Assembly: GCA_949879765.1 (NCBI GenBank)
Contig: CATLBQ010000010.1
Coordinates: 1-52,391, forward strand
DNA length: 52,391 nt
DNA from: an uncultured Bacilli bacterium
GTDB lineage: Bacteria; Bacillota_I; Bacilli_A; ML615J-28; CAG-313
Direction of reading: 5' to 3'
Positions within the stretch are counted from its first letter, which is position 1. Every line of letters begins with the position of its first letter. A program made the position numbers and the translations under genes. A model generated the notes under the pieces. The model was not told where the DNA came from and made no database searches. It was given only the letters and a program-made list of their open reading frames with translations. Below are positions 1-52,391 of this stretch, piece after piece.

Positions 1-1506
1 TTTGGTTGTTGCATACATAGTCGCTTGACATGGTTTTCCTTCATAGGTATAGTTTACTTCTATTTCATACTCTTTGTTCTCTTGTAGTCCTTTGATAGTC
101 AGACTTTCTTCTTCTAACTGATAGGTTTGGTTATTGACTTTGACACTGATGTTTTCCATTCCTTTGGCAAAATCATTGTTCTTTTTGTGCAAGGTGATGG
201 TTGTTGGGGTTGATTCTGCATATTTACTGTTAAGACCTGGGTCTCTTGCTACAACGAATAGGCCCGTCATAATAGAACGTGGATGACCATCTCCTGGTGT
301 ATTTAACATTTGAAGATTACCATTTACATCCCGTTTTAAGAAAGTAACTGATCCTCCCCCATCAAATTGGTAGGCGTTAATACAGCCTAACGTTTTAAAC
401 ATTTCTCCTACTTCAAATTGAGTAGGCCCACCTGTTTTTGTATTCGCTGTTAAAAGAACAATGCTACCATCTGCTTTAAATCCAATTCCAGCTCGTTCTT
501 TAGAGGTTGTTTTATAATACTCACAATTGTATACAACACGTTGCCCCATATCTGTAGTATCTACATAAGATATCGGAATGGTTTGACCATTTTCTAGATA
601 TTTATACATATATCCAGTCATACATTCTACATCAGAAAATTCATCAATATAATCAAATTGACACACTATTTCTTTTCCGTTTGTCAGATGACTACCTACT
701 GTTTCATTTCGAGTAATGAGATATACTTTCCTATTAGATGGCGTTGTAATCATACTTACTTCAGATAGTTCTTGATTGACAATTCCTTTTACAAAAATGC
801 CTAAAGTATCACCACTTAGTGTACCCGCAGGAAACTGGCTAGATCTTCTATACATCGAATAATTGATTTCAAAGACTCGGTAACCTGTTGCATCAATTGC
901 TTGCATCATATCTGGTAAAATAATTGCTATCCCGTTTTCATCTGGCAGTGCATTGACTGTTGTAATATCATAGCTCTTTGTGTCTATTTTCAGTCTAGGC
1001 GTATCAGATGCAACTGGACATTGTTTAATGACCACACTACCATCTGCTTTAAATCCAATTAGTTCTTTGAATGCTTCTGCACTAACGTCTTTTCGGATGA
1101 CTTCACCATCTTGTATCAGTGCATTGGTGGGTTCATCGTTATAATATCCTTCAGCATTTACTCCACCTAATACCACCCAACCAGGATGATGTTTTTCATA
1201 ATCCTCCCCAATAGCTGTCAGTGTTTTTTTCTCATATCCTTGAGGACTACGATATGTCCATACTGCTAATTTTACATCCTTACTTGGATTGAGCGTATAG
1301 GTATAAACATCTCTTTTTACTTTTGCGACAGCAGCCTCATAACTAGTATCCATCTGGTAATACTGATACTGCAGATTGGCATTGAATCTTTCTTCTTCTA
1401 TCAGAGTTTGTTTACTAATATGTGGTGATGTTGCATGCGCTGTTGCCATATATCCTACCATGAAAATACTACATAAACTAATACCTATTATCATTTTTTT
1501 TATCAT
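1..1506 (-). CDS. Secreted phosphodiester glycosidase (NAGPA-domain) protein, 3' end outside window
   Basis: The reading frame is open from the ATG at 1506 to the first base of the window, 502 codons without a stop, so the C-terminus is missing. The N-terminus is a signal peptide (basic start, hydrophobic core, AHA-like cleavage site near residue 26). The body matches the phosphodiester glycosidase (NAGPA, formerly DUF2233) family: an early VVLGGVNAEGYY segment, two copies of the phrase GFKADGS, and the hallmark LGCINAYQFDGGGSVT near residues 405-420. It is followed by GHPRSIMTGLFV and a beta-rich, Fn3-like tail. Members remove phosphodiester-linked N-acetylglucosamine or act on wall polymers; the substrate here is unknown. 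It is the last visible gene of an operon, overlapping the upstream DUF1653 gene by 4 bases (ATGA). Role on surface glycans is inferred. Confidence 0.85.
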   Translation of the reverse strand, partial: MIKKMIIGISLCSIFMVGYMATAHATSPHISKQTLIEEERFNANLQYQYYQMDTSYEAAVAKVKRDVYTYTLNPSKDVKLAVWTYRSPQGYEKKTLTAIGEDYEKHHPGWVVLGGVNAEGYYNDEPTNALIQDGEVIRKDVSAEAFKELIGFKADGSVVIKQCPVASDTPRLKIDTKSYDITTVNALPDENGIAIILPDMMQAIDATGYRVFEINYSMYRRSSQFPAGTLSGDTLGIFVKGIVNQELSEVSMITTPSNRKVYLITRNETVGSHLTNGKEIVCQFDYIDEFSDVECMTGYMYKYLENGQTIPISYVDTTDMGQRVVYNCEYYKTTSKERAGIGFKADGSIVLLTANTKTGGPTQFEVGEMFKTLGCINAYQFDGGGSVTFLKRDVNGNLQMLNTPGDGHPRSIMTGLFVVARDPGLNSKYAESTPTTITLHKKNNDFAKGMENISVKVNNQTYQLEEESLTIKGLQENKEYEIEVNYTYEGKPCQATMYATTK

Positions 1507-1715
1507 TGTTTTTCTTTTTCTATATATGTAAATCGTACATATATTTTCCCTTCTTTTTCAATTCTTTCGTTCCACATAGAAAGGGGTCTTACCCAAAGAC
1601 TTTGATCTTTCAAAGATTTATAAATCACAAGTTCTTCTAATGTTTCAGAATGTCTTGCTATGCCTATTACTTCATAAAGTCCCCCTTTAAAATGACGATA
1701 TAATCCCAGTTGCAT
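1503..1715 (-). CDS. DUF1653 family small protein
   Basis: A 70-residue protein matching the DUF1653 family: YRHFKGGLYEVIGIARHSET near the N-terminus, then LWVRPLSMW in the middle. These single-domain beta proteins are widespread in bacteria and their function is not established; some occur fused or next to NUDIX or metabolic enzymes. The ATG overlaps the TAA of the upstream M42 peptidase by one base, and its own TGA overlaps the start of the glycosidase gene, so all three are probably translationally coupled. No signal peptide or membrane segment, so a cytosolic protein is expected. Confidence 0.85.
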   Translation of the reverse strand: MQLGLYRHFKGGLYEVIGIARHSETLEELVIYKSLKDQSLWVRPLSMWNERIEKEGKIYVRFTYIEKEKQ

Positions 1716-2773
1716 TATAATACCCCATCAAATGCATTAAAGGTTTCTGTATCCTCCAAATGCATAATTGTATCTACGAGTAATGCAATAATCATCTCTA
1801 CATCTCTTAAATCACATACTTCTACGCTAGAGTGCATATAGCGAAGGGGAATACTGATTAGTTCGGTAGGGATGCCTCCTTGCTTATCATAAATTTGATC
1901 CATGTCCGTATACGTTTTAGATATCTCTACCGCAAACTGTAACGGGATATTGAGTCGCTTTGCTGCTTCTTTTAGACGCTTTACTAAAATAGGATTAGCA
2001 TGACTTGCAATAGTCAAAATAGGGCCATTTCCTAATGCCGTATCATGCGTAAAGGTATTTTTATACGCAACATCAGTGCTACTTCCTACATCTAGTACAA
2101 TGGCACAGCTTGGTTTAACCATTTCTACCGCAAATTTGGCACCACGCCCTGTTGTTTCTTCCCCTACGGTTGTTGCCACATATACACCAACGGAAGTCTT
2201 GTTTTCTTTCACTTTTTTCAATGTTTCTAAAGCAATATATGCACCAATTTTATCATCTAATGCACGACCAGCTAATCGATGCTCTCCCATACGTAGATAT
2301 GTCATTTGATGAATCACCACATCACCAATAGCTACTATAGCTTCAGTTTCTTCTTTTGTAGATGTACCGAGATCTAGTTTTAAATCCGTAACTTTGAGTT
2401 CACCTGATAGCATTTGATATGTAGGTCCTATGATACCTGGCACCTCTTTTTTTGTACCATCTGCTTCGGTATGAAGAACAATAACACGTTGACCTAAATA
2501 CATATGAGGTTGAGCTGATCCTACATTTGTCAGTCGACAAATACCACTAGATTCTATTTTTTCAATCACTAAACCAATTTCATCAATATGAGCCACTAAC
2601 ATGACTTTCATTTGACTTTTTGGCTGAATGCCATGAACAACATTGTAACTATGATGCGTATAAGTCACATCAGAAATATCTTTTAATTCTGTCATAAGCA
2701 TCTTTTGAAAATCAAGTTCATGACCACTTACTGAAGGGGTTTCTAACATTTTAAATAACAATTCCCTACTCAT
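1715..2773 (-). CDS. M42 family metallopeptidase (glutamyl/deblocking aminopeptidase)
   Basis: A 352-residue cytosolic aminopeptidase of the M42 (PepA/YsdC/FrvX-like) family. The two-metal site is visible in order: His in VAHIDEIGL, Asp in LDDKIGAYIAL, the Glu pair in GEETTGRGA, Asp in IVLDVGSSTD and the late His in RYMHSSVEV. Members trim acidic or hydrophobic N-terminal residues from peptides as dodecameric tetrahedral shells. I place the start at the ATG at 2773 (MSREL) because a GGTGG Shine-Dalgarno lies 8 bases upstream; an ATG five codons earlier lacks one. With this start it overlaps the NUDIX gene by 8 bases, consistent with coupling. The substrate cannot be read from sequence. Confidence 0.9.
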   Translation of the reverse strand: MSRELLFKMLETPSVSGHELDFQKMLMTELKDISDVTYTHHSYNVVHGIQPKSQMKVMLVAHIDEIGLVIEKIESSGICRLTNVGSAQPHMYLGQRVIVLHTEADGTKKEVPGIIGPTYQMLSGELKVTDLKLDLGTSTKEETEAIVAIGDVVIHQMTYLRMGEHRLAGRALDDKIGAYIALETLKKVKENKTSVGVYVATTVGEETTGRGAKFAVEMVKPSCAIVLDVGSSTDVAYKNTFTHDTALGNGPILTIASHANPILVKRLKEAAKRLNIPLQFAVEISKTYTDMDQIYDKQGGIPTELISIPLRYMHSSVEVCDLRDVEMIIALLVDTIMHLEDTETFNAFDGVL

Positions 2774-3242
2774 TTTTTTCACCACCATATTGAATTAAAT
2801 TCCATTGTTTTTGTTTTGGATCATAATGGGAATAAAACTCTAAAATTTCTTGTTCAAAAAAGATTCCCATTTCTAAATCTAAACCACTTGCATATTCTTC
2901 CTTTTGGATAGAGTCTAACCTTCTCCATTCCACCAAACCTTCTTTTGAATCAGATGAAAGCATACCACTAAAATGAGATGTTTTGAACATAAAAACGATA
3001 TTACGTTCTTGAATGACAGGATCATACCAATCTCTAACACCACAAAACTCAAGATGATCAACATCTAAACCTGTCTCTTCTTTGACTTCTCTGATTACAG
3101 AAGGCACAATAGCTTCTCCTTGTTCGACATGTCCTCCTGGAAAGGCAATCCCACACCAATCTTTAATGCGGTGAATAACTACTACTTCTTTTGTTGCTTT
3201 ATTCTCAATGAGACACATATTGGTTAGAATAATCTTCTCCAT
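2766..3242 (-). CDS. NUDIX hydrolase (8-oxo-dGTP diphosphatase-like)
   Basis: A 158-residue NUDIX enzyme. The NUDIX box Gx5Ex7REUxEExGU is complete: GHVEQGEA then REVKEETGL, at about residues 36-58. The beginning (NMCLIENKATKEVVVIHR) and the FPGGHVE approach resemble MutT/MutX-type 8-oxo-dGTP diphosphatases of Firmicutes that clean the nucleotide pool, but NUDIX substrate prediction is unreliable. ATG at 3242 has AAGGAG 7 bases upstream. The gene starts inside the 3' end of the upstream membrane-protein gene (38-base overlap) and ends inside the M42 gene, so it sits in a tightly packed operon. Confidence 0.9.
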   Translation of the reverse strand: MEKIILTNMCLIENKATKEVVVIHRIKDWCGIAFPGGHVEQGEAIVPSVIREVKEETGLDVDHLEFCGVRDWYDPVIQERNIVFMFKTSHFSGMLSSDSKEGLVEWRRLDSIQKEEYASGLDLEMGIFFEQEILEFYSHYDPKQKQWNLIQYGGEKNE

Positions 3243-4005
3243 TGTTTTTCTCCTTTTTTCTTATTTTAAATTGAATAGATGAAATCAACTGTAACACCAC
3301 ATATAAAATGAAGTATGTACCTAGTGTACAAGACAAATACATCAATATGGTATAACAGATAGGTAATTTTTCTGATAATGGTTTTAAGAAAGGTAATGGA
3401 ATATTATAGGGTTCTCTTAAAAACATAAAATTGCTATGATATATTAAATTGAGTATAATGGCAATAATAGAAAAGAAAGTACAAAATAGCATATAATGCA
3501 TGAGCGTTTTCTTTTCAAGTACAATAAAATGGTGCGATATATATACTATTCCTAAATATACCATTAAACTATGGTACAACATACTATAACAAGATAAAAA
3601 ATGGAACATCGGGTATGTGGTAAGCGATGTCGATGGCATCAATAAAAACATTGCCCCCGCAACAATACCTCCTGTTCCAATAAATGCATCTCCTAATGCC
3701 TGAAAAACACCTTTGGTATAACCTGATAGAATACAAGCATATATGAACATTGAACAAAAATAAAGTGGTACCCAACTATCTAAATTGGTATTCCCCTGTA
3801 AATGAGCAAACAAAATTTTTCCACTTTCTAAAATACAGACACATATAGCGATGATGCTTGTTAATCTTCTTATCGTTTTTTCTTTCATTGTTCTTGAACA
3901 ATAAACGCCTATCGCAATGGCCACTATACAAAAGACAAGCACAATCATATGGGTTAAAGAAAACATACCACAAGGCTGATATTCTCCTTGTTTTGAAAAG
4001 AACAT
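3205..4005 (-). CDS. YwaF-like integral membrane protein (TIGR02206 family)
   Basis: A 266-residue protein with about seven hydrophobic segments. The opening FSLTHMIVLVFCIVAI and internal PLYFCSMFIY, GTGGIVAGAMFLLMP and PMFHFLSCYSMLYHSLMVY match the TIGR02206/YwaF membrane family, whose function is unknown. The conserved SLTH and HSLM histidines are present. ATG at 4005 is preceded by GGGAGG. It is the first gene of the five-gene operon running to the window edge; a consensus promoter lies just upstream. A link to nucleotide or peptide turnover is suggested only by its neighbours. Confidence 0.75.
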   Translation of the reverse strand: MFFSKQGEYQPCGMFSLTHMIVLVFCIVAIAIGVYCSRTMKEKTIRRLTSIIAICVCILESGKILFAHLQGNTNLDSWVPLYFCSMFIYACILSGYTKGVFQALGDAFIGTGGIVAGAMFLLMPSTSLTTYPMFHFLSCYSMLYHSLMVYLGIVYISHHFIVLEKKTLMHYMLFCTFFSIIAIILNLIYHSNFMFLREPYNIPLPFLKPLSEKLPICYTILMYLSCTLGTYFILYVVLQLISSIQFKIRKKEKNNGEDYSNQYVSH

Positions 4006-4037
4006 ATTGTAGCCTCCCTTTTACTGATTTCAGTTTT

Positions 4038-4066
4038 ATTATATACCATTATTATCAAATTTTCAA
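4038..4066 (-). promoter_or_regulatory. SigmaA-type promoter of the YwaF/NUDIX/M42 operon
   Basis: On the minus strand TTGAAA (4066-4061), a 17-base spacer and TATAAT (4043-4038), about 33 bases before the first start codon. Both hexamers are near-perfect. Confidence 0.7.
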
Positions 4067-4114
4067 GAAAAGAAAATTCTTTTTTGTTCTATAATCATAT
4101 AGTTTTTTAAATAA

Positions 4115-4164
4115 AAAATAAAAGTAATATACAAATACATCTGCTTGTATATTACTTTTATTTT
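4115..4164. terminator. Long AT-rich hairpin, probable terminator
   Basis: Perfect 19-base inverted repeat (4115-4133 with 4146-4164) with a 12-base loop, A-run on one side and T-run on the other. It lies downstream of the RHS/lipoprotein genes on the minus strand and would end that transcript before the next promoter. Confidence 0.65.
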
Positions 4165-4250
4165 ATTTTTTCACTTAACCCAGGCATAGACAACAATTCT
4201 AGTTTTTTTTACATCTGCTATAAAACTTGATACAATATTTATACCCTAAA

Positions 4251-4382
4251 TTAAGCCAACATTTTCATAATAGCGATGAAAATTAGTAAAACGATTAACC
4301 CAATGATAATGATAGCAAATTTATAATTTCAATATCTAGATGAATGAATTTTGCTTAGCGTTTATTGAAGTATTGGCATCAT
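4251..4382 (-). pseudogene. Degenerate small membrane-protein remnant
   Basis: Reading minus from ATG 4382 gives 44 codons interrupted by TAA (codon 7) and TGA (codon 18), ending in a hydrophobic helix of about 20 residues (NYKFAIIIIGLIVLLIFIAI, then MKMLA) and a proper stop. A second frame just upstream, about 4312-4400, reads a protein-like VENPKFYDANTSINAKQNSF before its stop. One reading is a small membrane protein with two stops; the other is the frameshifted 3' end of a larger membrane-anchored protein. Placed directly after an RHS protein and its lipoprotein neighbour, it may be a decayed immunity or effector gene. The rest of the 4165-4418 gap shows no other gene. Confidence 0.35.
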
Positions 4383-4418
4383 AAAATTTGGGATTCTCTA
4401 CAAGAATAATGATATAAA

Positions 4419-5039
4419 CTAAAGCCAATCTATATCATGTATACCTCGTATATAGCCTACACTATTTTCTTTTTTTTCATACTTCATATATGTAATTTGT
4501 TGCAACAAATTAGTTGAATAATATATTTGCAAAATTGTACCATCCGCTAAAACATGTGTGGTTATCGTTCCAACTGAGCTCGTATATAAAGTATTATATT
4601 TTAAATTCTCATCAATTTTAATGACATCATCAATTTTTGACTCTCCCATTTTCAAATTATCGAAATCTTCTTTCATATATATTGGATGATTACATTTGAA
4701 TAATAAATGTGACACCATATATCCATATTCATTTTCTTCTAAGAAAACATACAATATACCCATTTTTTCAACACTAATACATGTGTAAAGAAATGATTCA
4801 TTTGTATTAGATAATCGATACTTATTTATATTTTTTTTATTTAAATAATCAAATAATTTACTTCCACCAAAACCATATTCAAAAATTTCATATATTTCAT
4901 CCAATTCTAGTGTAGATATTGTTTTATTTTCCTCATATAAAGGAACGTTATTTTGATAAATTTCAATATTTTTTTTATTATTGCACCCTGTCATAAACAC
5001 CACCATCATAAGTAAAATTAAAATTTTATATTTCTTCAT
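4419..5039 (-). CDS. Lipoprotein adjacent to RHS protein, candidate immunity protein
   Basis: A 206-residue predicted lipoprotein: MKKYKILILLMMVVF then lipobox FMTGC with Cys at residue 19, followed by a polar NNKKN stretch. The body is mixed alpha/beta. The segment NLKMGESKIDDVIKID followed by a beta-rich HVLADGTILQIYY strand resembles the small BamE/BLIP-like fold common in Gram-positive lipoproteins; that is a fold-level impression. I do not recognise a named family. The ATG at 5039 lies 6 bases after the stop of the 2028-residue RHS gene, so the two are almost certainly co-transcribed. Genes in this position after RHS/WapA proteins are often immunity genes; a membrane-tethered immunity protein would suit an effector acting at the envelope. 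Immunity function is inference. Confidence 0.7.
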   Translation of the reverse strand: MKKYKILILLMMVVFMTGCNNKKNIEIYQNNVPLYEENKTISTLELDEIYEIFEYGFGGSKLFDYLNKKNINKYRLSNTNESFLYTCISVEKMGILYVFLEENEYGYMVSHLLFKCNHPIYMKEDFDNLKMGESKIDDVIKIDENLKYNTLYTSSVGTITTHVLADGTILQIYYSTNLLQQITYMKYEKKENSVGYIRGIHDIDWL

Positions 5040-5045
5040 TTATAT

Positions 5046-8000
5046 TTATTTTGTTATGGCCATATAAATTATTTTACTATTATAGTAATATGACCAAACA
5101 CCCTTAGAACTTGGGGTGACTCCTTTCCCTAATAATATAGTAGATCCCTGCCCTGGTTTATGAGACCATCTTCCATCATTATGCTGAACCATAAAGTGAT
5201 AATCATATTGTCCAATGCGTTTAACCATATCATCTAATGTTACCCTTACTGCTATTCTATATTCGTTAGATGATATTTTGCTATCCCAATTATTAATAAT
5301 TCTCCCCTTTCTTCCCAATTTTTTTAAATCTTTTATTACTTGATTAGCAATTTCATTGACAGAATAACCTATACAATTTATTTTATCCAATCCGACATGT
5401 GTCCAAGATTTCAATCCTAATGCATGAGCATAACAATTAAATTTTTTTGAATTAGACTTAACATATTTTTCAGCTGCTCCATAATAAGTTGAATAATTTT
5501 TGCTACTACATCCAGTTAATCCTATTAACCCGATTCCAATAGGTATAATTATCCACCAAATATCTCCAGAATAATCCGCTCTAACAACTGGGTTATTCTC
5601 ACAATAGCTATATAGATTATAACTAAGCGCTGTACCAGTAACACCAAGATATTCTACATCATCACTACATTGCCATCTACCTATTGTAGCATCATAATAT
5701 CTTGAATTACAATAATACAATCCCACTTCTTGGTCATAATAGTAACCTCTATACCGAAATGGATTGATATCTTTAATTGCATTCGTACCTTCTATAGATG
5801 CTATATTGCCATAGGCATCATATGTATAAGCTGCTACTTTTTCATAATTCGCATTGTAAATACCAATGATATCGCCCATAAAAGTAGTTTGATAAAAGTA
5901 ATTATGATAACCATTAGATAGACTATTATACTCACTAAGCCCAATCAATTTACCACTTTCATTATAATAATAATAAAGTTGGTAATAAGATGTCACCTCA
6001 TCTTCTTCAAAGTAACGAATACGTTCACCCTGAATTCGATTATCCAGTATGATATAATCGTGCCACTCTTTTCGTTCTAATGTAAGATAGTCATAAATAT
6101 ATTTTGCATACCGAATGCCACTTTCATTATATCTATATTCAATATAGAGATTATCTACATAATCATATTGCTCCACCAAAGTTCTAGCCATATAGGTATA
6201 TGATTTGATTAATGTTTGATTTTGATAAACTTGAATGAGATTTCCTAATTCATCATAAACATATTGAAATTGATCAAAAATCATTCCATTTTCACTTGCT
6301 TTGATTGTTTTGGCAATCAATTGGTCTTTATAAGTAGAATGATAAGTATAACTAACATATGGCTCTAAATTTTGATACTCTAAATAACAAATAGGTCGGC
6401 TAATACTAGTAATATTACCAGAACTATTATATGTATAATAGCAATCATAAATTATATTTTCATCTGTTATAACTGTATCCTGACTAAGAAGGAAATAGAC
6501 ACGGTGATGAACCAATTCATCTAAACCATTATACTCAAATATCTCCATCATGACATTGGTTGTACTATCTGCGTTATAGATTTCCTTTCTCATCATCGTA
6601 ATTAGACCATTTTCATATGCATAATCAATTCTTTCATTTTTGTATGTTACACTTGCGACTTGACCATTAGCATTCAAATTGGTGATTTGTGTAAATAAAA
6701 TGTTCTCTTGGATAATCTTTTCAATGGTTGTATCTTGGGCATCTTCACTTGCTTTATTAGAATAACTAAAATCATTAAAATATTCAATAATATCTCCTGC
6801 GTCGTCTTTTGCCACAGACTTATAATAAGCTTGTTGATACCATTCAACTAAAGTGGATTGTTTTTCATTATCTTGATTGTACTCAAAATAAATTTGCGCA
6901 CCTTGATTAGTAACGATTTTAACCAAACGATTCATTATATCATATTCATAGTTATATGAATAACCCAGTGGACTATTTTTTATTTCAAGTAAATTACCAG
7001 ACAAATCATATTTCAAACTAAATTGGCTGATTAAGTTTGTACCATTATGGTATTGAATGGTGATGGGAAGATTAAATTCATTATAAGTATATGTAATTGT
7101 ATAGCCATTAGCGTAGGTATATTTTGTAATATTATCTGTTTCAACACCAAATTCATATAAATATTGATAACTAACCATGACATCCCCATTAATAGATATA
7201 GAGGATATATGTCCAAAATCAGTATATGCAAGAGAAAACGTTGCAGAAGAAGTAAATATATCCGTAATACGATCTAATGTATCATACACATAACGGATGG
7301 TTGATAAATTTGTACTTGTTCCTTGCATTTCTTTCATTACTGAAATTAATCTTTCAAAGATATCATACTGATATGAAGTAGTAACACCATTGGTTGTGCT
7401 AGATGAAACTTGTCCACTGACTGTATCATATAAATAAGTAGTATTTCCATAGATTGGATTTAATTCTTGAATAATGTATTGATAATCATATCCATACTGA
7501 CCAGCATTATCATATACTTTATGTTTTGGCTTATAATTTCTTAATCCATCCTCAAGTCCATCAGCTTGTTGTATTCGCTCAGCTAAAGCATCTAAATCTG
7601 TTACTTTTTGACGATCTTCTGCGCTAAGTAATTCGTATGCAATTGAAGCATCATAAATCAAATAACGATTTTCCAAGGTAATCTCATCTATCTCTGGTAA
7701 ACCTTCTGTTATTTGAATGGTATCTATTGCCTCACTTGTTTGCTCTGTTTGCTCTTGCTTCATCAAAGATATATTATCAATACAAAACGCTTCGTGTCCA
7801 TATACATAAGCTTCAACGGTTATGCTTGTATAATCATATGGCGCTTCTATTTCTAGAAAAACACTATCTATCGTAAATTTATCTTCTCGTAGTTCTTGAA
7901 GTGTTTTACTATCGATAGAAAAACCGCTTGCCGTTCCATCTGCTTCTTGAAATACAATACGAAATTGTATATAACCATTTTTTAAAAATTCATCATAATA

Positions 8001-11000
8001 AATAGGTGCATACCAGGATTGAAATATATATTTATCTCCTTTTGTGCCTGTTGCTGCAATCGTTTGTGATGCATTTTCTACCGATGTAACTACTGCACAA
8101 CTATTACCAAATGCACTTTGATAGGATGGTTCTAATATAAATGGAGAACTAGTATTCCGATATACATATAACCAATTGTCTATTCTCTCATAACTAGAGG
8201 TTTGTTCGAATGAGCCATTTTCAATCAAGTTATAACCTACATTTTTACCAGTTTGATTGAGATTAATATATTCAAAATAGGCATATCCTATATCATCATG
8301 ATGAAGACTAATGATTACTTCAGTTTCTTCGATTATTTCAAACTCTAGAGCATAAGGTCGGTAGGTACTACTTTTAGTCACAGGTGACTGTCTTGAGATT
8401 ACATTTAATTTAGATGCATGGGTAGAATTTGCGGTTTCTACTGTTAAATAAGCGCCTTGGTTAGTTCCATTGCACTGAATCAATGCACTGAGATAATACT
8501 TTCCTTGTGGTAAAACTACTTTTTGATGATAAGCAAGTTCTTTGGTTAAAGATGTACGATTGATACCTATCTTATTTCCTAGTAGGATAAAGTTACTTTT
8601 AAATTTAGAAATAGAACCATTTTGATTTGTTGTTGCATACCAAATATCATTAGATTGAAAGGTCGGATCTTTTAAGTAATTGGTATAATGAGGATTACCC
8701 ATTTTTACATCTACCAAATTGTGTTGATTGGTTGGCGTATTTTCAAACTGATAATACATTGTATTTAAATGAGAATCTTCCATTTTAATGATATTACCAT
8801 ACATATCAAACCAGTATCTTTGAACATATCCAGTAGCGTCCTTTGTCATCGTTTTGTTGGTTTGATACAGATAACTCTTTTGATCTGTGAAACTTGTTAC
8901 ACCTGGCATATAGGATTGATAAGAGAGAACTTGCATTTGTTGTAAAAAGGTATCCGCATTTTCAGCATAAATAAATTGTTTTCCTAGTTCATATGCGTTT
9001 AGTTTACCATAATAAATATTAGAAATCAATTGATGTGTATTATAGTTGATATGGATACTCGCATCCTTTTCATAATCGGCACTCCCTTGATATCTGACTT
9101 TAACTTCTATTAAATTTTGTTGTTGATCATAAATATAATTGAGTGAATAAGCCAATGTTGTAGGATTAGGTTTTAATTGTTGTGGTGTATCATAATCCCT
9201 CATATTAAACTCTATCTTGTTCAATAATCCATTTTGTTCATCATATATAAAGTTAGCCTGATTATACGCATTATCTACTACCTTATTGATACAAACTACA
9301 CCATTTGTAGTTGTATAGTCAATGGTAATGGCATTATCAATATATAAACTTTCTAATATTTTGGTTAAGTATAACACTGGTTGTTGGCTAAAAACAGATT
9401 CGAAAATCCGTATATCTTCTCCATACAAAATATAAGAATCCGCTACATTCGGATGAACAACCAATTTATATTCATCCGAATTTGGACTAATATATGTATA
9501 CGCATTCACGTATTCTGGCTGATTGGTTGCTGGTTTAATAAAAGTAATTTGACTACCATCACCTCTTGTATATATATAACGATTGTCTACCCATTCTAAT
9601 GTTTCATGATAACTGATGGAAAATCCTCTACCATAAGGTTTTGTTGCGTTCGCATTTGAGACATTGATACTTCTATAATGATGACTAATATTCCAAGTTA
9701 GATTATCATTCATAAAATGTGAATCATTAAACCCATACGTTAATTCACCCGTTGCGAGATTGATTTTTGCATCACCTGCACGTCCAAGATGAATATCCTC
9801 AAAAGAAACGCCGACATCTTTGTTGACTACACCAGTAATCCGAATAATTGGCACAGCTTGACTGGAATAAGTTGACAAATATACATAACCTGCTGAATTT
9901 GGACTAAAGTATAATAAAGCCTTATTTTCGTTATTCAAAAATAACTTATTATAGGGGATGCTTACTTCTTTCGTTGAATAAAAAGCCTCTTGAACATAGC
10001 TTTTTGTAAATGCAGTATAATTTGTACCATCCATACTATCATATGCATTTGATGTATTGAATCTATAAATACTATAAGTTCCTATCCCATCAAATCCATG
10101 ATTGGTTAACACAATATCGGCATGACTAAAATCAACTGAACCAGTAGGTTTAGATAACTCTACAATACTAAATACTCCACCTGGTTCCCAGTCTGGTTTC
10201 CCAACCAAAATATTATTGCTATAAGGATCGGTTGCTGGATATTCTTTGAAATAAGCCTTCGCGCGATATGTCAATGCATAGTCATCACAAATGGTTTCTA
10301 CAATTGGATCAATGACTACTGGATAAGTTGCCAATTCTAACCATTCATGATTGGGTATTACTTGGAAAAAATAGGTAGATTCACAAATTGGTTTTACCTC
10401 TACTAAGATATCATAACTGATTTGATTAACTGAATCATACATAAAAAATGGGTCTATTGTATAGATAGTATCTCCTTCATCATTGATAAAAGCAAATTGA
10501 TTTACCCCATTTTGTTCCATTTTTAATCCATCTGTATATAAATAAAAACCAAAATAAAAATCTTTTTGATACGCCTGAAGGGTAATGTTTTCTTTAAAGA
10601 CATTTCCTGAATGATAATAAGCTAAGTCCACATCGTCATAATGCAAAAATACATCTTTATATTGAATCGTATCTCCTTCTTTTACGGCTCTTGCGGATTT
10701 TGCTTGATCAAAAGACCAACTTAAGTGATACCCTTGATAATTGATTTTTATTGTTGATGCATTATCCCATTGTTTAGGATAGTATACTTGACTATTTTGA
10801 TTGGTTGAAATATATTGTTGTGTATTTTCTGTTATTTCATTTTCAAATTCAAGATATTCATTGCCATTAAAATAATGAATATCTTTATCATAATATACAT
10901 ATTCTAATGTATTATCTGGTTGTAAATATACCTTCAGATTTCTTTTTCTCAAATAAGGTAATTCGATTTTTTCTACATTTGTTTTTTCATTTTCTTGTTG

Positions 11001-11132
11001 AATATATGTAGGGCCCTTTGTCATATTAATGCTAGCAGCTAAACTGAATCCAGCATATGGTGGAATAATAAAACCCAAAACAAGTAACACAACTACTATT
11101 TTTGTAAATATACTTAATTTTCTTTTTTTCAT
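5046..11132 (-). CDS. Secreted WapA-like RHS/YD-repeat protein with variable C-terminal domain (candidate polymorphic toxin)
   Basis: A 2028-residue surface protein. Order: signal peptide (about 1-33); DNRLRE-like beta region about 281-440 (YRAKAYFKEYP, YSNNILVGK); GDAKINLATGELTYGF opening of the shell near 450; many YD repeats about 600-1740 (YDLSGNLLEI, YDIMNRLVKI, YDELGNLIQV); an NGSFE carbohydrate-binding-like module about 960-1110; an inserted helical module about 1142-1190 with the pattern AYELLSAEDRQKVTDLDALA seen in many Gram-positive surface proteins; RHS-associated core ending RYYDATIGRWQC...NLYSYCENNPVV...DYSGD (about 1740-1857). The 174-residue tail has a hydrophobic stretch ending LTGC (Cys 1875), then NCYAHALGL (Cys 1900) and DYHFMVQHNDGRWSHKPG (His 1979, His 1991), suggesting a Cys/His enzyme such as a cysteine protease. 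Such tails are swapped effectors in related proteins. GGAG lies 6 bases before the ATG. Confidence 0.9.
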   Translation of the reverse strand: MKKRKLSIFTKIVVVLLVLGFIIPPYAGFSLAASINMTKGPTYIQQENEKTNVEKIELPYLRKRNLKVYLQPDNTLEYVYYDKDIHYFNGNEYLEFENEITENTQQYISTNQNSQVYYPKQWDNASTIKINYQGYHLSWSFDQAKSARAVKEGDTIQYKDVFLHYDDVDLAYYHSGNVFKENITLQAYQKDFYFGFYLYTDGLKMEQNGVNQFAFINDEGDTIYTIDPFFMYDSVNQISYDILVEVKPICESTYFFQVIPNHEWLELATYPVVIDPIVETICDDYALTYRAKAYFKEYPATDPYSNNILVGKPDWEPGGVFSIVELSKPTGSVDFSHADIVLTNHGFDGIGTYSIYRFNTSNAYDSMDGTNYTAFTKSYVQEAFYSTKEVSIPYNKLFLNNENKALLYFSPNSAGYVYLSTYSSQAVPIIRITGVVNKDVGVSFEDIHLGRAGDAKINLATGELTYGFNDSHFMNDNLTWNISHHYRSINVSNANATKPYGRGFSISYHETLEWVDNRYIYTRGDGSQITFIKPATNQPEYVNAYTYISPNSDEYKLVVHPNVADSYILYGEDIRIFESVFSQQPVLYLTKILESLYIDNAITIDYTTTNGVVCINKVVDNAYNQANFIYDEQNGLLNKIEFNMRDYDTPQQLKPNPTTLAYSLNYIYDQQQNLIEVKVRYQGSADYEKDASIHINYNTHQLISNIYYGKLNAYELGKQFIYAENADTFLQQMQVLSYQSYMPGVTSFTDQKSYLYQTNKTMTKDATGYVQRYWFDMYGNIIKMEDSHLNTMYYQFENTPTNQHNLVDVKMGNPHYTNYLKDPTFQSNDIWYATTNQNGSISKFKSNFILLGNKIGINRTSLTKELAYHQKVVLPQGKYYLSALIQCNGTNQGAYLTVETANSTHASKLNVISRQSPVTKSSTYRPYALEFEIIEETEVIISLHHDDIGYAYFEYINLNQTGKNVGYNLIENGSFEQTSSYERIDNWLYVYRNTSSPFILEPSYQSAFGNSCAVVTSVENASQTIAATGTKGDKYIFQSWYAPIYYDEFLKNGYIQFRIVFQEADGTASGFSIDSKTLQELREDKFTIDSVFLEIEAPYDYTSITVEAYVYGHEAFCIDNISLMKQEQTEQTSEAIDTIQITEGLPEIDEITLENRYLIYDASIAYELLSAEDRQKVTDLDALAERIQQADGLEDGLRNYKPKHKVYDNAGQYGYDYQYIIQELNPIYGNTTYLYDTVSGQVSSSTTNGVTTSYQYDIFERLISVMKEMQGTSTNLSTIRYVYDTLDRITDIFTSSATFSLAYTDFGHISSISINGDVMVSYQYLYEFGVETDNITKYTYANGYTITYTYNEFNLPITIQYHNGTNLISQFSLKYDLSGNLLEIKNSPLGYSYNYEYDIMNRLVKIVTNQGAQIYFEYNQDNEKQSTLVEWYQQAYYKSVAKDDAGDIIEYFNDFSYSNKASEDAQDTTIEKIIQENILFTQITNLNANGQVASVTYKNERIDYAYENGLITMMRKEIYNADSTTNVMMEIFEYNGLDELVHHRVYFLLSQDTVITDENIIYDCYYTYNSSGNITSISRPICYLEYQNLEPYVSYTYHSTYKDQLIAKTIKASENGMIFDQFQYVYDELGNLIQVYQNQTLIKSYTYMARTLVEQYDYVDNLYIEYRYNESGIRYAKYIYDYLTLERKEWHDYIILDNRIQGERIRYFEEDEVTSYYQLYYYYNESGKLIGLSEYNSLSNGYHNYFYQTTFMGDIIGIYNANYEKVAAYTYDAYGNIASIEGTNAIKDINPFRYRGYYYDQEVGLYYCNSRYYDATIGRWQCSDDVEYLGVTGTALSYNLYSYCENNPVVRADYSGDIWWIIIPIGIGLIGLTGCSSKNYSTYYGAAEKYVKSNSKKFNCYAHALGLKSWTHVGLDKINCIGYSVNEIANQVIKDLKKLGRKGRIINNWDSKISSNEYRIAVRVTLDDMVKRIGQYDYHFMVQHNDGRWSHKPGQGSTILLGKGVTPSSKGVWSYYYNSKIIYMAITK

Positions 11133-11204
11133 ATTCTGCTCCTTCTTTGTATTTTTCTTTTTTCAATCATTTTTTTATTTATTAATCCATCGTTAGCCTC
11201 CTTT
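11129..11204 (-). promoter_or_regulatory. Leader with strong Shine-Dalgarno, minimal ORF and ATGA-coupled 13-codon uORF before the RHS gene
   Basis: A perfect AAAGGAGG (11204-11197) sits 6 bases before ATG GAT TAA (11190-11182), a start-Asp-stop ORF. A second ORF of 13 codons starts at 11170 (MIEKRKIQRRSRI) and its TGA overlaps the ATG of the RHS gene. The RHS gene has its own GGAG. Either feature could tune translation; neither is proven to be translated. Confidence 0.35.
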
Positions 11205-11307
11205 CTCATTGATTGTCTAATCAACACTATATCCTATTTTACATTTATCATATCTAATTTATTTTAAAAAATAAGTCGAATTTTGTCATACTAATTTTTA
11301 TAAAATT

Positions 11308-11339
11308 AAAAAATAGTAAGTTAATACTTACTATTTTTT
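11308..11339 (-). terminator. Terminator after the ABC transporter genes
   Basis: Perfect 13-base inverted repeat (11308-11320, 11327-11339), 6-base loop, T-run on the minus strand, 16 bases after the permease stop codon. The remaining upstream region of the RHS gene (11205-11307) holds a possible TATGAT -10 box at 11252-11247 and a GTCGAATTTTG element at 11275-11285. Confidence 0.8.
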
Positions 11340-11355
11340 GACTTATTATTTTTAT

Positions 11356-12117
11356 CTATATCGTTTCTACTCTTCTTTTACAATATCCAATCATACATTC
11401 TAATACTACTACAATCAACACAATTAAAATACCATAGGCCACTAGACTATCCATTTCAATATTCATCTTCACACTATATAATACTTTTCCAATACTTGTG
11501 CTTGTTTGACAAATGTATTCTCCCATAATCATTACTTTAAAACTCATTCCAAGGGTTTGAATCAAACACATGATAACATAGGGAAAGACGATAGGTAAAT
11601 ACACCGATTTGATTTTTTGCCAAATACTTCCTGAAAGCATATTGACTTCATCTATGATATGAGGATTGATTTGATTGACTGATGTCATCATTCCTTCTAA
11701 AACAATGGGTAAACTCATTAAAATGGTGATGATATAAGGTCCTATTTTATCTCCTATCAGGATAAAAATAAAAATAGATATCACCGCAAGCGGAATACTT
11801 CTCATCATTTGAATCATAGGCCTTAAAAAATGAATACTCATAGGACATATGATATATATACCTGTTATCACTAAACCTAAGAAAAAACAAATGACTACAG
11901 ATAAAATTACCCTAATACAAGTAAAACCAATTGCCTTTAAACTATTAGATGTTTGAAAAATACGGAAAAAAGCTTGTATAATGCTTTTGATACTAGGAAA
12001 AATAAAATCATTTTGATATATGCTAGCTACAATCATCCACAAAAGTAGGAGAAATAAAATAGCACTAATCGAAAGGGTTGATGAAACAAGTTTACTTTTG
12101 GTAGTAGAACGCCTCAT
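11356..12117 (-). CDS. ABC transporter permease (SsuC/TauC/ThiX-like)
   Basis: A 253-residue inner-membrane permease with about six hydrophobic segments. The binding-protein-dependent permease signature is seen as EVNMLSGSIWQKIKSVYLPIVFPYV (EAA loop, about residues 158-182), where the cytosolic ATPase would dock. The arrangement resembles permeases for nitrate/sulfonate/taurine or thiamine precursors. I start it at ATG 12117 because GGAGGT lies 10 bases upstream; a longer TTG-started form has no such site. It overlaps the substrate-binding protein gene by 26 bases. No ATPase follows; a terminator does, so an ATPase must be supplied from elsewhere. Substrate unknown. Confidence 0.85.
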   Translation of the reverse strand: MRRSTTKSKLVSSTLSISAILFLLLLWMIVASIYQNDFIFPSIKSIIQAFFRIFQTSNSLKAIGFTCIRVILSVVICFFLGLVITGIYIICPMSIHFLRPMIQMMRSIPLAVISIFIFILIGDKIGPYIITILMSLPIVLEGMMTSVNQINPHIIDEVNMLSGSIWQKIKSVYLPIVFPYVIMCLIQTLGMSFKVMIMGEYICQTSTSIGKVLYSVKMNIEMDSLVAYGILIVLIVVVLECMIGYCKRRVETI

Positions 12118-13015
12118 CTGGAATTTTACCTCCAATGGTTTTGCCAAGTCCTAGTTCAAGTACTTTGTTCAAATAGAAAGTAATTGCATCTTGGTTGTGT
12201 TCATCAATTCTCAAATTACATTTTAAAATGGCTTGTTGAAGCACTTGTTCTGTGATTTTGGCCAAGTTTTCATCTACAGCAACTGCACTTTGAATGACAC
12301 GATTGGGATTGGTTTCAATTAAATGAATCGATGCTATCATTTGATCTAATGCCGCTTGAACAGAAGCATTATCCTTTCTTTCCTTTTTCACAAAAATACC
12401 CGCTTGTGGAAAAGAATAACTTCCTGTAATACTGGCCCATTCTTTTTGTAAGTCTAGTGTATATATCTCTTTGTTACTAGATAACTTGGTAATAGAAGGC
12501 TCAGCAGACACAATGATATCTGCTTTCCCGCTCATCAAATAAGCATTAGCTGTATTGACATCATCGACATATTCTAATGTTACTTCTAGTTGTTTTACTG
12601 CAAGCAACGTTCTTAAAACAACATCTGGGGTAGAATTTTTGCCAAATACGGTAATGGTTTTACCTGCTAATGCATCAAAAGTATCTAATGGAGCAGTGGA
12701 TGCAAGATAATAATTTCCCCATACAATGGTTTCATAGAGTTGATATCCAAAGTTTTCATTTTCATTATAAAATTTTACTCCTAAATTGACAGGCGCAACA
12801 ACAATATCATAATTGGCATTGGTGAATGCCGCAATCAATGGATCACTTCCACTCACAATGTTTTCTTTGATAAACTCTTCTTCTAATGCCCTAGCAATAC
12901 CTAAAGAAGGTGTACCTGTAGGTACAATGACACTCACCTCTTCTTCTGCATTGAGACATCCTGTTAATCCAAATACAAATAAAAGTGTTGTTAAAATGGT
13001 AATTATTTTTTTCAT
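12092..13015 (-). CDS. ABC transporter substrate-binding lipoprotein
   Basis: A 307-residue lipoprotein: MKKIITILTTLLFVFGLTGC with Cys at residue 20 of the chosen form, anchoring it outside the membrane. The mature part (VIVPTGTPSLGIARAL, ANYDIVVAPVNLGVKFY, FGKNSTPDVVLRTLL, LMSGKADIIVSAEPS) is the two-lobed NMT1/SsuA-like periplasmic-binding fold. ATG at 13015 is favoured over an upstream TTG because AAAGGA lies 9-10 bases before it. It is the first gene of a two-gene operon with the permease and is divergent from a Crp/Fnr regulator. A TATAAT (13071-13066) lies upstream. Ligand unknown. Confidence 0.88.
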   Translation of the reverse strand: MKKIITILTTLLFVFGLTGCLNAEEEVSVIVPTGTPSLGIARALEEEFIKENIVSGSDPLIAAFTNANYDIVVAPVNLGVKFYNENENFGYQLYETIVWGNYYLASTAPLDTFDALAGKTITVFGKNSTPDVVLRTLLAVKQLEVTLEYVDDVNTANAYLMSGKADIIVSAEPSITKLSSNKEIYTLDLQKEWASITGSYSFPQAGIFVKKERKDNASVQAALDQMIASIHLIETNPNRVIQSAVAVDENLAKITEQVLQQAILKCNLRIDEHNQDAITFYLNKVLELGLGKTIGGKIPDEAFYYQK

Positions 13016-13055
13016 TTTCAATTTTCCTTTCTTTTTTGTTTTCTATTCATATGAT

Positions 13056-13085
13056 TTGCTAAAATATTATATCATATGCTATAAT
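13056..13085 (+). promoter_or_regulatory. Promoter of the Crp/Fnr regulator gene
   Basis: TTGCTA (13056-13061), 18-base spacer and TATAAT (13080-13085). Transcription would begin around 13092, inside the palindrome at 13088-13113. Confidence 0.55.
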
Positions 13086-13087
13086 AA

Positions 13088-13113
13088 AAAAGTGTAAGAT
13101 ATCTTACACTTTT
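13088..13113. promoter_or_regulatory. Perfect 26-bp palindrome, candidate Crp/Fnr-family operator
   Basis: The half-site AAAAGTGTAAGAT is followed at once by its exact reverse complement, centred between 13100 and 13101. It covers the expected start site of the regulator gene and lies just upstream of the -35 region of the divergent transporter promoter (-10 at 13071-13066). Position suggests autorepression plus control of the transporter. It could alternatively form an RNA hairpin in the 5' UTR, but there is no T-run and it sits at the start site. Confidence 0.6.
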
Positions 13114-13146
13114 GAACAATTTTTAAAGAAAGGAGAAAGAAAAAGA

Positions 13147-13782
13147 ATGCCTTATCACTTACTTTCTGATGCATTATGCAACAAGTATACAAAAGTAGTG
13201 TCTTATCACACAGGAGATATTGTCTTCAATCAAGGAGAACTTTGTCAACACATTGGTTTTATTGAAATGGGGGAAATTCATGTCATTACCATCACCCATA
13301 CAGAAAAAGAAGAAACCATTACTTCATTATCTACAGGAGATGCTTTTGGTGATTTGCTCCTTTTTTCTGATCACCCTTATTATCTAGGTCATGCCATTTG
13401 CAAAAAAGAAACCGTTGTACGATATATTGAAAAAGAACAGTTGCCATTGTTATTTCAAAATGAGGCATTTTTCACTGCCTTTTTATCTATGATTTCTAAT
13501 AAAGCAATGCAACTCAAAAATGAAAATAAATTATTACGTCACAGCAACTTAAAAGATCGAATGATGCATTATTTGATTGAAGAACAACTTCGCACCCATT
13601 CTTCAACAATTCAGATTGAAAATATCACTGCTTTTGCTACCCTTCTTTCTTTTACGAGACCTACTGTTTCAAAAGCATTGCAACAACTTGTAAAAGAAGG
13701 AGAAATTGAAATACGTAAAAAAGGACAAACCTGCTGGATTCGGCTACTTCACCCAGATTATATTTACTTTCAATCCCAATAA
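13147..13782 (+). CDS. Crp/Fnr family transcriptional regulator
   Basis: A 211-residue regulator. N-terminal cyclic-nucleotide-binding-type beta-barrel (about 10-115: YHTGDIVFNQGE, IEMGEIHVI, STGDAFGDLLLFSDHPY), a long dimerisation helix, then a winged helix-turn-helix (about 150-205: TAFATLLSFTRPTVSKALQQLVKEGEIEI). There is no Fnr-type Cys cluster at the N-terminus and the canonical cAMP-binding RS pair is not evident, so the effector is unknown; Firmicutes members often bind other ligands or none. It is divergent from the ABC transporter genes with a perfect palindrome between them, which suggests it controls both. GGAG lies 11 bases before the ATG. Confidence 0.88.
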   Translation: MPYHLLSDALCNKYTKVVSYHTGDIVFNQGELCQHIGFIEMGEIHVITITHTEKEETITSLSTGDAFGDLLLFSDHPYYLGHAICKKETVVRYIEKEQLPLLFQNEAFFTAFLSMISNKAMQLKNENKLLRHSNLKDRMMHYLIEEQLRTHSSTIQIENITAFATLLSFTRPTVSKALQQLVKEGEIEIRKKGQTCWIRLLHPDYIYFQSQ

Positions 13783-13784
13783 TT

Positions 13785-13820
13785 AAAAAGGAGAATCTCT
13801 TTATAAAGGTTCTCCTTTTT
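13785..13820. terminator. Bidirectional terminator shared by convergent genes
   Basis: Eleven-base perfect stem (13785-13795 with 13810-13820) flanked by A and T runs. The stop codon of the minus-strand ECF S-component gene (13801-13803) lies in the loop and its last codons form one arm. Confidence 0.75.
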
Positions 13821-14331
13821 TAAATAGATATACTGGTAATAATCTTTGTAACAATTGATAGCAAGGCGCATATAGCCACAAAATACTCAAAAATGAACTA
13901 GCACAAAGTAAAAGCACAAAGGGAATATCGGCTAATATGTAACTTTGAATAGATATATCCAAACATAAGGCATTGGTAATTGTAAAACACAAACTATAAA
14001 GAATAGCACTAAAAACGCCATATAAAGCCAAAAATAAGGGCTTGTTGGTGTTTTTCAAAAAAAAGTGAATCAAGATAGGGATGCATACATAACCCACTGC
14101 CATGGGTATAACTACAAAAGGAGCAATAGAACCATTGATGATACAATCTAATCCCACATGAATGATTGCAATACCTAAAGTAGGCAAGCATCCTAATACT
14201 TTAGCATATAATACAAATAAGAAAATGGTCAGTTGAATATTGGGTAAGAAACTGAACAGTTGCTCTTGCACAAAAATAATAGCCGTAAACAAGGCATAAT
14301 ATACCATTTGTCTACAAGTTCTCTTTAACAT
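13801..14331 (-). CDS. ECF transporter S component-like membrane protein
   Basis: A 176-residue hydrophobic protein with five to six membrane segments. Its size, the basic start (MLKRTCRQMVYYALFTAII) and segments such as GCLPTLGIAIIHVGLDCIING and AVGYVCIPILIHFFL fit the substrate-binding S component of energy-coupling factor vitamin transporters. The ATG at 14331 overlaps the end of the DUF4430 gene by 7 bases. DUF4430/S-component pairs are known in Firmicutes and are often assigned to cobalamin-type uptake, so cobalamin or a related corrinoid is a reasonable guess only. The ECF A, A' and T subunits are not in the window. Confidence 0.65.
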   Translation of the reverse strand: MLKRTCRQMVYYALFTAIIFVQEQLFSFLPNIQLTIFLFVLYAKVLGCLPTLGIAIIHVGLDCIINGSIAPFVVIPMAVGYVCIPILIHFFLKNTNKPLFLALYGVFSAILYSLCFTITNALCLDISIQSYILADIPFVLLLCASSFLSILWLYAPCYQLLQRLLPVYLFKKGEPL

Positions 14332-14732
14332 CCTACTTCCCAATCTTCTATAGAGCTATAGGTAATTCTAATCTCATCTTGATCAGATGGAACGAGTTCC
14401 CATGCGCCAACGGATGCAAATTCACAATTTATCACTAACTTATAATACTCTTTGGTGATATCGGTTGTATCCCCATTGATACCTATAATCATACCTTTTT
14501 GACTACCTTTTCCTTCTTCTACTTCCACATTTCTTCTTAATACATCTATCAGCACTTCACCTTGATAAAAATCTACCTCTTGGTTCAAAAGAACCTTACC
14601 ATTTTCTCCGGTAATGTACAGATGAATTTGACCTGACTTCTTAGCACCTTTGGTTCCAAATAATAGGCATACAAATACAATAACCAACAAGGCTACGACA
14701 CTAGCGATTATACTTATTCTTTTTTGATTCAT
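14325..14732 (-). CDS. DUF4430 membrane-anchored extracellular protein
   Basis: A 135-residue protein with one N-terminal hydrophobic segment (about 8-26) and an outside domain of the DUF4430 type (transcobalamin-like beta-grasp): QEVDFYQGEVLIDVLRRN, GMIIGINGDTTDI, YKLVINCEFASVGAWELVPSDQDEIRITYS. The ATG at 14732 has AAAGGAG 7 bases upstream; an earlier ATG at 14738 is too close to that site. It lies 2 bases after the CinA-type gene and overlaps the S-component gene, so it may deliver ligand to that transporter. The family resembles the C-terminal domain of intrinsic factor, which supports a cobalamin-related role without proving it. Confidence 0.75.
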   Translation of the reverse strand: MNQKRISIIASVVALLVIVFVCLLFGTKGAKKSGQIHLYITGENGKVLLNQEVDFYQGEVLIDVLRRNVEVEEGKGSQKGMIIGINGDTTDITKEYYKLVINCEFASVGAWELVPSDQDEIRITYSSIEDWEVGC

Positions 14733-14734
14733 TT

Positions 14735-15223
14735 TCATTCTCCTTTTTGGGTTAATAGGGATATCAGCGTATCCCATACATATATTGTAGCAGACTCCCG
14801 TACTTCATTTCTACTCATTTGTTGAAAATACATGGTTCGGACAAATGTTTTTTCTTGTATACAAAAACCAAAACAAACTGTACCAACTGGTTTATCTATA
14901 CTACCACCACCAGGACCAGCAAATCCAGTAATACTTACACCCACTTGTGCATTTGTTGTTTTCATAAGACCTTCAACCATTTCGAGCGCAACTTCTTCAC
15001 TTACTACACCATATTGTTGAATGGTACTTGGATTGACTCCTAAATATTTGACTTTCGATGCATCAGAATAGGTTACAATACTTTCATCAAATACTTTCGA
15101 TGCATCAGGTATTCCCACAAGACTTGATGCAAGTAGTCCTCCTGTACATGATTCAGCAAAACTGATTTTATATTGTTTTTCTAACAAAAATTGAACGACA
15201 TATTTTATTTTTGATTCTACCAT
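14735..15223 (-). CDS. pncC: CinA C-terminal domain protein, nicotinamide-nucleotide amidase
   Basis: A 162-residue stand-alone CinA C-terminal (PncC) domain. Signatures: FAESCTGGLLASSLVGIPDAS (active-site Ser region), SIVTYSDASKVKYLGV, YGVVSEEVALEM, GVSITGFAGPGG and KPVGTVCFGF. PncC deamidates NMN to nicotinic acid mononucleotide in pyridine nucleotide recycling. The N-terminal CinA pyrophosphatase domain is absent, as in many PncC proteins. GGGTGAT precedes the ATG. It is first in an operon with DUF4430 and the ECF S component. The combination is curious because a salvage enzyme and a vitamin transporter are co-transcribed. Confidence 0.88.
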   Translation of the reverse strand: MVESKIKYVVQFLLEKQYKISFAESCTGGLLASSLVGIPDASKVFDESIVTYSDASKVKYLGVNPSTIQQYGVVSEEVALEMVEGLMKTTNAQVGVSITGFAGPGGGSIDKPVGTVCFGFCIQEKTFVRTMYFQQMSRNEVRESATIYVWDTLISLLTQKGE

Positions 15224-15272
15224 TTTATCACCCTATGTATTATACCATAAAAAGAAAGAAAACAAAGAAGAA

Positions 15273-15300
15273 TAACATCACTTTTACTTCAGTGATGTTA
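15273..15300 (-). terminator. Terminator after the small membrane-protein gene
   Basis: Ten-base perfect inverted repeat TAACATCACT (15273-15282) with AGTGATGTTA (15291-15300), 8-base loop, T-rich continuation on the minus strand. It separates the 101-residue gene from the pncC operon. Confidence 0.65.
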
Positions 15301-15329
15301 CCCCTAAGCATTGTAGTGTAATTTTTCTT

Positions 15330-15635
15330 CTATGGTTTAAAATGAATGGTATGATAAAAATAATACAGTACGAGGAATTGTCCACCCACAATGCTTACAC
15401 TTCCCATATACCTTAACCATGCTGTTTTGTACTCTAAATCTTCTTTGGATAAATGTTTGAGGTTCTCATAATTTCTAAGAAGAAAAACAATAAAGACGAT
15501 GAGAATCAAGATATTGGCAATAATATATTCTTGTCGCAGTGCCTCATTAGGAGAATCTCGGTAAGTGTACAACTGTCTTGTTTTCATATTTGCATCCATA
15601 TCTATAACAGATGCTATGATAAAGAATATATACAT
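15330..15635 (-). CDS. Small membrane protein, unknown function
   Basis: A 101-residue protein with three hydrophobic segments: a short one at the N-terminus (MYIFFIIASVI), one at about 41-58 (IIANILILIVFIVFLL) and one at about 81-96 (SVSIVGGQFLVLYYFYH). Between the last two lies a charged loop (RNYENLKHLSKEDLEYKTAWLRY). I do not recognise the family. The ATG at 15635 has no good Shine-Dalgarno and later ATGs at codons 13 and 17 are no better. It has its own terminator and lies alone between the hydrogenase operon and pncC. Upstream 15636-15726 holds nothing I can identify. Confidence 0.6.
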   Translation of the reverse strand: MYIFFIIASVIDMDANMKTRQLYTYRDSPNEALRQEYIIANILILIVFIVFLLRNYENLKHLSKEDLEYKTAWLRYMGSVSIVGGQFLVLYYFYHTIHFKP

Positions 15636-15726
15636 CGTATATTCAATATTTAATCATTGGATTTTATCATTAAACAGATGATTCATCATTCAAGATATGC
15701 ACTTGACATTCAAATTAAACCCACAA

Positions 15727-15763
15727 AAAAAGTTGCAAAGTATATTTCCCTTTACAACTTTTT
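15727..15763 (-). terminator. Terminator of the hydrogenase operon
   Basis: Fourteen-base stem with one G-U pair (15727-15740 with 15750-15763) followed by seven Ts on the minus strand, 16 bases after the hydrogenase stop codon. Confidence 0.8.
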
Positions 15764-15779
15764 ATTTTGGTTTTATCTA

Positions 15780-17576
15780 TTATTTATTTTCTTTTGAAAA
15801 TGCCTTTTTTGCGCCATAAGTCGTATGAAGTAACTGACGGGCAAGATGGCTATTAGGTTCACCTAAAAATTCTTGATAAGCACGTAATACTTCTGGATTT
15901 TCATGAGATTTATGAAGTGGTGCATCTTGGTCAATTTGATATAGTACACTTGCACGAAGTGTTCTAACATCTGTACATTCTTGTACTTTTGCATTGACGA
16001 TAGGTTGACCACCACCATTAATACATCCACCTGTACATGCCATCACTTCAACAAAGTGGTATTGTTTTCCTGATTCTATACGTTTGAATAATTCTGGAAT
16101 ATTCACAGCACCATGTACTACAGCAACATTGACTTCATGACCTGCAATGGTTAGTGTTGCTTCTTTGATGCCATTTTCTACACCACGAACAACTGTAAAA
16201 TCAACTTTGTCTTCATTTTCAGAATCTAATACATGAGCAACCGTACGAAGAGCAGCTTCCATTACACCACCTGTTGCACCAAAGATAACACCAGCACCTG
16301 TATATTGAGCAAGTGGACTTGTTGGTGTATAATCTTCTAATGCATTAAAGTCAATTCCTTGACGTTTGACAAGACGTGCATATTCTCTTGTTGTAAGAAC
16401 ATAATCAATATCTCTTAATCCGTCATTTTCCATTTCAGGACGATTGGCTTCATATTTTTTCGCAATACAAGGCATAATAGATACTACTTTAATTTTAGCA
16501 GGATCAACATTCAATTGCTTTGCATAGTAATGTTTAATCATTGCACCTTGCATTTGTTGTGGAGATTTACAACTAGATAAATTTTCTAAGTATTGTGGAT
16601 AATATTGTTCAATATAACGAATCCAACCTGGTGAACAGCTTGTAATCAAAGGAAGCGCTACTTGTTCGCCATTTAATGCTTTTGTCAAACGGCCAATAAA
16701 TTCAGTTCCTTCTTCCATAATAGTTAAATCGGCACCAAAGTTGACATCAGTTACATCATCAAAACCAAGTTCATGTAAAGAAGCATATAATTTTCCTTCA
16801 CAGTTGGTTCCAATTGGGTTACCAAATTCTTCGCCGATTGCGGCACGAACAGCTGGTGCAAATGTAGCCACTACATAATTTTCATGGTTGGTTAATTCTT
16901 CTTCGACAAAATCAATTTGTTCTTTTTCACGAATAGCACCTGTTGGACAAGCTTGAATACATTTACCACAATAAATACAACCTGCATCCGCAATATCATG
17001 ATTTAATGCACTACCTACACAAGTAACGAATCCTCTTTGGTTAAAGTTCAACACACCTGTGCCAGAAAGTTTTTCACACGCACCAATACAACGACCACAA
17101 AGTACGCATTTAGATGAATCAAAAACAATGGCATCACTTTCATTGATAATAGGTAATTTCTTAGCAAATTGACCAGATTCAGCCATCTCATTGTTGATAG
17201 AAAATCTTCTCATTAAAGCCAATAATTCACAATTATGTTCTCTTGGACATTTCCAACAATCAAAACGATGGTTCGCTGCAATCAATTCTAATGTTTGACG
17301 AACTGCCGTTCTTACTCGTTTAGAGTTAGTTAAAATAGTTGCTGTTCCTTCACGATTTAAAATAGAACCTACTTCAACAGAACAAGAGTTTTTAAGTGAA
17401 CGCATACCTACAATTTCAACTACACAAACACGACATGATGCATTTTCGTTGATGTCTTTTAAAAAGCAAAGACGAGGAATATCAATGCCTACTGAATCAG
17501 CTGCTTGCATAATTGTATAATTAGCAGGAACAGTTACTGTTTTTGAGTTAATTGTTATTGTTACTAATTTTTCCAT
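15780..17576 (-). CDS. hndD: [FeFe]-hydrogenase catalytic subunit (HndD/HydA type, NADH-linked)
   Basis: A 598-residue catalytic subunit. Order: [2Fe-2S] ferredoxin domain about 1-75 (CRVCVVEI, SCSVEV); His/Cys [4Fe-4S] motif HRFDCWKCPREHNC about 95-110; two [4Fe-4S] motifs CVLCGRCIGAC and CIYCGKCIQACP about 150-215; H-cluster domain about 225-575 with P1 TSCSPGW, P2 MPCIAKKYEA and P3 ACTGGCINGGGQP. It reduces protons to H2 or the reverse, taking electrons through the NuoF/NuoE-like partners; in this architecture it is usually electron-bifurcating with NADH and ferredoxin. AGGAGG lies before the ATG and 12 bases separate it from the NuoF-like gene. The P1 motif has Ser where classical enzymes have a Cys pair. 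Maturases HydEFG are not in the window. Confidence 0.96.
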   Translation of the reverse strand: MEKLVTITINSKTVTVPANYTIMQAADSVGIDIPRLCFLKDINENASCRVCVVEIVGMRSLKNSCSVEVGSILNREGTATILTNSKRVRTAVRQTLELIAANHRFDCWKCPREHNCELLALMRRFSINNEMAESGQFAKKLPIINESDAIVFDSSKCVLCGRCIGACEKLSGTGVLNFNQRGFVTCVGSALNHDIADAGCIYCGKCIQACPTGAIREKEQIDFVEEELTNHENYVVATFAPAVRAAIGEEFGNPIGTNCEGKLYASLHELGFDDVTDVNFGADLTIMEEGTEFIGRLTKALNGEQVALPLITSCSPGWIRYIEQYYPQYLENLSSCKSPQQMQGAMIKHYYAKQLNVDPAKIKVVSIMPCIAKKYEANRPEMENDGLRDIDYVLTTREYARLVKRQGIDFNALEDYTPTSPLAQYTGAGVIFGATGGVMEAALRTVAHVLDSENEDKVDFTVVRGVENGIKEATLTIAGHEVNVAVVHGAVNIPELFKRIESGKQYHFVEVMACTGGCINGGGQPIVNAKVQECTDVRTLRASVLYQIDQDAPLHKSHENPEVLRAYQEFLGEPNSHLARQLLHTTYGAKKAFSKENK

Positions 17577-17588
17577 AGTTTTTTCCTC

Positions 17589-19382
17589 CTATTGAACAAC
17601 GATTGCATTTTTAGGGCAACCTTTTACACAACTACCACATTTGATACATTTGGCTGGATCAATAAAGTGTTGTTGTCTAAGTTCTCCGCTAATGGCATCA
17701 GCAGGACAATTTCTCTTACATTTTGTACAACCAATACATTGATCAGTAACTACAAATGTAAGTAATGGTTTACATACACCAGCAGGACATTTCTTATCTA
17801 CTACGTGTGCCACATATTCATCACGGAAATTGGCCAATGTAGAAAGTACTGGATTTGGTGCACTTTGTCCAAGACCACAAAGTGAAGCATCTTTAATCAT
17901 TAATGCAAGATTTTCAAGTGTAGTTAAATCTTCCATTGTACCTTCACCTTTGGTAATTTTCTTTAAAATTTCAAGCATTCTCTTGGTACCTTCACGACAT
18001 GGTGTACATTTACCACAAGATTCATCAACTGTAAAATCTAAGAAGAAACGAGCAACGTCAACCATACAGTTATTTTCATCCATAACAATCATACCACCAG
18101 ATCCCATCATAGATCCAAGTGCAATCAAATTATCATAATCAATTGGTGTATCTAAATGTTTTGCAGTTAAGCATCCACCAGAAGGTCCACCTGTTTGAAC
18201 AGCTTTAAAAGCTTTGCCATTTGGACATCCACCACCAATATCGTAAATGACTTCTCTAAGCGTTGTACCCATTGGGATTTCTACTAAACCTGTATTTTTA
18301 ATTTTTCCACCTAAAGCAAATACTTTGGTTCCTTTTGATTTTTCAGTACCAATACTTGAGAACCATTCCCAACCATTAAGAATAATTACTGGAACATTTG
18401 CTAGTGTTTCAACATTGTTGATAATAGATGGTTTTCCCCATAATCCTTTTTGTGCTGGGAAAGGTGGTTTATTACGAGGCATACCACGTTCACCTTCAAT
18501 AGAAGCAATTAATGCTGTTTCTTCACCACAAACAAAGGCACCAGCACCTAAACGAATATCAATATCAAAGTCAAATCCACTACCAAAAATATCTTTACCA
18601 AGTAGTCCATATTCTCTAGCTTGTTCAATTGCATATTGTAATCTTTCTACAGCAACAGGATATTCAGCACGAATATATACATAACCCATTGTTGCACCAA
18701 TTGCATATCCTGCAATCGCCATAGCTTCAATCACACTATGTGGATCTCCTTCTAAAACAGAGCGGTCCATAAATGCGCCTGGGTCACCTTCATCGGCATT
18801 ACAAATTACATATTTTTGATCTGCTTGATTTTTCGCACATAATTCCCATTTCAATCCAGTTGGGAATCCTCCGCCTCCACGACCACGAAGACCTGCTTTT
18901 TTCATGATATCAATCACTTGTTCAGGAGTATATTCAGTTAAACATTTTCCAAGTGCTTGATATGCATTTCTACCAATAGCTTCATTGATATCAAATGGGT
19001 TAATCATACCACAATTACGAAGAGCGATACGAAGTTGTTTGTTATAAAAGCCAACTTCTCCAAAAGATTTGATTTTAGCAAGCTCTTCTTCTGTTGCTTC
19101 TTTATACGCTTTTGGTTCATAGATACGACCCTTTAGTAGGTGTTCTGAACAAATTTTAGCAACATCATCTATAGCTACATGTGAATAAAATGTTTGATCA
19201 GGATATACGATAACGATAGGCCCTCTTTCACAAAGTCCAAAACATCCAGTTTGAATGATTTGAATTTCGTTATCTAAACCTAGTGCTTTTACATTTTCTT
19301 CAAATGCTTCTTTAATTTGTTTTGATTTTGATGATAGGCACCCTGTCCCACCACATACTAATACTTGTGCACGTACTAACAT
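17589..19382 (-). CDS. hndC: NuoF-like diaphorase subunit of the hydrogenase (HndC/HydB)
   Basis: A 597-residue flavoprotein. N-terminal thioredoxin-like [2Fe-2S] domain about 1-110 (CGGTGC and TGCFGLCERGP); NuoF core with the FMN/NAD loop GLRGRGGGGFPTGLKW about 170-185 and NADEGDPGAFMDR; SLBB domain; [4Fe-4S] motif ESCGKCTPCREGT about 455-467; C-terminal 2[4Fe-4S] ferredoxin with CIGCTKCKRNCP and CIKCGSCVKGCP. It oxidises or reduces NAD(H) and passes electrons to the hydrogenase subunit. Length and the extra C-terminal ferredoxin are typical of HydB/HndC rather than respiratory NuoF (about 430 residues). It lies 11 bases after the HndB-like gene. No oddities. Confidence 0.95.
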   Translation of the reverse strand: MLVRAQVLVCGGTGCLSSKSKQIKEAFEENVKALGLDNEIQIIQTGCFGLCERGPIVIVYPDQTFYSHVAIDDVAKICSEHLLKGRIYEPKAYKEATEEELAKIKSFGEVGFYNKQLRIALRNCGMINPFDINEAIGRNAYQALGKCLTEYTPEQVIDIMKKAGLRGRGGGGFPTGLKWELCAKNQADQKYVICNADEGDPGAFMDRSVLEGDPHSVIEAMAIAGYAIGATMGYVYIRAEYPVAVERLQYAIEQAREYGLLGKDIFGSGFDFDIDIRLGAGAFVCGEETALIASIEGERGMPRNKPPFPAQKGLWGKPSIINNVETLANVPVIILNGWEWFSSIGTEKSKGTKVFALGGKIKNTGLVEIPMGTTLREVIYDIGGGCPNGKAFKAVQTGGPSGGCLTAKHLDTPIDYDNLIALGSMMGSGGMIVMDENNCMVDVARFFLDFTVDESCGKCTPCREGTKRMLEILKKITKGEGTMEDLTTLENLALMIKDASLCGLGQSAPNPVLSTLANFRDEYVAHVVDKKCPAGVCKPLLTFVVTDQCIGCTKCKRNCPADAISGELRQQHFIDPAKCIKCGSCVKGCPKNAIVVQ

Positions 19383-19393
19383 TTTTTATACCT

Positions 19394-19768
19394 CTACTTT
19401 GCTGCCTTAATCACTTCTAATGTTTTTTCTGTTACAACATTGCCACCAATAATATGTTGTTCAATAATGGTTTCAACATCTGCAACATGAACTTCTGCAT
19501 AAGTTGTACGATTTCCTTGTGCATCAAAAACTTCTACAACTGGTTCTAATGCACATTCACCCAAACAACCTACTTGTGTCACTGTTACATTATCTAAATT
19601 TTTTGCGGCAACTTGATCAACAAATGCAGCAAGTACAGGTCTTGCTCCAGCAGTGATTCCGCATGTAGCCATACCAACAACGACACGATAACCATCTTTA
19701 GCAGTACGTAGGTTAATTTTGCTAGCGGCTTCTTCTCTAATTTTCTTTAATTCTGCTAAACTTTTCAT
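19394..19768 (-). CDS. hndB: HndB-like [2Fe-2S] thioredoxin-fold protein
   Basis: A 124-residue protein with the thioredoxin-like [2Fe-2S] fold: MATCGITAGARPVLAAF and VTQVGCLGECALEPVVEV, then TYAEVHVADVETIIEQHI. It matches the HndB subunit of NADP/NADH-reducing [FeFe]-hydrogenases, and also resembles the N-terminal domain of the downstream NuoF-like protein. It probably relays electrons within the complex. AGGAGG lies 5-6 bases upstream of the ATG. It directly precedes hndC and follows the second HATPase gene by 32 bases. Confidence 0.88.
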   Translation of the reverse strand: MKSLAELKKIREEAASKINLRTAKDGYRVVVGMATCGITAGARPVLAAFVDQVAAKNLDNVTVTQVGCLGECALEPVVEVFDAQGNRTTYAEVHVADVETIIEQHIIGGNVVTEKTLEVIKAAK

Positions 19769-19800
19769 AGTTCCTCCTCTATAAATCTCTATTTACCAAA

Positions 19801-20352
19801 TTATTCATTTTCTAATTCACCCGCAAGGCCTGCGGTTATATATTCTTTGATCCAACTCATAACAGAAGGTTCTGTGAGTGGAATACCTTCTAATATTTCT
19901 TTAATTTGCTGGGTATCTATTTCAAATACAGGACAACTTTTTTCTTTATGTTTCATCTTAAAATGGACATCTACTTGATAAGGGTTAATCACCAAAACAA
20001 AAATGCTTTCCGCAATATCTCCTAAAGGAATAGCATCTATGTGATGCGTATACATTTTGGCATGAATACAAGTTCCTACACCCACAGTCGATTGAATGTG
20101 TACATATCCACCAGTTTGTTCACAGGTTTGAATAAACAAAGGAATTCCTACCCCTACTTTTCGTGTTTTTCGCGATGTAAAGAAAGGGTTGGTGACTTGT
20201 TCTAACACTTCACGACTCATACCACAACCATCATCTTCAATCCAAATTTCAATATCATTTTCATTTTCTTCAATTGTAACTTGCACACAACTTGCATTAG
20301 CTTTAAATGCATTGCTAGCAACATCTAATATATGTAGTGATAAATCAACCAT
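19801..20352 (-). CDS. GHKL ATPase-domain protein in the hydrogenase operon
   Basis: A 183-residue protein. N-terminal 110 residues form a histidine-kinase-type ATPase: N box DVASNAFKANAS, G1 WIEDDGCGM, NPFFTSRKTRKVG and G2 GVGIPLFIQ, then GGYVHIQSTVGVGTC. No dimerisation/phosphoacceptor helix is present, so it is not a complete histidine kinase. The C-terminal 70 residues (VFEIDTQQIKEILEGIPLTEPSVMSWIKEYI) are an added domain of unknown role. The start ATG overlaps the PHP gene stop by 8 bases. It may act in a phospho-relay or partner-switch that senses redox state or regulates the hydrogenase; this is inferred from position only. Confidence 0.82.
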   Translation of the reverse strand: MVDLSLHILDVASNAFKANASCVQVTIEENENDIEIWIEDDGCGMSREVLEQVTNPFFTSRKTRKVGVGIPLFIQTCEQTGGYVHIQSTVGVGTCIHAKMYTHHIDAIPLGDIAESIFVLVINPYQVDVHFKMKHKEKSCPVFEIDTQQIKEILEGIPLTEPSVMSWIKEYITAGLAGELENE

Positions 20353-21064
20353 GATTTCTCTTTCCTTTGATGGCTTTAAACAAGCTTTCTATCGTTAAAT
20401 CTTCTAACTCTATGGTATGGATAGGCTCTAAAATATCTATAATTTGATGTGCATCAGAGTTTCTCAATATGCTATATTCTAGCGATTCTAGTTGATGGTT
20501 GAATCTTTCAATATTGGTATTAGCATTGACTTCAATTGCATCAAAAATATCCTGATAAATGGTATGTAATTTTTCAAAAATGTCTGACGGATATTTTTCA
20601 ATATGTGCTAAAATCATAATACCTTGATACTGATTCATCATATGACGCAATTGGAGTAAGCCAATATTGGATGAACCCATTAAACTGACTTGATATTGAT
20701 TTACAATGTCATCAAAAACATCAAATAAATGTTGTTCACCATACATCACTTCATCATGCATAGTTTTATGCAAATAGCACTCTATTTCTTTTTGAAATCT
20801 TCTTGCTTCTTCAAAACTAGCAAACAAGCACACAACATGATATTTTTCTTTTACTTCTATTTCCGCACCTGGGACAACAAGCATTTCATAACTCTCTTTT
20901 AATTCTTCAATGACATCTAATTGCAGACAAGAATTGTGATCTGTAATAGCAATAATATTCAACTCTTTTAACATCGCCATATTCAAAATATTATTTGGAC
21001 TCATTAATACGTCTGCACAAGGAGATAAAGCCGTATGAATATGCAAATCATAAAAATATTTCAT
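20345..21064 (-). CDS. PHP-domain phosphoesterase-like protein
   Basis: A 239-residue PHP-superfamily protein. Metal ligands in order: DLHIHTALSPCADVLMSP (HxH, residues 6-23), AITDHNS, GAEIEVKEKYHVV, LAHIEKYPSD and RNSDAH. The HxH, DH, E, H and DxH set is intact, so phosphoesterase or nuclease-like metal chemistry is plausible. PHP proteins of this kind occur with hydrogenase operons of anaerobic Firmicutes and Thermotogales, role undefined. Its ATG overlaps the TGA of the upstream DRTGG gene (ATGA) and its own end overlaps the HATPase gene: strong translational coupling. Confidence 0.88.
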   Translation of the reverse strand: MKYFYDLHIHTALSPCADVLMSPNNILNMAMLKELNIIAITDHNSCLQLDVIEELKESYEMLVVPGAEIEVKEKYHVVCLFASFEEARRFQKEIECYLHKTMHDEVMYGEQHLFDVFDDIVNQYQVSLMGSSNIGLLQLRHMMNQYQGIMILAHIEKYPSDIFEKLHTIYQDIFDAIEVNANTNIERFNHQLESLEYSILRNSDAHQIIDILEPIHTIELEDLTIESLFKAIKGKRNHG

Positions 21065-21384
21065 TCTGCGTAAATATGTCTGATTACCTCAACCACATTC
21101 TTTGTTGTTGTGATAATCATAATCCCTTCTTCTTCCGCCTTTTGAATCATATCTTTTGTAGGTTGGACATCTTCTGCTAGTACAATAACGGGTAAGTCCA
21201 ATAAACTTGCAACGGCTATCGTATTCATATTAGACATAATGGTTAAAAACATATTTTTTTCCTTGGCATGTCCCATGACATGACTTAATAAATCACCCGC
21301 ATAAATCCCATCAAATTCTACATCTGCTATTTGTGTAGTTACAATCGTCCCTTTTATTTTTTCTAAAATTTCTAAGACTTTCAT
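21061..21384 (-). CDS. DRTGG-domain protein (second copy)
   Basis: A 107-residue stand-alone DRTGG-type domain: VTTQIADVEFDGIYAGDLLSHVMGHA, FLTIMSNMNTIAVASLLDLPVIVLAED, then AEEEGIMIITTTKNVVEVIRHI. DRTGG domains are named after a motif found beside CBS domains and phosphotransacetylases and are thought to be ligand or nucleotide binding. The ATG at 21384 is preferred over an upstream GTG because AGGGG lies 5-6 bases before it. It is a diverged relative of the DRTGG gene two places upstream, with a HATPase gene between them, so the pair may be a duplication. Confidence 0.8.
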   Translation of the reverse strand: MKVLEILEKIKGTIVTTQIADVEFDGIYAGDLLSHVMGHAKEKNMFLTIMSNMNTIAVASLLDLPVIVLAEDVQPTKDMIQKAEEEGIMIITTTKNVVEVIRHIYAE

Positions 21385-21396
21385 TGGCACCCCTAT

Positions 21397-21816
21397 TTAC
21401 TTGCTATAAATAGTAATATCTAGTGTTGTTCCCTTTGGTGAAGAACTAATATGAAATTCATCACTTGCATTTTTAATATTCATTAATCCCATTCCTGCAC
21501 CAAATCCATAATAAATTGCTTGATTGTTGGCTGTAGAAAATCCAGGTTGAAGTGCTTGCTCAATATCTGTAATTCCAGGGCCTGTGTCTTGAAAACGAAC
21601 AAAAATCTTTTCATCATCAATCTCGTATTTGCATACGCCTCCATAAGAGTGAATCACCACATTGATTTCAGCCTCATATATAGCGATAGAGACTCTTTTA
21701 ACAATCGGTTTGGCAATTCCTTCTTGGATGAGCGTTTTTTTTATAAAACTAGACACATTACCAGCATTTTCTAAATCCATTGCTTCAATCGCAAATTCAC
21801 CAGTTATTCTTCCCAT
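21397..21816 (-). CDS. Anti-sigma-factor-like GHKL ATPase in the hydrogenase operon
   Basis: A 139-residue single-domain ATPase of the RsbW/SpoIIAB-like GHKL type. N box SIAIYEAEINVVIHSYGG, G1 VRFQDTGPGITDIEQAL, G2 YGFGAGMGLMNIKNASDEF, ending SSPKGTTLDITIY. There is no receiver or sigma-binding partner in the operon, and no STAS anti-anti-sigma gene, so a classical partner switch is incomplete here. ATG shares bases with the TAA of the upstream DRTGG gene. Such kinases also act on protein Ser/Thr targets; one of the neighbouring DRTGG proteins is a possible target (inference). Confidence 0.85.
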   Translation of the reverse strand: MGRITGEFAIEAMDLENAGNVSSFIKKTLIQEGIAKPIVKRVSIAIYEAEINVVIHSYGGVCKYEIDDEKIFVRFQDTGPGITDIEQALQPGFSTANNQAIYYGFGAGMGLMNIKNASDEFHISSSPKGTTLDITIYSK

Positions 21817-22190
21817 TATAAATCACTTAGCCCCTTGATTCCTGCGTGATGTAATTTTCCACAAGTAGAAAAAGACACATCATTTGTACCCAAAACAATA
21901 ATACCTGAGGCATAAGCTTGTTCTAGAACTTGAGGAGAAGGGATTTTCCCTCTTGTAATTAAGATAGCGGCAAAATCGAGCATTTCAGCAGTTCGAATAC
22001 TTTGCATAGTTACATTACCAGTAATCAAAATACCTGCTTCACAAAATCCTTCGGGTGCTTCTCTTAACACCATCAAAGCATCGCTCATCAAATCACCACT
22101 AAATGCATATTTCAATTCAAAATTAGCAGGTTGTATAGAAGGGGTAAGTTCTTTTCCCTTAATGACTTCTATAATTTTTTGAACAGTCAT
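21816..22190 (-). CDS. DRTGG-domain protein (first copy)
   Basis: A 124-residue DRTGG-domain protein: MTVQKIIEVIKGKELTP, ELKYAFSGDLMSDALMVLREAP, GILITGNVTMQSIRTAEMLDFAAILITRGKIP, ASGIIVLGTNDVSFSTCGKLHHAG. Similar proteins are sometimes annotated as HPr-kinase-like because of the shared DRTGG domain, but no Walker A kinase motif is present, so that name would mislead. Start choice is uncertain: ATG 22190 gives the usual family start; a TTG at 22202 follows directly after the NuoE stop. It ends in a TAATG overlap with the GHKL ATPase. Confidence 0.8.
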   Translation of the reverse strand: MTVQKIIEVIKGKELTPSIQPANFELKYAFSGDLMSDALMVLREAPEGFCEAGILITGNVTMQSIRTAEMLDFAAILITRGKIPSPQVLEQAYASGIIVLGTNDVSFSTCGKLHHAGIKGLSDL

Positions 22191-22202
22191 ACTATGTACC
22201 AA

Positions 22203-22682
22203 TTATTGTAACTTATCGTACACTTCTTTTGCGGTTTTCACTGTTGCAGTACCATAAACGTCATCGCCAACTGTAAATACTGGAGCAAGACCACATGCAC
22301 CAATACATCTTGTTTCCACTAATGTAAACTTACCATCTTCTGTGGTTTGGTTAGAACCAATATTTAACAATTTTTTGAATTCATCAATTACGGTTTGTGA
22401 ACCACGTACATAACAAGCCGTACCTAAACATACACCAATAACATGTTGTCCTTTAGGTTCAAGTGTAAACCGAGAATAAAAAGTTACTACACCATTAATC
22501 TTAGCAATACTTTCTCCTAGTTCTTCTGAAATAATTTTTTGTACTTCTAAAGGAATGCAACCAAAGATAGTTTGGGCATCATGAAGTGTAGGCATAAGAG
22601 GACCTGGCTTTTGCTTGTGTTCAGCAATTTTTTGTTTTAATAATTGAATTTGTTCTTCTGACATTTGTAATTTAACTGACAT
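22203..22682 (-). CDS. hndA: NuoE-like [2Fe-2S] subunit of the hydrogenase (HndA/HydC)
   Basis: A 159-residue NuoE-family subunit. The thioredoxin-like domain carries the cluster cysteines in GVCLGTACYVRGSQTV and VETRCIGACGLAPVFTVGDDVYG; the helical N-terminus has LMPTLHDAQTIFGCIPLEVQ and VTFYSRFTLEPKG. It helps the NuoF-like subunit pass electrons to and from NAD(H). ATG at 22682 follows a perfect AGGAGG, which rules out the 22-codon upstream extension. It is the first gene of the nine-gene operon, with a strong promoter starting 30 bases upstream; hndB, hndC and hndD come only after five regulatory-looking genes. Confidence 0.93.
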   Translation of the reverse strand: MSVKLQMSEEQIQLLKQKIAEHKQKPGPLMPTLHDAQTIFGCIPLEVQKIISEELGESIAKINGVVTFYSRFTLEPKGQHVIGVCLGTACYVRGSQTVIDEFKKLLNIGSNQTTEDGKFTLVETRCIGACGLAPVFTVGDDVYGTATVKTAKEVYDKLQ

Positions 22683-22710
22683 TTTTAACCTCCTAAAAAT
22701 CAACATATGT

Positions 22711-22739
22711 ATTGTAGCATATTTGTGATTTTTTTTCAA
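22711..22739 (-). promoter_or_regulatory. SigmaA-type promoter of the hydrogenase operon
   Basis: Minus strand TTGAAA (22739-22734), 17-base spacer, TACAAT (22716-22711). An imperfect inverted repeat TTTGTGA-N6-TCAAACA overlaps the -35 and spacer and loosely resembles a Rex operator (the second half-site is poor). Confidence 0.7.
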
Positions 22740-22873
22740 ACATTTCAAACCGCTTTTTTACAATTTGGAAAATATTCACACTATTTATGGAATTATCTGT
22801 ATTTTTACCTTACAATTTTTTCCTATACAATATCAGACTATTATTTGTTTTTTATTTTTTTCTTTTCTTTATT

Positions 22874-22901
22874 TTGCATTTTTAAATAAATTTGATATAA
22901 T
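22874..22901 (+). promoter_or_regulatory. Promoter of the surface metallophosphoesterase gene
   Basis: TTGCAT (22874-22879), 16-base spacer and TATAAT (22896-22901); AAAGGAG follows before the ATG at 22925. The rest of 22740-22873 is T-rich with no gene. Confidence 0.6.
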
Positions 22902-22924
22902 AAACGTGTAAAGGAGAATTATAT

Positions 22925-25297
22925 ATGAATAAAATGAAGAAAATGCGTTTTGTATTCGCGACCTTTTTTGCATTGTGCTTTTGTTTTTTCTTTACAATGA
23001 GTACAACAGGATGCAAAAAAAAGACAGAATGCGAAAAAAATGGTCACCAATTTACCCAAGCCACATGCACTCTTCCTATGACTTGTACAGTATGTCAAAC
23101 TACAGTAGGACTACCTTTAGGTCATACATGGAAAGCTGCAGATTGTGAACATGCCAAAACATGTAGTGTGTGTCAAACCACAGAAGGAAGTCCTTATGGA
23201 CACATTTGGACCGAGCCAACCCATGAAGAACCTTCCACATGTACGATATGTTTAAAAACAAGAGGAGAAGTTTTACCCTATGCAGAATCAGTAGAAATCA
23301 GTTCTAAAGATTTTGAAATTTATATGGGAGAAACCATTCAGCTCAGTGCTCAAGTTTTACCACTCGATGCCCCTCAAGGTGTGACTTGGCAAATTAAAAC
23401 AACCGAAGCAGCAGATGCAACTATAGATGAAAATGGACTATTTACTGCCATCAATGCAGGAGTGGTGTATGTCAATTGCTATTCAAAAGATTTAAATTAT
23501 ATTTATAGTTCAATTAAAGTCACTATTCTTCATGAATTGATTGACTCAGAAACAAATGACGCTTTCTATATTATGACTGGCTGGGGTAGTAATGCTGCTA
23601 CCGATGTGGAAATCAATTACCACACCCATAATTTACGTACATCAGTCGAATATACATTAGCATCTGATGTAAATTTTGAACATTATTCTGTAGCTACTCC
23701 AACAGGATATTACTTTACAAATGGAATTGAAGAAGTATTTATTCCTTTTGAACCAAGAAATGTCATGCGTGTTTCCTTGACAGGACTTACTCCTGATACT
23801 GATTATATTTACCGCATTAATAAAGGTGATAACACCTACACTGAAACCTATCAATTTAAAACCGCTAAGAATGATGGATCAAAAATATCCTTTATGGGAT
23901 TCGCTGATGTACACTACTGGGCTAAATTGAATGAAAACACAGGAAAATACGAATCCCATGGATCTGAAGTAAGTGAACAAATATTGGCAAAAGCCCTTGA
24001 AATTAACCCTGAAATTGGGTTTATTGTCACCGCAGGAGATATGGTCGATCAAGGTGGATTTGCCCCTTGTTGGGATATATTCTTTGAACAATCCACAAGT
24101 TTAAAATACTTACCTCGAGCAGGTGTTTCAGGAAATCATGAATACTATTACAATAATACCGCCCAAACAGATTATAAATATCAAAAAGCCCATTATGCAG
24201 GAGCTTACAATGGACCATCTAGTCATATTGGCGATAGTTACTATTTTGTATATAATGGTTTATTATTCATTGTATATGATAATGAAAAAGCAGTAGATAA
24301 AAATATTCAATTGGCATGGCTTGAAGATACCCTTCAACATGTGGAAGCTGAATATACCATTGTAATGATGCATTCACCAGTTTATTATCCAGCAAGCGGG
24401 CCTAATGCAAAAGATAGAGATGAAGAAATGATGGCGATTTTTGAAAAATATTGTGTTGATCTCGTTATCGCAGGCCATTATCATGGTGATGACTATAGTG
24501 AAAACTATTATGAAGGAACAACTTCTACTGACCCAGGACTTGGTGTCAATTACATTACCATGTCTTTTGGTGGAGTAAAAAGTGCGAGTGAGTCTAATCG
24601 TCCATCAGGATATATCTATGAAATTGAAAATGGAAAATTTACGATTACTAGAATCAATGATTTGGGACAAATCATTAGTACGCGCACATTCGAAACCAAA
24701 AAGCATAAAGAAGTAATTGCTGAAAGCAAAGAAAATTTGATTGCCTCCGTAGAAGGAAACTACCAAGAAGAAAGCAAGTCTTATACTTTTACATTTTCAA
24801 ATCGTTTCTATGGTAATGTATACTCTGCACAATTGGTGGAAACAATTCATCACAATATAGATCAAACCATGTACTTCCCAACTGCTTCTTATACATCTAT
24901 GCAAGTTACAGGAATAAAACCATGTTATGACTATCACTTTGTTTTAACCTTAACATTTGTAGATGGCAGCACTGAAATCATTGAAAAGGATCTATCGCTT
25001 GCACCAGAAATCAATCTACAAGCAACTAGTGTATCCTCAAACAGTATTACATTTACTTTTGATCCTGCACCAAGTAAATATGATTTCATTATTGAATCTT
25101 ATACCATTTATATTAATGGTATAAAACAAACAACATTAAATTACCTAGGTAGTAATTACTCCCCTGTCACAACTTATCAATTGAATGGTATTCAACTTGA
25201 ACCTAATCAAGATTATGAAATTACTTTTGTTGCATCTAATGGTTACGAATTGATGTATAGTAAAACGATTATTGTCTCTTATACAGATTCCATATAA
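22925..25297 (+). CDS. Surface lipoprotein metallophosphoesterase with Cys/His repeats and Ig/Fn3-like domains
   Basis: A 790-residue lipoprotein. Lipobox TTGC with Cys 30. Residues 40-117 are three exact 26-residue units, each GH-x-W/F...TC-x-x-C-x-x-T...G; in unit three the first Cys is His. Then a BIG2-like Ig domain about 120-205 (VTWQIKTTEAADATIDENGLF), a purple-acid-phosphatase N-domain-like Fn3 about 215-320, and a calcineurin-type metallophosphoesterase about 325-590: FADVHYW, TAGDMVDQGG, SGNHEYY, MMHSPVYY, AGHYHGDDY, which supply the full metal-binding set. Two Fn3-like domains end the protein. AAAGGAG precedes the ATG. It is monocistronic with its own promoter and terminator. Substrate unknown; an extracellular phosphatase for phosphate gain is the simplest guess. 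Cys repeats may bind zinc. Confidence 0.9.
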   Translation: MNKMKKMRFVFATFFALCFCFFFTMSTTGCKKKTECEKNGHQFTQATCTLPMTCTVCQTTVGLPLGHTWKAADCEHAKTCSVCQTTEGSPYGHIWTEPTHEEPSTCTICLKTRGEVLPYAESVEISSKDFEIYMGETIQLSAQVLPLDAPQGVTWQIKTTEAADATIDENGLFTAINAGVVYVNCYSKDLNYIYSSIKVTILHELIDSETNDAFYIMTGWGSNAATDVEINYHTHNLRTSVEYTLASDVNFEHYSVATPTGYYFTNGIEEVFIPFEPRNVMRVSLTGLTPDTDYIYRINKGDNTYTETYQFKTAKNDGSKISFMGFADVHYWAKLNENTGKYESHGSEVSEQILAKALEINPEIGFIVTAGDMVDQGGFAPCWDIFFEQSTSLKYLPRAGVSGNHEYYYNNTAQTDYKYQKAHYAGAYNGPSSHIGDSYYFVYNGLLFIVYDNEKAVDKNIQLAWLEDTLQHVEAEYTIVMMHSPVYYPASGPNAKDRDEEMMAIFEKYCVDLVIAGHYHGDDYSENYYEGTTSTDPGLGVNYITMSFGGVKSASESNRPSGYIYEIENGKFTITRINDLGQIISTRTFETKKHKEVIAESKENLIASVEGNYQEESKSYTFTFSNRFYGNVYSAQLVETIHHNIDQTMYFPTASYTSMQVTGIKPCYDYHFVLTLTFVDGSTEIIEKDLSLAPEINLQATSVSSNSITFTFDPAPSKYDFIIESYTIYINGIKQTTLNYLGSNYSPVTTYQLNGIQLEPNQDYEITFVASNGYELMYSKTIIVSYTDSI

Positions 25298-25312
25298 CTT
25301 TGATTCAAAACA

Positions 25313-25342
25313 AAATGGAGTGAATTAATATTCACTCCATTT
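25313..25342. terminator. Perfect 13-bp hairpin terminator
   Basis: AAATGGAGTGAAT with its exact complement around a TAAT loop (25313-25325, 25330-25342). It ends the metallophosphoesterase transcript; on the minus strand it is followed by TTTTG TTTTG and could end the candidate small RNA. Confidence 0.75.
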
Positions 25343-25407
25343 ACATTTAATTGTCAACAATCTCAATGGTCTAAAAGTCTATGCTCTTTCACTATCCATG
25401 GAAGGAC
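25313..25407 (-). ncRNA. Candidate small RNA of about 95 nt
   Basis: A consensus promoter on the minus strand, TTGATA (25442-25437), 17-base spacer, TATAAT (25419-25414), would start a transcript near 25407 that reaches the perfect hairpin at 25342-25313. No convincing ORF lies between (only ATGGATAGTGAAAGAGCATAG, seven codons including stop). It matches no RNA family I know. The alternative is an incidental promoter in AT-rich DNA. Confidence 0.3.
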
Positions 25408-25413
25408 GGATTT

Positions 25414-25442
25414 ATTATATAAGATACTTCCTTATTTATCAA
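25414..25442 (-). promoter_or_regulatory. SigmaA-type promoter in the gap before rpsD
   Basis: TTGATA-17-TATAAT on the minus strand with no gene downstream until the terminator hairpin at 25342. Confidence 0.5.
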
Positions 25443-25564
25443 ATCCTTTTCATTTCATTCAATCATTTATAGAGAGGGGAAATAATTCAACAAAACAAAA
25501 ATAATCTACTCGAGTGAAATATTTCTTATATTGTTGACATCAAAATTGGATGTCCTCCTACTAT

Positions 25565-25602
25565 AGTATAACTGATTAAAAAGCAAAATGTGTCGAATTT
25601 TG
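25565..25602 (-). promoter_or_regulatory. Possible Spo0A-box promoter in the rpsD-downstream gap
   Basis: The plus strand has TGTCGAA (25591-25597), identical to the Spo0A box, within GTCGAATTTTG. On the minus strand it is followed after 21 bases by TATACT (25570-25565) and then AGGAGG and a 4-codon ORF (MSTI). The same 11-mer with a similar downstream spacing occurs before the RHS gene. Apart from these and the small-RNA signals, the 25343-25711 gap holds no gene I can support. Confidence 0.3.
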
Positions 25603-25711
25603 AAAAAATGCAAAAGTTTTTTAAAATAAATGTAAATTATAGCAATTTCTTGTTTAAACAAGGAGAAAATACTCTGATTTTGTTTCAAAATAAACGAGTC
25701 TTTTTTTATTG

Positions 25712-25746
25712 AAAAAGTGTTTAAGAAAACCTCTTAAACACTTTTT
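25712..25746 (-). terminator. Terminator of rpsD
   Basis: Perfect 14-base stem (25712-25725 with 25733-25746) with a 7-base loop and T-rich continuation on the minus strand, 31 bases after the rpsD stop. Confidence 0.8.
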
Positions 25747-25776
25747 ATTTCTAGGAATAAACGATAATCCAATTGA

Positions 25777-26376
25777 TTATCTATTATAGAATTCAACGAT
25801 TAGATTTTCATGAATTTCAGGTAAGATTTCACCACGTTCTGGAAGACGAACATATGTACCTACACCTTTAGTATCATCAAAACTAACAAATCCTAAACGA
25901 GTTACTGTATTTTCTAATGCTTCTTTTACAATAGTTAAATTTTTAGAAGCCTCTTTCATTTCAATTGTTTGTCCTGGTTTTACTGTATAAGAAGGAATAT
26001 CTACTTTCTTTCCATCAACCAATACATGTCCATGATTCACAAGTTGTCTTGCTTGACGACGTGTAGTAGCAAATCCCAAACGATAAACAAGGTTATCTAA
26101 TCTTGATTCTAATAAGAATAAGAAGTTTTCACCATGTTTTCCTTCCATCTTTTCAGCTTTGTTAAATAAATTTCTGAATTGTTTTTCACTCATACCATAA
26201 GTAAAACGTACTTTTTGTTTTTCTTGTAATTGAAGACCATATTCAGAAAGTTTAGTTCTTCTTTGTCCATGTTGTCCTGGAGCATAATTTCTCTTTTGTA
26301 ATTCTTTACCATTTTCTAAAATAGAAAATTTCAATCTTCTAGATTGTTTCCAACTTGGGCCTGTATAACGTGCCAT
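25777..26376 (-). CDS. rpsD: 30S ribosomal protein S4
   Basis: A 199-residue S4. N-terminal [26 protein letters not shown] and [30 protein letters not shown] are the family signature; the S4 RNA-binding domain (about 90-155) has [38 protein letters not shown]. It ends IVEFYNR. The N-terminus lacks the Cys4 zinc-finger, that is, it is the zinc-free form found in many Firmicutes. GGAG lies before the ATG. The gene stands alone behind its own promoter and a 170-base leader, the arrangement in which Firmicutes S4 represses its own translation or transcription. Confidence 0.98.
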
Positions 26377-26548
26377 TTTTTTCTCCTTTTAAAGTCTTTT
26401 GACTATGATTTTATGGTGGATAAAAATTCAACTCCAATTTCTAGTTAGACTGTCCAATTACGTTCACCTAAGCAGCGAGATTACTTGTATCCATATACCG
26501 TGATAATCTAAACATAAAAACCAAATGAATGCTGCATTTATCGCACTT
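26377..26548 (-). ncRNA. rpsD leader RNA, S4-type autoregulatory element
   Basis: An about 170-base untranslated leader between a consensus promoter and rpsD. It can form a stem GATTA/TAATC enclosing GTAT/ATAC (around 26464-26500) and contains conserved-looking unpaired stretches such as CTTAGGTGAACGTAATTGG. Firmicutes rpsD mRNAs carry an S4-binding leader; position and architecture match, but I judged no covariance model. Confidence 0.6.
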
Positions 26549-26553
26549 TATAT

Positions 26554-26582
26554 ATTATACACTTTTTTTCTCTTTTTGTCAA
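26554..26582 (-). promoter_or_regulatory. Perfect-consensus promoter of rpsD
   Basis: TTGACA (26582-26577), 17-base spacer, TATAAT (26559-26554) on the minus strand: both hexamers are exact consensus, as expected for a ribosomal protein gene. Confidence 0.85.
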
Positions 26583-26600
26583 TTAGAATGTCTCTTTCCC

Positions 26601-27272
26601 TTAGGCATAAGGATAGGTATAACTTGCTATTTCCGATTCTCCATAATTTTGCGTTTCTTGGGCTTTAATTTCAAATATATATGTAATTTCTGGGTTATAC
26701 AGAATATCTGTTAAATTGCATTCTTGTCTTTTTTCATCAATGACCCTTTTAGCAATAGAAATGGTCTTAATAACTTCGTTTGTTTCTTTATTTTTAATAG
26801 TTATGCGATAGCCATTTTGTGCCAAAGGATTATGCGGCCATTCTAAGTAGAAATGTTGATTGTCACCAATGACACTAATTACGACATCTTGTGGTGCCGC
26901 AAGTGGTCTTTTTTTATTGAACTGACAATTGATAACATAGTATCCAGCTATTAGAATGATTAGTATGCCCACCGCAATGATTTCCTTGATTTTAAAAGAT
27001 ATATTGGGTGCTTTAGATAATTCTTGAATATGTTGCTCAATGTAATCTGTCATATTAGGTATAGCTATATTAGCATCAATATTTTTCTCATCATATGAAG
27101 TAAGTTCTTCTAATACGGCTTTAATTTTGACTTCTGTATCTATTGATTTTACTCCATATCCTCTAGCCTTTTTCATATAATTATTGGCAATACGTTGATA
27201 AGAGTCACTTAAATAGGTCATCGTTTGATTGTTTTCTTTGATGAGTTGTTTATAACGTGTTTTTGTATCCAT
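26601..27272 (-). CDS. Membrane protein with C-terminal Fn3-like domain, unknown function
   Basis: A 223-residue protein. The first 90 residues are helical and charged (YKQLIKENNQTMTYLSDSYQRI, then KIKAVLEELTSYDEK), a single membrane helix lies at about 96-113 (IKEIIAVGILIILIAGYYVI), and the rest (about 125-220) looks like an Fn3-type beta sandwich: APQDVVISVIGDNQHFYLEW, GYRITIKNKETNEVIKTI, ITYIFEIKAQETQNYG. The topology suggests cytosolic N-terminus and external Fn3 domain. The ATG is preceded by GAGGAT. It follows the GH18 gene by 7 bases, so the two are co-transcribed and may act together at the envelope. Family not recognised. Confidence 0.7.
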   Translation of the reverse strand: MDTKTRYKQLIKENNQTMTYLSDSYQRIANNYMKKARGYGVKSIDTEVKIKAVLEELTSYDEKNIDANIAIPNMTDYIEQHIQELSKAPNISFKIKEIIAVGILIILIAGYYVINCQFNKKRPLAAPQDVVISVIGDNQHFYLEWPHNPLAQNGYRITIKNKETNEVIKTISIAKRVIDEKRQECNLTDILYNPEITYIFEIKAQETQNYGESEIASYTYPYA

Positions 27273-27279
27273 ACTATCC

Positions 27280-28335
27280 TCACTTCTTTTCTTTTAATAC
27301 TGTATATATCGTTTCAAATAATTCATAATCATCATCCCCGCCTAAATCCCAAAACATCATGCCCAATTGATTCTTTTTGGCATAAAGAGCTTTTTCTTTT
27401 ACAGAAATCACATCATCATAGGTAATGAAAATATTCGTTTTGGGATGGTACAAATAACTAGCACAAGCTGCCACATCAAAAAAATGTTCATACCCTTTTT
27501 CTTTTGTATAATGCGATTGAATATAGTCATAGTGTGCAACCCCATTTTCATATTGTGCAGGTATATACTTGGCTTTTTTACCCAAAATAACATTATCTTC
27601 TGGGGGTGTTTCTAATTGATATACTTTTCCATAAAAGGCTGCGCTAATAATTATTTTTTCTTGTTTTACCTCAAGACGAATCAACTTTTGATATGCCTCA
27701 TCAATAGAGTAATTTCGTTTGATTTTAGGGTTAGGATATAAAGGACAAAGATGAGATGTACTATCATCTATATTTGCATCATAACTCATTACATTATAAT
27801 AATCAATATATGAATTTAAAAAGGTATAATCAAATCGATAATCCCCAAATGGTATTCCTGGTATAGCAATAGTCAGTAAACCATTTTCTAATACCTCATC
27901 CATTTTTTGTCTTAACTCTTGAACAAAACAATTCAAGTTATTTTTATCTTCTTCTATTGTCTTTTCTTGATTGCCAGGAACTTCCCAATCAATATCAATA
28001 CCTTGTAAGTTTTGTTGTTGAATGTAATCTACCAAACGATGAATTAAGGTTTTTCTCGTTTCTTCTTGACTACATGCTTCACTTAGTCCCTTGGCACAAT
28101 TAATACTGATCAATACTTTTACACCATAGTGTGTTAATGCTTTTATTTGAGGTAAATACTGATGAAAAGTATCTGGAATCATTACAGTGCCATCAGGATT
28201 CACTCGGACAAATGAATAATAAACGATATCTACTGCACTCACAAATCGTTGATCTAGTAATTGTTGATTCAAATTGGAAAAATGGTTGCAATAGATATAA
28301 GCACAAAGGGGTTGTTGTAATTTGTTTTTCATCAT
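27280..28335 (-). CDS. Glycoside hydrolase family 18 protein
   Basis: A 351-residue TIM-barrel of family GH18. The catalytic motif DxDxE is intact in LQGIDIDWEVPG (about residues 121-132, Glu as acid). Other landmarks: VKVLISINCAKG (the SxGG-like strand), YYNVMSYDANIDDS, IIISAAFYGKVYQL and the closing LGMMFWDLGGDDDYEL with the substrate Trp. There is no signal peptide, LysM or carbohydrate-binding module, unlike secreted chitinases; a cytosolic, spore-associated or non-classically exported enzyme acting on N-acetylglucosamine polymers is possible. Two adjacent ATGs start it; AAAGGGA lies upstream. It is upstream of and co-transcribed with the Fn3-like membrane protein. Confidence 0.88.
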   Translation of the reverse strand: MMKNKLQQPLCAYIYCNHFSNLNQQLLDQRFVSAVDIVYYSFVRVNPDGTVMIPDTFHQYLPQIKALTHYGVKVLISINCAKGLSEACSQEETRKTLIHRLVDYIQQQNLQGIDIDWEVPGNQEKTIEEDKNNLNCFVQELRQKMDEVLENGLLTIAIPGIPFGDYRFDYTFLNSYIDYYNVMSYDANIDDSTSHLCPLYPNPKIKRNYSIDEAYQKLIRLEVKQEKIIISAAFYGKVYQLETPPEDNVILGKKAKYIPAQYENGVAHYDYIQSHYTKEKGYEHFFDVAACASYLYHPKTNIFITYDDVISVKEKALYAKKNQLGMMFWDLGGDDDYELFETIYTVLKEKK

Positions 28336-28439
28336 TTTCTTGTTCCCTTTTTTTCTATTTTACTATAGTATTGTTTCTTTTTTAATTGTATTATACCCTA
28401 GTTTGCTTTTTCAAAAAAGAAAAGTGCATTGAATCAACA

Positions 28440-28488
28440 AAAAAGTCTTTTGTACTTTCCCTCATGGGCGAGTCACAAAAGACTTTTT
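28440..28488 (-). terminator. Terminator after tpiA
   Basis: Perfect 14-base stem (28440-28453 with 28475-28488) with a T-run on the minus strand, directly after the tpiA stop codon. Confidence 0.8.
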
Positions 28489-28491
28489 GAT

Positions 28492-29253
28492 TTATTGTAG
28501 TTTTTCTGCAACACTCGCAAAATAAACAAAATCATCTGGATTCAAACTTGCTCCACCAATTAATGCGCCATCAATATTTGGCTTTTTCATTAACTCTTCA
28601 ATATTTGAAGTCTTAACACTTCCTCCATATTGAATACGAATAGCATCAGCAGTTTCAGTATCATATAAAGAAGCAACGACACTACGAATAAATCCACAAG
28701 TTGCATCAGCAACATCAGATGTAGCCGTTTTTCCAGTACCAATAGCCCAAATAGGCTCATAGGCAATCACAAGTTCTTGAACTTGTTCTTTAGATAGACC
28801 TTTTAAATCTTGCACAAGTTGCTCTTGAATTACACTTTCGGTTTTTCCAGTTTCTCTTTCTTCTAAGTGTTCACCTACACAAAGAATAGGTGTTAAATCA
28901 TGTTGAAATGCTGCATGTAATTTTTTATTTACAGATGCATCTGTTTCATTAAACATAGCACGTCTTTCTGAATGTCCAATAATAACATAACGAACACCTA
29001 GGCTAGTTAACATTTGAGGTGCAACTTCACCAGTAAATGCACCTTGTTCTTCAAAATGCATATTTTGTGCACCGATTTTTAGATTTTCACCTTGACGTTT
29101 AACCAAACATCTTAGGACTACAAATGGTGCGCAAATCACTGTATCTACAATATCACAAGATGGCATCTTTTCATTTACAGCATAGATAAAGCCAAGTGCT
29201 TCATCACGTGTTTTAAACATTTTCCAGTTTCCAGCAATAATAGGTTTTCTCAT
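28492..29253 (-). CDS. tpiA: Triosephosphate isomerase
   Basis: A 253-residue glycolytic TIM-barrel enzyme interconverting dihydroxyacetone phosphate and glyceraldehyde 3-phosphate. Active-site residues: Asn/Lys in AGNWKM (near residue 10), His in GHSERR, catalytic Glu in VIAYEPIWAIGTGKTA and the phosphate loop in IQYGGSVK and DGALIGGASL. I start at MRKPIIAGNWKM (ATG 29253) because AAGGTGA lies 8 bases upstream; a longer GTG-started form overlaps pgk and adds non-family residues. It follows pgk by 13 bases and is the last gene of that operon. Confidence 0.97.
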   Translation of the reverse strand: MRKPIIAGNWKMFKTRDEALGFIYAVNEKMPSCDIVDTVICAPFVVLRCLVKRQGENLKIGAQNMHFEEQGAFTGEVAPQMLTSLGVRYVIIGHSERRAMFNETDASVNKKLHAAFQHDLTPILCVGEHLEERETGKTESVIQEQLVQDLKGLSKEQVQELVIAYEPIWAIGTGKTATSDVADATCGFIRSVVASLYDTETADAIRIQYGGSVKTSNIEELMKKPNIDGALIGGASLNPDDFVYFASVAEKLQ

Positions 29254-29266
29254 AAATCGACTCACC

Positions 29267-30499
29267 TTATTTGGCATCACTTAAGCAAGTTACACCTGGT
29301 AAAGCTTTACCTTCAAGATATTCTAAACTTGCTCCACCACCAGTAGAAATATGTGTAAATTTAGATTCATAACCCATTGAAATAGCTGCAGCAGCAGAAT
29401 CACCACCACCAATGATGGTAATTGCACCTTCAAGATTAGCTAATGTTTCACAAATGGCTTTTGTACCAACCGCAAATTTTTCTACTTCAAATACACCTGC
29501 AGGTCCATTCCATACAACAGTTTTTGCACCTTGTAATTCGTTTGTGAACGTTTCAATTGTTTTTGGTCCACAGTCTAAACCTTGAGCATCAGCATCAATA
29601 TTGTTTACAGAAACTACTGTTGTTGGTGCTTTTGCAATTGCACCAAAGAAATCAGCTGCTGCATCTTCAGCAGATACTTTTACTGTAACAACATCAACAG
29701 GTAAAACAATTTTTCCGTTTGCTTTTTCTAATAAACCCTTAGCATAATCTACAAAATCAGGTTCACATTTTGACATACCTACTTCTAAACCTTGGGCTTT
29801 AAAGAATGTATAAGCCATTGCACCACAAATCATAACTTTATCTGCTTTGTTCAATAAATTCTCAATTACAGAAATTTTATCACTTACTTTTGCACCACCT
29901 AAAATGGCTACAAATGGTCTTGCTGGATTATCTACTGCGCCACCAATAAATTGAATTTCTTTTTCCAATAAGAATCCCGCTGCAGAATCATTTGGGAAAT
30001 GACTTGCAATCCCTTGATTAGAAGCATGTGCACGATGTGCTGTACCGAAAGCATCATTAACAAATACATCACCAAGACTTGCCCAATATGCGCCAAGTTC
30101 AGGATCATTTTTTGATTCTTTCTTTCCATCTAAATCTTCATAACGTGTATTTTCAAACATCAATACATCGCCATCTTTCAATGCATTTACTGCGTTTTCT
30201 AATGCTTCTCCACGTGTGGTAGGTACAAATGTTACTGGTTTTTGAAGTAATGCTTCTAGTCTTGCCGCAACAGGTGCTAAACTATTCTTTGCTAAATCAT
30301 CGGCTGATTTAATACGACCAAGATGAGAGAATAAAATTACTTTTCCACCTTGTTCTATAGCATATTGAATAGTAGGTAATGCTTGAACGATACGATTATC
30401 GTCTGTGATTACACCACCTTTCATTGGAACATTGAAATCAACACGTATTAATACTTTTTTCCCTTTTAAGTTCAAATCTCTAATACTTTTCTTTGTCAT
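29267..30499 (-). CDS. pgk: Phosphoglycerate kinase
   Basis: A 410-residue glycolytic kinase transferring phosphate from 1,3-bisphosphoglycerate to ADP. N-domain: [43 protein letters not shown]-domain: [29 protein letters not shown] and the nucleotide-binding [10 protein letters not shown], ending [14 protein letters not shown]. Length is slightly above the usual 395-400. It lies between the ComK homologue and tpiA; the other lower-glycolysis genes (gap, gpm, eno) are not in the window. No promoter is obvious in the 15-base gap, so transcription may come from upstream of msmK or comK. Confidence 0.98.
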
Positions 30500-30514
30500 T
30501 TTCGTTTTCCTTTC

Positions 30515-30931
30515 TCACTTATGATTTGATTTTTTAATTTGAAAACTTTTTTGAATATACTTTTTGATTAAATGATAGGGTTTATGTACCACAAGAACAC
30601 TGTCATCGCAAAATATAATCTTTGTGTTTTGCTTATCCTTCATCATATCAATAATATTGCAACTATTGATATATATATTATCAATCTCTTTCTTATTGGT
30701 TGTTTGGATTAAAATTAATTCTTCTGATAGATAGATTGGTATTTGTTTTTTGATATGATATATTTTTTGAATCGCTTTGATTCTACCTTCTAATGTTGTT
30801 AAATCTTGCAAACAATACATCTCTAGTACGCGTTCTAAGGTGTGGTTCAAGATGGTTTGAGAGCCATTTTTACAATATATTTCTGTCGAACGATTCTGCT
30901 TTTTCAAATACAAAATATCCCGATCTATCAT
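30515..30931 (-). CDS. ComK-family protein, competence-type regulator
   Basis: A 138-residue protein matching the ComK family: IPIYLSEELILIQTTNKKEIDNIYINSCNI carries the typical P-I-Y-L-S-x-x-x-x-x-x-P/T pattern, followed by IIFCDDSVLVVHKPYHLIKKYIQKSF, the conserved strand-helix end. Bacillus ComK is about 190 residues and is the master activator of DNA uptake genes, binding AT-rich minor grooves. This one is shorter at the C-terminus. Only a weak ribosome-binding site is visible before the ATG. It is wedged between the MsmK-type ATPase gene (12 bases) and pgk (15 bases), an unusual home for a regulator; an exact TGTCGAA lies inside it at 30884-30890, which may be chance. Whether competence exists cannot be told here. 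Confidence 0.72.
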   Translation of the reverse strand: MIDRDILYLKKQNRSTEIYCKNGSQTILNHTLERVLEMYCLQDLTTLEGRIKAIQKIYHIKKQIPIYLSEELILIQTTNKKEIDNIYINSCNIIDMMKDKQNTKIIFCDDSVLVVHKPYHLIKKYIQKSFQIKKSNHK

Positions 30932-30943
30932 ATATCAAATGGA

Positions 30944-32080
30944 TTAAGCCTTTTGAATTCTATTTTCAGTTTCAGGATCAAAGAAATGACATTTGTTCAT
31001 ATTGAGCATCAATTTGATATTATCATTGGTATGAATATCAATACGAGCAGGTACTTTTGCCGTAATGGCTTGTCCTGTAACATCTTTACCTGGAAGTTTT
31101 ACACGAATTTGAGATTCTGCACCAAGTAATTCTGAAATATCTACTTTATATTCTCCAGTCCATTCTGGGTGTTTTACCATTGCATCTTCTTGGTCAGAAA
31201 TATCTTCAGGACGAATACCCATTACAAGATCCTTTTCAAGATAATTTTGTTCTTTTAATATTTCAAATTGTTCTTGTGGTACTTGTAAACGAATAACACC
31301 ATATTTGTGGCTTCCACATTCAAAAATACCTTCTTTACCTACAACACCATTGACAAAATTCATTGGAGGTGTACCGATAAATCCTCCAACAAAGACATTG
31401 TTTGGTTTATCATAAATTTCTTTTGGTGCACCAATTTGTTGAATCCATCCGTCTTTCATAACAACAATTCTTGATGCCATTGTCATCGCTTCAATTTGGT
31501 CATGGGTTACATAGATTGTTGTCGTACCTAAACTTTCATGAATTTTAATTAATTCTGAACGCATTTGTACACGAAGTTTAGCATCTAGGTTAGATAGAGG
31601 TTCGTCCATTAAGAATACTTTTGCATCACGAACAATTGCACGTCCTAATGCAACACGTTGACGTTGACCACCTGATAAAGCTGCTGGTTTTCTATCTAAA
31701 TATGGTTTTAATCCTAATTTTTCAGCTGCATCTTGTACACGACGATCAATTTCTGTACGAGAGAATTTTCTAAGTTTTAATCCAAATGCCATATTATCAT
31801 ATACAGTCATATGTGGATAAAGCGCATAGCTTTGGAAAACCATCGCAATATTTCGATCTTTTGGAGCTACGTCATTCATTACTTCTCCATCAATCAAGAG
31901 TTGTCCACTTGTGATTTCTTCAAGTCCCGCAACCATACGAAGTGTTGTTGTTTTTCCACATCCTGATGGTCCTACAAATACAATGAACTCACGGTCTTTG
32001 ATTTTTAAATTAAAATCGAATACAGCTTGTACATTATTGTCATAAATTTTGTTGATATTCTTTAATTCAACTGTTGCCAT
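30944..32080 (-). CDS. msmK: ABC transporter ATPase of the MsmK/UgpC/MalK family
   Basis: A 378-residue ATPase for carbohydrate ABC importers. Walker A GPSGCGKTT (about 37-45), Q loop VFQSYALYPHMTV, signature LSGGQRQRVALGRAIV, Walker B VFLMDEPLSNLD, switch His VTHDQ, and a C-terminal OB-fold regulatory domain (about 240-378: LVMGIRPEDISD, ELLGAESQIRVKLPGKDV). MsmK-type ATPases commonly serve several sugar transporters encoded elsewhere; no permease or binding protein is adjacent, which fits. AGGAGG precedes the ATG. It heads the msmK-comK-pgk-tpiA group. It is unlikely to serve the incomplete transporter at 11.4-13 kb, which is of another class. Confidence 0.93.
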   Translation of the reverse strand: MATVELKNINKIYDNNVQAVFDFNLKIKDREFIVFVGPSGCGKTTTLRMVAGLEEITSGQLLIDGEVMNDVAPKDRNIAMVFQSYALYPHMTVYDNMAFGLKLRKFSRTEIDRRVQDAAEKLGLKPYLDRKPAALSGGQRQRVALGRAIVRDAKVFLMDEPLSNLDAKLRVQMRSELIKIHESLGTTTIYVTHDQIEAMTMASRIVVMKDGWIQQIGAPKEIYDKPNNVFVGGFIGTPPMNFVNGVVGKEGIFECGSHKYGVIRLQVPQEQFEILKEQNYLEKDLVMGIRPEDISDQEDAMVKHPEWTGEYKVDISELLGAESQIRVKLPGKDVTGQAITAKVPARIDIHTNDNIKLMLNMNKCHFFDPETENRIQKA

Positions 32081-32131
32081 AAGAGCCTCCTTAATTCTAT
32101 TTTTTTATTTTTGCATTATTATTATACCAAA

Positions 32132-32167
32132 AAAAAAGCAAAATGACCATAGGCAAGTTGCTCTTTT
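32132..32167 (-). terminator. Terminator after the PucR/CdaR-like regulator
   Basis: Ten-base stem with one G-U pair (32132-32141 with 32158-32167) and a long T-run on the minus strand, 29 bases after the stop. A TATAAT at 32126-32121 that could drive msmK lies immediately downstream. Confidence 0.65.
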
Positions 32168-32195
32168 TCTTTTCATTTTTTCAACACTTTGTTTG

Positions 32196-33032
32196 TTATG
32201 CCACTTTAGACAATACATATATTGCACAAGCATGTTTAAATTTTTGTAAATTTAGGCCCGTTTCTTTTTCAATATTGTCAATTTTATTCATCAAACTATT
32301 TCGATTCATATATAAATATTTGGCCGTTGAAGATACATTTAAATCATGTTTGATCATCACTTCTAAAATATCTCTCATAGGAGATACACCAAAATAAGGG
32401 GTATAAATGATAGCTTTCAACTGATGAAGCAATGCCCCTTCTTGGTTTGCAAAAAAAGTAAGAATAGCTTCACTTAAATCACTATAGTTCATACGCATCA
32501 AATTTGTATGTTTGATGACTTGATCAATATAAGCTAAGATAGTCGCACCCTTTACTTTTGGATGGATATAAAATCCTTCGTGTACATACAAATTCATTCC
32601 TAAATCGGCACTTAAGGTTTGAAACAATTCAACCAATTGGGCACTATCTTCTGCTTGATAAAAGGCAATACAACACCCATACATCTCTATACTGATAAAT
32701 TCACGATATACTTTAGACAACAAATCATCGATGATATCTTGATTTTCTGTTGTTTTTGAATAGATGAGGAACTTCATTTTCTTTTTAGAAAAAGGATAGG
32801 AGCCTTCTTCAAACAAGTACGTCATCAATTGTTGGATGTTGGTATTTTGTGTGTAAATCGTTTTTTCTACATAATTCAATTTTAGGAGTTGATATTCATT
32901 CGCTGTAATGTTTTTGGTCACACCAAAAATATCTTGTGAAGAAGGCACATAAAAATAATAATAGTTTTCTTCAAATGTTTGCACATGTTCAATGAAACCC
33001 TCTTGATAAATGGATTTTAAGGCATCTAACAT
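32196..33032 (-). CDS. PucR/CdaR-type transcriptional regulator
   Basis: A 278-residue protein with a C-terminal PucR-type helix-turn-helix (about 220-275): LEVMIKHDLNVSSTAKYLYMNRNSLMNKIDNIEKETGLNL, matching the CdaR/PucR HTH_30 signature. The N-terminal 210 residues are mixed alpha/beta with no motif I can name; a GGDEF-like central region, usual in this class, may be present in degenerate form (FISIEMYGCCIAFYQAEDSAQLVELF). Such proteins activate catabolic genes on binding sugar acids or purine derivatives. AAAGGAG lies 9 bases before the ATG. It is monocistronic, between addA and msmK, with a promoter overlapping the addA stop; msmK downstream is a possible target. Confidence 0.78.
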   Translation of the reverse strand: MLDALKSIYQEGFIEHVQTFEENYYYFYVPSSQDIFGVTKNITANEYQLLKLNYVEKTIYTQNTNIQQLMTYLFEEGSYPFSKKKMKFLIYSKTTENQDIIDDLLSKVYREFISIEMYGCCIAFYQAEDSAQLVELFQTLSADLGMNLYVHEGFYIHPKVKGATILAYIDQVIKHTNLMRMNYSDLSEAILTFFANQEGALLHQLKAIIYTPYFGVSPMRDILEVMIKHDLNVSSTAKYLYMNRNSLMNKIDNIEKETGLNLQKFKHACAIYVLSKVA

Positions 33033-33070
33033 ATACTCAAGCTCCTTTCTTTGAACTACTTTATATTTAT

Positions 33071-33099
33071 ATTATACTATAAAGCTTTGTTTGTTGCAA
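33071..33099 (-). promoter_or_regulatory. Promoter of the PucR-like gene, inside the end of addA
   Basis: TTGCAA (33099-33094), 17-base spacer and TATAAT (33076-33071) on the minus strand. The -35 is in the last codons of addA and the -10 follows its stop codon. Confidence 0.6.
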
Positions 33100-36000
33100 C
33101 TGATTCTACCTCTAAGAACGTACCTTGATAAATAGAATATAAATAAGTATACACAGGCTTATCCACAATCGTCTTTAGATACATTGCATAGGTACGCAAT
33201 TGTTTTTGATAAGCAACATCTTCTATATTGCTTAACTTATAATCAATAATATAAAATGCATCAGGTGTTTCTAAAATCAAATCTATGACACCTTTGATGA
33301 TGGTATCTTGTTCTCTTTTTTCAAAGGCATATTCATGATAGTGATGTAAGATTTGCTTTTCTTGGATAAATGGATGTTTTAAAAAGCGTGTAATATATAT
33401 ATTATGCTGCTTGGGTAACTGCAATTTTTGCAATTTTTCTAAAGAAAGTCCCGATACTTCTAGGGCTTTATGAAAAGCGTTTCCCTGTTCTAACAAAGCA
33501 AGTTCTCTTGAGGAAGGAACATTTACCATTTGTTTCGATGCTTTTTGTTGACGAATGGGTTGCTTTTTGACTTGTATCTTTTGAAAATGTAGCCTTGTAT
33601 CATCACCTGTTTCCCATTGTTTTGTAGATAGCGGAAATAAATAATCTTTGGAAAGAGATATCTTATGCCAATCCACTGGTATGATATAAGGTTTTATCAC
33701 AGGATATATACTATGTAGCATATCATAAAAGCTTCTCCACGTCTTTTTTTCAATATCTGTTATGACATGGTATTCGGTGGGTTCTATATTCGGACACACA
33801 AAAATCATTTGTTCTCTAGGTCTTGTTAAAGCTACATAAAGTAAACGGATTTTTTCACTGATTTCTTCTGTAATATAGTGATCATTTTCTAACGCTTTGC
33901 AGATGTTTGGTTTGATGACTTGGGTATCACTATAAGGTAGAATCAATTGATAGGTCTTGCTGTAGATAAATAAATCTTTGGTTTGAGCTAAATTAAACTT
34001 TTTATATAATTCTGGGAAAAAACAAATGGGAAACTCTAACCCTTTCGATGCATGGATTGACATCATTTTAACAGTATTGGTATTAGGCCGAATGGGCTTA
34101 GCCATTTTGACCTCAAATGTCGACTCTTCTTTGACAATCAAATCAAAGTAATTGATCATATCTACTATTGTATATCCTAAACCTTCTAAATTTTGAATGA
34201 TATCAAACATATAGTTGATTTTAGACTCAGCCGCTTCTACATCATATAGTTTTAACATTTTTTCATAGATATGAAATTGTTGATAAGTTAGGGTCAAAAA
34301 TTCTGTTAATGTGAGTGTATCCAACTGATGAACTAGCTGATCAAGAGATTGATAAATATCTGGTAGACGTTGTTGCAATGTGTCTAATAAATTTGCACTA
34401 GTAACAATTTCGGCTATGACATCATCTCCGATTTCAAATATAAAACTTCGAAGCAATCCTGTTAATGATTTTTTCAATGGGGATACATCCTTATGGCGAT
34501 TGCGCATCGCTTCTATGACTTTAAACAAGTGATTGCATACATATAATTCATCACTTTTAGTGAAAGTTTCATCTTTATAAATATCTAGTGGTATCCCTAA
34601 ATACTCAAAAATTTTTTTGTATAAATCAAATTTATCTTTATCACTGGTTAAAATAGCATAGTCACAATACATTGATGGTCGATACTGATTTTTCTCTTTA
34701 TCATATACATGTTTCTTTTGGACGCTTTCTATAATATGTTGACCAATAATGAAAGCTTCTTGTTCTGCTTTGGTATAATATGTTCCTTCTGTTTCGCTGA
34801 TTGCTTCATAAGTGAGTATTTTCATTTGATAATCTTCACCTTGATATTGGTCATATTTAGTAAAACCATAATTTAAAATATGCGAAGCATCATAATTGAC
34901 CCCACCAATTGAGGTAGACATCAATTCTTTGAAAATCAAATTGACCCCATCTAAAACTTCCTTTCTAGACCGAAAGTTTTTAGACAAATCAATAACACCA
35001 GACGCTTTTAGCCGTGTATACTGACTTTTAAATAATTCTGGATTGGCATATCTAAACCGATAAATCGATTGCTTGATATCTCCTACCATATATACATTGT
35101 CTTTTTGAATCAACTGAATCAACTGATCTTGAATATCCGAAGTATCTTGATATTCATCAATTAAAATTTCAACGGTATGATTTCGAATTTGATTGGCAAT
35201 ATCTGGATGGTTCTGTAATAAGGCAATAGCCATAAAAGCAATATCATTAAAGTCATATGCATTGTGTTTTCTTTTATATGCTTTTAATTTTTGATCTAAT
35301 GTTTGTACTATATAAAGGATTCCTTTTAAACTCGGTATGGTTTGAATATAATTTTGTTTAATTTCTTCTTCACTTTCATATATCAATATATCTATGATTT
35401 GATTCCATTTTTCTTTCAATGCCTCATATGCTTTTTTATAATTTTCTTTTTCCCCTTCATCTTCTACTTTTGCGGGCAATTTAGGCAGTTGCATTTGTTT
35501 CATTACACGATAATCTGCTAGACAAGTAGCCTGTTGTAATATCGTATATAATTCAGTTATAGCGTGATAGTGTTGACATAATTTGGCATCTATAGTATAT
35601 GGCGCCATTTGTTCTAACATCAAGCCTAAAATACAAACATTTTCTTGGATAAAAGCTACATAATCTTGAATGGTTTGATCTATATATGCATCACTAAAAT
35701 ATGTATCATAGTGTTTCAAGATATCTTCATAATCTGGATAAAGCCGCATCTGATGATAAACCTTGAGAATTTCTGATAATATTTTTTGATCATCTTTGGT
35801 GGTATACCGGTTTAGTAAATCAAAGAAATCACTATTTTTTGTTTGATACAATTGCTCAAATATTTCATTCAAAAATTGCATCGATATCATTTTAAAATGA
35901 ACCGCATCTACAATTTGAATCTGTTTAGGTATATTGAGTAAATAGTGATACTTTTTCACTAGTCCACTCGTATACGCATCAAAAGTTTCAATATGAGCTT

Positions 36001-36265
36001 GATCAATATAGGCTAATTGTTCTTGAGCCTCTTTTGTAGTTGCCGCCATCAATTTTGACCTGAGGCGTTCTTTCATTTCTTTTGCAGCAAGCCTCGTAAA
36101 GGTCAATACAATGAGTTGTGATAAGTGCACACCTGCATTGACTTTTTGAAGCAATCGTTCGGTCAATACAGCGGTTTTCCCACTTCCTGCACCCGCATTG
36201 ACTAAAATCGTTTTACCACTATCAAAAATCGCTTTTGTTTGTTCCTCACTCCATTTCATCGCCAT
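33077..36265 (-). CDS. addA: ATP-dependent helicase/nuclease subunit AddA
   Basis: A 1062-residue UvrD-like helicase with a C-terminal RecB-type nuclease. Walker A NAGAGSGKT (23-31), motif Ia LTFTRLAAKEMKERL, motif II ILIDEYQDTSDIQD, motif III VGDIKQSIYRFR, motif IV NFRSRKEVL, motif V MSIHASKGLEFP, motif VI LYVALTRPREQ. Nuclease: GVIDLILETPDAFYIIDYK (about 970-990) with the Gln/Tyr helix QLRTYAMYL. AddAB processes double-strand ends for RecA-mediated repair. ATG 36265 is chosen because GGAGG lies 8 bases upstream; a TTG form is 5 codons longer. It overlaps addB by 20 bases. AddA proteins are usually about 1200 residues, so this one is compact. Confidence 0.95.
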   Translation of the reverse strand: MAMKWSEEQTKAIFDSGKTILVNAGAGSGKTAVLTERLLQKVNAGVHLSQLIVLTFTRLAAKEMKERLRSKLMAATTKEAQEQLAYIDQAHIETFDAYTSGLVKKYHYLLNIPKQIQIVDAVHFKMISMQFLNEIFEQLYQTKNSDFFDLLNRYTTKDDQKILSEILKVYHQMRLYPDYEDILKHYDTYFSDAYIDQTIQDYVAFIQENVCILGLMLEQMAPYTIDAKLCQHYHAITELYTILQQATCLADYRVMKQMQLPKLPAKVEDEGEKENYKKAYEALKEKWNQIIDILIYESEEEIKQNYIQTIPSLKGILYIVQTLDQKLKAYKRKHNAYDFNDIAFMAIALLQNHPDIANQIRNHTVEILIDEYQDTSDIQDQLIQLIQKDNVYMVGDIKQSIYRFRYANPELFKSQYTRLKASGVIDLSKNFRSRKEVLDGVNLIFKELMSTSIGGVNYDASHILNYGFTKYDQYQGEDYQMKILTYEAISETEGTYYTKAEQEAFIIGQHIIESVQKKHVYDKEKNQYRPSMYCDYAILTSDKDKFDLYKKIFEYLGIPLDIYKDETFTKSDELYVCNHLFKVIEAMRNRHKDVSPLKKSLTGLLRSFIFEIGDDVIAEIVTSANLLDTLQQRLPDIYQSLDQLVHQLDTLTLTEFLTLTYQQFHIYEKMLKLYDVEAAESKINYMFDIIQNLEGLGYTIVDMINYFDLIVKEESTFEVKMAKPIRPNTNTVKMMSIHASKGLEFPICFFPELYKKFNLAQTKDLFIYSKTYQLILPYSDTQVIKPNICKALENDHYITEEISEKIRLLYVALTRPREQMIFVCPNIEPTEYHVITDIEKKTWRSFYDMLHSIYPVIKPYIIPVDWHKISLSKDYLFPLSTKQWETGDDTRLHFQKIQVKKQPIRQQKASKQMVNVPSSRELALLEQGNAFHKALEVSGLSLEKLQKLQLPKQHNIYITRFLKHPFIQEKQILHHYHEYAFEKREQDTIIKGVIDLILETPDAFYIIDYKLSNIEDVAYQKQLRTYAMYLKTIVDKPVYTYLYSIYQGTFLEVESVATNKAL

Positions 36266-38675
36266 GGGTATTTCCTCCAAATATATAAGAAAAATCAGGA
36301 TGTTTTTTGTAGACTTTATTCATACGCACCGTCTTATAACACAAATCTCTGGCATTACAATATCCACATTTTGATTCCCCTTTATCCGAAACAAGGGGTT
36401 CAATGGTAAATCTTCCTGCTTGAATCTTTTCTTTTTGTTGTATGATTAATTGTTCAGTATACTGAATCAAAGTATCTAATTGCTCTTCCGTAAATGACCG
36501 GTTGATAAAGTTAGCATGAAATGTCTTTTTACTTGTAAATATTTGTGTAGGAAGACACCCTCCTCCATTCATCACTTGGTGATCAATAGCGAAAATAATC
36601 TCTGGATTTTGAATGGTATATCCTTGATATTTTTTGGCCTTTAAAAACTGCTGTTGATAACTCTTTTTCGCATCATAAGTAAACAAATTGCTATCATATA
36701 CACTTTGTAAATAGCCTCCAGCAATACGTGCTTGATGATCCATCGCATGAATCAAATAAAAATAAATGGGCAGTTGTAAATCAATTCCTACGTCTAATGC
36801 ATACCAATCTACACTCACCGCATGCGTTTTATAATCTAATACCACATAGTAATTTTGATACTTTAAAATTTTATCGATGACACCCATACATGTCGTATGC
36901 TCATCTAAAGCCACTCGAATCTCTTTTTCTAATGCTTCTACTTGAAAAGAGGAATCATCCATAAACCGAAACATCACTTCTAATAAGGTGGTAATGGCTA
37001 ATCTATATTTTTTTAAATAAAAAGATAGTTTAGGGGTCAAGGTAATGTTTTTTTCTTGTAAGAATAGAGTAAGATATGCTTCTATTAACTCATGGATATG
37101 GCTTCGATCTTTTTGTTGGATATATATATCATTTATTACTTTTTCTAAGACATCGTGATACATTGTTCCTACAAATAAACTATTGTTTTCTTCCATTTTT
37201 TCCCGAATGCCTAAAATATGACGCACATAATAGCTAAAAGGACAATGCATATATTCACTCATCGAAGTATACGATAAGGTTAACTGATTGGTATGCGCTT
37301 GAAGCACTTCTTTAGATATGTGTGTAAACTGACTATCATAGTGTGCTATGATAGGAGAAAACGTAGCGTACCCCTTGATAAAGTCTTGGGAAACTGTTCT
37401 ATATTTATTATACTGCATTTTGGCCTTTTGGAATCGCAACTGCGCATACGTCTTCGATATAACATCCTCAACAGAAAAAGAAGATATCCATTCTTCAATC
37501 AACCCTTTTTTCTGATAATACGCCACGATACTTGATACTGGTTCTTGGCTTTGCATACTCAAATGAATATGGGGGTAGCCCCATAAGATGTGACGAACCT
37601 TTTCTTGTTCTCCTTGATTCTTTAAAATAGATGTTGGAAGACCTAATTTTGCTTTGATGGAATCTTCTAAATAGTCATTATCTTTGTGGATAATGGGCAG
37701 CACATCTTGATTCAAATGAAGGATGAAAAGATGGGTATCCTCATCATAAATGTGGTGCGTTATATCTTCGATTTGAATAACCGACGTAAAACGTTCTTGT
37801 TGATATGTACAAGTCGATAATAGATATTGGATACTTTCTTGCATCAAATCGCTTTGAAAAGGCAAATCAAGGGAAATCAAAGGACTCAAAGCCTGGATCA
37901 ATTGACGCAATATATCCGATGGTTGATGAGATGCAATATATATTTGTAATGCTTCTGCTAAGGAAGAAGCACCTAGTTGCTCTAAAGTTTCTACAAAGCG
38001 TTTGGTATATTCATATGCGATGAAAGGCTTTTTTTCTTCTATGGCATAATCGATATGATATATGTCAAATGCCTCTTGTAAAAGACGGCAATAAGATGTT
38101 TCTGGTTTGTGAATAACAATTTGATGGGGTAAAACACCTTGTAACAATAATTTTGCTATTTCATTTACACAATAAAATACTTCATCTTCTAGATTAGCAA
38201 AAGAATATATCGATTGCTTTTGTTCTTCAAGTTGTTCTTTATACAAATATACGACATCTTTTCCAAATAAAGCTCGTTCCAACATATCATCTGTGTGATA
38301 ATATTGGATTACATATATTCGCTTGTCTTGATAAAATGCATCCATCATTTGATTTTTCACGAGTTGATTGCTCGTTTTATATGTATATAGTTCATGTAAC
38401 ACGGGATGTTGACTATCTTCTTCCACCAAATATGCTTGTTGCAATTTCAGTTTGACGATATCTAATCGTGTATCGTCTTGCCTATTTTTGAAAAGAAGGG
38501 GTAAATCAAGTGGTGGATAAATCTCTTTTTTGAACTCATCAAAAGAGTGAAAGGTAATATGGTGCATCGTATGAGATAAATGCCGAAGTAAAACGGATTG
38601 AATCTCAGGTGTTGATAAAACAACACATCCCGATGGACTAGTATCGCTTAAAATGGTCTTTATTATTTTCTTCAT
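36246..38675 (-). CDS. addB: AddB-like PD-(D/E)XK exonuclease subunit, short form without Walker A
   Basis: An 809-residue AddB/RexB-type protein. The C-terminal nuclease has LSYTSMSEYMHCPFSYYVRHILGI, GTMYHDVLEKV, MGVIDKILKYQNYYVVLDYKTH and the cluster-forming CGYCNARDLCYK; with the earlier Cys in YMHCPF these give the four ligands of the AddB [4Fe-4S] staple. The N-terminal half is helicase-like but I find no GxxGxGKT motif, which AddB of Bacillus keeps, and the protein is about 350 residues shorter. Start: ATG 38675, 6 bases after AAAGGGG; an ATG at 38678 is possible. It is first in the addB-addA operon with a good promoter. Chi recognition, if any, would lie in the inactive helicase part. 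Confidence 0.88.
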   Translation of the reverse strand: MKKIIKTILSDTSPSGCVVLSTPEIQSVLLRHLSHTMHHITFHSFDEFKKEIYPPLDLPLLFKNRQDDTRLDIVKLKLQQAYLVEEDSQHPVLHELYTYKTSNQLVKNQMMDAFYQDKRIYVIQYYHTDDMLERALFGKDVVYLYKEQLEEQKQSIYSFANLEDEVFYCVNEIAKLLLQGVLPHQIVIHKPETSYCRLLQEAFDIYHIDYAIEEKKPFIAYEYTKRFVETLEQLGASSLAEALQIYIASHQPSDILRQLIQALSPLISLDLPFQSDLMQESIQYLLSTCTYQQERFTSVIQIEDITHHIYDEDTHLFILHLNQDVLPIIHKDNDYLEDSIKAKLGLPTSILKNQGEQEKVRHILWGYPHIHLSMQSQEPVSSIVAYYQKKGLIEEWISSFSVEDVISKTYAQLRFQKAKMQYNKYRTVSQDFIKGYATFSPIIAHYDSQFTHISKEVLQAHTNQLTLSYTSMSEYMHCPFSYYVRHILGIREKMEENNSLFVGTMYHDVLEKVINDIYIQQKDRSHIHELIEAYLTLFLQEKNITLTPKLSFYLKKYRLAITTLLEVMFRFMDDSSFQVEALEKEIRVALDEHTTCMGVIDKILKYQNYYVVLDYKTHAVSVDWYALDVGIDLQLPIYFYLIHAMDHQARIAGGYLQSVYDSNLFTYDAKKSYQQQFLKAKKYQGYTIQNPEIIFAIDHQVMNGGGCLPTQIFTSKKTFHANFINRSFTEEQLDTLIQYTEQLIIQQKEKIQAGRFTIEPLVSDKGESKCGYCNARDLCYKTVRMNKVYKKHPDFSYIFGGNTHGDEME

Positions 38676-38700
38676 CATAATCCCCTTTCCTTTATCTTGT

Positions 38701-38729
38701 ATTATGCCACAATGGTCGAAAAAAGTCAA
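38701..38729 (-). promoter_or_regulatory. Promoter of addBA
   Basis: TTGACT (38729-38724), 17-base spacer, CATAAT (38706-38701) on the minus strand, about 26 bases before the addB start. Confidence 0.7.
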
Positions 38730-38823
38730 TTTATTTATTTGTGGTTTTGGATACTTTTTTTGACTTTTTTTGAAAATCAAATTTGATAGAATAGACTAGC
38801 ATATCTTTTACAGGAGGAAAACA

Positions 38824-39135
38824 ATGAACGAAATATCACCGATTCAATTTTTTAAATATTATCAAACCCATCTGAACTTTAAAATCATTGATATTAGAGA
38901 AACCAAGTCGTTTGATGAATATCATATTGTCGATGCCATAAATATCCCTTATCATTTGTTAATGGAAAAGCATCAGTTATTTATGAACAAAAAACAAATT
39001 TATTTTATTATTTGTAAAAATGGCGATAAGAGCTACCATGCAACCAAGTATTTGATGCGCTTAGGTTACCGGGTTATCAATGTGATTGGTGGAATTGACC
39101 ACTGGATGGGTAGTGTCATTACCCATTATGCTTGA
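38824..39135 (+). CDS. Rhodanese-like domain protein
   Basis: A 103-residue single rhodanese domain. KIIDIRETKSFDEYHIVDAINIPYHLL is the N-terminal signature; the active-site loop is IICKNGDKS with the catalytic Cys near residue 61; the end is LGYRVINVIGGIDHWMG. It would transfer sulfane sulfur or act in redox signalling in the cytosol. AGGAGG lies 6-7 bases before the ATG. It is alone on the plus strand between addB and spoIIE with a shared terminator. No acceptor is suggested by context. Confidence 0.9.
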   Translation: MNEISPIQFFKYYQTHLNFKIIDIRETKSFDEYHIVDAINIPYHLLMEKHQLFMNKKQIYFIICKNGDKSYHATKYLMRLGYRVINVIGGIDHWMGSVITHYA

Positions 39136-39146
39136 TACATACCAAA

Positions 39147-39193
39147 AAAAGAAAGTAAAGATAAATCCTTTTTGTTTATCCTTACTTTCTTTT
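39147..39193. terminator. Bidirectional terminator between rhodanese gene and spoIIE
   Basis: Nineteen-base arms (39147-39165 and 39175-39193) with one mismatch, A-run and T-run on opposite sides; it serves the two convergent genes. Confidence 0.8.
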
Positions 39194-39211
39194 GTTTTTT
39201 ATGTCCTTGCT

Positions 39212-41446
39212 TTAATTTTCATGCATCGATACCTTTAACGCAATAAGTGTCATATCATCTTTTACTTTGATTTCATGATGTAGTGTATAATTGAGAATTT
39301 CATAGACAATTTGCTCTGGTGCTAAATTTCTAGCATGAGAAATAAACTTTTCTAATTCATCGTTGTCAATGAGATTTTCCAATACTCCATCACTACTCAT
39401 AATAATCAAATCACCTGGTTCTAATGGATATTCTTTCGCATCAATTTCTTCATCAATCCCCAGTGGAAGACTCTTATTGATGACTTTATCGACCATTCCA
39501 TTTGTTTTAAAGATATATGTCGTATTGGCTCCCATTTTATAAAATGTGGCCATTTTATTTTTGCGATTGATGTCTAAAAAATCAAGGGTAGCGTAGCGCT
39601 CTAGATAATCTTGGACAACATGAAAAGTATTGAGAATGGAAAGGGCAGTAGAAGATTCTACATTTAAACCCACTATATTTTGAACCAACTTTAGTGTCAT
39701 ATCACTTTCACAAAAAGCACTATAGCCTTTGCCCATTCCATCAGAAATAGCAAATAACATATGTCCATTATCTAACTCTTTGATTAAAAAATTATCCCCA
39801 CTAATCATTTCATCTTCAGATGGAAGTGCCCCATAAGCATAGGTAATATCCAAAACAATTTTGGGTAGAATATGCAAATAAATGGTTGTATTATCTTGTT
39901 TGACTTCTTCTACTGATACTTCTGTTTTGGTAATCAGTTGAAATAATGTCACTAGGGTTGGTTTGACTTGAAAAAGAGTTTTGTTTTTAATGCCAATAGC
40001 AATTAAAAAATCATCTGTATAACTACGCAATACTTCATAATAGGTAATATGAATATCTAAATCTTTTAAGTAATCTTTGGCTTTTTGTAACAAATGATAA
40101 TCGAGTTCACTTTTTGAAGTTGTATCTAATACATAATTTTTAAGGGCATTCGATACACCGCTAATTTGAGCAAGCAAAATATAGTTATTGGCATCTCCTT
40201 CATTTTTGTTGATATTTTGATAATCAAAATGACTACGAAGCAGTCGTGCTGTAGAGGAAATTGACGGATATTTTTCACATGTTTTCATATAGGCTTCATG
40301 ATTTAAATCAATATGTTCATCTTTGGTCAAAATATCTTTAAACACAAAATATAAATTAGACTTGTGTTGATGAAAGCATTCTTTTTGTTTTTGACAATTC
40401 TTACAATGTTCATTGACAATGGTTTTGATGCCATTACTTAACCTTTCATTATATCCTTTAGGATTTTGAAATCCCATGACAAATTGATCTAAGAATCCCG
40501 CAAATTTTAATATTTCATCATTGACATTTTTTTGAGCAACTTCGTGTATTTCTTTATAGGGACTCACATCTTCTGTAATTTTAGGCATAAAGAAATACGA
40601 TAGGATTTCAAATAAAATACTCGTTGCCATCAAAGATAAATATAAATAGGGGTTGTCCATACTTTTTGTAAAAATAATCATCACTAAAAAAGCATTAAAA
40701 ATCCCAATGGTATATATACTTCTTATCGCATATATACCTGATACCAAAAGAATCAATACACTCTCATCAATTTCAAAAATTAAATATTCTAATACCACTA
40801 TACAAATACCATAAAGCAAACTATAGATATTCTTGAATCTCCGACTCAAATACATGGCAAAGTATGCTCCGACTACAACCGATAAATTGAAACCAAGTAC
40901 ATCTATATAACTTGCCCCAATAGTTGAAAAAATTGCCAATAGAATCTCTAAATAAATATAGGTATGGTAGGTATCATTATCATTGATTAAAAATCGTTCT
41001 TCCATATTTTCAACATCTTTTAATAACTTAGACAAATAATAATCTAAAAAAAGATAAATACCTATACTGATGATGGTATAAATGATATTGGTCATGGGCA
41101 TATTGACTTTCGGATAAACAAAAAAAGAAAGGATATTGATGATGCCTATATATATGCTGATCATCCATTTGGTTTTCGTGAACACGACCATTTCTTTTTG
41201 GATTCCCATCCGAAATAAAAAGAAAAGAAGTGTCGATAACACCAGTACTATCAAATAGGGGAATATCATACTTCGATCAAACAATACTAAACTGATGATA
41301 GAAGCAGGATAGATATAATATATATTTTTTTTATCTTTGAATAAATAAAATAGTAAAACGGGTAAATAAAGGGCAAATAAAAAATCACCTTTAACGGTAA
41401 GTACTAAAAAGAATGTAATGATTATCATATTGATTTTCTTTAACAT
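39212..41446 (-). CDS. spoIIE: SpoIIE-like serine phosphatase with polytopic membrane domain
   Basis: A 744-residue protein. Residues 1-290 are about ten membrane segments; 300-530 is a cytosolic linker containing HCKNCQKQKECFHQH, a Cys-rich stretch typical of SpoIIE; about 535-740 is a PP2C-type phosphatase with LFAISDGMGKGYSAF, LIIMSSDGVLEN and KDDMTLIALKV carrying the metal-binding Asp residues. SpoIIE dephosphorylates SpoIIAA to release sigmaF in the forespore and takes part in polar division. AGGTG precedes the ATG. No other sporulation gene lies near, but this architecture is essentially confined to endospore formers, so the organism or its ancestor sporulates. A TATAAT at 41479-41474 without a clear -35 precedes it. 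Confidence 0.93.
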   Translation of the reverse strand: MLKKINMIIITFFLVLTVKGDFLFALYLPVLLFYLFKDKKNIYYIYPASIISLVLFDRSMIFPYLIVLVLSTLLFFLFRMGIQKEMVVFTKTKWMISIYIGIINILSFFVYPKVNMPMTNIIYTIISIGIYLFLDYYLSKLLKDVENMEERFLINDNDTYHTYIYLEILLAIFSTIGASYIDVLGFNLSVVVGAYFAMYLSRRFKNIYSLLYGICIVVLEYLIFEIDESVLILLVSGIYAIRSIYTIGIFNAFLVMIIFTKSMDNPYLYLSLMATSILFEILSYFFMPKITEDVSPYKEIHEVAQKNVNDEILKFAGFLDQFVMGFQNPKGYNERLSNGIKTIVNEHCKNCQKQKECFHQHKSNLYFVFKDILTKDEHIDLNHEAYMKTCEKYPSISSTARLLRSHFDYQNINKNEGDANNYILLAQISGVSNALKNYVLDTTSKSELDYHLLQKAKDYLKDLDIHITYYEVLRSYTDDFLIAIGIKNKTLFQVKPTLVTLFQLITKTEVSVEEVKQDNTTIYLHILPKIVLDITYAYGALPSEDEMISGDNFLIKELDNGHMLFAISDGMGKGYSAFCESDMTLKLVQNIVGLNVESSTALSILNTFHVVQDYLERYATLDFLDINRKNKMATFYKMGANTTYIFKTNGMVDKVINKSLPLGIDEEIDAKEYPLEPGDLIIMSSDGVLENLIDNDELEKFISHARNLAPEQIVYEILNYTLHHEIKVKDDMTLIALKVSMHEN

Positions 41447-41505
41447 AAGTCACCTCTTTGATATATTACTTTGATTATATCAAGTCATATTGTCATAAAA
41501 AGGTG

Positions 41506-41547
41506 AAAAAAGAAAACAACACCTATATTCTTATTGTTTTCTTTTTT
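41506..41547. terminator. Perfect 14-bp AT-rich hairpin upstream of spoIIE
   Basis: AAAAAAGAAAACAA (41506-41519) pairs exactly with 41534-41547. It lies upstream of the spoIIE -10 box and 250 bases after the parA-DUF951 terminator, so it does not end either known gene; it may be a second barrier or end an unrecognised RNA. The rest of 41548-41799 holds nothing I can support (one 33-codon frame without a ribosome-binding site). Confidence 0.45.
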
Positions 41548-41799
41548 TTAACAACTATTTTTTTATATTCCCGAATCATAACACTTTTCTTCTTGTTTCA
41601 TAATTTGCTCTTGATCATCTGTCCTATCGTGCTTTTTTGTCTTTGATGAAAACTATTTTTCACTATGATTTATACTAAATTTCAATGGCATATATATGAC
41701 ATTTCCTTTGTGGCATCCCTTTATCTCATACTCATTTTCCTTCACATAATACATGTTTATATATTTATACAATAAAGCGATAAACAAAAGTCAAAAGAT

Positions 41800-41837
41800 A
41801 AAAAGAAGATATTCTTTATTAATGATATCCTCTTTTT
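41800..41837 (-). terminator. Terminator of the mnmG-rsmG-parA-DUF951 operon
   Basis: Thirteen-base stem with one mismatch (41800-41812 with 41825-41837), T-run on the minus strand, 25 bases after the DUF951 stop. Confidence 0.7.
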
Positions 41838-41862
41838 ATTTTTGGTGGATGTATTTTACTTT

Positions 41863-42066
41863 TTATTGTTGCGGATTTGTTTTGATCAATTGAACTGTAC
41901 GTTTTAATGCATCAACTCTACTCATCATTACAACCCGCTTGCACGTAGTACATTCTAATTTATAATCAATACCTGTTCTTAAAACTTTCCAAGTGAATCC
42001 GCCACAAGGATGTTTTTTTTTAAATTTTAAAATATCGCCTAATTCTACCGAGGTTGCTTCTATCAT
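41863..42066 (-). CDS. DUF951 family protein
   Basis: A 67-residue protein of the DUF951 family: GDILKFKKKHPCGGFTWKVLRTGIDYKLECTTCKRVVMMSR, with Cys residues in HPCG and CTTCKR that may bind zinc. In many Firmicutes it is encoded near soj/spo0J and ychF at the origin-proximal region; its function is not established though the family is often essential-looking. It lies 2 bases after the parA stop and is the last gene before the terminator. Confidence 0.92.
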   Translation of the reverse strand: MIEATSVELGDILKFKKKHPCGGFTWKVLRTGIDYKLECTTCKRVVMMSRVDALKRTVQLIKTNPQQ

Positions 42067-42068
42067 AT

Positions 42069-42845
42069 CTATTCCTCATCTTTTTCTTTATTCTTTTTTT
42101 CTAAAATTTCACTTGCTAAATTTCGATATTCTTTTGATCCTCTCGAATGAAAAGAAAATTGAATCACTGATTCGCCATGCATAGGAGATTCTTGAATATG
42201 CGATGAACGTGTAATTACTGTTTTAAACGTTTTTTCTGGAAAAAAGAACTGGACTTTTTCTTGAATCTCATAACCTAACGTATTCCGATTATCTAACTTC
42301 GTCAGTAAAATTCCTTCTATTTCAAGCTTTTTCTCTTGTTGGATTTTATTGATTTTATTGACCATTTGGGTTAAAGCCTCATATGAAAAAAAGCTACACT
42401 CCACAGGAATCAATACAGAGTCACTAGCATATAAGGCATTGTCCACAATCAACCCTAAGGAAGGGGGACAATCAATTAAAATATAATCAAACTCTTTTTG
42501 AATCTGCTTTAATTTTTTTTGTAACAAATATACTCTATCTTCTAAATCATAAAGGCTTTCTTCAATATTAGCCAATTTAATAGAAGCCGGAATAATCCAT
42601 AAATTTTTTACTTTCGTTTTTAGAATCGCTTGTCTCAATAATCCCACATGTGTAAAAAAATCTGCTATATCAAATAAAATATCTTCACGATTAATTCCTA
42701 GTCCAATAGTTGCATTTGCTTGTTGATCATAATCAACAATCAGTACATTTTGATTCTTATATGCGAGTGCAGCTCCTAAATTTATTGTTGTTGTTGTTTT
42801 GCCAACACCACCTTTTTGGTTGACAACGGCTATAATTTTGCCCAT
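42069..42845 (-). CDS. soj: ParA/Soj-family chromosome-partitioning ATPase
   Basis: A 258-residue Walker-type ATPase. Deviant Walker A KGGVGKTTTTINLGAALA (10-27), A' VLIVDYDQQANATIGLG, Walker B YILIDCPPSLGLIVDNAL, and the C-terminal GYEIQEKVQFFFPEKTFKTVITRS. Soj normally works with ParB/Spo0J bound at parS to segregate origins and to regulate DnaA. Here it sits 12 bases after rsmG, the usual soj neighbourhood, but neither noc nor parB/spo0J follows; the next gene is DUF951 and then a terminator. AAGGAG precedes the ATG. ParB may be encoded elsewhere or be lost. Confidence 0.93.
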   Translation of the reverse strand: MGKIIAVVNQKGGVGKTTTTINLGAALAYKNQNVLIVDYDQQANATIGLGINREDILFDIADFFTHVGLLRQAILKTKVKNLWIIPASIKLANIEESLYDLEDRVYLLQKKLKQIQKEFDYILIDCPPSLGLIVDNALYASDSVLIPVECSFFSYEALTQMVNKINKIQQEKKLEIEGILLTKLDNRNTLGYEIQEKVQFFFPEKTFKTVITRSSHIQESPMHGESVIQFSFHSRGSKEYRNLASEILEKKNKEKDEE

Positions 42846-42857
42846 AATTTTCTCCTT

Positions 42858-43568
42858 CTATAAGGGGTGACTTTTAATCTTTGCATATCCTCTAGGATAG
42901 GTAAGTGGCGTAGATTTTATTTTTTGAATGTGGATAATTGTCCGATTTCCTGATGATTCTGGCAATTGATAAGTAGCCATTTTTTCTGGTTTTCCCCCTA
43001 ATATACAAATGGCATGTTTTGCTAGTTCCCATTCTTCTTGATAATTTTGTCCTTTCAATGCCAAAAAATATCCTTTCTTTTTGACATATGGAATTGTTAG
43101 TTCTGCTAATATATTGAGAGGGGCAACTGCTCTTGCCACAACAAAATCAAAGGATTCACGACAAGACTGAATATATTGTTCTGCCCTTTCGTTGACAACT
43201 TGAATGCCTTCTAACTGTAGGCTTTCTATTACTTTTGTTAAAAATATACATCTTTTAGCGGTTGGTTCAAGTAATGTTACTTCTAATGTAGGATATACAA
43301 TTTTTAAGACAATCCCTGGAAAACCAGCCCCTGTACCTACATCTAGTAAAGTTGCATTTGCTTTGATTTCCATTTTGTTTAAGGACAAAATACTATCATA
43401 AAAATGTTTGATATATACGCCAGGTAAATCAGTAATGGTCGTCAGATTCATTTGCTTCGACCACTCTACTAGCAATTGATAATACCTATATAAAGAGGCT
43501 TCTTGTTTTGTATCTAGGTGAATCAATTCCTTTAACATCTGATTATATTTATGCACTTCTTGAGTCAT
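42858..43568 (-). CDS. rsmG: 16S rRNA (guanine527-N7)-methyltransferase RsmG
   Basis: A 236-residue SAM-dependent methyltransferase (GidB). Signature YYQLLVEWSKQMNLTTITD, KHFYDSIL and the SAM loop LLDVGTGAGFPGIVLKI, then VVNERAEQY and FVVARAVAPL. It methylates G527 of 16S rRNA in the streptomycin-sensitive 530 loop. The ATG at 43568 (MTQEVHKY) overlaps the end of mnmG by 20 bases and has AAAGGA about 11 bases upstream; a TTG-started version 17 codons longer is less likely. Gene order mnmG-rsmG-soj is the ancient origin-region arrangement. Confidence 0.96.
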   Translation of the reverse strand: MTQEVHKYNQMLKELIHLDTKQEASLYRYYQLLVEWSKQMNLTTITDLPGVYIKHFYDSILSLNKMEIKANATLLDVGTGAGFPGIVLKIVYPTLEVTLLEPTAKRCIFLTKVIESLQLEGIQVVNERAEQYIQSCRESFDFVVARAVAPLNILAELTIPYVKKKGYFLALKGQNYQEEWELAKHAICILGGKPEKMATYQLPESSGNRTIIHIQKIKSTPLTYPRGYAKIKSHPL

Positions 43569-45486
43569 GTGGATGATTTCCTTTTCTTTTTGCTTCAATA
43601 TAGACGAGTAATATGGCAATATCCGATGGATTCACACCACTGATTCTTGTGGCTTGCGCAATCGTTCTTGGTCTTATCTTACTTAATTTTTCTCTAGCTT
43701 CACTTGCTAAATTGGCAATTTCTTGATAATTGATATCGTCTGGAATTTTAACACTTTCTAGTTTCAATACCCTTTGTGCTTCTTTAAACTCTTTATCAAT
43801 ATAACCTTGATATTTAATTTCAATCGTAATTTGATGACCTAATTCTTCATCTAATGGCCTATCTAAATCGAGCATTTGGACGATGTCTTGATAAGTAATC
43901 TCTGGCCGTTTCATCAATTCAATAGCAGAAATACCATCTTTTAGGATGGGTGAGGGGATTTTTGCTAAATAAGCATTGATATGCTCTTTAGGGGTTAGTT
44001 TTAGTTGAGCTAATCGTTCTTTTTCTACTCTTAATGTTTCCATCTTTTTTAAGTAATTTTGATATCGTTTTTCTTGAATCAGCCCTACCTTGTATCCATA
44101 GTGAAGTAACCGCTGATCTGCATTGTCATGTCGTAACAACAATCGATATTCTGCTCGTGATGTAAGCATTCGGTAAGGATCGGTCACCCCTTTTGTAACC
44201 AAATCATCTATCAATACTCCAATATATGCTTCATCCCTTTTTAACACCAAGGGCTCCTTGTTTTGGATATAACAACTTGCATTGATACCCGCTATTAATC
44301 CTTGAGCGGCAGCTTCTTCATAACCACTTGTTCCATTCACTTGTCCACCAAAAAATAACCCCTTTATGCGTTTTGACTCTAAAGTCGGTTTTAATTCTAA
44401 CGGATCAATCGCATCATATTCAATCGCATATGCATATCTTGCTATTTTGGCGTGTTCAAAACCTGGCAAAGAATGTACCATTTCTTCTTGTACTTCATGG
44501 GGCATGCTCGTTGAAAAACCTTGAATATAGGTTTCATTGAGGGATAAACTTTCTGGTTCTAAAAAAAGTTGATGCCGTTCTTTGTCAGAAAAGCGTACTA
44601 ATTTATCTTCAATCGATGGACAGTATCTAGGTCCAACACCTTCTACAATACCCGAATACATACTCGATTCGTTTAAATGAGAACGAATAATATCATGCGT
44701 TTTTGGGGTTGTCCATATCAAATAACAAGGCACTTGTTTTTCAAACGGAATCATATCCTTGGGATTGGTTTCATAACTAAATGCAAGGGGCATATCTGTT
44801 CCTAATTCCAATTGCCCCTTCGTAAAATCAATGGTATCTGTATATACTCTTGGTGGGGTACCTGTTTTTAGGCGTAAGAGGTGAAATCCAAGTTTTTTTA
44901 ATGAAGTAGATAGCCCATAATTGGTATTTTCTCCATCAGGACCAGATGGTGTTGCATTTTTTCCGCATAATACTCGTGAAGACAAATAAGTTCCTGTAGT
45001 AATCACTACTGCTTGAGAAGTAATTTTTGTACCATCTTCTAAAATAACACCTTGAATTACCTCTCCAAGCGTCATCAATTGATCGACTAAAGCAATATAT
45101 ATATCTAAATTTTGCTCTTTAACCACTACTGACTGCATATATTTCGCATACGCCAATTTATCTGATTGTACACGCATCGCTCTTACAGCAGGTCCTTTTG
45201 ACAAATTGAGCATTTTGACTTGCAAACAAGTATGATCGGCTGACTTTGCCATTTGCCCACCTAATGCATCAATTTCACGCACTAAAATACCTTTGGCTGG
45301 ACCACCAATCGAAGGATTGCATGGCATATTTCCAATACGTTCGAAACTGCCACAAACCATTATCGTTTGAAGTTTCATTCTAGCACAAGCTAGTGCTGCC
45401 TCGATTCCCGCATGTCCTCCACCAACAACAATGACATCATAGTGATTCTTTTTTAATAACTCTTCTTTTGTGAATATCATTCCCAT
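43549..45486 (-). CDS. mnmG: tRNA uridine 5-carboxymethylaminomethyl modification enzyme MnmG
   Basis: A 645-residue FAD protein (GidA). FAD-binding VIVVGGGHAGIEAALACARM near the start, GNMPCNPSIGGPAKGILVREIDALGG, GTYLSSRVLCG, TSRAEYRLLLRHDNAD and the C-terminal LSKIRPRTIAQATRISGVNPSDIAILLVY. With MnmE it builds cmnm5U at the wobble position of several tRNAs. It lies 1 base after the zinc-ribbon gene; mnmE, often adjacent, is not here. Length and motifs are typical. Confidence 0.97.
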   Translation of the reverse strand: MGMIFTKEELLKKNHYDVIVVGGGHAGIEAALACARMKLQTIMVCGSFERIGNMPCNPSIGGPAKGILVREIDALGGQMAKSADHTCLQVKMLNLSKGPAVRAMRVQSDKLAYAKYMQSVVVKEQNLDIYIALVDQLMTLGEVIQGVILEDGTKITSQAVVITTGTYLSSRVLCGKNATPSGPDGENTNYGLSTSLKKLGFHLLRLKTGTPPRVYTDTIDFTKGQLELGTDMPLAFSYETNPKDMIPFEKQVPCYLIWTTPKTHDIIRSHLNESSMYSGIVEGVGPRYCPSIEDKLVRFSDKERHQLFLEPESLSLNETYIQGFSTSMPHEVQEEMVHSLPGFEHAKIARYAYAIEYDAIDPLELKPTLESKRIKGLFFGGQVNGTSGYEEAAAQGLIAGINASCYIQNKEPLVLKRDEAYIGVLIDDLVTKGVTDPYRMLTSRAEYRLLLRHDNADQRLLHYGYKVGLIQEKRYQNYLKKMETLRVEKERLAQLKLTPKEHINAYLAKIPSPILKDGISAIELMKRPEITYQDIVQMLDLDRPLDEELGHQITIEIKYQGYIDKEFKEAQRVLKLESVKIPDDINYQEIANLASEAREKLSKIRPRTIAQATRISGVNPSDIAILLVYIEAKRKGNHPHDSRSA

Positions 45487-45487
45487 A

Positions 45488-45718
45488 TTATGACTTCCTT
45501 ACTAGATATGCAACAATTACGATAAAAATCAGTAAGCCCAGACCTAAACATAATCCTAATAATTTAGTCATCGACTTATTTATTTTTGCCTTTTTTTCCA
45601 TTTTCTTTTGTTTGATAATTGATGCTTCTCTTTCTTTTGACATAGGTAATGATGCCATACAAAAATCACATGTTAAGGCATCATATCTATTTTCATTATG
45701 ACACTTTGGACATCTCAT
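45488..45718 (-). CDS. Small zinc-ribbon membrane protein
   Basis: A 76-residue protein. N-terminal zinc ribbon MRCPKCHNENRYDALTCDFC (two CxxC pairs, CPKC and CDFC), a basic linker rich in Lys, and one membrane helix near the C-terminus (about 53-73: LLGLCLGLGLLIFIVIVAYL). The ATG at 45718 is preceded by AGGTGG at 5 bases; an upstream GTG adds three residues. It is the first gene of the mnmG operon, a TATAAT lying at about 45765. Many such small zinc-ribbon/TM proteins exist without known function. Upstream 45728-45825 holds no gene. Confidence 0.78.
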   Translation of the reverse strand: MRCPKCHNENRYDALTCDFCMASLPMSKEREASIIKQKKMEKKAKINKSMTKLLGLCLGLGLLIFIVIVAYLVRKS

Positions 45719-45825
45719 ACTTTCCACCTAAATCCTTTTTTACTTTTTATCTTTATGAATATATTATACACCATTTCCATCTTTTTTTCTATAAGAATGA
45801 AAAAAGAAGGCTTATTTTTACCCTC

Positions 45826-46401
45826 TTATTTTACAATTATTCCCATTACACCAGGTACCATACCTGCCGCATTTGATTCATCTGTATCAATATGCATTGC
45901 TAGTGCATAGGTATCACTGACTCTAACGACTACATCACCAAAAATTAAAGCACGTTCAGGTGTCTTCACTTCGACTTGAACAATATCTTTATCCTTTATA
46001 CCTAACATTTGTGCATCTTCAACTGTCGCATGAATATGTCTTTTGGCCACAATAACTCCCTCAGAAAGTTCAACTTCTCCACAAGGACCTACTAATTTAC
46101 ATCCAGGTGTGCCTGCCAAATCTCCTGATTCACGGATAGCAATACCAAGACCTAAACTTCTTGCATCGGTTGCAGAAAGTTCAACTTGGGATGCTTTTCG
46201 AAATGGCCCTAAAATAGATACTCCAGAAAGTTCTTTTTTAGGGCCTACAACCGTTACACGTTCTGCACATGCAAATTGTCCTGGTTGTGATAAATCTTTT
46301 TTTGGTGTAAGACTCGCATCAGCTCCAAATAATACTTTAAAATCTGCTTCAGTTAAATGAATATGACGAGCAGATGTTTCAACAATAAATTCTTTTCCCA
46401 T
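45826..46401 (-). CDS. pduL: Phosphate propanoyltransferase/phosphotransacetylase PduL
   Basis: A 191-residue PduL-type phosphotransacylase. Two zinc-binding His clusters: VETSARHIHLTEADF and VAKRHIHATVEDA; other landmarks TPKKDLSQPGQFACAERV, GPFRKASQVELSATDARSLG and HIDTDESNAAG. It interconverts acyl-CoA and acyl phosphate, probably acetyl-CoA to acetyl phosphate for ATP by acetate kinase. There is no N-terminal encapsulation peptide and no microcompartment gene nearby, so it is the housekeeping fermentative form. ATG 46401 has AAGGA 8 bases upstream; a longer form reaches the promoter. It fits metabolically with the hydrogenase operon, which would re-oxidise NADH. Confidence 0.93.
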   Translation of the reverse strand: MGKEFIVETSARHIHLTEADFKVLFGADASLTPKKDLSQPGQFACAERVTVVGPKKELSGVSILGPFRKASQVELSATDARSLGLGIAIRESGDLAGTPGCKLVGPCGEVELSEGVIVAKRHIHATVEDAQMLGIKDKDIVQVEVKTPERALIFGDVVVRVSDTYALAMHIDTDESNAAGMVPGVMGIIVK

Positions 46402-46437
46402 ACCATATTTCCTTCTTTCGTTTTCCTCTTTATATAT

Positions 46438-46466
46438 ATTATAACAAAAAATTGCCATTTGGTCAA
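46438..46466 (-). promoter_or_regulatory. Promoter of pduL
   Basis: TTGACC (46466-46461), 17-base spacer, TATAAT (46443-46438) on the minus strand. It is back to back with the rimO promoter. Confidence 0.75.
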
Positions 46467-46484
46467 AAATAAGACCTAATAAAT

Positions 46485-46513
46485 TTGAAAATATTTGTCT
46501 ATTATAGTATAAT
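46485..46513 (+). promoter_or_regulatory. Promoter of rimO
   Basis: TTGAAA (46485-46490), 17-base spacer, TATAAT (46508-46513). Confidence 0.75.
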
Positions 46514-46551
46514 ATATCTATATAAAACTTTTAATGCATAGAGAGGAAAAA

Positions 46552-47853
46552 ATGAAACTTGGAATGATTTCACTCGGTTGTGCCAAAAATTTAATTGATA
46601 CAGAATTATTTTTGGGCGTAGCTAAAAAATATCAAATTGAAATAACGAATGAACTAAATCAAGCAGATATTCTGGTTGTAAATACCTGTGGTTTTATTGA
46701 AAGTGCTAAAAAAGAAGCCATTGATACCATTTTGGATTTAGTAGAACAAAAAAGAAATAGAACCATTATTGCGATGGGGTGCCTTGTAGAACGCTATTTA
46801 GAAGATTTAAAACAAGAAATTCCTGAAGTAGATATCTACTTCCCTATTCAAGATTATGATCATATTGATGAAGTTTTTCAAAAAATACTTCATACTGACC
46901 ATTCTTATGTAATGAATTATACCCAACGCGTGCTCACAACTTTACCTCATACGGCTTATCTACGTATTTCCGAAGGATGTAACAATCGCTGTAGTTATTG
47001 TGCTATTCCCCTTATTCGGGGCCATTTTAAAAGTAGAACTTTTGATAGTCTTTTGGAAGAAGCACGTTGTTTAGCCGACCAAGGCGTAAAAGAAATAACG
47101 CTCATAGGTCAGGATACAACGCGATATGGAACAGATCTAACTGAAGGGAAGACTTTAGCAGACTTATTGCATGAATTATCCAAAATAGCGTCTTTTCAAA
47201 TGATTCGTGTACTTTACTTATATCCAGATGAAATCACAGAAGACCTCATAGCAGAAATAAAAATAAATCCTAAAATTGCCAAATACTTTGATATTCCGAT
47301 TCAACATGCATCTGATCATATGTTAAGTGCAATGAATAGAAGGGGAAATCAAGAATTTCTGACTCATCTTATCCAGTCTATTCGAAAACAAATACCTCAT
47401 GCGGTGATTCGGACCACTCTAATTGTTGGATTCCCTGGCGAAACAAAAGAAGATTTTCATATTTTATACGATTTTGTGGCGAGTCAAAAATTCAATAGAC
47501 TTGGTGTGTTTACCTATTCAGATGAAGAAGATACACCTGGCTTTGAAATGTATCCCAAAATTGATCTTCCTACTATGAATAAACGCAAAAATAAAATTAT
47601 GGAATTGCAAAATAGAATCTCACTTCAATATCATCAAAGTTTAATTCATCAAACATTTGATTGCATTATTGATTCTTATAGTGATAGATACCAAAGATAT
47701 ACGGCTAGAAGTTACCATTATGCACCAGATGATGTTGATGGAGCTATATATATTTTCTCTGCTTTTGTAGAAGGATACATCGGCACTATTAGAAAAGTAA
47801 AAATTGTAGAAGCCACAGCTTATGATTTGATTGGTGAATGGTCTACAAAATAA
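46552..47853 (+). CDS. rimO: Ribosomal protein S12 methylthiotransferase RimO
   Basis: A 433-residue radical-SAM methylthiotransferase. N-terminal MTTase domain with three cluster Cys (SLGCAKNLID, NTCGFIESAK, MGCLVERY), radical SAM motif SEGCNNRCSYCAIPLIRG (CxxxCxxC) near residue 140, GFPGETKEDF, and a C-terminal TRAM domain about 370-433. SLGCAKNxxD and IESAKxEAID distinguish RimO from MiaB. It modifies Asp of S12. ATG 46552 follows GAGAGGA; an ATG six codons earlier is not preceded by a site. It is monocistronic, divergent from pduL. Confidence 0.96.
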   Translation: MKLGMISLGCAKNLIDTELFLGVAKKYQIEITNELNQADILVVNTCGFIESAKKEAIDTILDLVEQKRNRTIIAMGCLVERYLEDLKQEIPEVDIYFPIQDYDHIDEVFQKILHTDHSYVMNYTQRVLTTLPHTAYLRISEGCNNRCSYCAIPLIRGHFKSRTFDSLLEEARCLADQGVKEITLIGQDTTRYGTDLTEGKTLADLLHELSKIASFQMIRVLYLYPDEITEDLIAEIKINPKIAKYFDIPIQHASDHMLSAMNRRGNQEFLTHLIQSIRKQIPHAVIRTTLIVGFPGETKEDFHILYDFVASQKFNRLGVFTYSDEEDTPGFEMYPKIDLPTMNKRKNKIMELQNRISLQYHQSLIHQTFDCIIDSYSDRYQRYTARSYHYAPDDVDGAIYIFSAFVEGYIGTIRKVKIVEATAYDLIGEWSTK

Positions 47854-47856
47854 ATA

Positions 47857-47896
47857 AAAAATTGAGATTCTTTACACTTCAAGAGTCTCAATTTTT
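47857..47896. terminator. Bidirectional terminator between rimO and the DUF2779 gene
   Basis: Fifteen-base stem with one wobble pair (47857-47871 with 47882-47896), A and T runs on opposite sides, between two convergent genes. Confidence 0.8.
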
Positions 47897-47906
47897 ATTT
47901 TTCAAA

Positions 47907-49859
47907 TTATTCTTCCACTTCTTTTTTTAACCCTCTTAATATACATACCATAGCCCACGTATCTTGTCTACAATATGTACGTAAGGCTAAATATGTATTT
48001 TGGTATTCCTCTTCACTAAAATAAGGAAGTAATCCATAAGCAATAATTGCCTCAGTACCATTTTTTACTGCTAAATCCTGATAGGATAAATTGGTAAATA
48101 GCGGTAAAACTTTCTTAATTGAAAACGATCCGTGCATTAAATGATGGTAATACGTAAAACTTGGTTTTTGGTTTAAACTAGCCATAAGCTCATCAGGCAA
48201 CACTTTTTCATAGAGTGACATTGTTCCCTTTAATACCTCTAGTAAATCAAATATATGGTTATTAATGGTATCTAATTTCTTCTTATACTGAGGATATATA
48301 TATGCAAGTTCTTTTAATCTTGTCTTTTCAAATGATTTATTATAGACCACAACAGTACCACCTGCCGATAAATCAATATCCTTTATCAATTGTTCTACTA
48401 GTTCTAATCTTCGATCTTGGTGGTCTACTGCTAAAAACTCACGATGATTACGAACTAAATCACACTGATTTTCTGTCTTTTCAATATGAAGTGAATACTG
48501 AAACAAAGATTGCTGATAAGGACTCTCTCCCCGATATCGTGGTAATGGACAATTATAACTCTCAAAATCTAAATAATAGATTGGATACTGAATTGACGAA
48601 AGTGCATATCGAATCCGTTCTTTATCAATATATGGTTGATGACTAGTAAAACACTGATACTCTATCTTATGATCTAGTTTACTTACATAGCGATATGCTT
48701 GTTGCATTGTTGTACACCCCCTATTGATTAAATCATAGACTGGGATTATTTTTTTCTTCCCCCCTTGTTCTTCTGAAAAAGCATAATGTTTACTAGTATA
48801 TTCCAAAATTGATCCTTCACATAATACACTTTTCATACAAATATTACAAAATTTACAAGCGGTAGTTTTCTTGTATTCACAATGTTCTCCTAATTGGTGA
48901 GAATGAATTTCCAAATAGGATAAATGATTCATCAACATATCCCGTTCGTTTTGAATTTGATTTTGATATGTATTGGTAATATTACTCAAATCGTATATTT
49001 TAAATAACTCATTTCCTTTGGCATCCCGGTTATAAATAGGGTGTTGTTGATTATCATACTCGCCATTGAAACGATATTCCGCATTGAGAACCACTAAATA
49101 ATACGCTATTGATTTGAGCGATTTTACTGGTTTTTGCAACAAAGATTGCTCGACAATATGTCGTTCTACTGATAAATCATATATATACTTTCCACAATCT
49201 GAATAGCGGTTCAATAATTTTTGCTTCTTCTTATCTACCATTTCTTGTGTAATCATCTTGTTTCCTAGTGTATGACCGACCAATTGATCACCTATAAATG
49301 TAATAATTCCTTTTTCATTTGACAAAAATAATGGAAGTTCTTCTTGTTTTACTTTGATTTTTAAGTCATCATATTTTCGACTAGTTGTTGCTTTTACCTC
49401 AAAAATATATATTTTCTCTTCGTCTTCATAGTAGCCATCTAAAAAGCAATAGAATGTATTTCCGTCATACCTATACTCATACTTTTTTTGCTCATATGTG
49501 TCTGTTGAAGATAGGATAGGACGTTGAAATACTTTAGAAACATATTGCATAGCTAATCGTTCTACTTCAGTAAAAATATCCTGAAATGCCTCTAATTGTG
49601 GGTTAGTCATATTTATTATATCTTCTCCCGTTTCAATGTCAAACATTTCACTGAGCATTTCTAATATTTCCTCTTGATGATCTTCTATACTTCTTTGATC
49701 TAGTTGATTTATATCTTGAATAATTTTATGATCTTTTTCCAATTTCTTTCCATCTATCGCTTGTACTTCATGAAATGAACGATTCATATATATATCATAT
49801 AGCGATGGAAAATTTTTGCACCGTGTTAAATTTTTAAATAAGGTTTTAGATATATTCAT
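47907..49859 (-). CDS. DUF2779 protein, putative Cas4-like/RNase H-like nuclease
   Basis: A 650-residue protein of the DUF2779 family. First half: ISKTLFKNLTRCKNFPSLYDIY, then a PD-(D/E)XK-like core about 145-175 (FLDGYYEDEEKIYIFEVKATTS), and a Cys set CEYKKTTACKFCNICMKSVLC about 335-360 that could hold an Fe-S cluster as in Cas4. Second half (about 430-640): IYYLDFESYN, PYQQSLFQYSLHI, VVVYNKSFEKTRLKELA, with the DxE and later Asp (AYGLLPYF...CRQDTWAMV) of a DEDD/RNase H-like exonuclease. Both are inferred from motifs. ATG 49859 has AGGAG 6 bases upstream (in the preceding gene's last codons). No cas genes nearby. Coupled to the unknown gene upstream. Confidence 0.8.
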   Translation of the reverse strand: MNISKTLFKNLTRCKNFPSLYDIYMNRSFHEVQAIDGKKLEKDHKIIQDINQLDQRSIEDHQEEILEMLSEMFDIETGEDIINMTNPQLEAFQDIFTEVERLAMQYVSKVFQRPILSSTDTYEQKKYEYRYDGNTFYCFLDGYYEDEEKIYIFEVKATTSRKYDDLKIKVKQEELPLFLSNEKGIITFIGDQLVGHTLGNKMITQEMVDKKKQKLLNRYSDCGKYIYDLSVERHIVEQSLLQKPVKSLKSIAYYLVVLNAEYRFNGEYDNQQHPIYNRDAKGNELFKIYDLSNITNTYQNQIQNERDMLMNHLSYLEIHSHQLGEHCEYKKTTACKFCNICMKSVLCEGSILEYTSKHYAFSEEQGGKKKIIPVYDLINRGCTTMQQAYRYVSKLDHKIEYQCFTSHQPYIDKERIRYALSSIQYPIYYLDFESYNCPLPRYRGESPYQQSLFQYSLHIEKTENQCDLVRNHREFLAVDHQDRRLELVEQLIKDIDLSAGGTVVVYNKSFEKTRLKELAYIYPQYKKKLDTINNHIFDLLEVLKGTMSLYEKVLPDELMASLNQKPSFTYYHHLMHGSFSIKKVLPLFTNLSYQDLAVKNGTEAIIAYGLLPYFSEEEYQNTYLALRTYCRQDTWAMVCILRGLKKEVEE

Positions 49860-49861
49860 CA

Positions 49862-50983
49862 TTATCTCCTACATATAGCAGCATATCCAGGATATAATAA
49901 AAATTTCTTATAAATACGATTGATATTGTAATCATTTAAGAAAGGTGTCATCTTTTGATATTGTAGATTTGGAAAGTCATCTGCTATAAAAATAAAGTCC
50001 ATATCCGTCAATGCATCTAATTGTTCTACACTTAAAAATTTAGGAGAAATACATGCATGAAATGTAACTTCTTTATAGGTTGCACAAATGTATAACATAT
50101 CCCCATTCATACTAGTTTCAAAAGACTGTGCTTTAAATCCCATTTGTTCAAAAAGTTGAAAAACAACCATAGCATGATAAGAGGTATCCATTTCTACTAC
50201 ATCTTTTATATAAATGGCTTTTGAAACATTCCCGTTATAAGGAGACCCACTACCTATAATTTCAAATTTATTCATTATTACAACTTGATCAAGTAAAGAG
50301 TTTGAAGATAAAATTTGTGTTTGTACTGTTTTATAAGACAAATATGAAGCAGTAATATATGTAATATGGATATGCTTTTCAATGTGAAGCATGTTTTGAT
50401 AATATTCTTTAATCAAAACTGCCGCTATTTCCTCTGGTGATTTTATATTCAATAGTCTATGAGTAGGATACGAAATCAAATTGTGTTTAACAATCCATAA
50501 AGGATTTTGACAAGACACATCTAATTTCTTAGATTTATCCAATAATAATTGATGAGCAATCTCAAGATAATATATCATTTCCGCAAATTTTAAATGAATA
50601 ATATCCTGAAATCCCTTATCTTGATAAGTATCTAAACATTCCCGATAAATCTGTGGATCACATATCAAAATATGATAATTATTCTCATCTAACTCAAGTT
50701 TATCAATAAACGAAGAAGAAAAGGGTAAATCCCACAATTGGTTATAATACGCAACTACCTGATCTGAACAAGTATATATAACTTGTCCATCTTCTAAAAT
50801 GACCTCATCAGCATTCATTAAATTGTCATACGATTCTATTTCTACTTTTACATCATCAAAAGTATGCAACAGGTCCCTACTAGGGATTGAAATAATATTT
50901 TCTTTTATCAAGAAATCTAATAAAATAATTGGAGAATCTGTATCCTCTATTTGATATATTTTTTGATTAATTGAAACTTTCAT
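49862..50983 (-). CDS. Unknown protein coupled to the DUF2779 gene
   Basis: A 373-residue cytosolic protein I do not recognise. The first about 70 residues (KVSINQKIYQIEDTDSPIILLDFLIKE) resemble a beta-grasp ferredoxin-like domain lacking all cluster cysteines. The rest is alternating beta strands and helices (HILICDPQIYREC, HITYITASYLSYKTVQTQIL, FEIIGSGSPYNGNVSKAIYIKDVVEM, MDFIFIADDFPNL). The ATG at 50983 is favoured over a GTG two codons upstream; AGGTG precedes it. Its TAA and the DUF2779 start region share bases, with the ribosome-binding site of the nuclease gene inside its last codons, so their products are probably made together and may form a complex. TATAAT at 51030-51025 lies upstream. 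Confidence 0.7.
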   Translation of the reverse strand: MKVSINQKIYQIEDTDSPIILLDFLIKENIISIPSRDLLHTFDDVKVEIESYDNLMNADEVILEDGQVIYTCSDQVVAYYNQLWDLPFSSSFIDKLELDENNYHILICDPQIYRECLDTYQDKGFQDIIHLKFAEMIYYLEIAHQLLLDKSKKLDVSCQNPLWIVKHNLISYPTHRLLNIKSPEEIAAVLIKEYYQNMLHIEKHIHITYITASYLSYKTVQTQILSSNSLLDQVVIMNKFEIIGSGSPYNGNVSKAIYIKDVVEMDTSYHAMVVFQLFEQMGFKAQSFETSMNGDMLYICATYKEVTFHACISPKFLSVEQLDALTDMDFIFIADDFPNLQYQKMTPFLNDYNINRIYKKFLLYPGYAAICRR

Positions 50984-51109
50984 ACACACACCTATCCTTA
51001 ATTATTTATATATACTTACTTCATATTATAGCATAATTTTAGTATTTTTTTTAATAATTACATAGATTTTTATATTTTGGTTATACTAATAAAAAGAGGG
51101 GGGTAAACG

Positions 51110-51241
51110 ATGGAACTAAAAAATGCTAAAAAAAGAAAAAATGAAAAATGTGGAGACTGCTTTTATACAGATAACTGCACAACTAAAATCACAACGTGTC
51201 CATATTTGAAAAAGCCTAAATCCATAGATGATGAAGAATAA
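51110..51241 (+). CDS. 43-residue Cys-rich small protein
   Basis: A short gene: MELKNAKKRKNEKCGDCFYT then DNCTTKITTCPYLKK and an acidic tail. Four Cys form CxxC-x5-C-x6-C, which could bind zinc or an Fe-S cluster; the N-terminus is Lys-rich. GAGGGGGG lies 6 bases before the ATG, TATACT (51082-51087) with a TTACAT -35 lies upstream, and a perfect terminator begins at the stop codon, so all signals of a real gene are there. It is divergent from the unknown/DUF2779 operon and next to the tRNA cluster. I do not recognise the family. Confidence 0.7.
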   Translation: MELKNAKKRKNEKCGDCFYTDNCTTKITTCPYLKKPKSIDDEE

Positions 51242-51272
51242 AAAAGAATCTTAGCTATACTAAGATTCTTTT
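51242..51272. terminator. Terminator shared by the small Cys-rich gene and the rRNA-tRNA operon
   Basis: Perfect 13-base stem (51242-51254 with 51260-51272), 5-base loop, A-run and T-run flanks; 12 bases beyond the 3' end of tRNA-Phe. Confidence 0.85.
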
Positions 51273-51283
51273 AATTTTCATTA

Positions 51284-51359
51284 TGGTGGCTTGGGCCGGG
51301 ATCGAACCGGCGACACATGGATTTTCAGTCCATTGCTCTACCGACTGAGCTACCTAGCC
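51284..51359 (-). tRNA. tRNA-Phe (GAA)
   Basis: Cloverleaf with anticodon loop CTGAAAA, T loop GGTTCGATCC and an encoded CCA. The acceptor stem has one A-A mismatch. Last tRNA of the cluster. Confidence 0.95.
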
Positions 51360-51366
51360 AACAAAA

Positions 51367-51442
51367 TGGCGGTTCCAACGGGACTTGAACCCGCGATCTC
51401 CAGTGTGACAGACTGGCATGTTAACCACTACACCATGGAACC
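51367..51442 (-). tRNA. tRNA-Asp (GTC)
   Basis: Anticodon loop CTGTCAC between stems CCAGT and ACTGG, T loop GGTTCAAGTCC, encoded CCA. One base separates it from tRNA-fMet. Confidence 0.95.
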
Positions 51443-51443
51443 A

Positions 51444-51519
<76 letters not shown>

Positions 51520-51530
51520 TTCTTAAAAAA

Positions 51531-51621
51531 TGGCGGAGAAAGAGGGATTCGAACCCCCGCGGCTGTTACACCCTGTCGGTTTTCAAGACCGATCCCTTCA
51601 GCCAGACTTGGGTATTTCTCC
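51531..51621 (-). tRNA. tRNA-Ser (TGA)
   Basis: A 91-base class II tRNA with a long variable arm; anticodon loop CTTGAAAA region reads TGA; encoded CCA. Confidence 0.95.
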
Positions 51622-51636
51622 GTATTTTTTGTATTA

Positions 51637-51713
51637 TGGTGGACCTTCTAGGACTCGAACCTAGGACCAACCGGTTATGAGCCGGGGGCTCTGACCAACT
51701 GAGCTAAAGGTCC
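51637..51713 (-). tRNA. tRNA-Ile2 (CAT, lysidine type)
   Basis: Anticodon CAT in loop CTCATAA with a GGACCTT acceptor. The cluster has a separate initiator and an elongator Met, and its position after elongator Met and before Ser is that of Ile2 in the Bacillus cluster; so it probably reads AUA after TilS modification. Elongator Met is the alternative. Confidence 0.85.
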
Positions 51714-51732
51714 ATTCCTTAGAATGATAAAA

Positions 51733-51809
51733 TGGTAGCGGCGGAGGGACTTGAACCCCCGACCTTCCGGGTATGAACCGGACGCTATAGCCAACTAAGC
51801 TACACCGCC
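51733..51809 (-). tRNA. Elongator tRNA-Met (CAT)
   Basis: GGCGGTGTAGCTTAG start, anticodon loop TTCATAC, T loop GGTTCAAGTCC, encoded CCA. Fully paired acceptor stem, unlike the initiator. Confidence 0.9.
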
Positions 51810-51830
51810 ATAGTACCAAATTTAAAAAAA

Positions 51831-51906
51831 TGGTGGATCCAAAGGGACTCGAACCCTCGACCCCCTGCGTGCAAAACAGGTGCTCTCCCAGCTGAGCTAT
51901 GGACCC
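51831..51906 (-). tRNA. tRNA-Ala (TGC)
   Basis: Anticodon loop TTTGCAC, reading TGC; encoded CCA. The acceptor stem has G3-C70 replaced by a G-T type wobble region as usual for Ala in part. Confidence 0.93.
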
Positions 51907-51915
51907 ACGTTGTGA

Positions 51916-52002
51916 TGGTGCCTAAGGCCGGGGTCGAACCGGCACGGTATTGCTACCACAGGATTTTAAGTCCTGCGCGTCTACCTATTCCGCCACTCAG
52001 GC
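51916..52002 (-). tRNA. tRNA-Leu (TAA)
   Basis: An 87-base class II tRNA with long variable arm; anticodon loop CTTAAAA; encoded CCA. Confidence 0.95.
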
Positions 52003-52023
52003 ATACGTGATTGTAAAAAAAGA

Positions 52024-52099
52024 TGGTGTCCCCGAGACGATTCGAACGTCCGACCCACTGATTAAAAGTCAGTTGCTCTGCCAACTGAGCTACGAGGAC
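52024..52099 (-). tRNA. tRNA-Lys (TTT)
   Basis: Anticodon loop CTTTTAA between stems CTGA/TCAG; encoded CCA. Confidence 0.95.
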
Positions 52100-52106
52100 A
52101 TCCTAA

Positions 52107-52182
52107 TGGTGCCGACTATAGGAATTGAACCCACAACCTACTGATTACAAGTCAGTTGCTCTACCGATTGAGCTAAGTCGGC
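52107..52182 (-). tRNA. tRNA-Thr (TGT)
   Basis: Anticodon loop CTTGTAA; T loop GGTTCAATTCC; encoded CCA. Confidence 0.95.
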
Positions 52183-52186
52183 ACAA

Positions 52187-52262
52187 TGGTGGAGGATGAC
52201 GGGCTCGAACCGCCGACCCTCTGCTTGTAAGGCAGATGCTCTCCCAGCTGAGCTAATCCTCC
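52187..52262 (-). tRNA. tRNA-Val (TAC)
   Basis: Anticodon loop CTTACAA; first tRNA after the 5S rRNA gene; encoded CCA. Confidence 0.95.
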
Positions 52263-52310
52263 ATACGTGCGTAAGTGTGAATGTCTTAGGTATTCAAATG
52301 AATATAGAAA

Positions 52311-52391
52311 GGAGCTGGCAACGTCCTATTTTCGCTTTTTCAAACTATCTTCGGCGCTAAAGTGCTTAACTTCTGTGTTCGGCATGGGAAC
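52311..52391 (-). rRNA. rrf: 5S ribosomal RNA, 3' part
   Basis: The minus strand contains the conserved CCGAACACAGAAGTTAAGC, TAGCGCCGA and the 3' end ATAGGACGTTGCCAGC. The 5' part and the 23S and 16S genes lie beyond the window. The exact 3' end is approximate. Confidence 0.93.

Follow-up and report, generated by a model that had tools for sequence, protein, structure and literature searches.

A conserved DRTGG, GHKL and PHP gene set within an [FeFe]-hydrogenase operon of an uncultured Bacilli bacterium: a putative signalling module that has lost its sensor

Introduction

Group D (M2e) [FeFe]-hydrogenases are regarded as putative sensors of H2 or redox state, and the route by which they pass on a signal is posed as an open question in the work on TamHydS of Thermoanaerobacter mathranii, which also places a histidine-kinase-like ATPase beside the group D gene (PMC8163306). 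Group D operons of this organism and of Thermoanaerobacter spp. (PMC8163306; PMC3608648) resemble the locus described here: in many Clostridia the group D gene is flanked by these partner genes and lies upstream of the bifurcating hydrogenase. PHP and DRTGG proteins go unmentioned in the available portions of the papers. Unlike those operons, the locus studied here, and the genome that holds it, carry no group D gene. The Halsa_1862-1871 gene list of Halanaerobium hydrogeniformans comprises a hydrogenase, an NADH dehydrogenase, a ferredoxin-like protein, a histidine kinase, NuoE, PHP, an iron-sulfur binding hydrogenase and an anti-sigma regulatory factor Ser/Thr kinase, and no module or function was proposed for it (PMC4237134). 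In contrast to our locus, it retains a second hydrogenase, by annotation probably the group D sensor.

Other parallels are partial. SpoIIAB/RsbW-SpoIIE partner switching relies on a SpoIIAB-type ATPase, and such an ATPase recurs here as GHKL1 with its catalytic residues, but the STAS substrate, sigma factor and PP2C phosphatase are missing and DRTGG and PHP proteins may stand in their place. Group C HydS-SpoIIE-HydA2 (hydS/hfs) clusters likewise bring a phosphatase and a catalytic hydrogenase next to a hydrogenase of sensory type (PMC11837493), although they involve another hydrogenase group, PP2C rather than PHP, and no DRTGG proteins; one such locus lies elsewhere in the genome studied here. 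Branched-chain ketoacid and pyruvate dehydrogenase kinases are GHKL serine kinases bound to a metabolic complex and share the ATPase fold of GHKL2, but differ in their remaining domains, and provide a lead from fold similarity only.

Earlier papers list some of these neighbours but define neither a module nor a role, although early clostridial cluster surveys may go further. Here we analyse a stretch of 52,391 nucleotides from an uncultured Bacilli bacterium of the gut (the window), in which an earlier note had pointed out five regulatory-looking genes inside a hydrogenase operon. That note knew of no defined role for them, and none was found in the open literature.

Organization of the locus

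All genes of the operon lie on the minus strand. It begins with hndA/hydC (22203..22682), encoding a NuoE-like [2Fe-2S] subunit of thioredoxin fold (Pfam 2Fe-2S_thioredx, 1.6e-45), and a strong ribosome-binding site, aggaggt, precedes its ATG at 22682. The five genes follow: DRTGG1 (21816..22190, about 124 residues; the list of open reading frames extends its start to a TTG at 22202), GHKL1 (21397..21816), DRTGG2 (21061..21384, about 107 residues, with an alternative GTG start at 21390), PHP (20345..21064, 239 residues) and GHKL2 (19801..20352, 183 residues). The stretch singled out earlier ends exactly at the DRTGG1 start and the GHKL2 end. Downstream are hndB (19394..19768), encoding a 2Fe-2S thioredoxin-like subunit (Pfam, 6.5e-6), hndC/hydB (17589..19382), whose NuoF-like NADH/FMN product has an N-terminal 2Fe-2S and C-terminal ferredoxin domains, and hydA/hndD (15780..17576), encoding the group A catalytic subunit. 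The last is assigned to NCBIfam FeFe_hydrog_A6 at 758 bits against a cut-off of 765. Its best solved relative is Acetobacterium woodii HydA1 (7Q4V), and the putative electron-bifurcating (A3) activity of the NADH-linked hydrogenase is drawn from such sequence relatives.

Gene identities and their placement between hndA and hndB are borne out by coordinates, Pfam matches, predicted folds and recurring order. The claim that the five are joined by ATGA and TAATG overlaps needs amending: overlaps occur at three of the four junctions (TAATG between DRTGG1 and GHKL1, ATGA between DRTGG2 and PHP, 8 nt between PHP and GHKL2), and GHKL1 and DRTGG2 are separated by a gap of 12 nt (21385..21396). Ribosome-binding sites are weak for the five genes and strong for hndA, hndB and hydA, which suggests that the five are expressed at a lower level and in a coupled manner. 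Scans of the window for promoters and terminators returned chance-level matches only, and Rex-site matches numbered 12 against 17 expected by chance. A Rex site at the operon promoter was considered and rejected, the match at 22682 falling on the hndA ribosome-binding site.

The nine-gene order is the same in relatives. It recurs in every PHP-bearing genome of the same genus and order, save one in which DRTGG2 is gone. Purifying selection acts on each of the five genes (dN/dS 0-0.19). This recurrence and selection argue that the set is not a chance assembly.

The DRTGG proteins

The two DRTGG matches in the window score 22.0 and 20.6 bits, short of the Pfam gathering threshold of 25.2. The assignment of DRTGG1 is nevertheless secure, since 26 of the 35 members of its family match the DRTGG profile and its AlphaFold model (pLDDT 93.9) has as best Foldseek match the DRTGG structure 2IOJ (E 6e-7), followed by the CBS-PPase structures 3L31 and 3L2B. 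Its invariant motifs are DLMSD, TG..Q..RTA and R.K. DRTGG2, which keeps a DLLS motif and is HPr-kinase-N-like, is a putative DRTGG protein by homology to DRTGG1 (phmmer 7e-7) and weak Pfam matches (Hpr_kinase_N 5.5e-5, DRTGG 4e-4).

The GHKL ATPases and PHP

GHKL1 is a SpoIIAB/RsbW-like ATPase: its HATPase_c_2 domain (1.2e-12, above the Pfam cut-off) carries the conserved N-box Glu48 and Asn52 and the G-boxes expected of that family, and its best NCBIfam match is SpoIIAB (spIIAB), at 51 bits against a cut-off of 135. STAS proteins are the classical substrates of SpoIIAB-like kinases, and neither a STAS nor a sigma factor gene is found in the window's operon.

GHKL2 matches Pfam HATPase_c above the cut-off (6e-15) and no HisKA/DHp domain, its AlphaFold model (pLDDT 90.6) has no DHp hairpin, and the window's operon has no receiver gene. 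The earlier description of two GHKL ATPases without receivers stands, since neither has a phospho-acceptor or receiver domain. In fold, GHKL2 comes closest to the ATPase domains of BCKDH/PDH kinases and histidine kinases, and the closest solved folds span only its ATPase half (TMq ~0.4); the C-terminal region is conserved. Both in the window and in Clostridia, GHKL2 is encoded between NuoE-like and HndB-like subunits, even in a locus that has a Sec-formate dehydrogenase as its catalytic subunit, and among the operons sampled it is nearly confined to those with an HndB-type subunit.

The PHP product combines a Pfam PHP match above the cut-off (1e-6) with the conserved His, Asp and Glu set of a metallo-phosphoesterase; the candidate metal ligands are His8, His10, Asp42, His43, Glu68, His154, Asp204 and His206. 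Its nearest NCBIfam families are PHP proteins of nucleoside-phosphatase and RNase type, all below their cut-offs. Six loci carry PHP and GHKL2 as a natural fusion.

The group D hydrogenase and loss of the sensor

Where the window has its 12-nt gap, the operons of Clostridia and of four Bacilli families hold a group D ("putative sensory", TamHydS-type) gene, flanked by GHKL1 and DRTGG2. Its product has Fer4, Fe_hyd_lg_C and a C-terminal FeS domain and no PAS domain, and it retains the four H-cluster cysteines, with substitutions at the Cys299 and Met353 positions; the TamHydS description agrees with this pattern (PMC8163306). Among 299 genomes of the Clostridia phylum, PHP and group D occur together in 116, PHP alone in 5 and group D alone in 7. 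Judged from sequence comparison, the full module is DRTGG1 - GHKL1 - group D [FeFe]-hydrogenase - DRTGG2 - PHP - GHKL2, and the near one-to-one co-occurrence names candidate partner proteins of group D sensors.

The window's genome has only group C-type and HydA matches and no group D gene. As the five genes are together without it, the window represents a sensor-less variant rather than a full member, and its lineage has lost the sensor while keeping the other module genes. Relocation of the gene within the genome was rejected, none being found in 27 sensor-less module genomes (the window's and 26 others). The group C locus as a general replacement sensor is unsupported: several sensor-less module genomes have no such locus. 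The catalytic residues are almost invariant whether group D is present or absent, and in the sensor-less Bacilli version nature provides an experiment in which sensor and switch come apart. GHKL1 is fused to two CBS domains in three Clostridia modules that have no group D gene; this substitution of a CBS pair for the hydrogenase suggests that it is GHKL1 that receives the sensor's input.

Distribution and genomic settings

Within the window's class, all 37 genomes with PHP have HydA, but 108 of the 145 with a HydA match lack PHP, and most of 20 HydA operons compared from PHP-less genomes carry none of the five genes. This one-sided dependence indicates an optional regulator rather than a required part of the hydrogenase. 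Obligate subunits or maturases were rejected on the same count, in keeping with the earlier view that none of the five is either. The earlier note had also taken absence from most bifurcating hydrogenase operons as a sign against its proposal; by count in the class the set is indeed absent from most (37/145 with PHP), and in the Clostridia phylum 111 of 213 HydA genomes have PHP.

The earlier remark that other anaerobes have parts of the set close to hydrogenases holds across Clostridia and Bacilli operons. Two reduced operons hold only DRTGG2 and GHKL2 (L182, L186) and one is in mid-decay (L200). Elsewhere the module adjoins Rnf (three loci), an acyl-CoA dehydrogenase/Etf cluster (one locus) or a selenocysteine formate dehydrogenase, and four complete modules have no adjacent redox enzyme. 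Of the redox-sensing circuit proposed earlier, a conserved unit of regulatory appearance that is linked to redox enzymes survives; a role peculiar to the hydrogenase does not.

Proposed mechanism and alternatives

We consider it an evenly balanced question whether the five genes form a dedicated signal-transduction module for NADH/ferredoxin-coupling enzymes, here the NADH-linked [FeFe]-hydrogenase whose genes surround them, with GHKL1 as input and DRTGG2/GHKL2 as output. GHKL1 would be a SpoIIAB-like, ATP-dependent Ser/Thr kinase whose state is set by the sensor; most genomes would use the group D hydrogenase for this and some a CBS pair, whereas the window's input would probably be nucleotide state, through DRTGG1, or the redox state of the hydrogenase. 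The kinases may modify the DRTGG proteins, possibly at the Ser that is invariant in the DL(M/L)S motif, a modification that the PHP phosphoesterase would undo. DRTGG2 and GHKL2 would then act on the NuoE/HndB/NuoF diaphorase unit and adjust the flow between NADH, ferredoxin and H2. Conservation, gene order, group D co-occurrence, sensor loss or exchange, the PHP-GHKL2 fusion, the DRTGG2 and GHKL2 remnants and intact catalytic residues are all seen in the genomes; the kinase and phosphatase activities, their substrates, the phospho-sites and the target are inferred. Against the kinase assignment, Hsp90 and MutL show that a GHKL domain need not belong to a kinase, and the solved folds nearest to GHKL2 match its ATPase half only; against the protein-phosphatase assignment, PHP enzymes frequently have small-molecule substrates. 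The missing STAS protein, the window version without a known sensor, the class HydA genomes without the module and the complete modules without a redox neighbour also weigh against this reading.

More tentatively, and with some doubt, the module may represent an undescribed class of phospho-signalling, with DRTGG substrates, stand-alone GHKL kinases, a PHP eraser and exchangeable sensors (group D, a CBS pair or none), that tunes hydrogenase, formate dehydrogenase, Rnf and Etf directly on the protein. If true, this would be a general control layer on the ferredoxin/NADH balance by which fermenters of the gut and rumen set their output of H2, formate and acids.

A target at the level of transcription is unlikely, but has several points in its favour. 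GHKL1, with SpoIIAB as its best NCBIfam match, would be an anti-sigma-type partner-switching kinase that alters hyd/rnf/fdh transcription through a sigma factor or regulator whose gene lies outside the operon, the DRTGG proteins being antagonists and PHP the phosphatase; the group C sensory hydrogenase locus of the same genome has a SpoIIE-type PP2C phosphatase, the usual opponent of such kinases, and group C and D hydrogenases are proposed as transcriptional H2 sensors (PMC8163306; PMC11837493). Yet no sigma factor or STAS gene occurs in the window's operon or in the modules of the loci that were compared, and the place of GHKL2 among enzyme subunits and its fusion to PHP fit a protein-level target better.

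It is quite unlikely that the circuit runs on a second messenger, with DRTGG proteins binding a nucleotide that PHP makes or destroys and the GHKL ATPases acting not as kinases but as switches whose conformation is driven by nucleotide. In clostridial pyrophosphatase a CBS-DRTGG unit binds nucleotide, and the likeness of DRTGG1 to this unit (3L31/3L2B), the CBS pairs gained by GHKL1 and the nearest relatives of PHP are consistent with such a role; the SpoIIAB-like catalytic Glu and N-box kept by GHKL1, and a module without a nucleotide-making enzyme, are not.

The gene position of GHKL2 and its near confinement to HndB-type operons would also suit chaperone-like ATPases of Hsp90/MutL fold that load or protect the Fe-S/FMN subunits of the diaphorase. 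This is very unlikely, given that many operons with the same hydrogenase have none of the five genes, that the near one-to-one link is to a sensory-type hydrogenase and not to assembly, and that complete modules occur apart from such enzymes. Mere operon stability holding together genes unrelated to the enzyme, to which the four stand-alone modules might be ascribed, is scarcely credible in view of the repeated independent settings with NADH/ferredoxin enzymes, the sensor swap, the fusions and the purifying selection that persists once the group D gene is gone.

An operon carrying a conserved five-gene module

The nine-gene operon hndA-DRTGG1-GHKL1-DRTGG2-PHP-GHKL2-hndB-hndC-hydA occupies positions 22682-15780 on the minus strand. 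Its four enzyme subunits are NuoE-like, 2Fe-2S thioredoxin-like, NuoF-like and group A [FeFe]-hydrogenase catalytic proteins (Pfam, NCBIfam), and the solved structure nearest to the catalytic subunit, HydA, is that of Acetobacterium woodii HydA. The five module genes are linked by TAATG, ATGA and 8-nt overlaps, except at the GHKL1/DRTGG2 junction, where a 12-nt spacing is found. Strong ribosome-binding sites are present at hndA, hndB and hydA, and none at the module genes.

GHKL1 is SpoIIAB/RsbW-like (HATPase_c_2), and GHKL2 carries a histidine-kinase-type HATPase_c domain without HisKA; in its AlphaFold model (pLDDT 90.6) the ATPase half is nearest to BCKDH kinase and histidine kinases. PHP exceeds the Pfam cut-off and both DRTGG proteins of the window fall under it, with the DRTGG domain matched in 26 of 35 DRTGG1 relatives. 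For the DRTGG1 model (pLDDT 93.9), the structural matches are 2IOJ and 3L31/3L2B, which are DRTGG structures, followed by HPr kinase. In both GHKL proteins the residues for ATP binding and putative catalysis hardly vary across approximately 90-100 relatives, and the same is true of the PHP metal ligands and the DRTGG motifs.

The gene order is identical in every PHP-bearing genome of the same genus and order, save one locus (L030) that has lost DRTGG2. Compared with two same-genus genomes, the module genes display dN/dS values of 0-0.19, like those of the hydrogenase subunits. Within the window's class, PHP is present in 37 of 392 genomes, all 37 of which encode HydA; a further 108 HydA genomes have no PHP, and simple hndA-hndC-hydA-type operons contain no module genes.

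A putative sensory hydrogenase as the additional component

In Clostridia and several Bacilli families, a survey of 80 named genome loci and further genomes revealed an extra gene of ~390-470 aa between GHKL1 and DRTGG2. Its product carries a pair of 4Fe-4S motifs at the N-terminus, an H-domain, and an FeS domain at the C-terminus, and lacks a PAS domain; the four H-cluster cysteines are kept, with substitutions at the proton-transfer cysteine and at position Met353. This architecture is the one published for TamHydS and other group D (M2e) hydrogenases, a putative sensory class (PMC8163306). Among 299 genomes of one Clostridia phylum, PHP occurs in 121, group D in 123 and both in 116 (odds ratio 567, against only 8 for PHP with HydA; the Fisher p-values take no account of genome relatedness). 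In seven Bacilli loci (L203, L208-L210, L214, L217, L218) the H-cluster loop of the group D-type protein has diverged, with CEC replacing TPC/MPC and the four cluster cysteines retained; these may be sensors that have lost binding of the 2Fe subsite.

Most module genes are included in a published Halanaerobium gene list (PMC4237134). Two further reports, on Thermoanaerobacter and C. thermocellum, mention that bifurcating hydrogenases are preceded upstream by a group D hydrogenase, a histidine kinase, kinases and phosphatases (PMC3608648, PMC3492117), and in Vallitalea Rnf is adjoined by a group C1 hydrogenase and a histidine kinase (PMC6163223). In the open literature, neither a definition of the module, nor a link of PHP or DRTGG to group D, nor a sensor-less version was found.

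Operons without the sensor

No group D gene was detected anywhere in the 27 module genomes checked, from the window's family and related lineages and including G267, a separate case. The HndC tree places the sensor-less operons in one 39-row clade (support 95; a few of its operons have no module), with G267 as a further one, a distribution that requires at least two changes. As group D-bearing operons surround the sensor-less ones, this state likely arose by losses of group D, on a tree that is unrooted for direction. Catalytic residues are equally conserved with and without the sensor, and the remaining module genes therefore still do something.

The window's genome has a second [FeFe]-hydrogenase locus of hfs/hydS type (L199, 5353-13500; own genome C2, ~79353-87500). 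It comprises an AdhE-like gene and genes for an APH-like kinase, a pair of small 2Fe-2S proteins, HydS of group C type (561 aa), a PP2C phosphatase of SpoIIE type and a hydrogenase resembling HydA2.

Proposed wiring and alternatives

At L234-L236, three Clostridia modules that lack group D, GHKL1 bears two N-terminal CBS domains, so the sensor seems exchangeable and to act on GHKL1. PHP and GHKL2 are fused into a single protein at L087 and L219-L223. Reduced operons L182 and L186 retain DRTGG2 and GHKL2 as sole module remnants, and a decaying module (L200, 4607-11088 of genome G283) has a 46-aa DRTGG1 fragment, a PHP interrupted by stop codons, and intact DRTGG2, GHKL2 and hydrogenase; this pattern marks DRTGG2 and GHKL2 as the putative output end. 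A genome of the same genus as G283 (L201) has the full module including group D.

At L226, too, GHKL2 lies between NuoE- and HndB-like genes, the catalytic subunit being a selenocysteine formate dehydrogenase; complete or near-complete modules are adjoined by Rnf (L074, L076, L102) or acyl-CoA dehydrogenase/Etf genes (L099); and complete six-gene modules at L225, L230, L231 and L238 have no adjacent redox enzyme. The L225 module has a TsaB/TsaD-like gene on one side and alanine racemase/YjeF genes on the other.

Sequence evidence shows the module together with its sensor and partners. In the best-supported scheme, with predicted activities, substrates and target, the sensor would set the kinase GHKL1, the kinases would modify the DRTGG proteins, the PHP phosphoesterase would remove that modification, and DRTGG2/GHKL2 would act on the NADH-diaphorase unit. 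Rival readings with less support see the module as a partner switch acting on transcription, a circuit based on a nucleotide second messenger, or a set of assembly factors.

Other features of the window

At approximately residues 310-333, HydA carries the L1 motif TSCSPGW, as in A. woodii HydA1, with Ser at the usual cluster-ligand position, and downstream SSCKSP versus SSAKSP in the C. pasteurianum enzyme; this cysteine exchange merits a structural look. About 2 kb past the 3' end of hydA, and transcribed in the opposite direction, is a Crp/Fnr-type regulator gene (13147-13782, plus strand) with an ABC transporter as its neighbour. At 5046-11132 (minus strand), a secreted protein of 2028 aa with RHS-type YD repeats is encoded next to a small lipoprotein gene.
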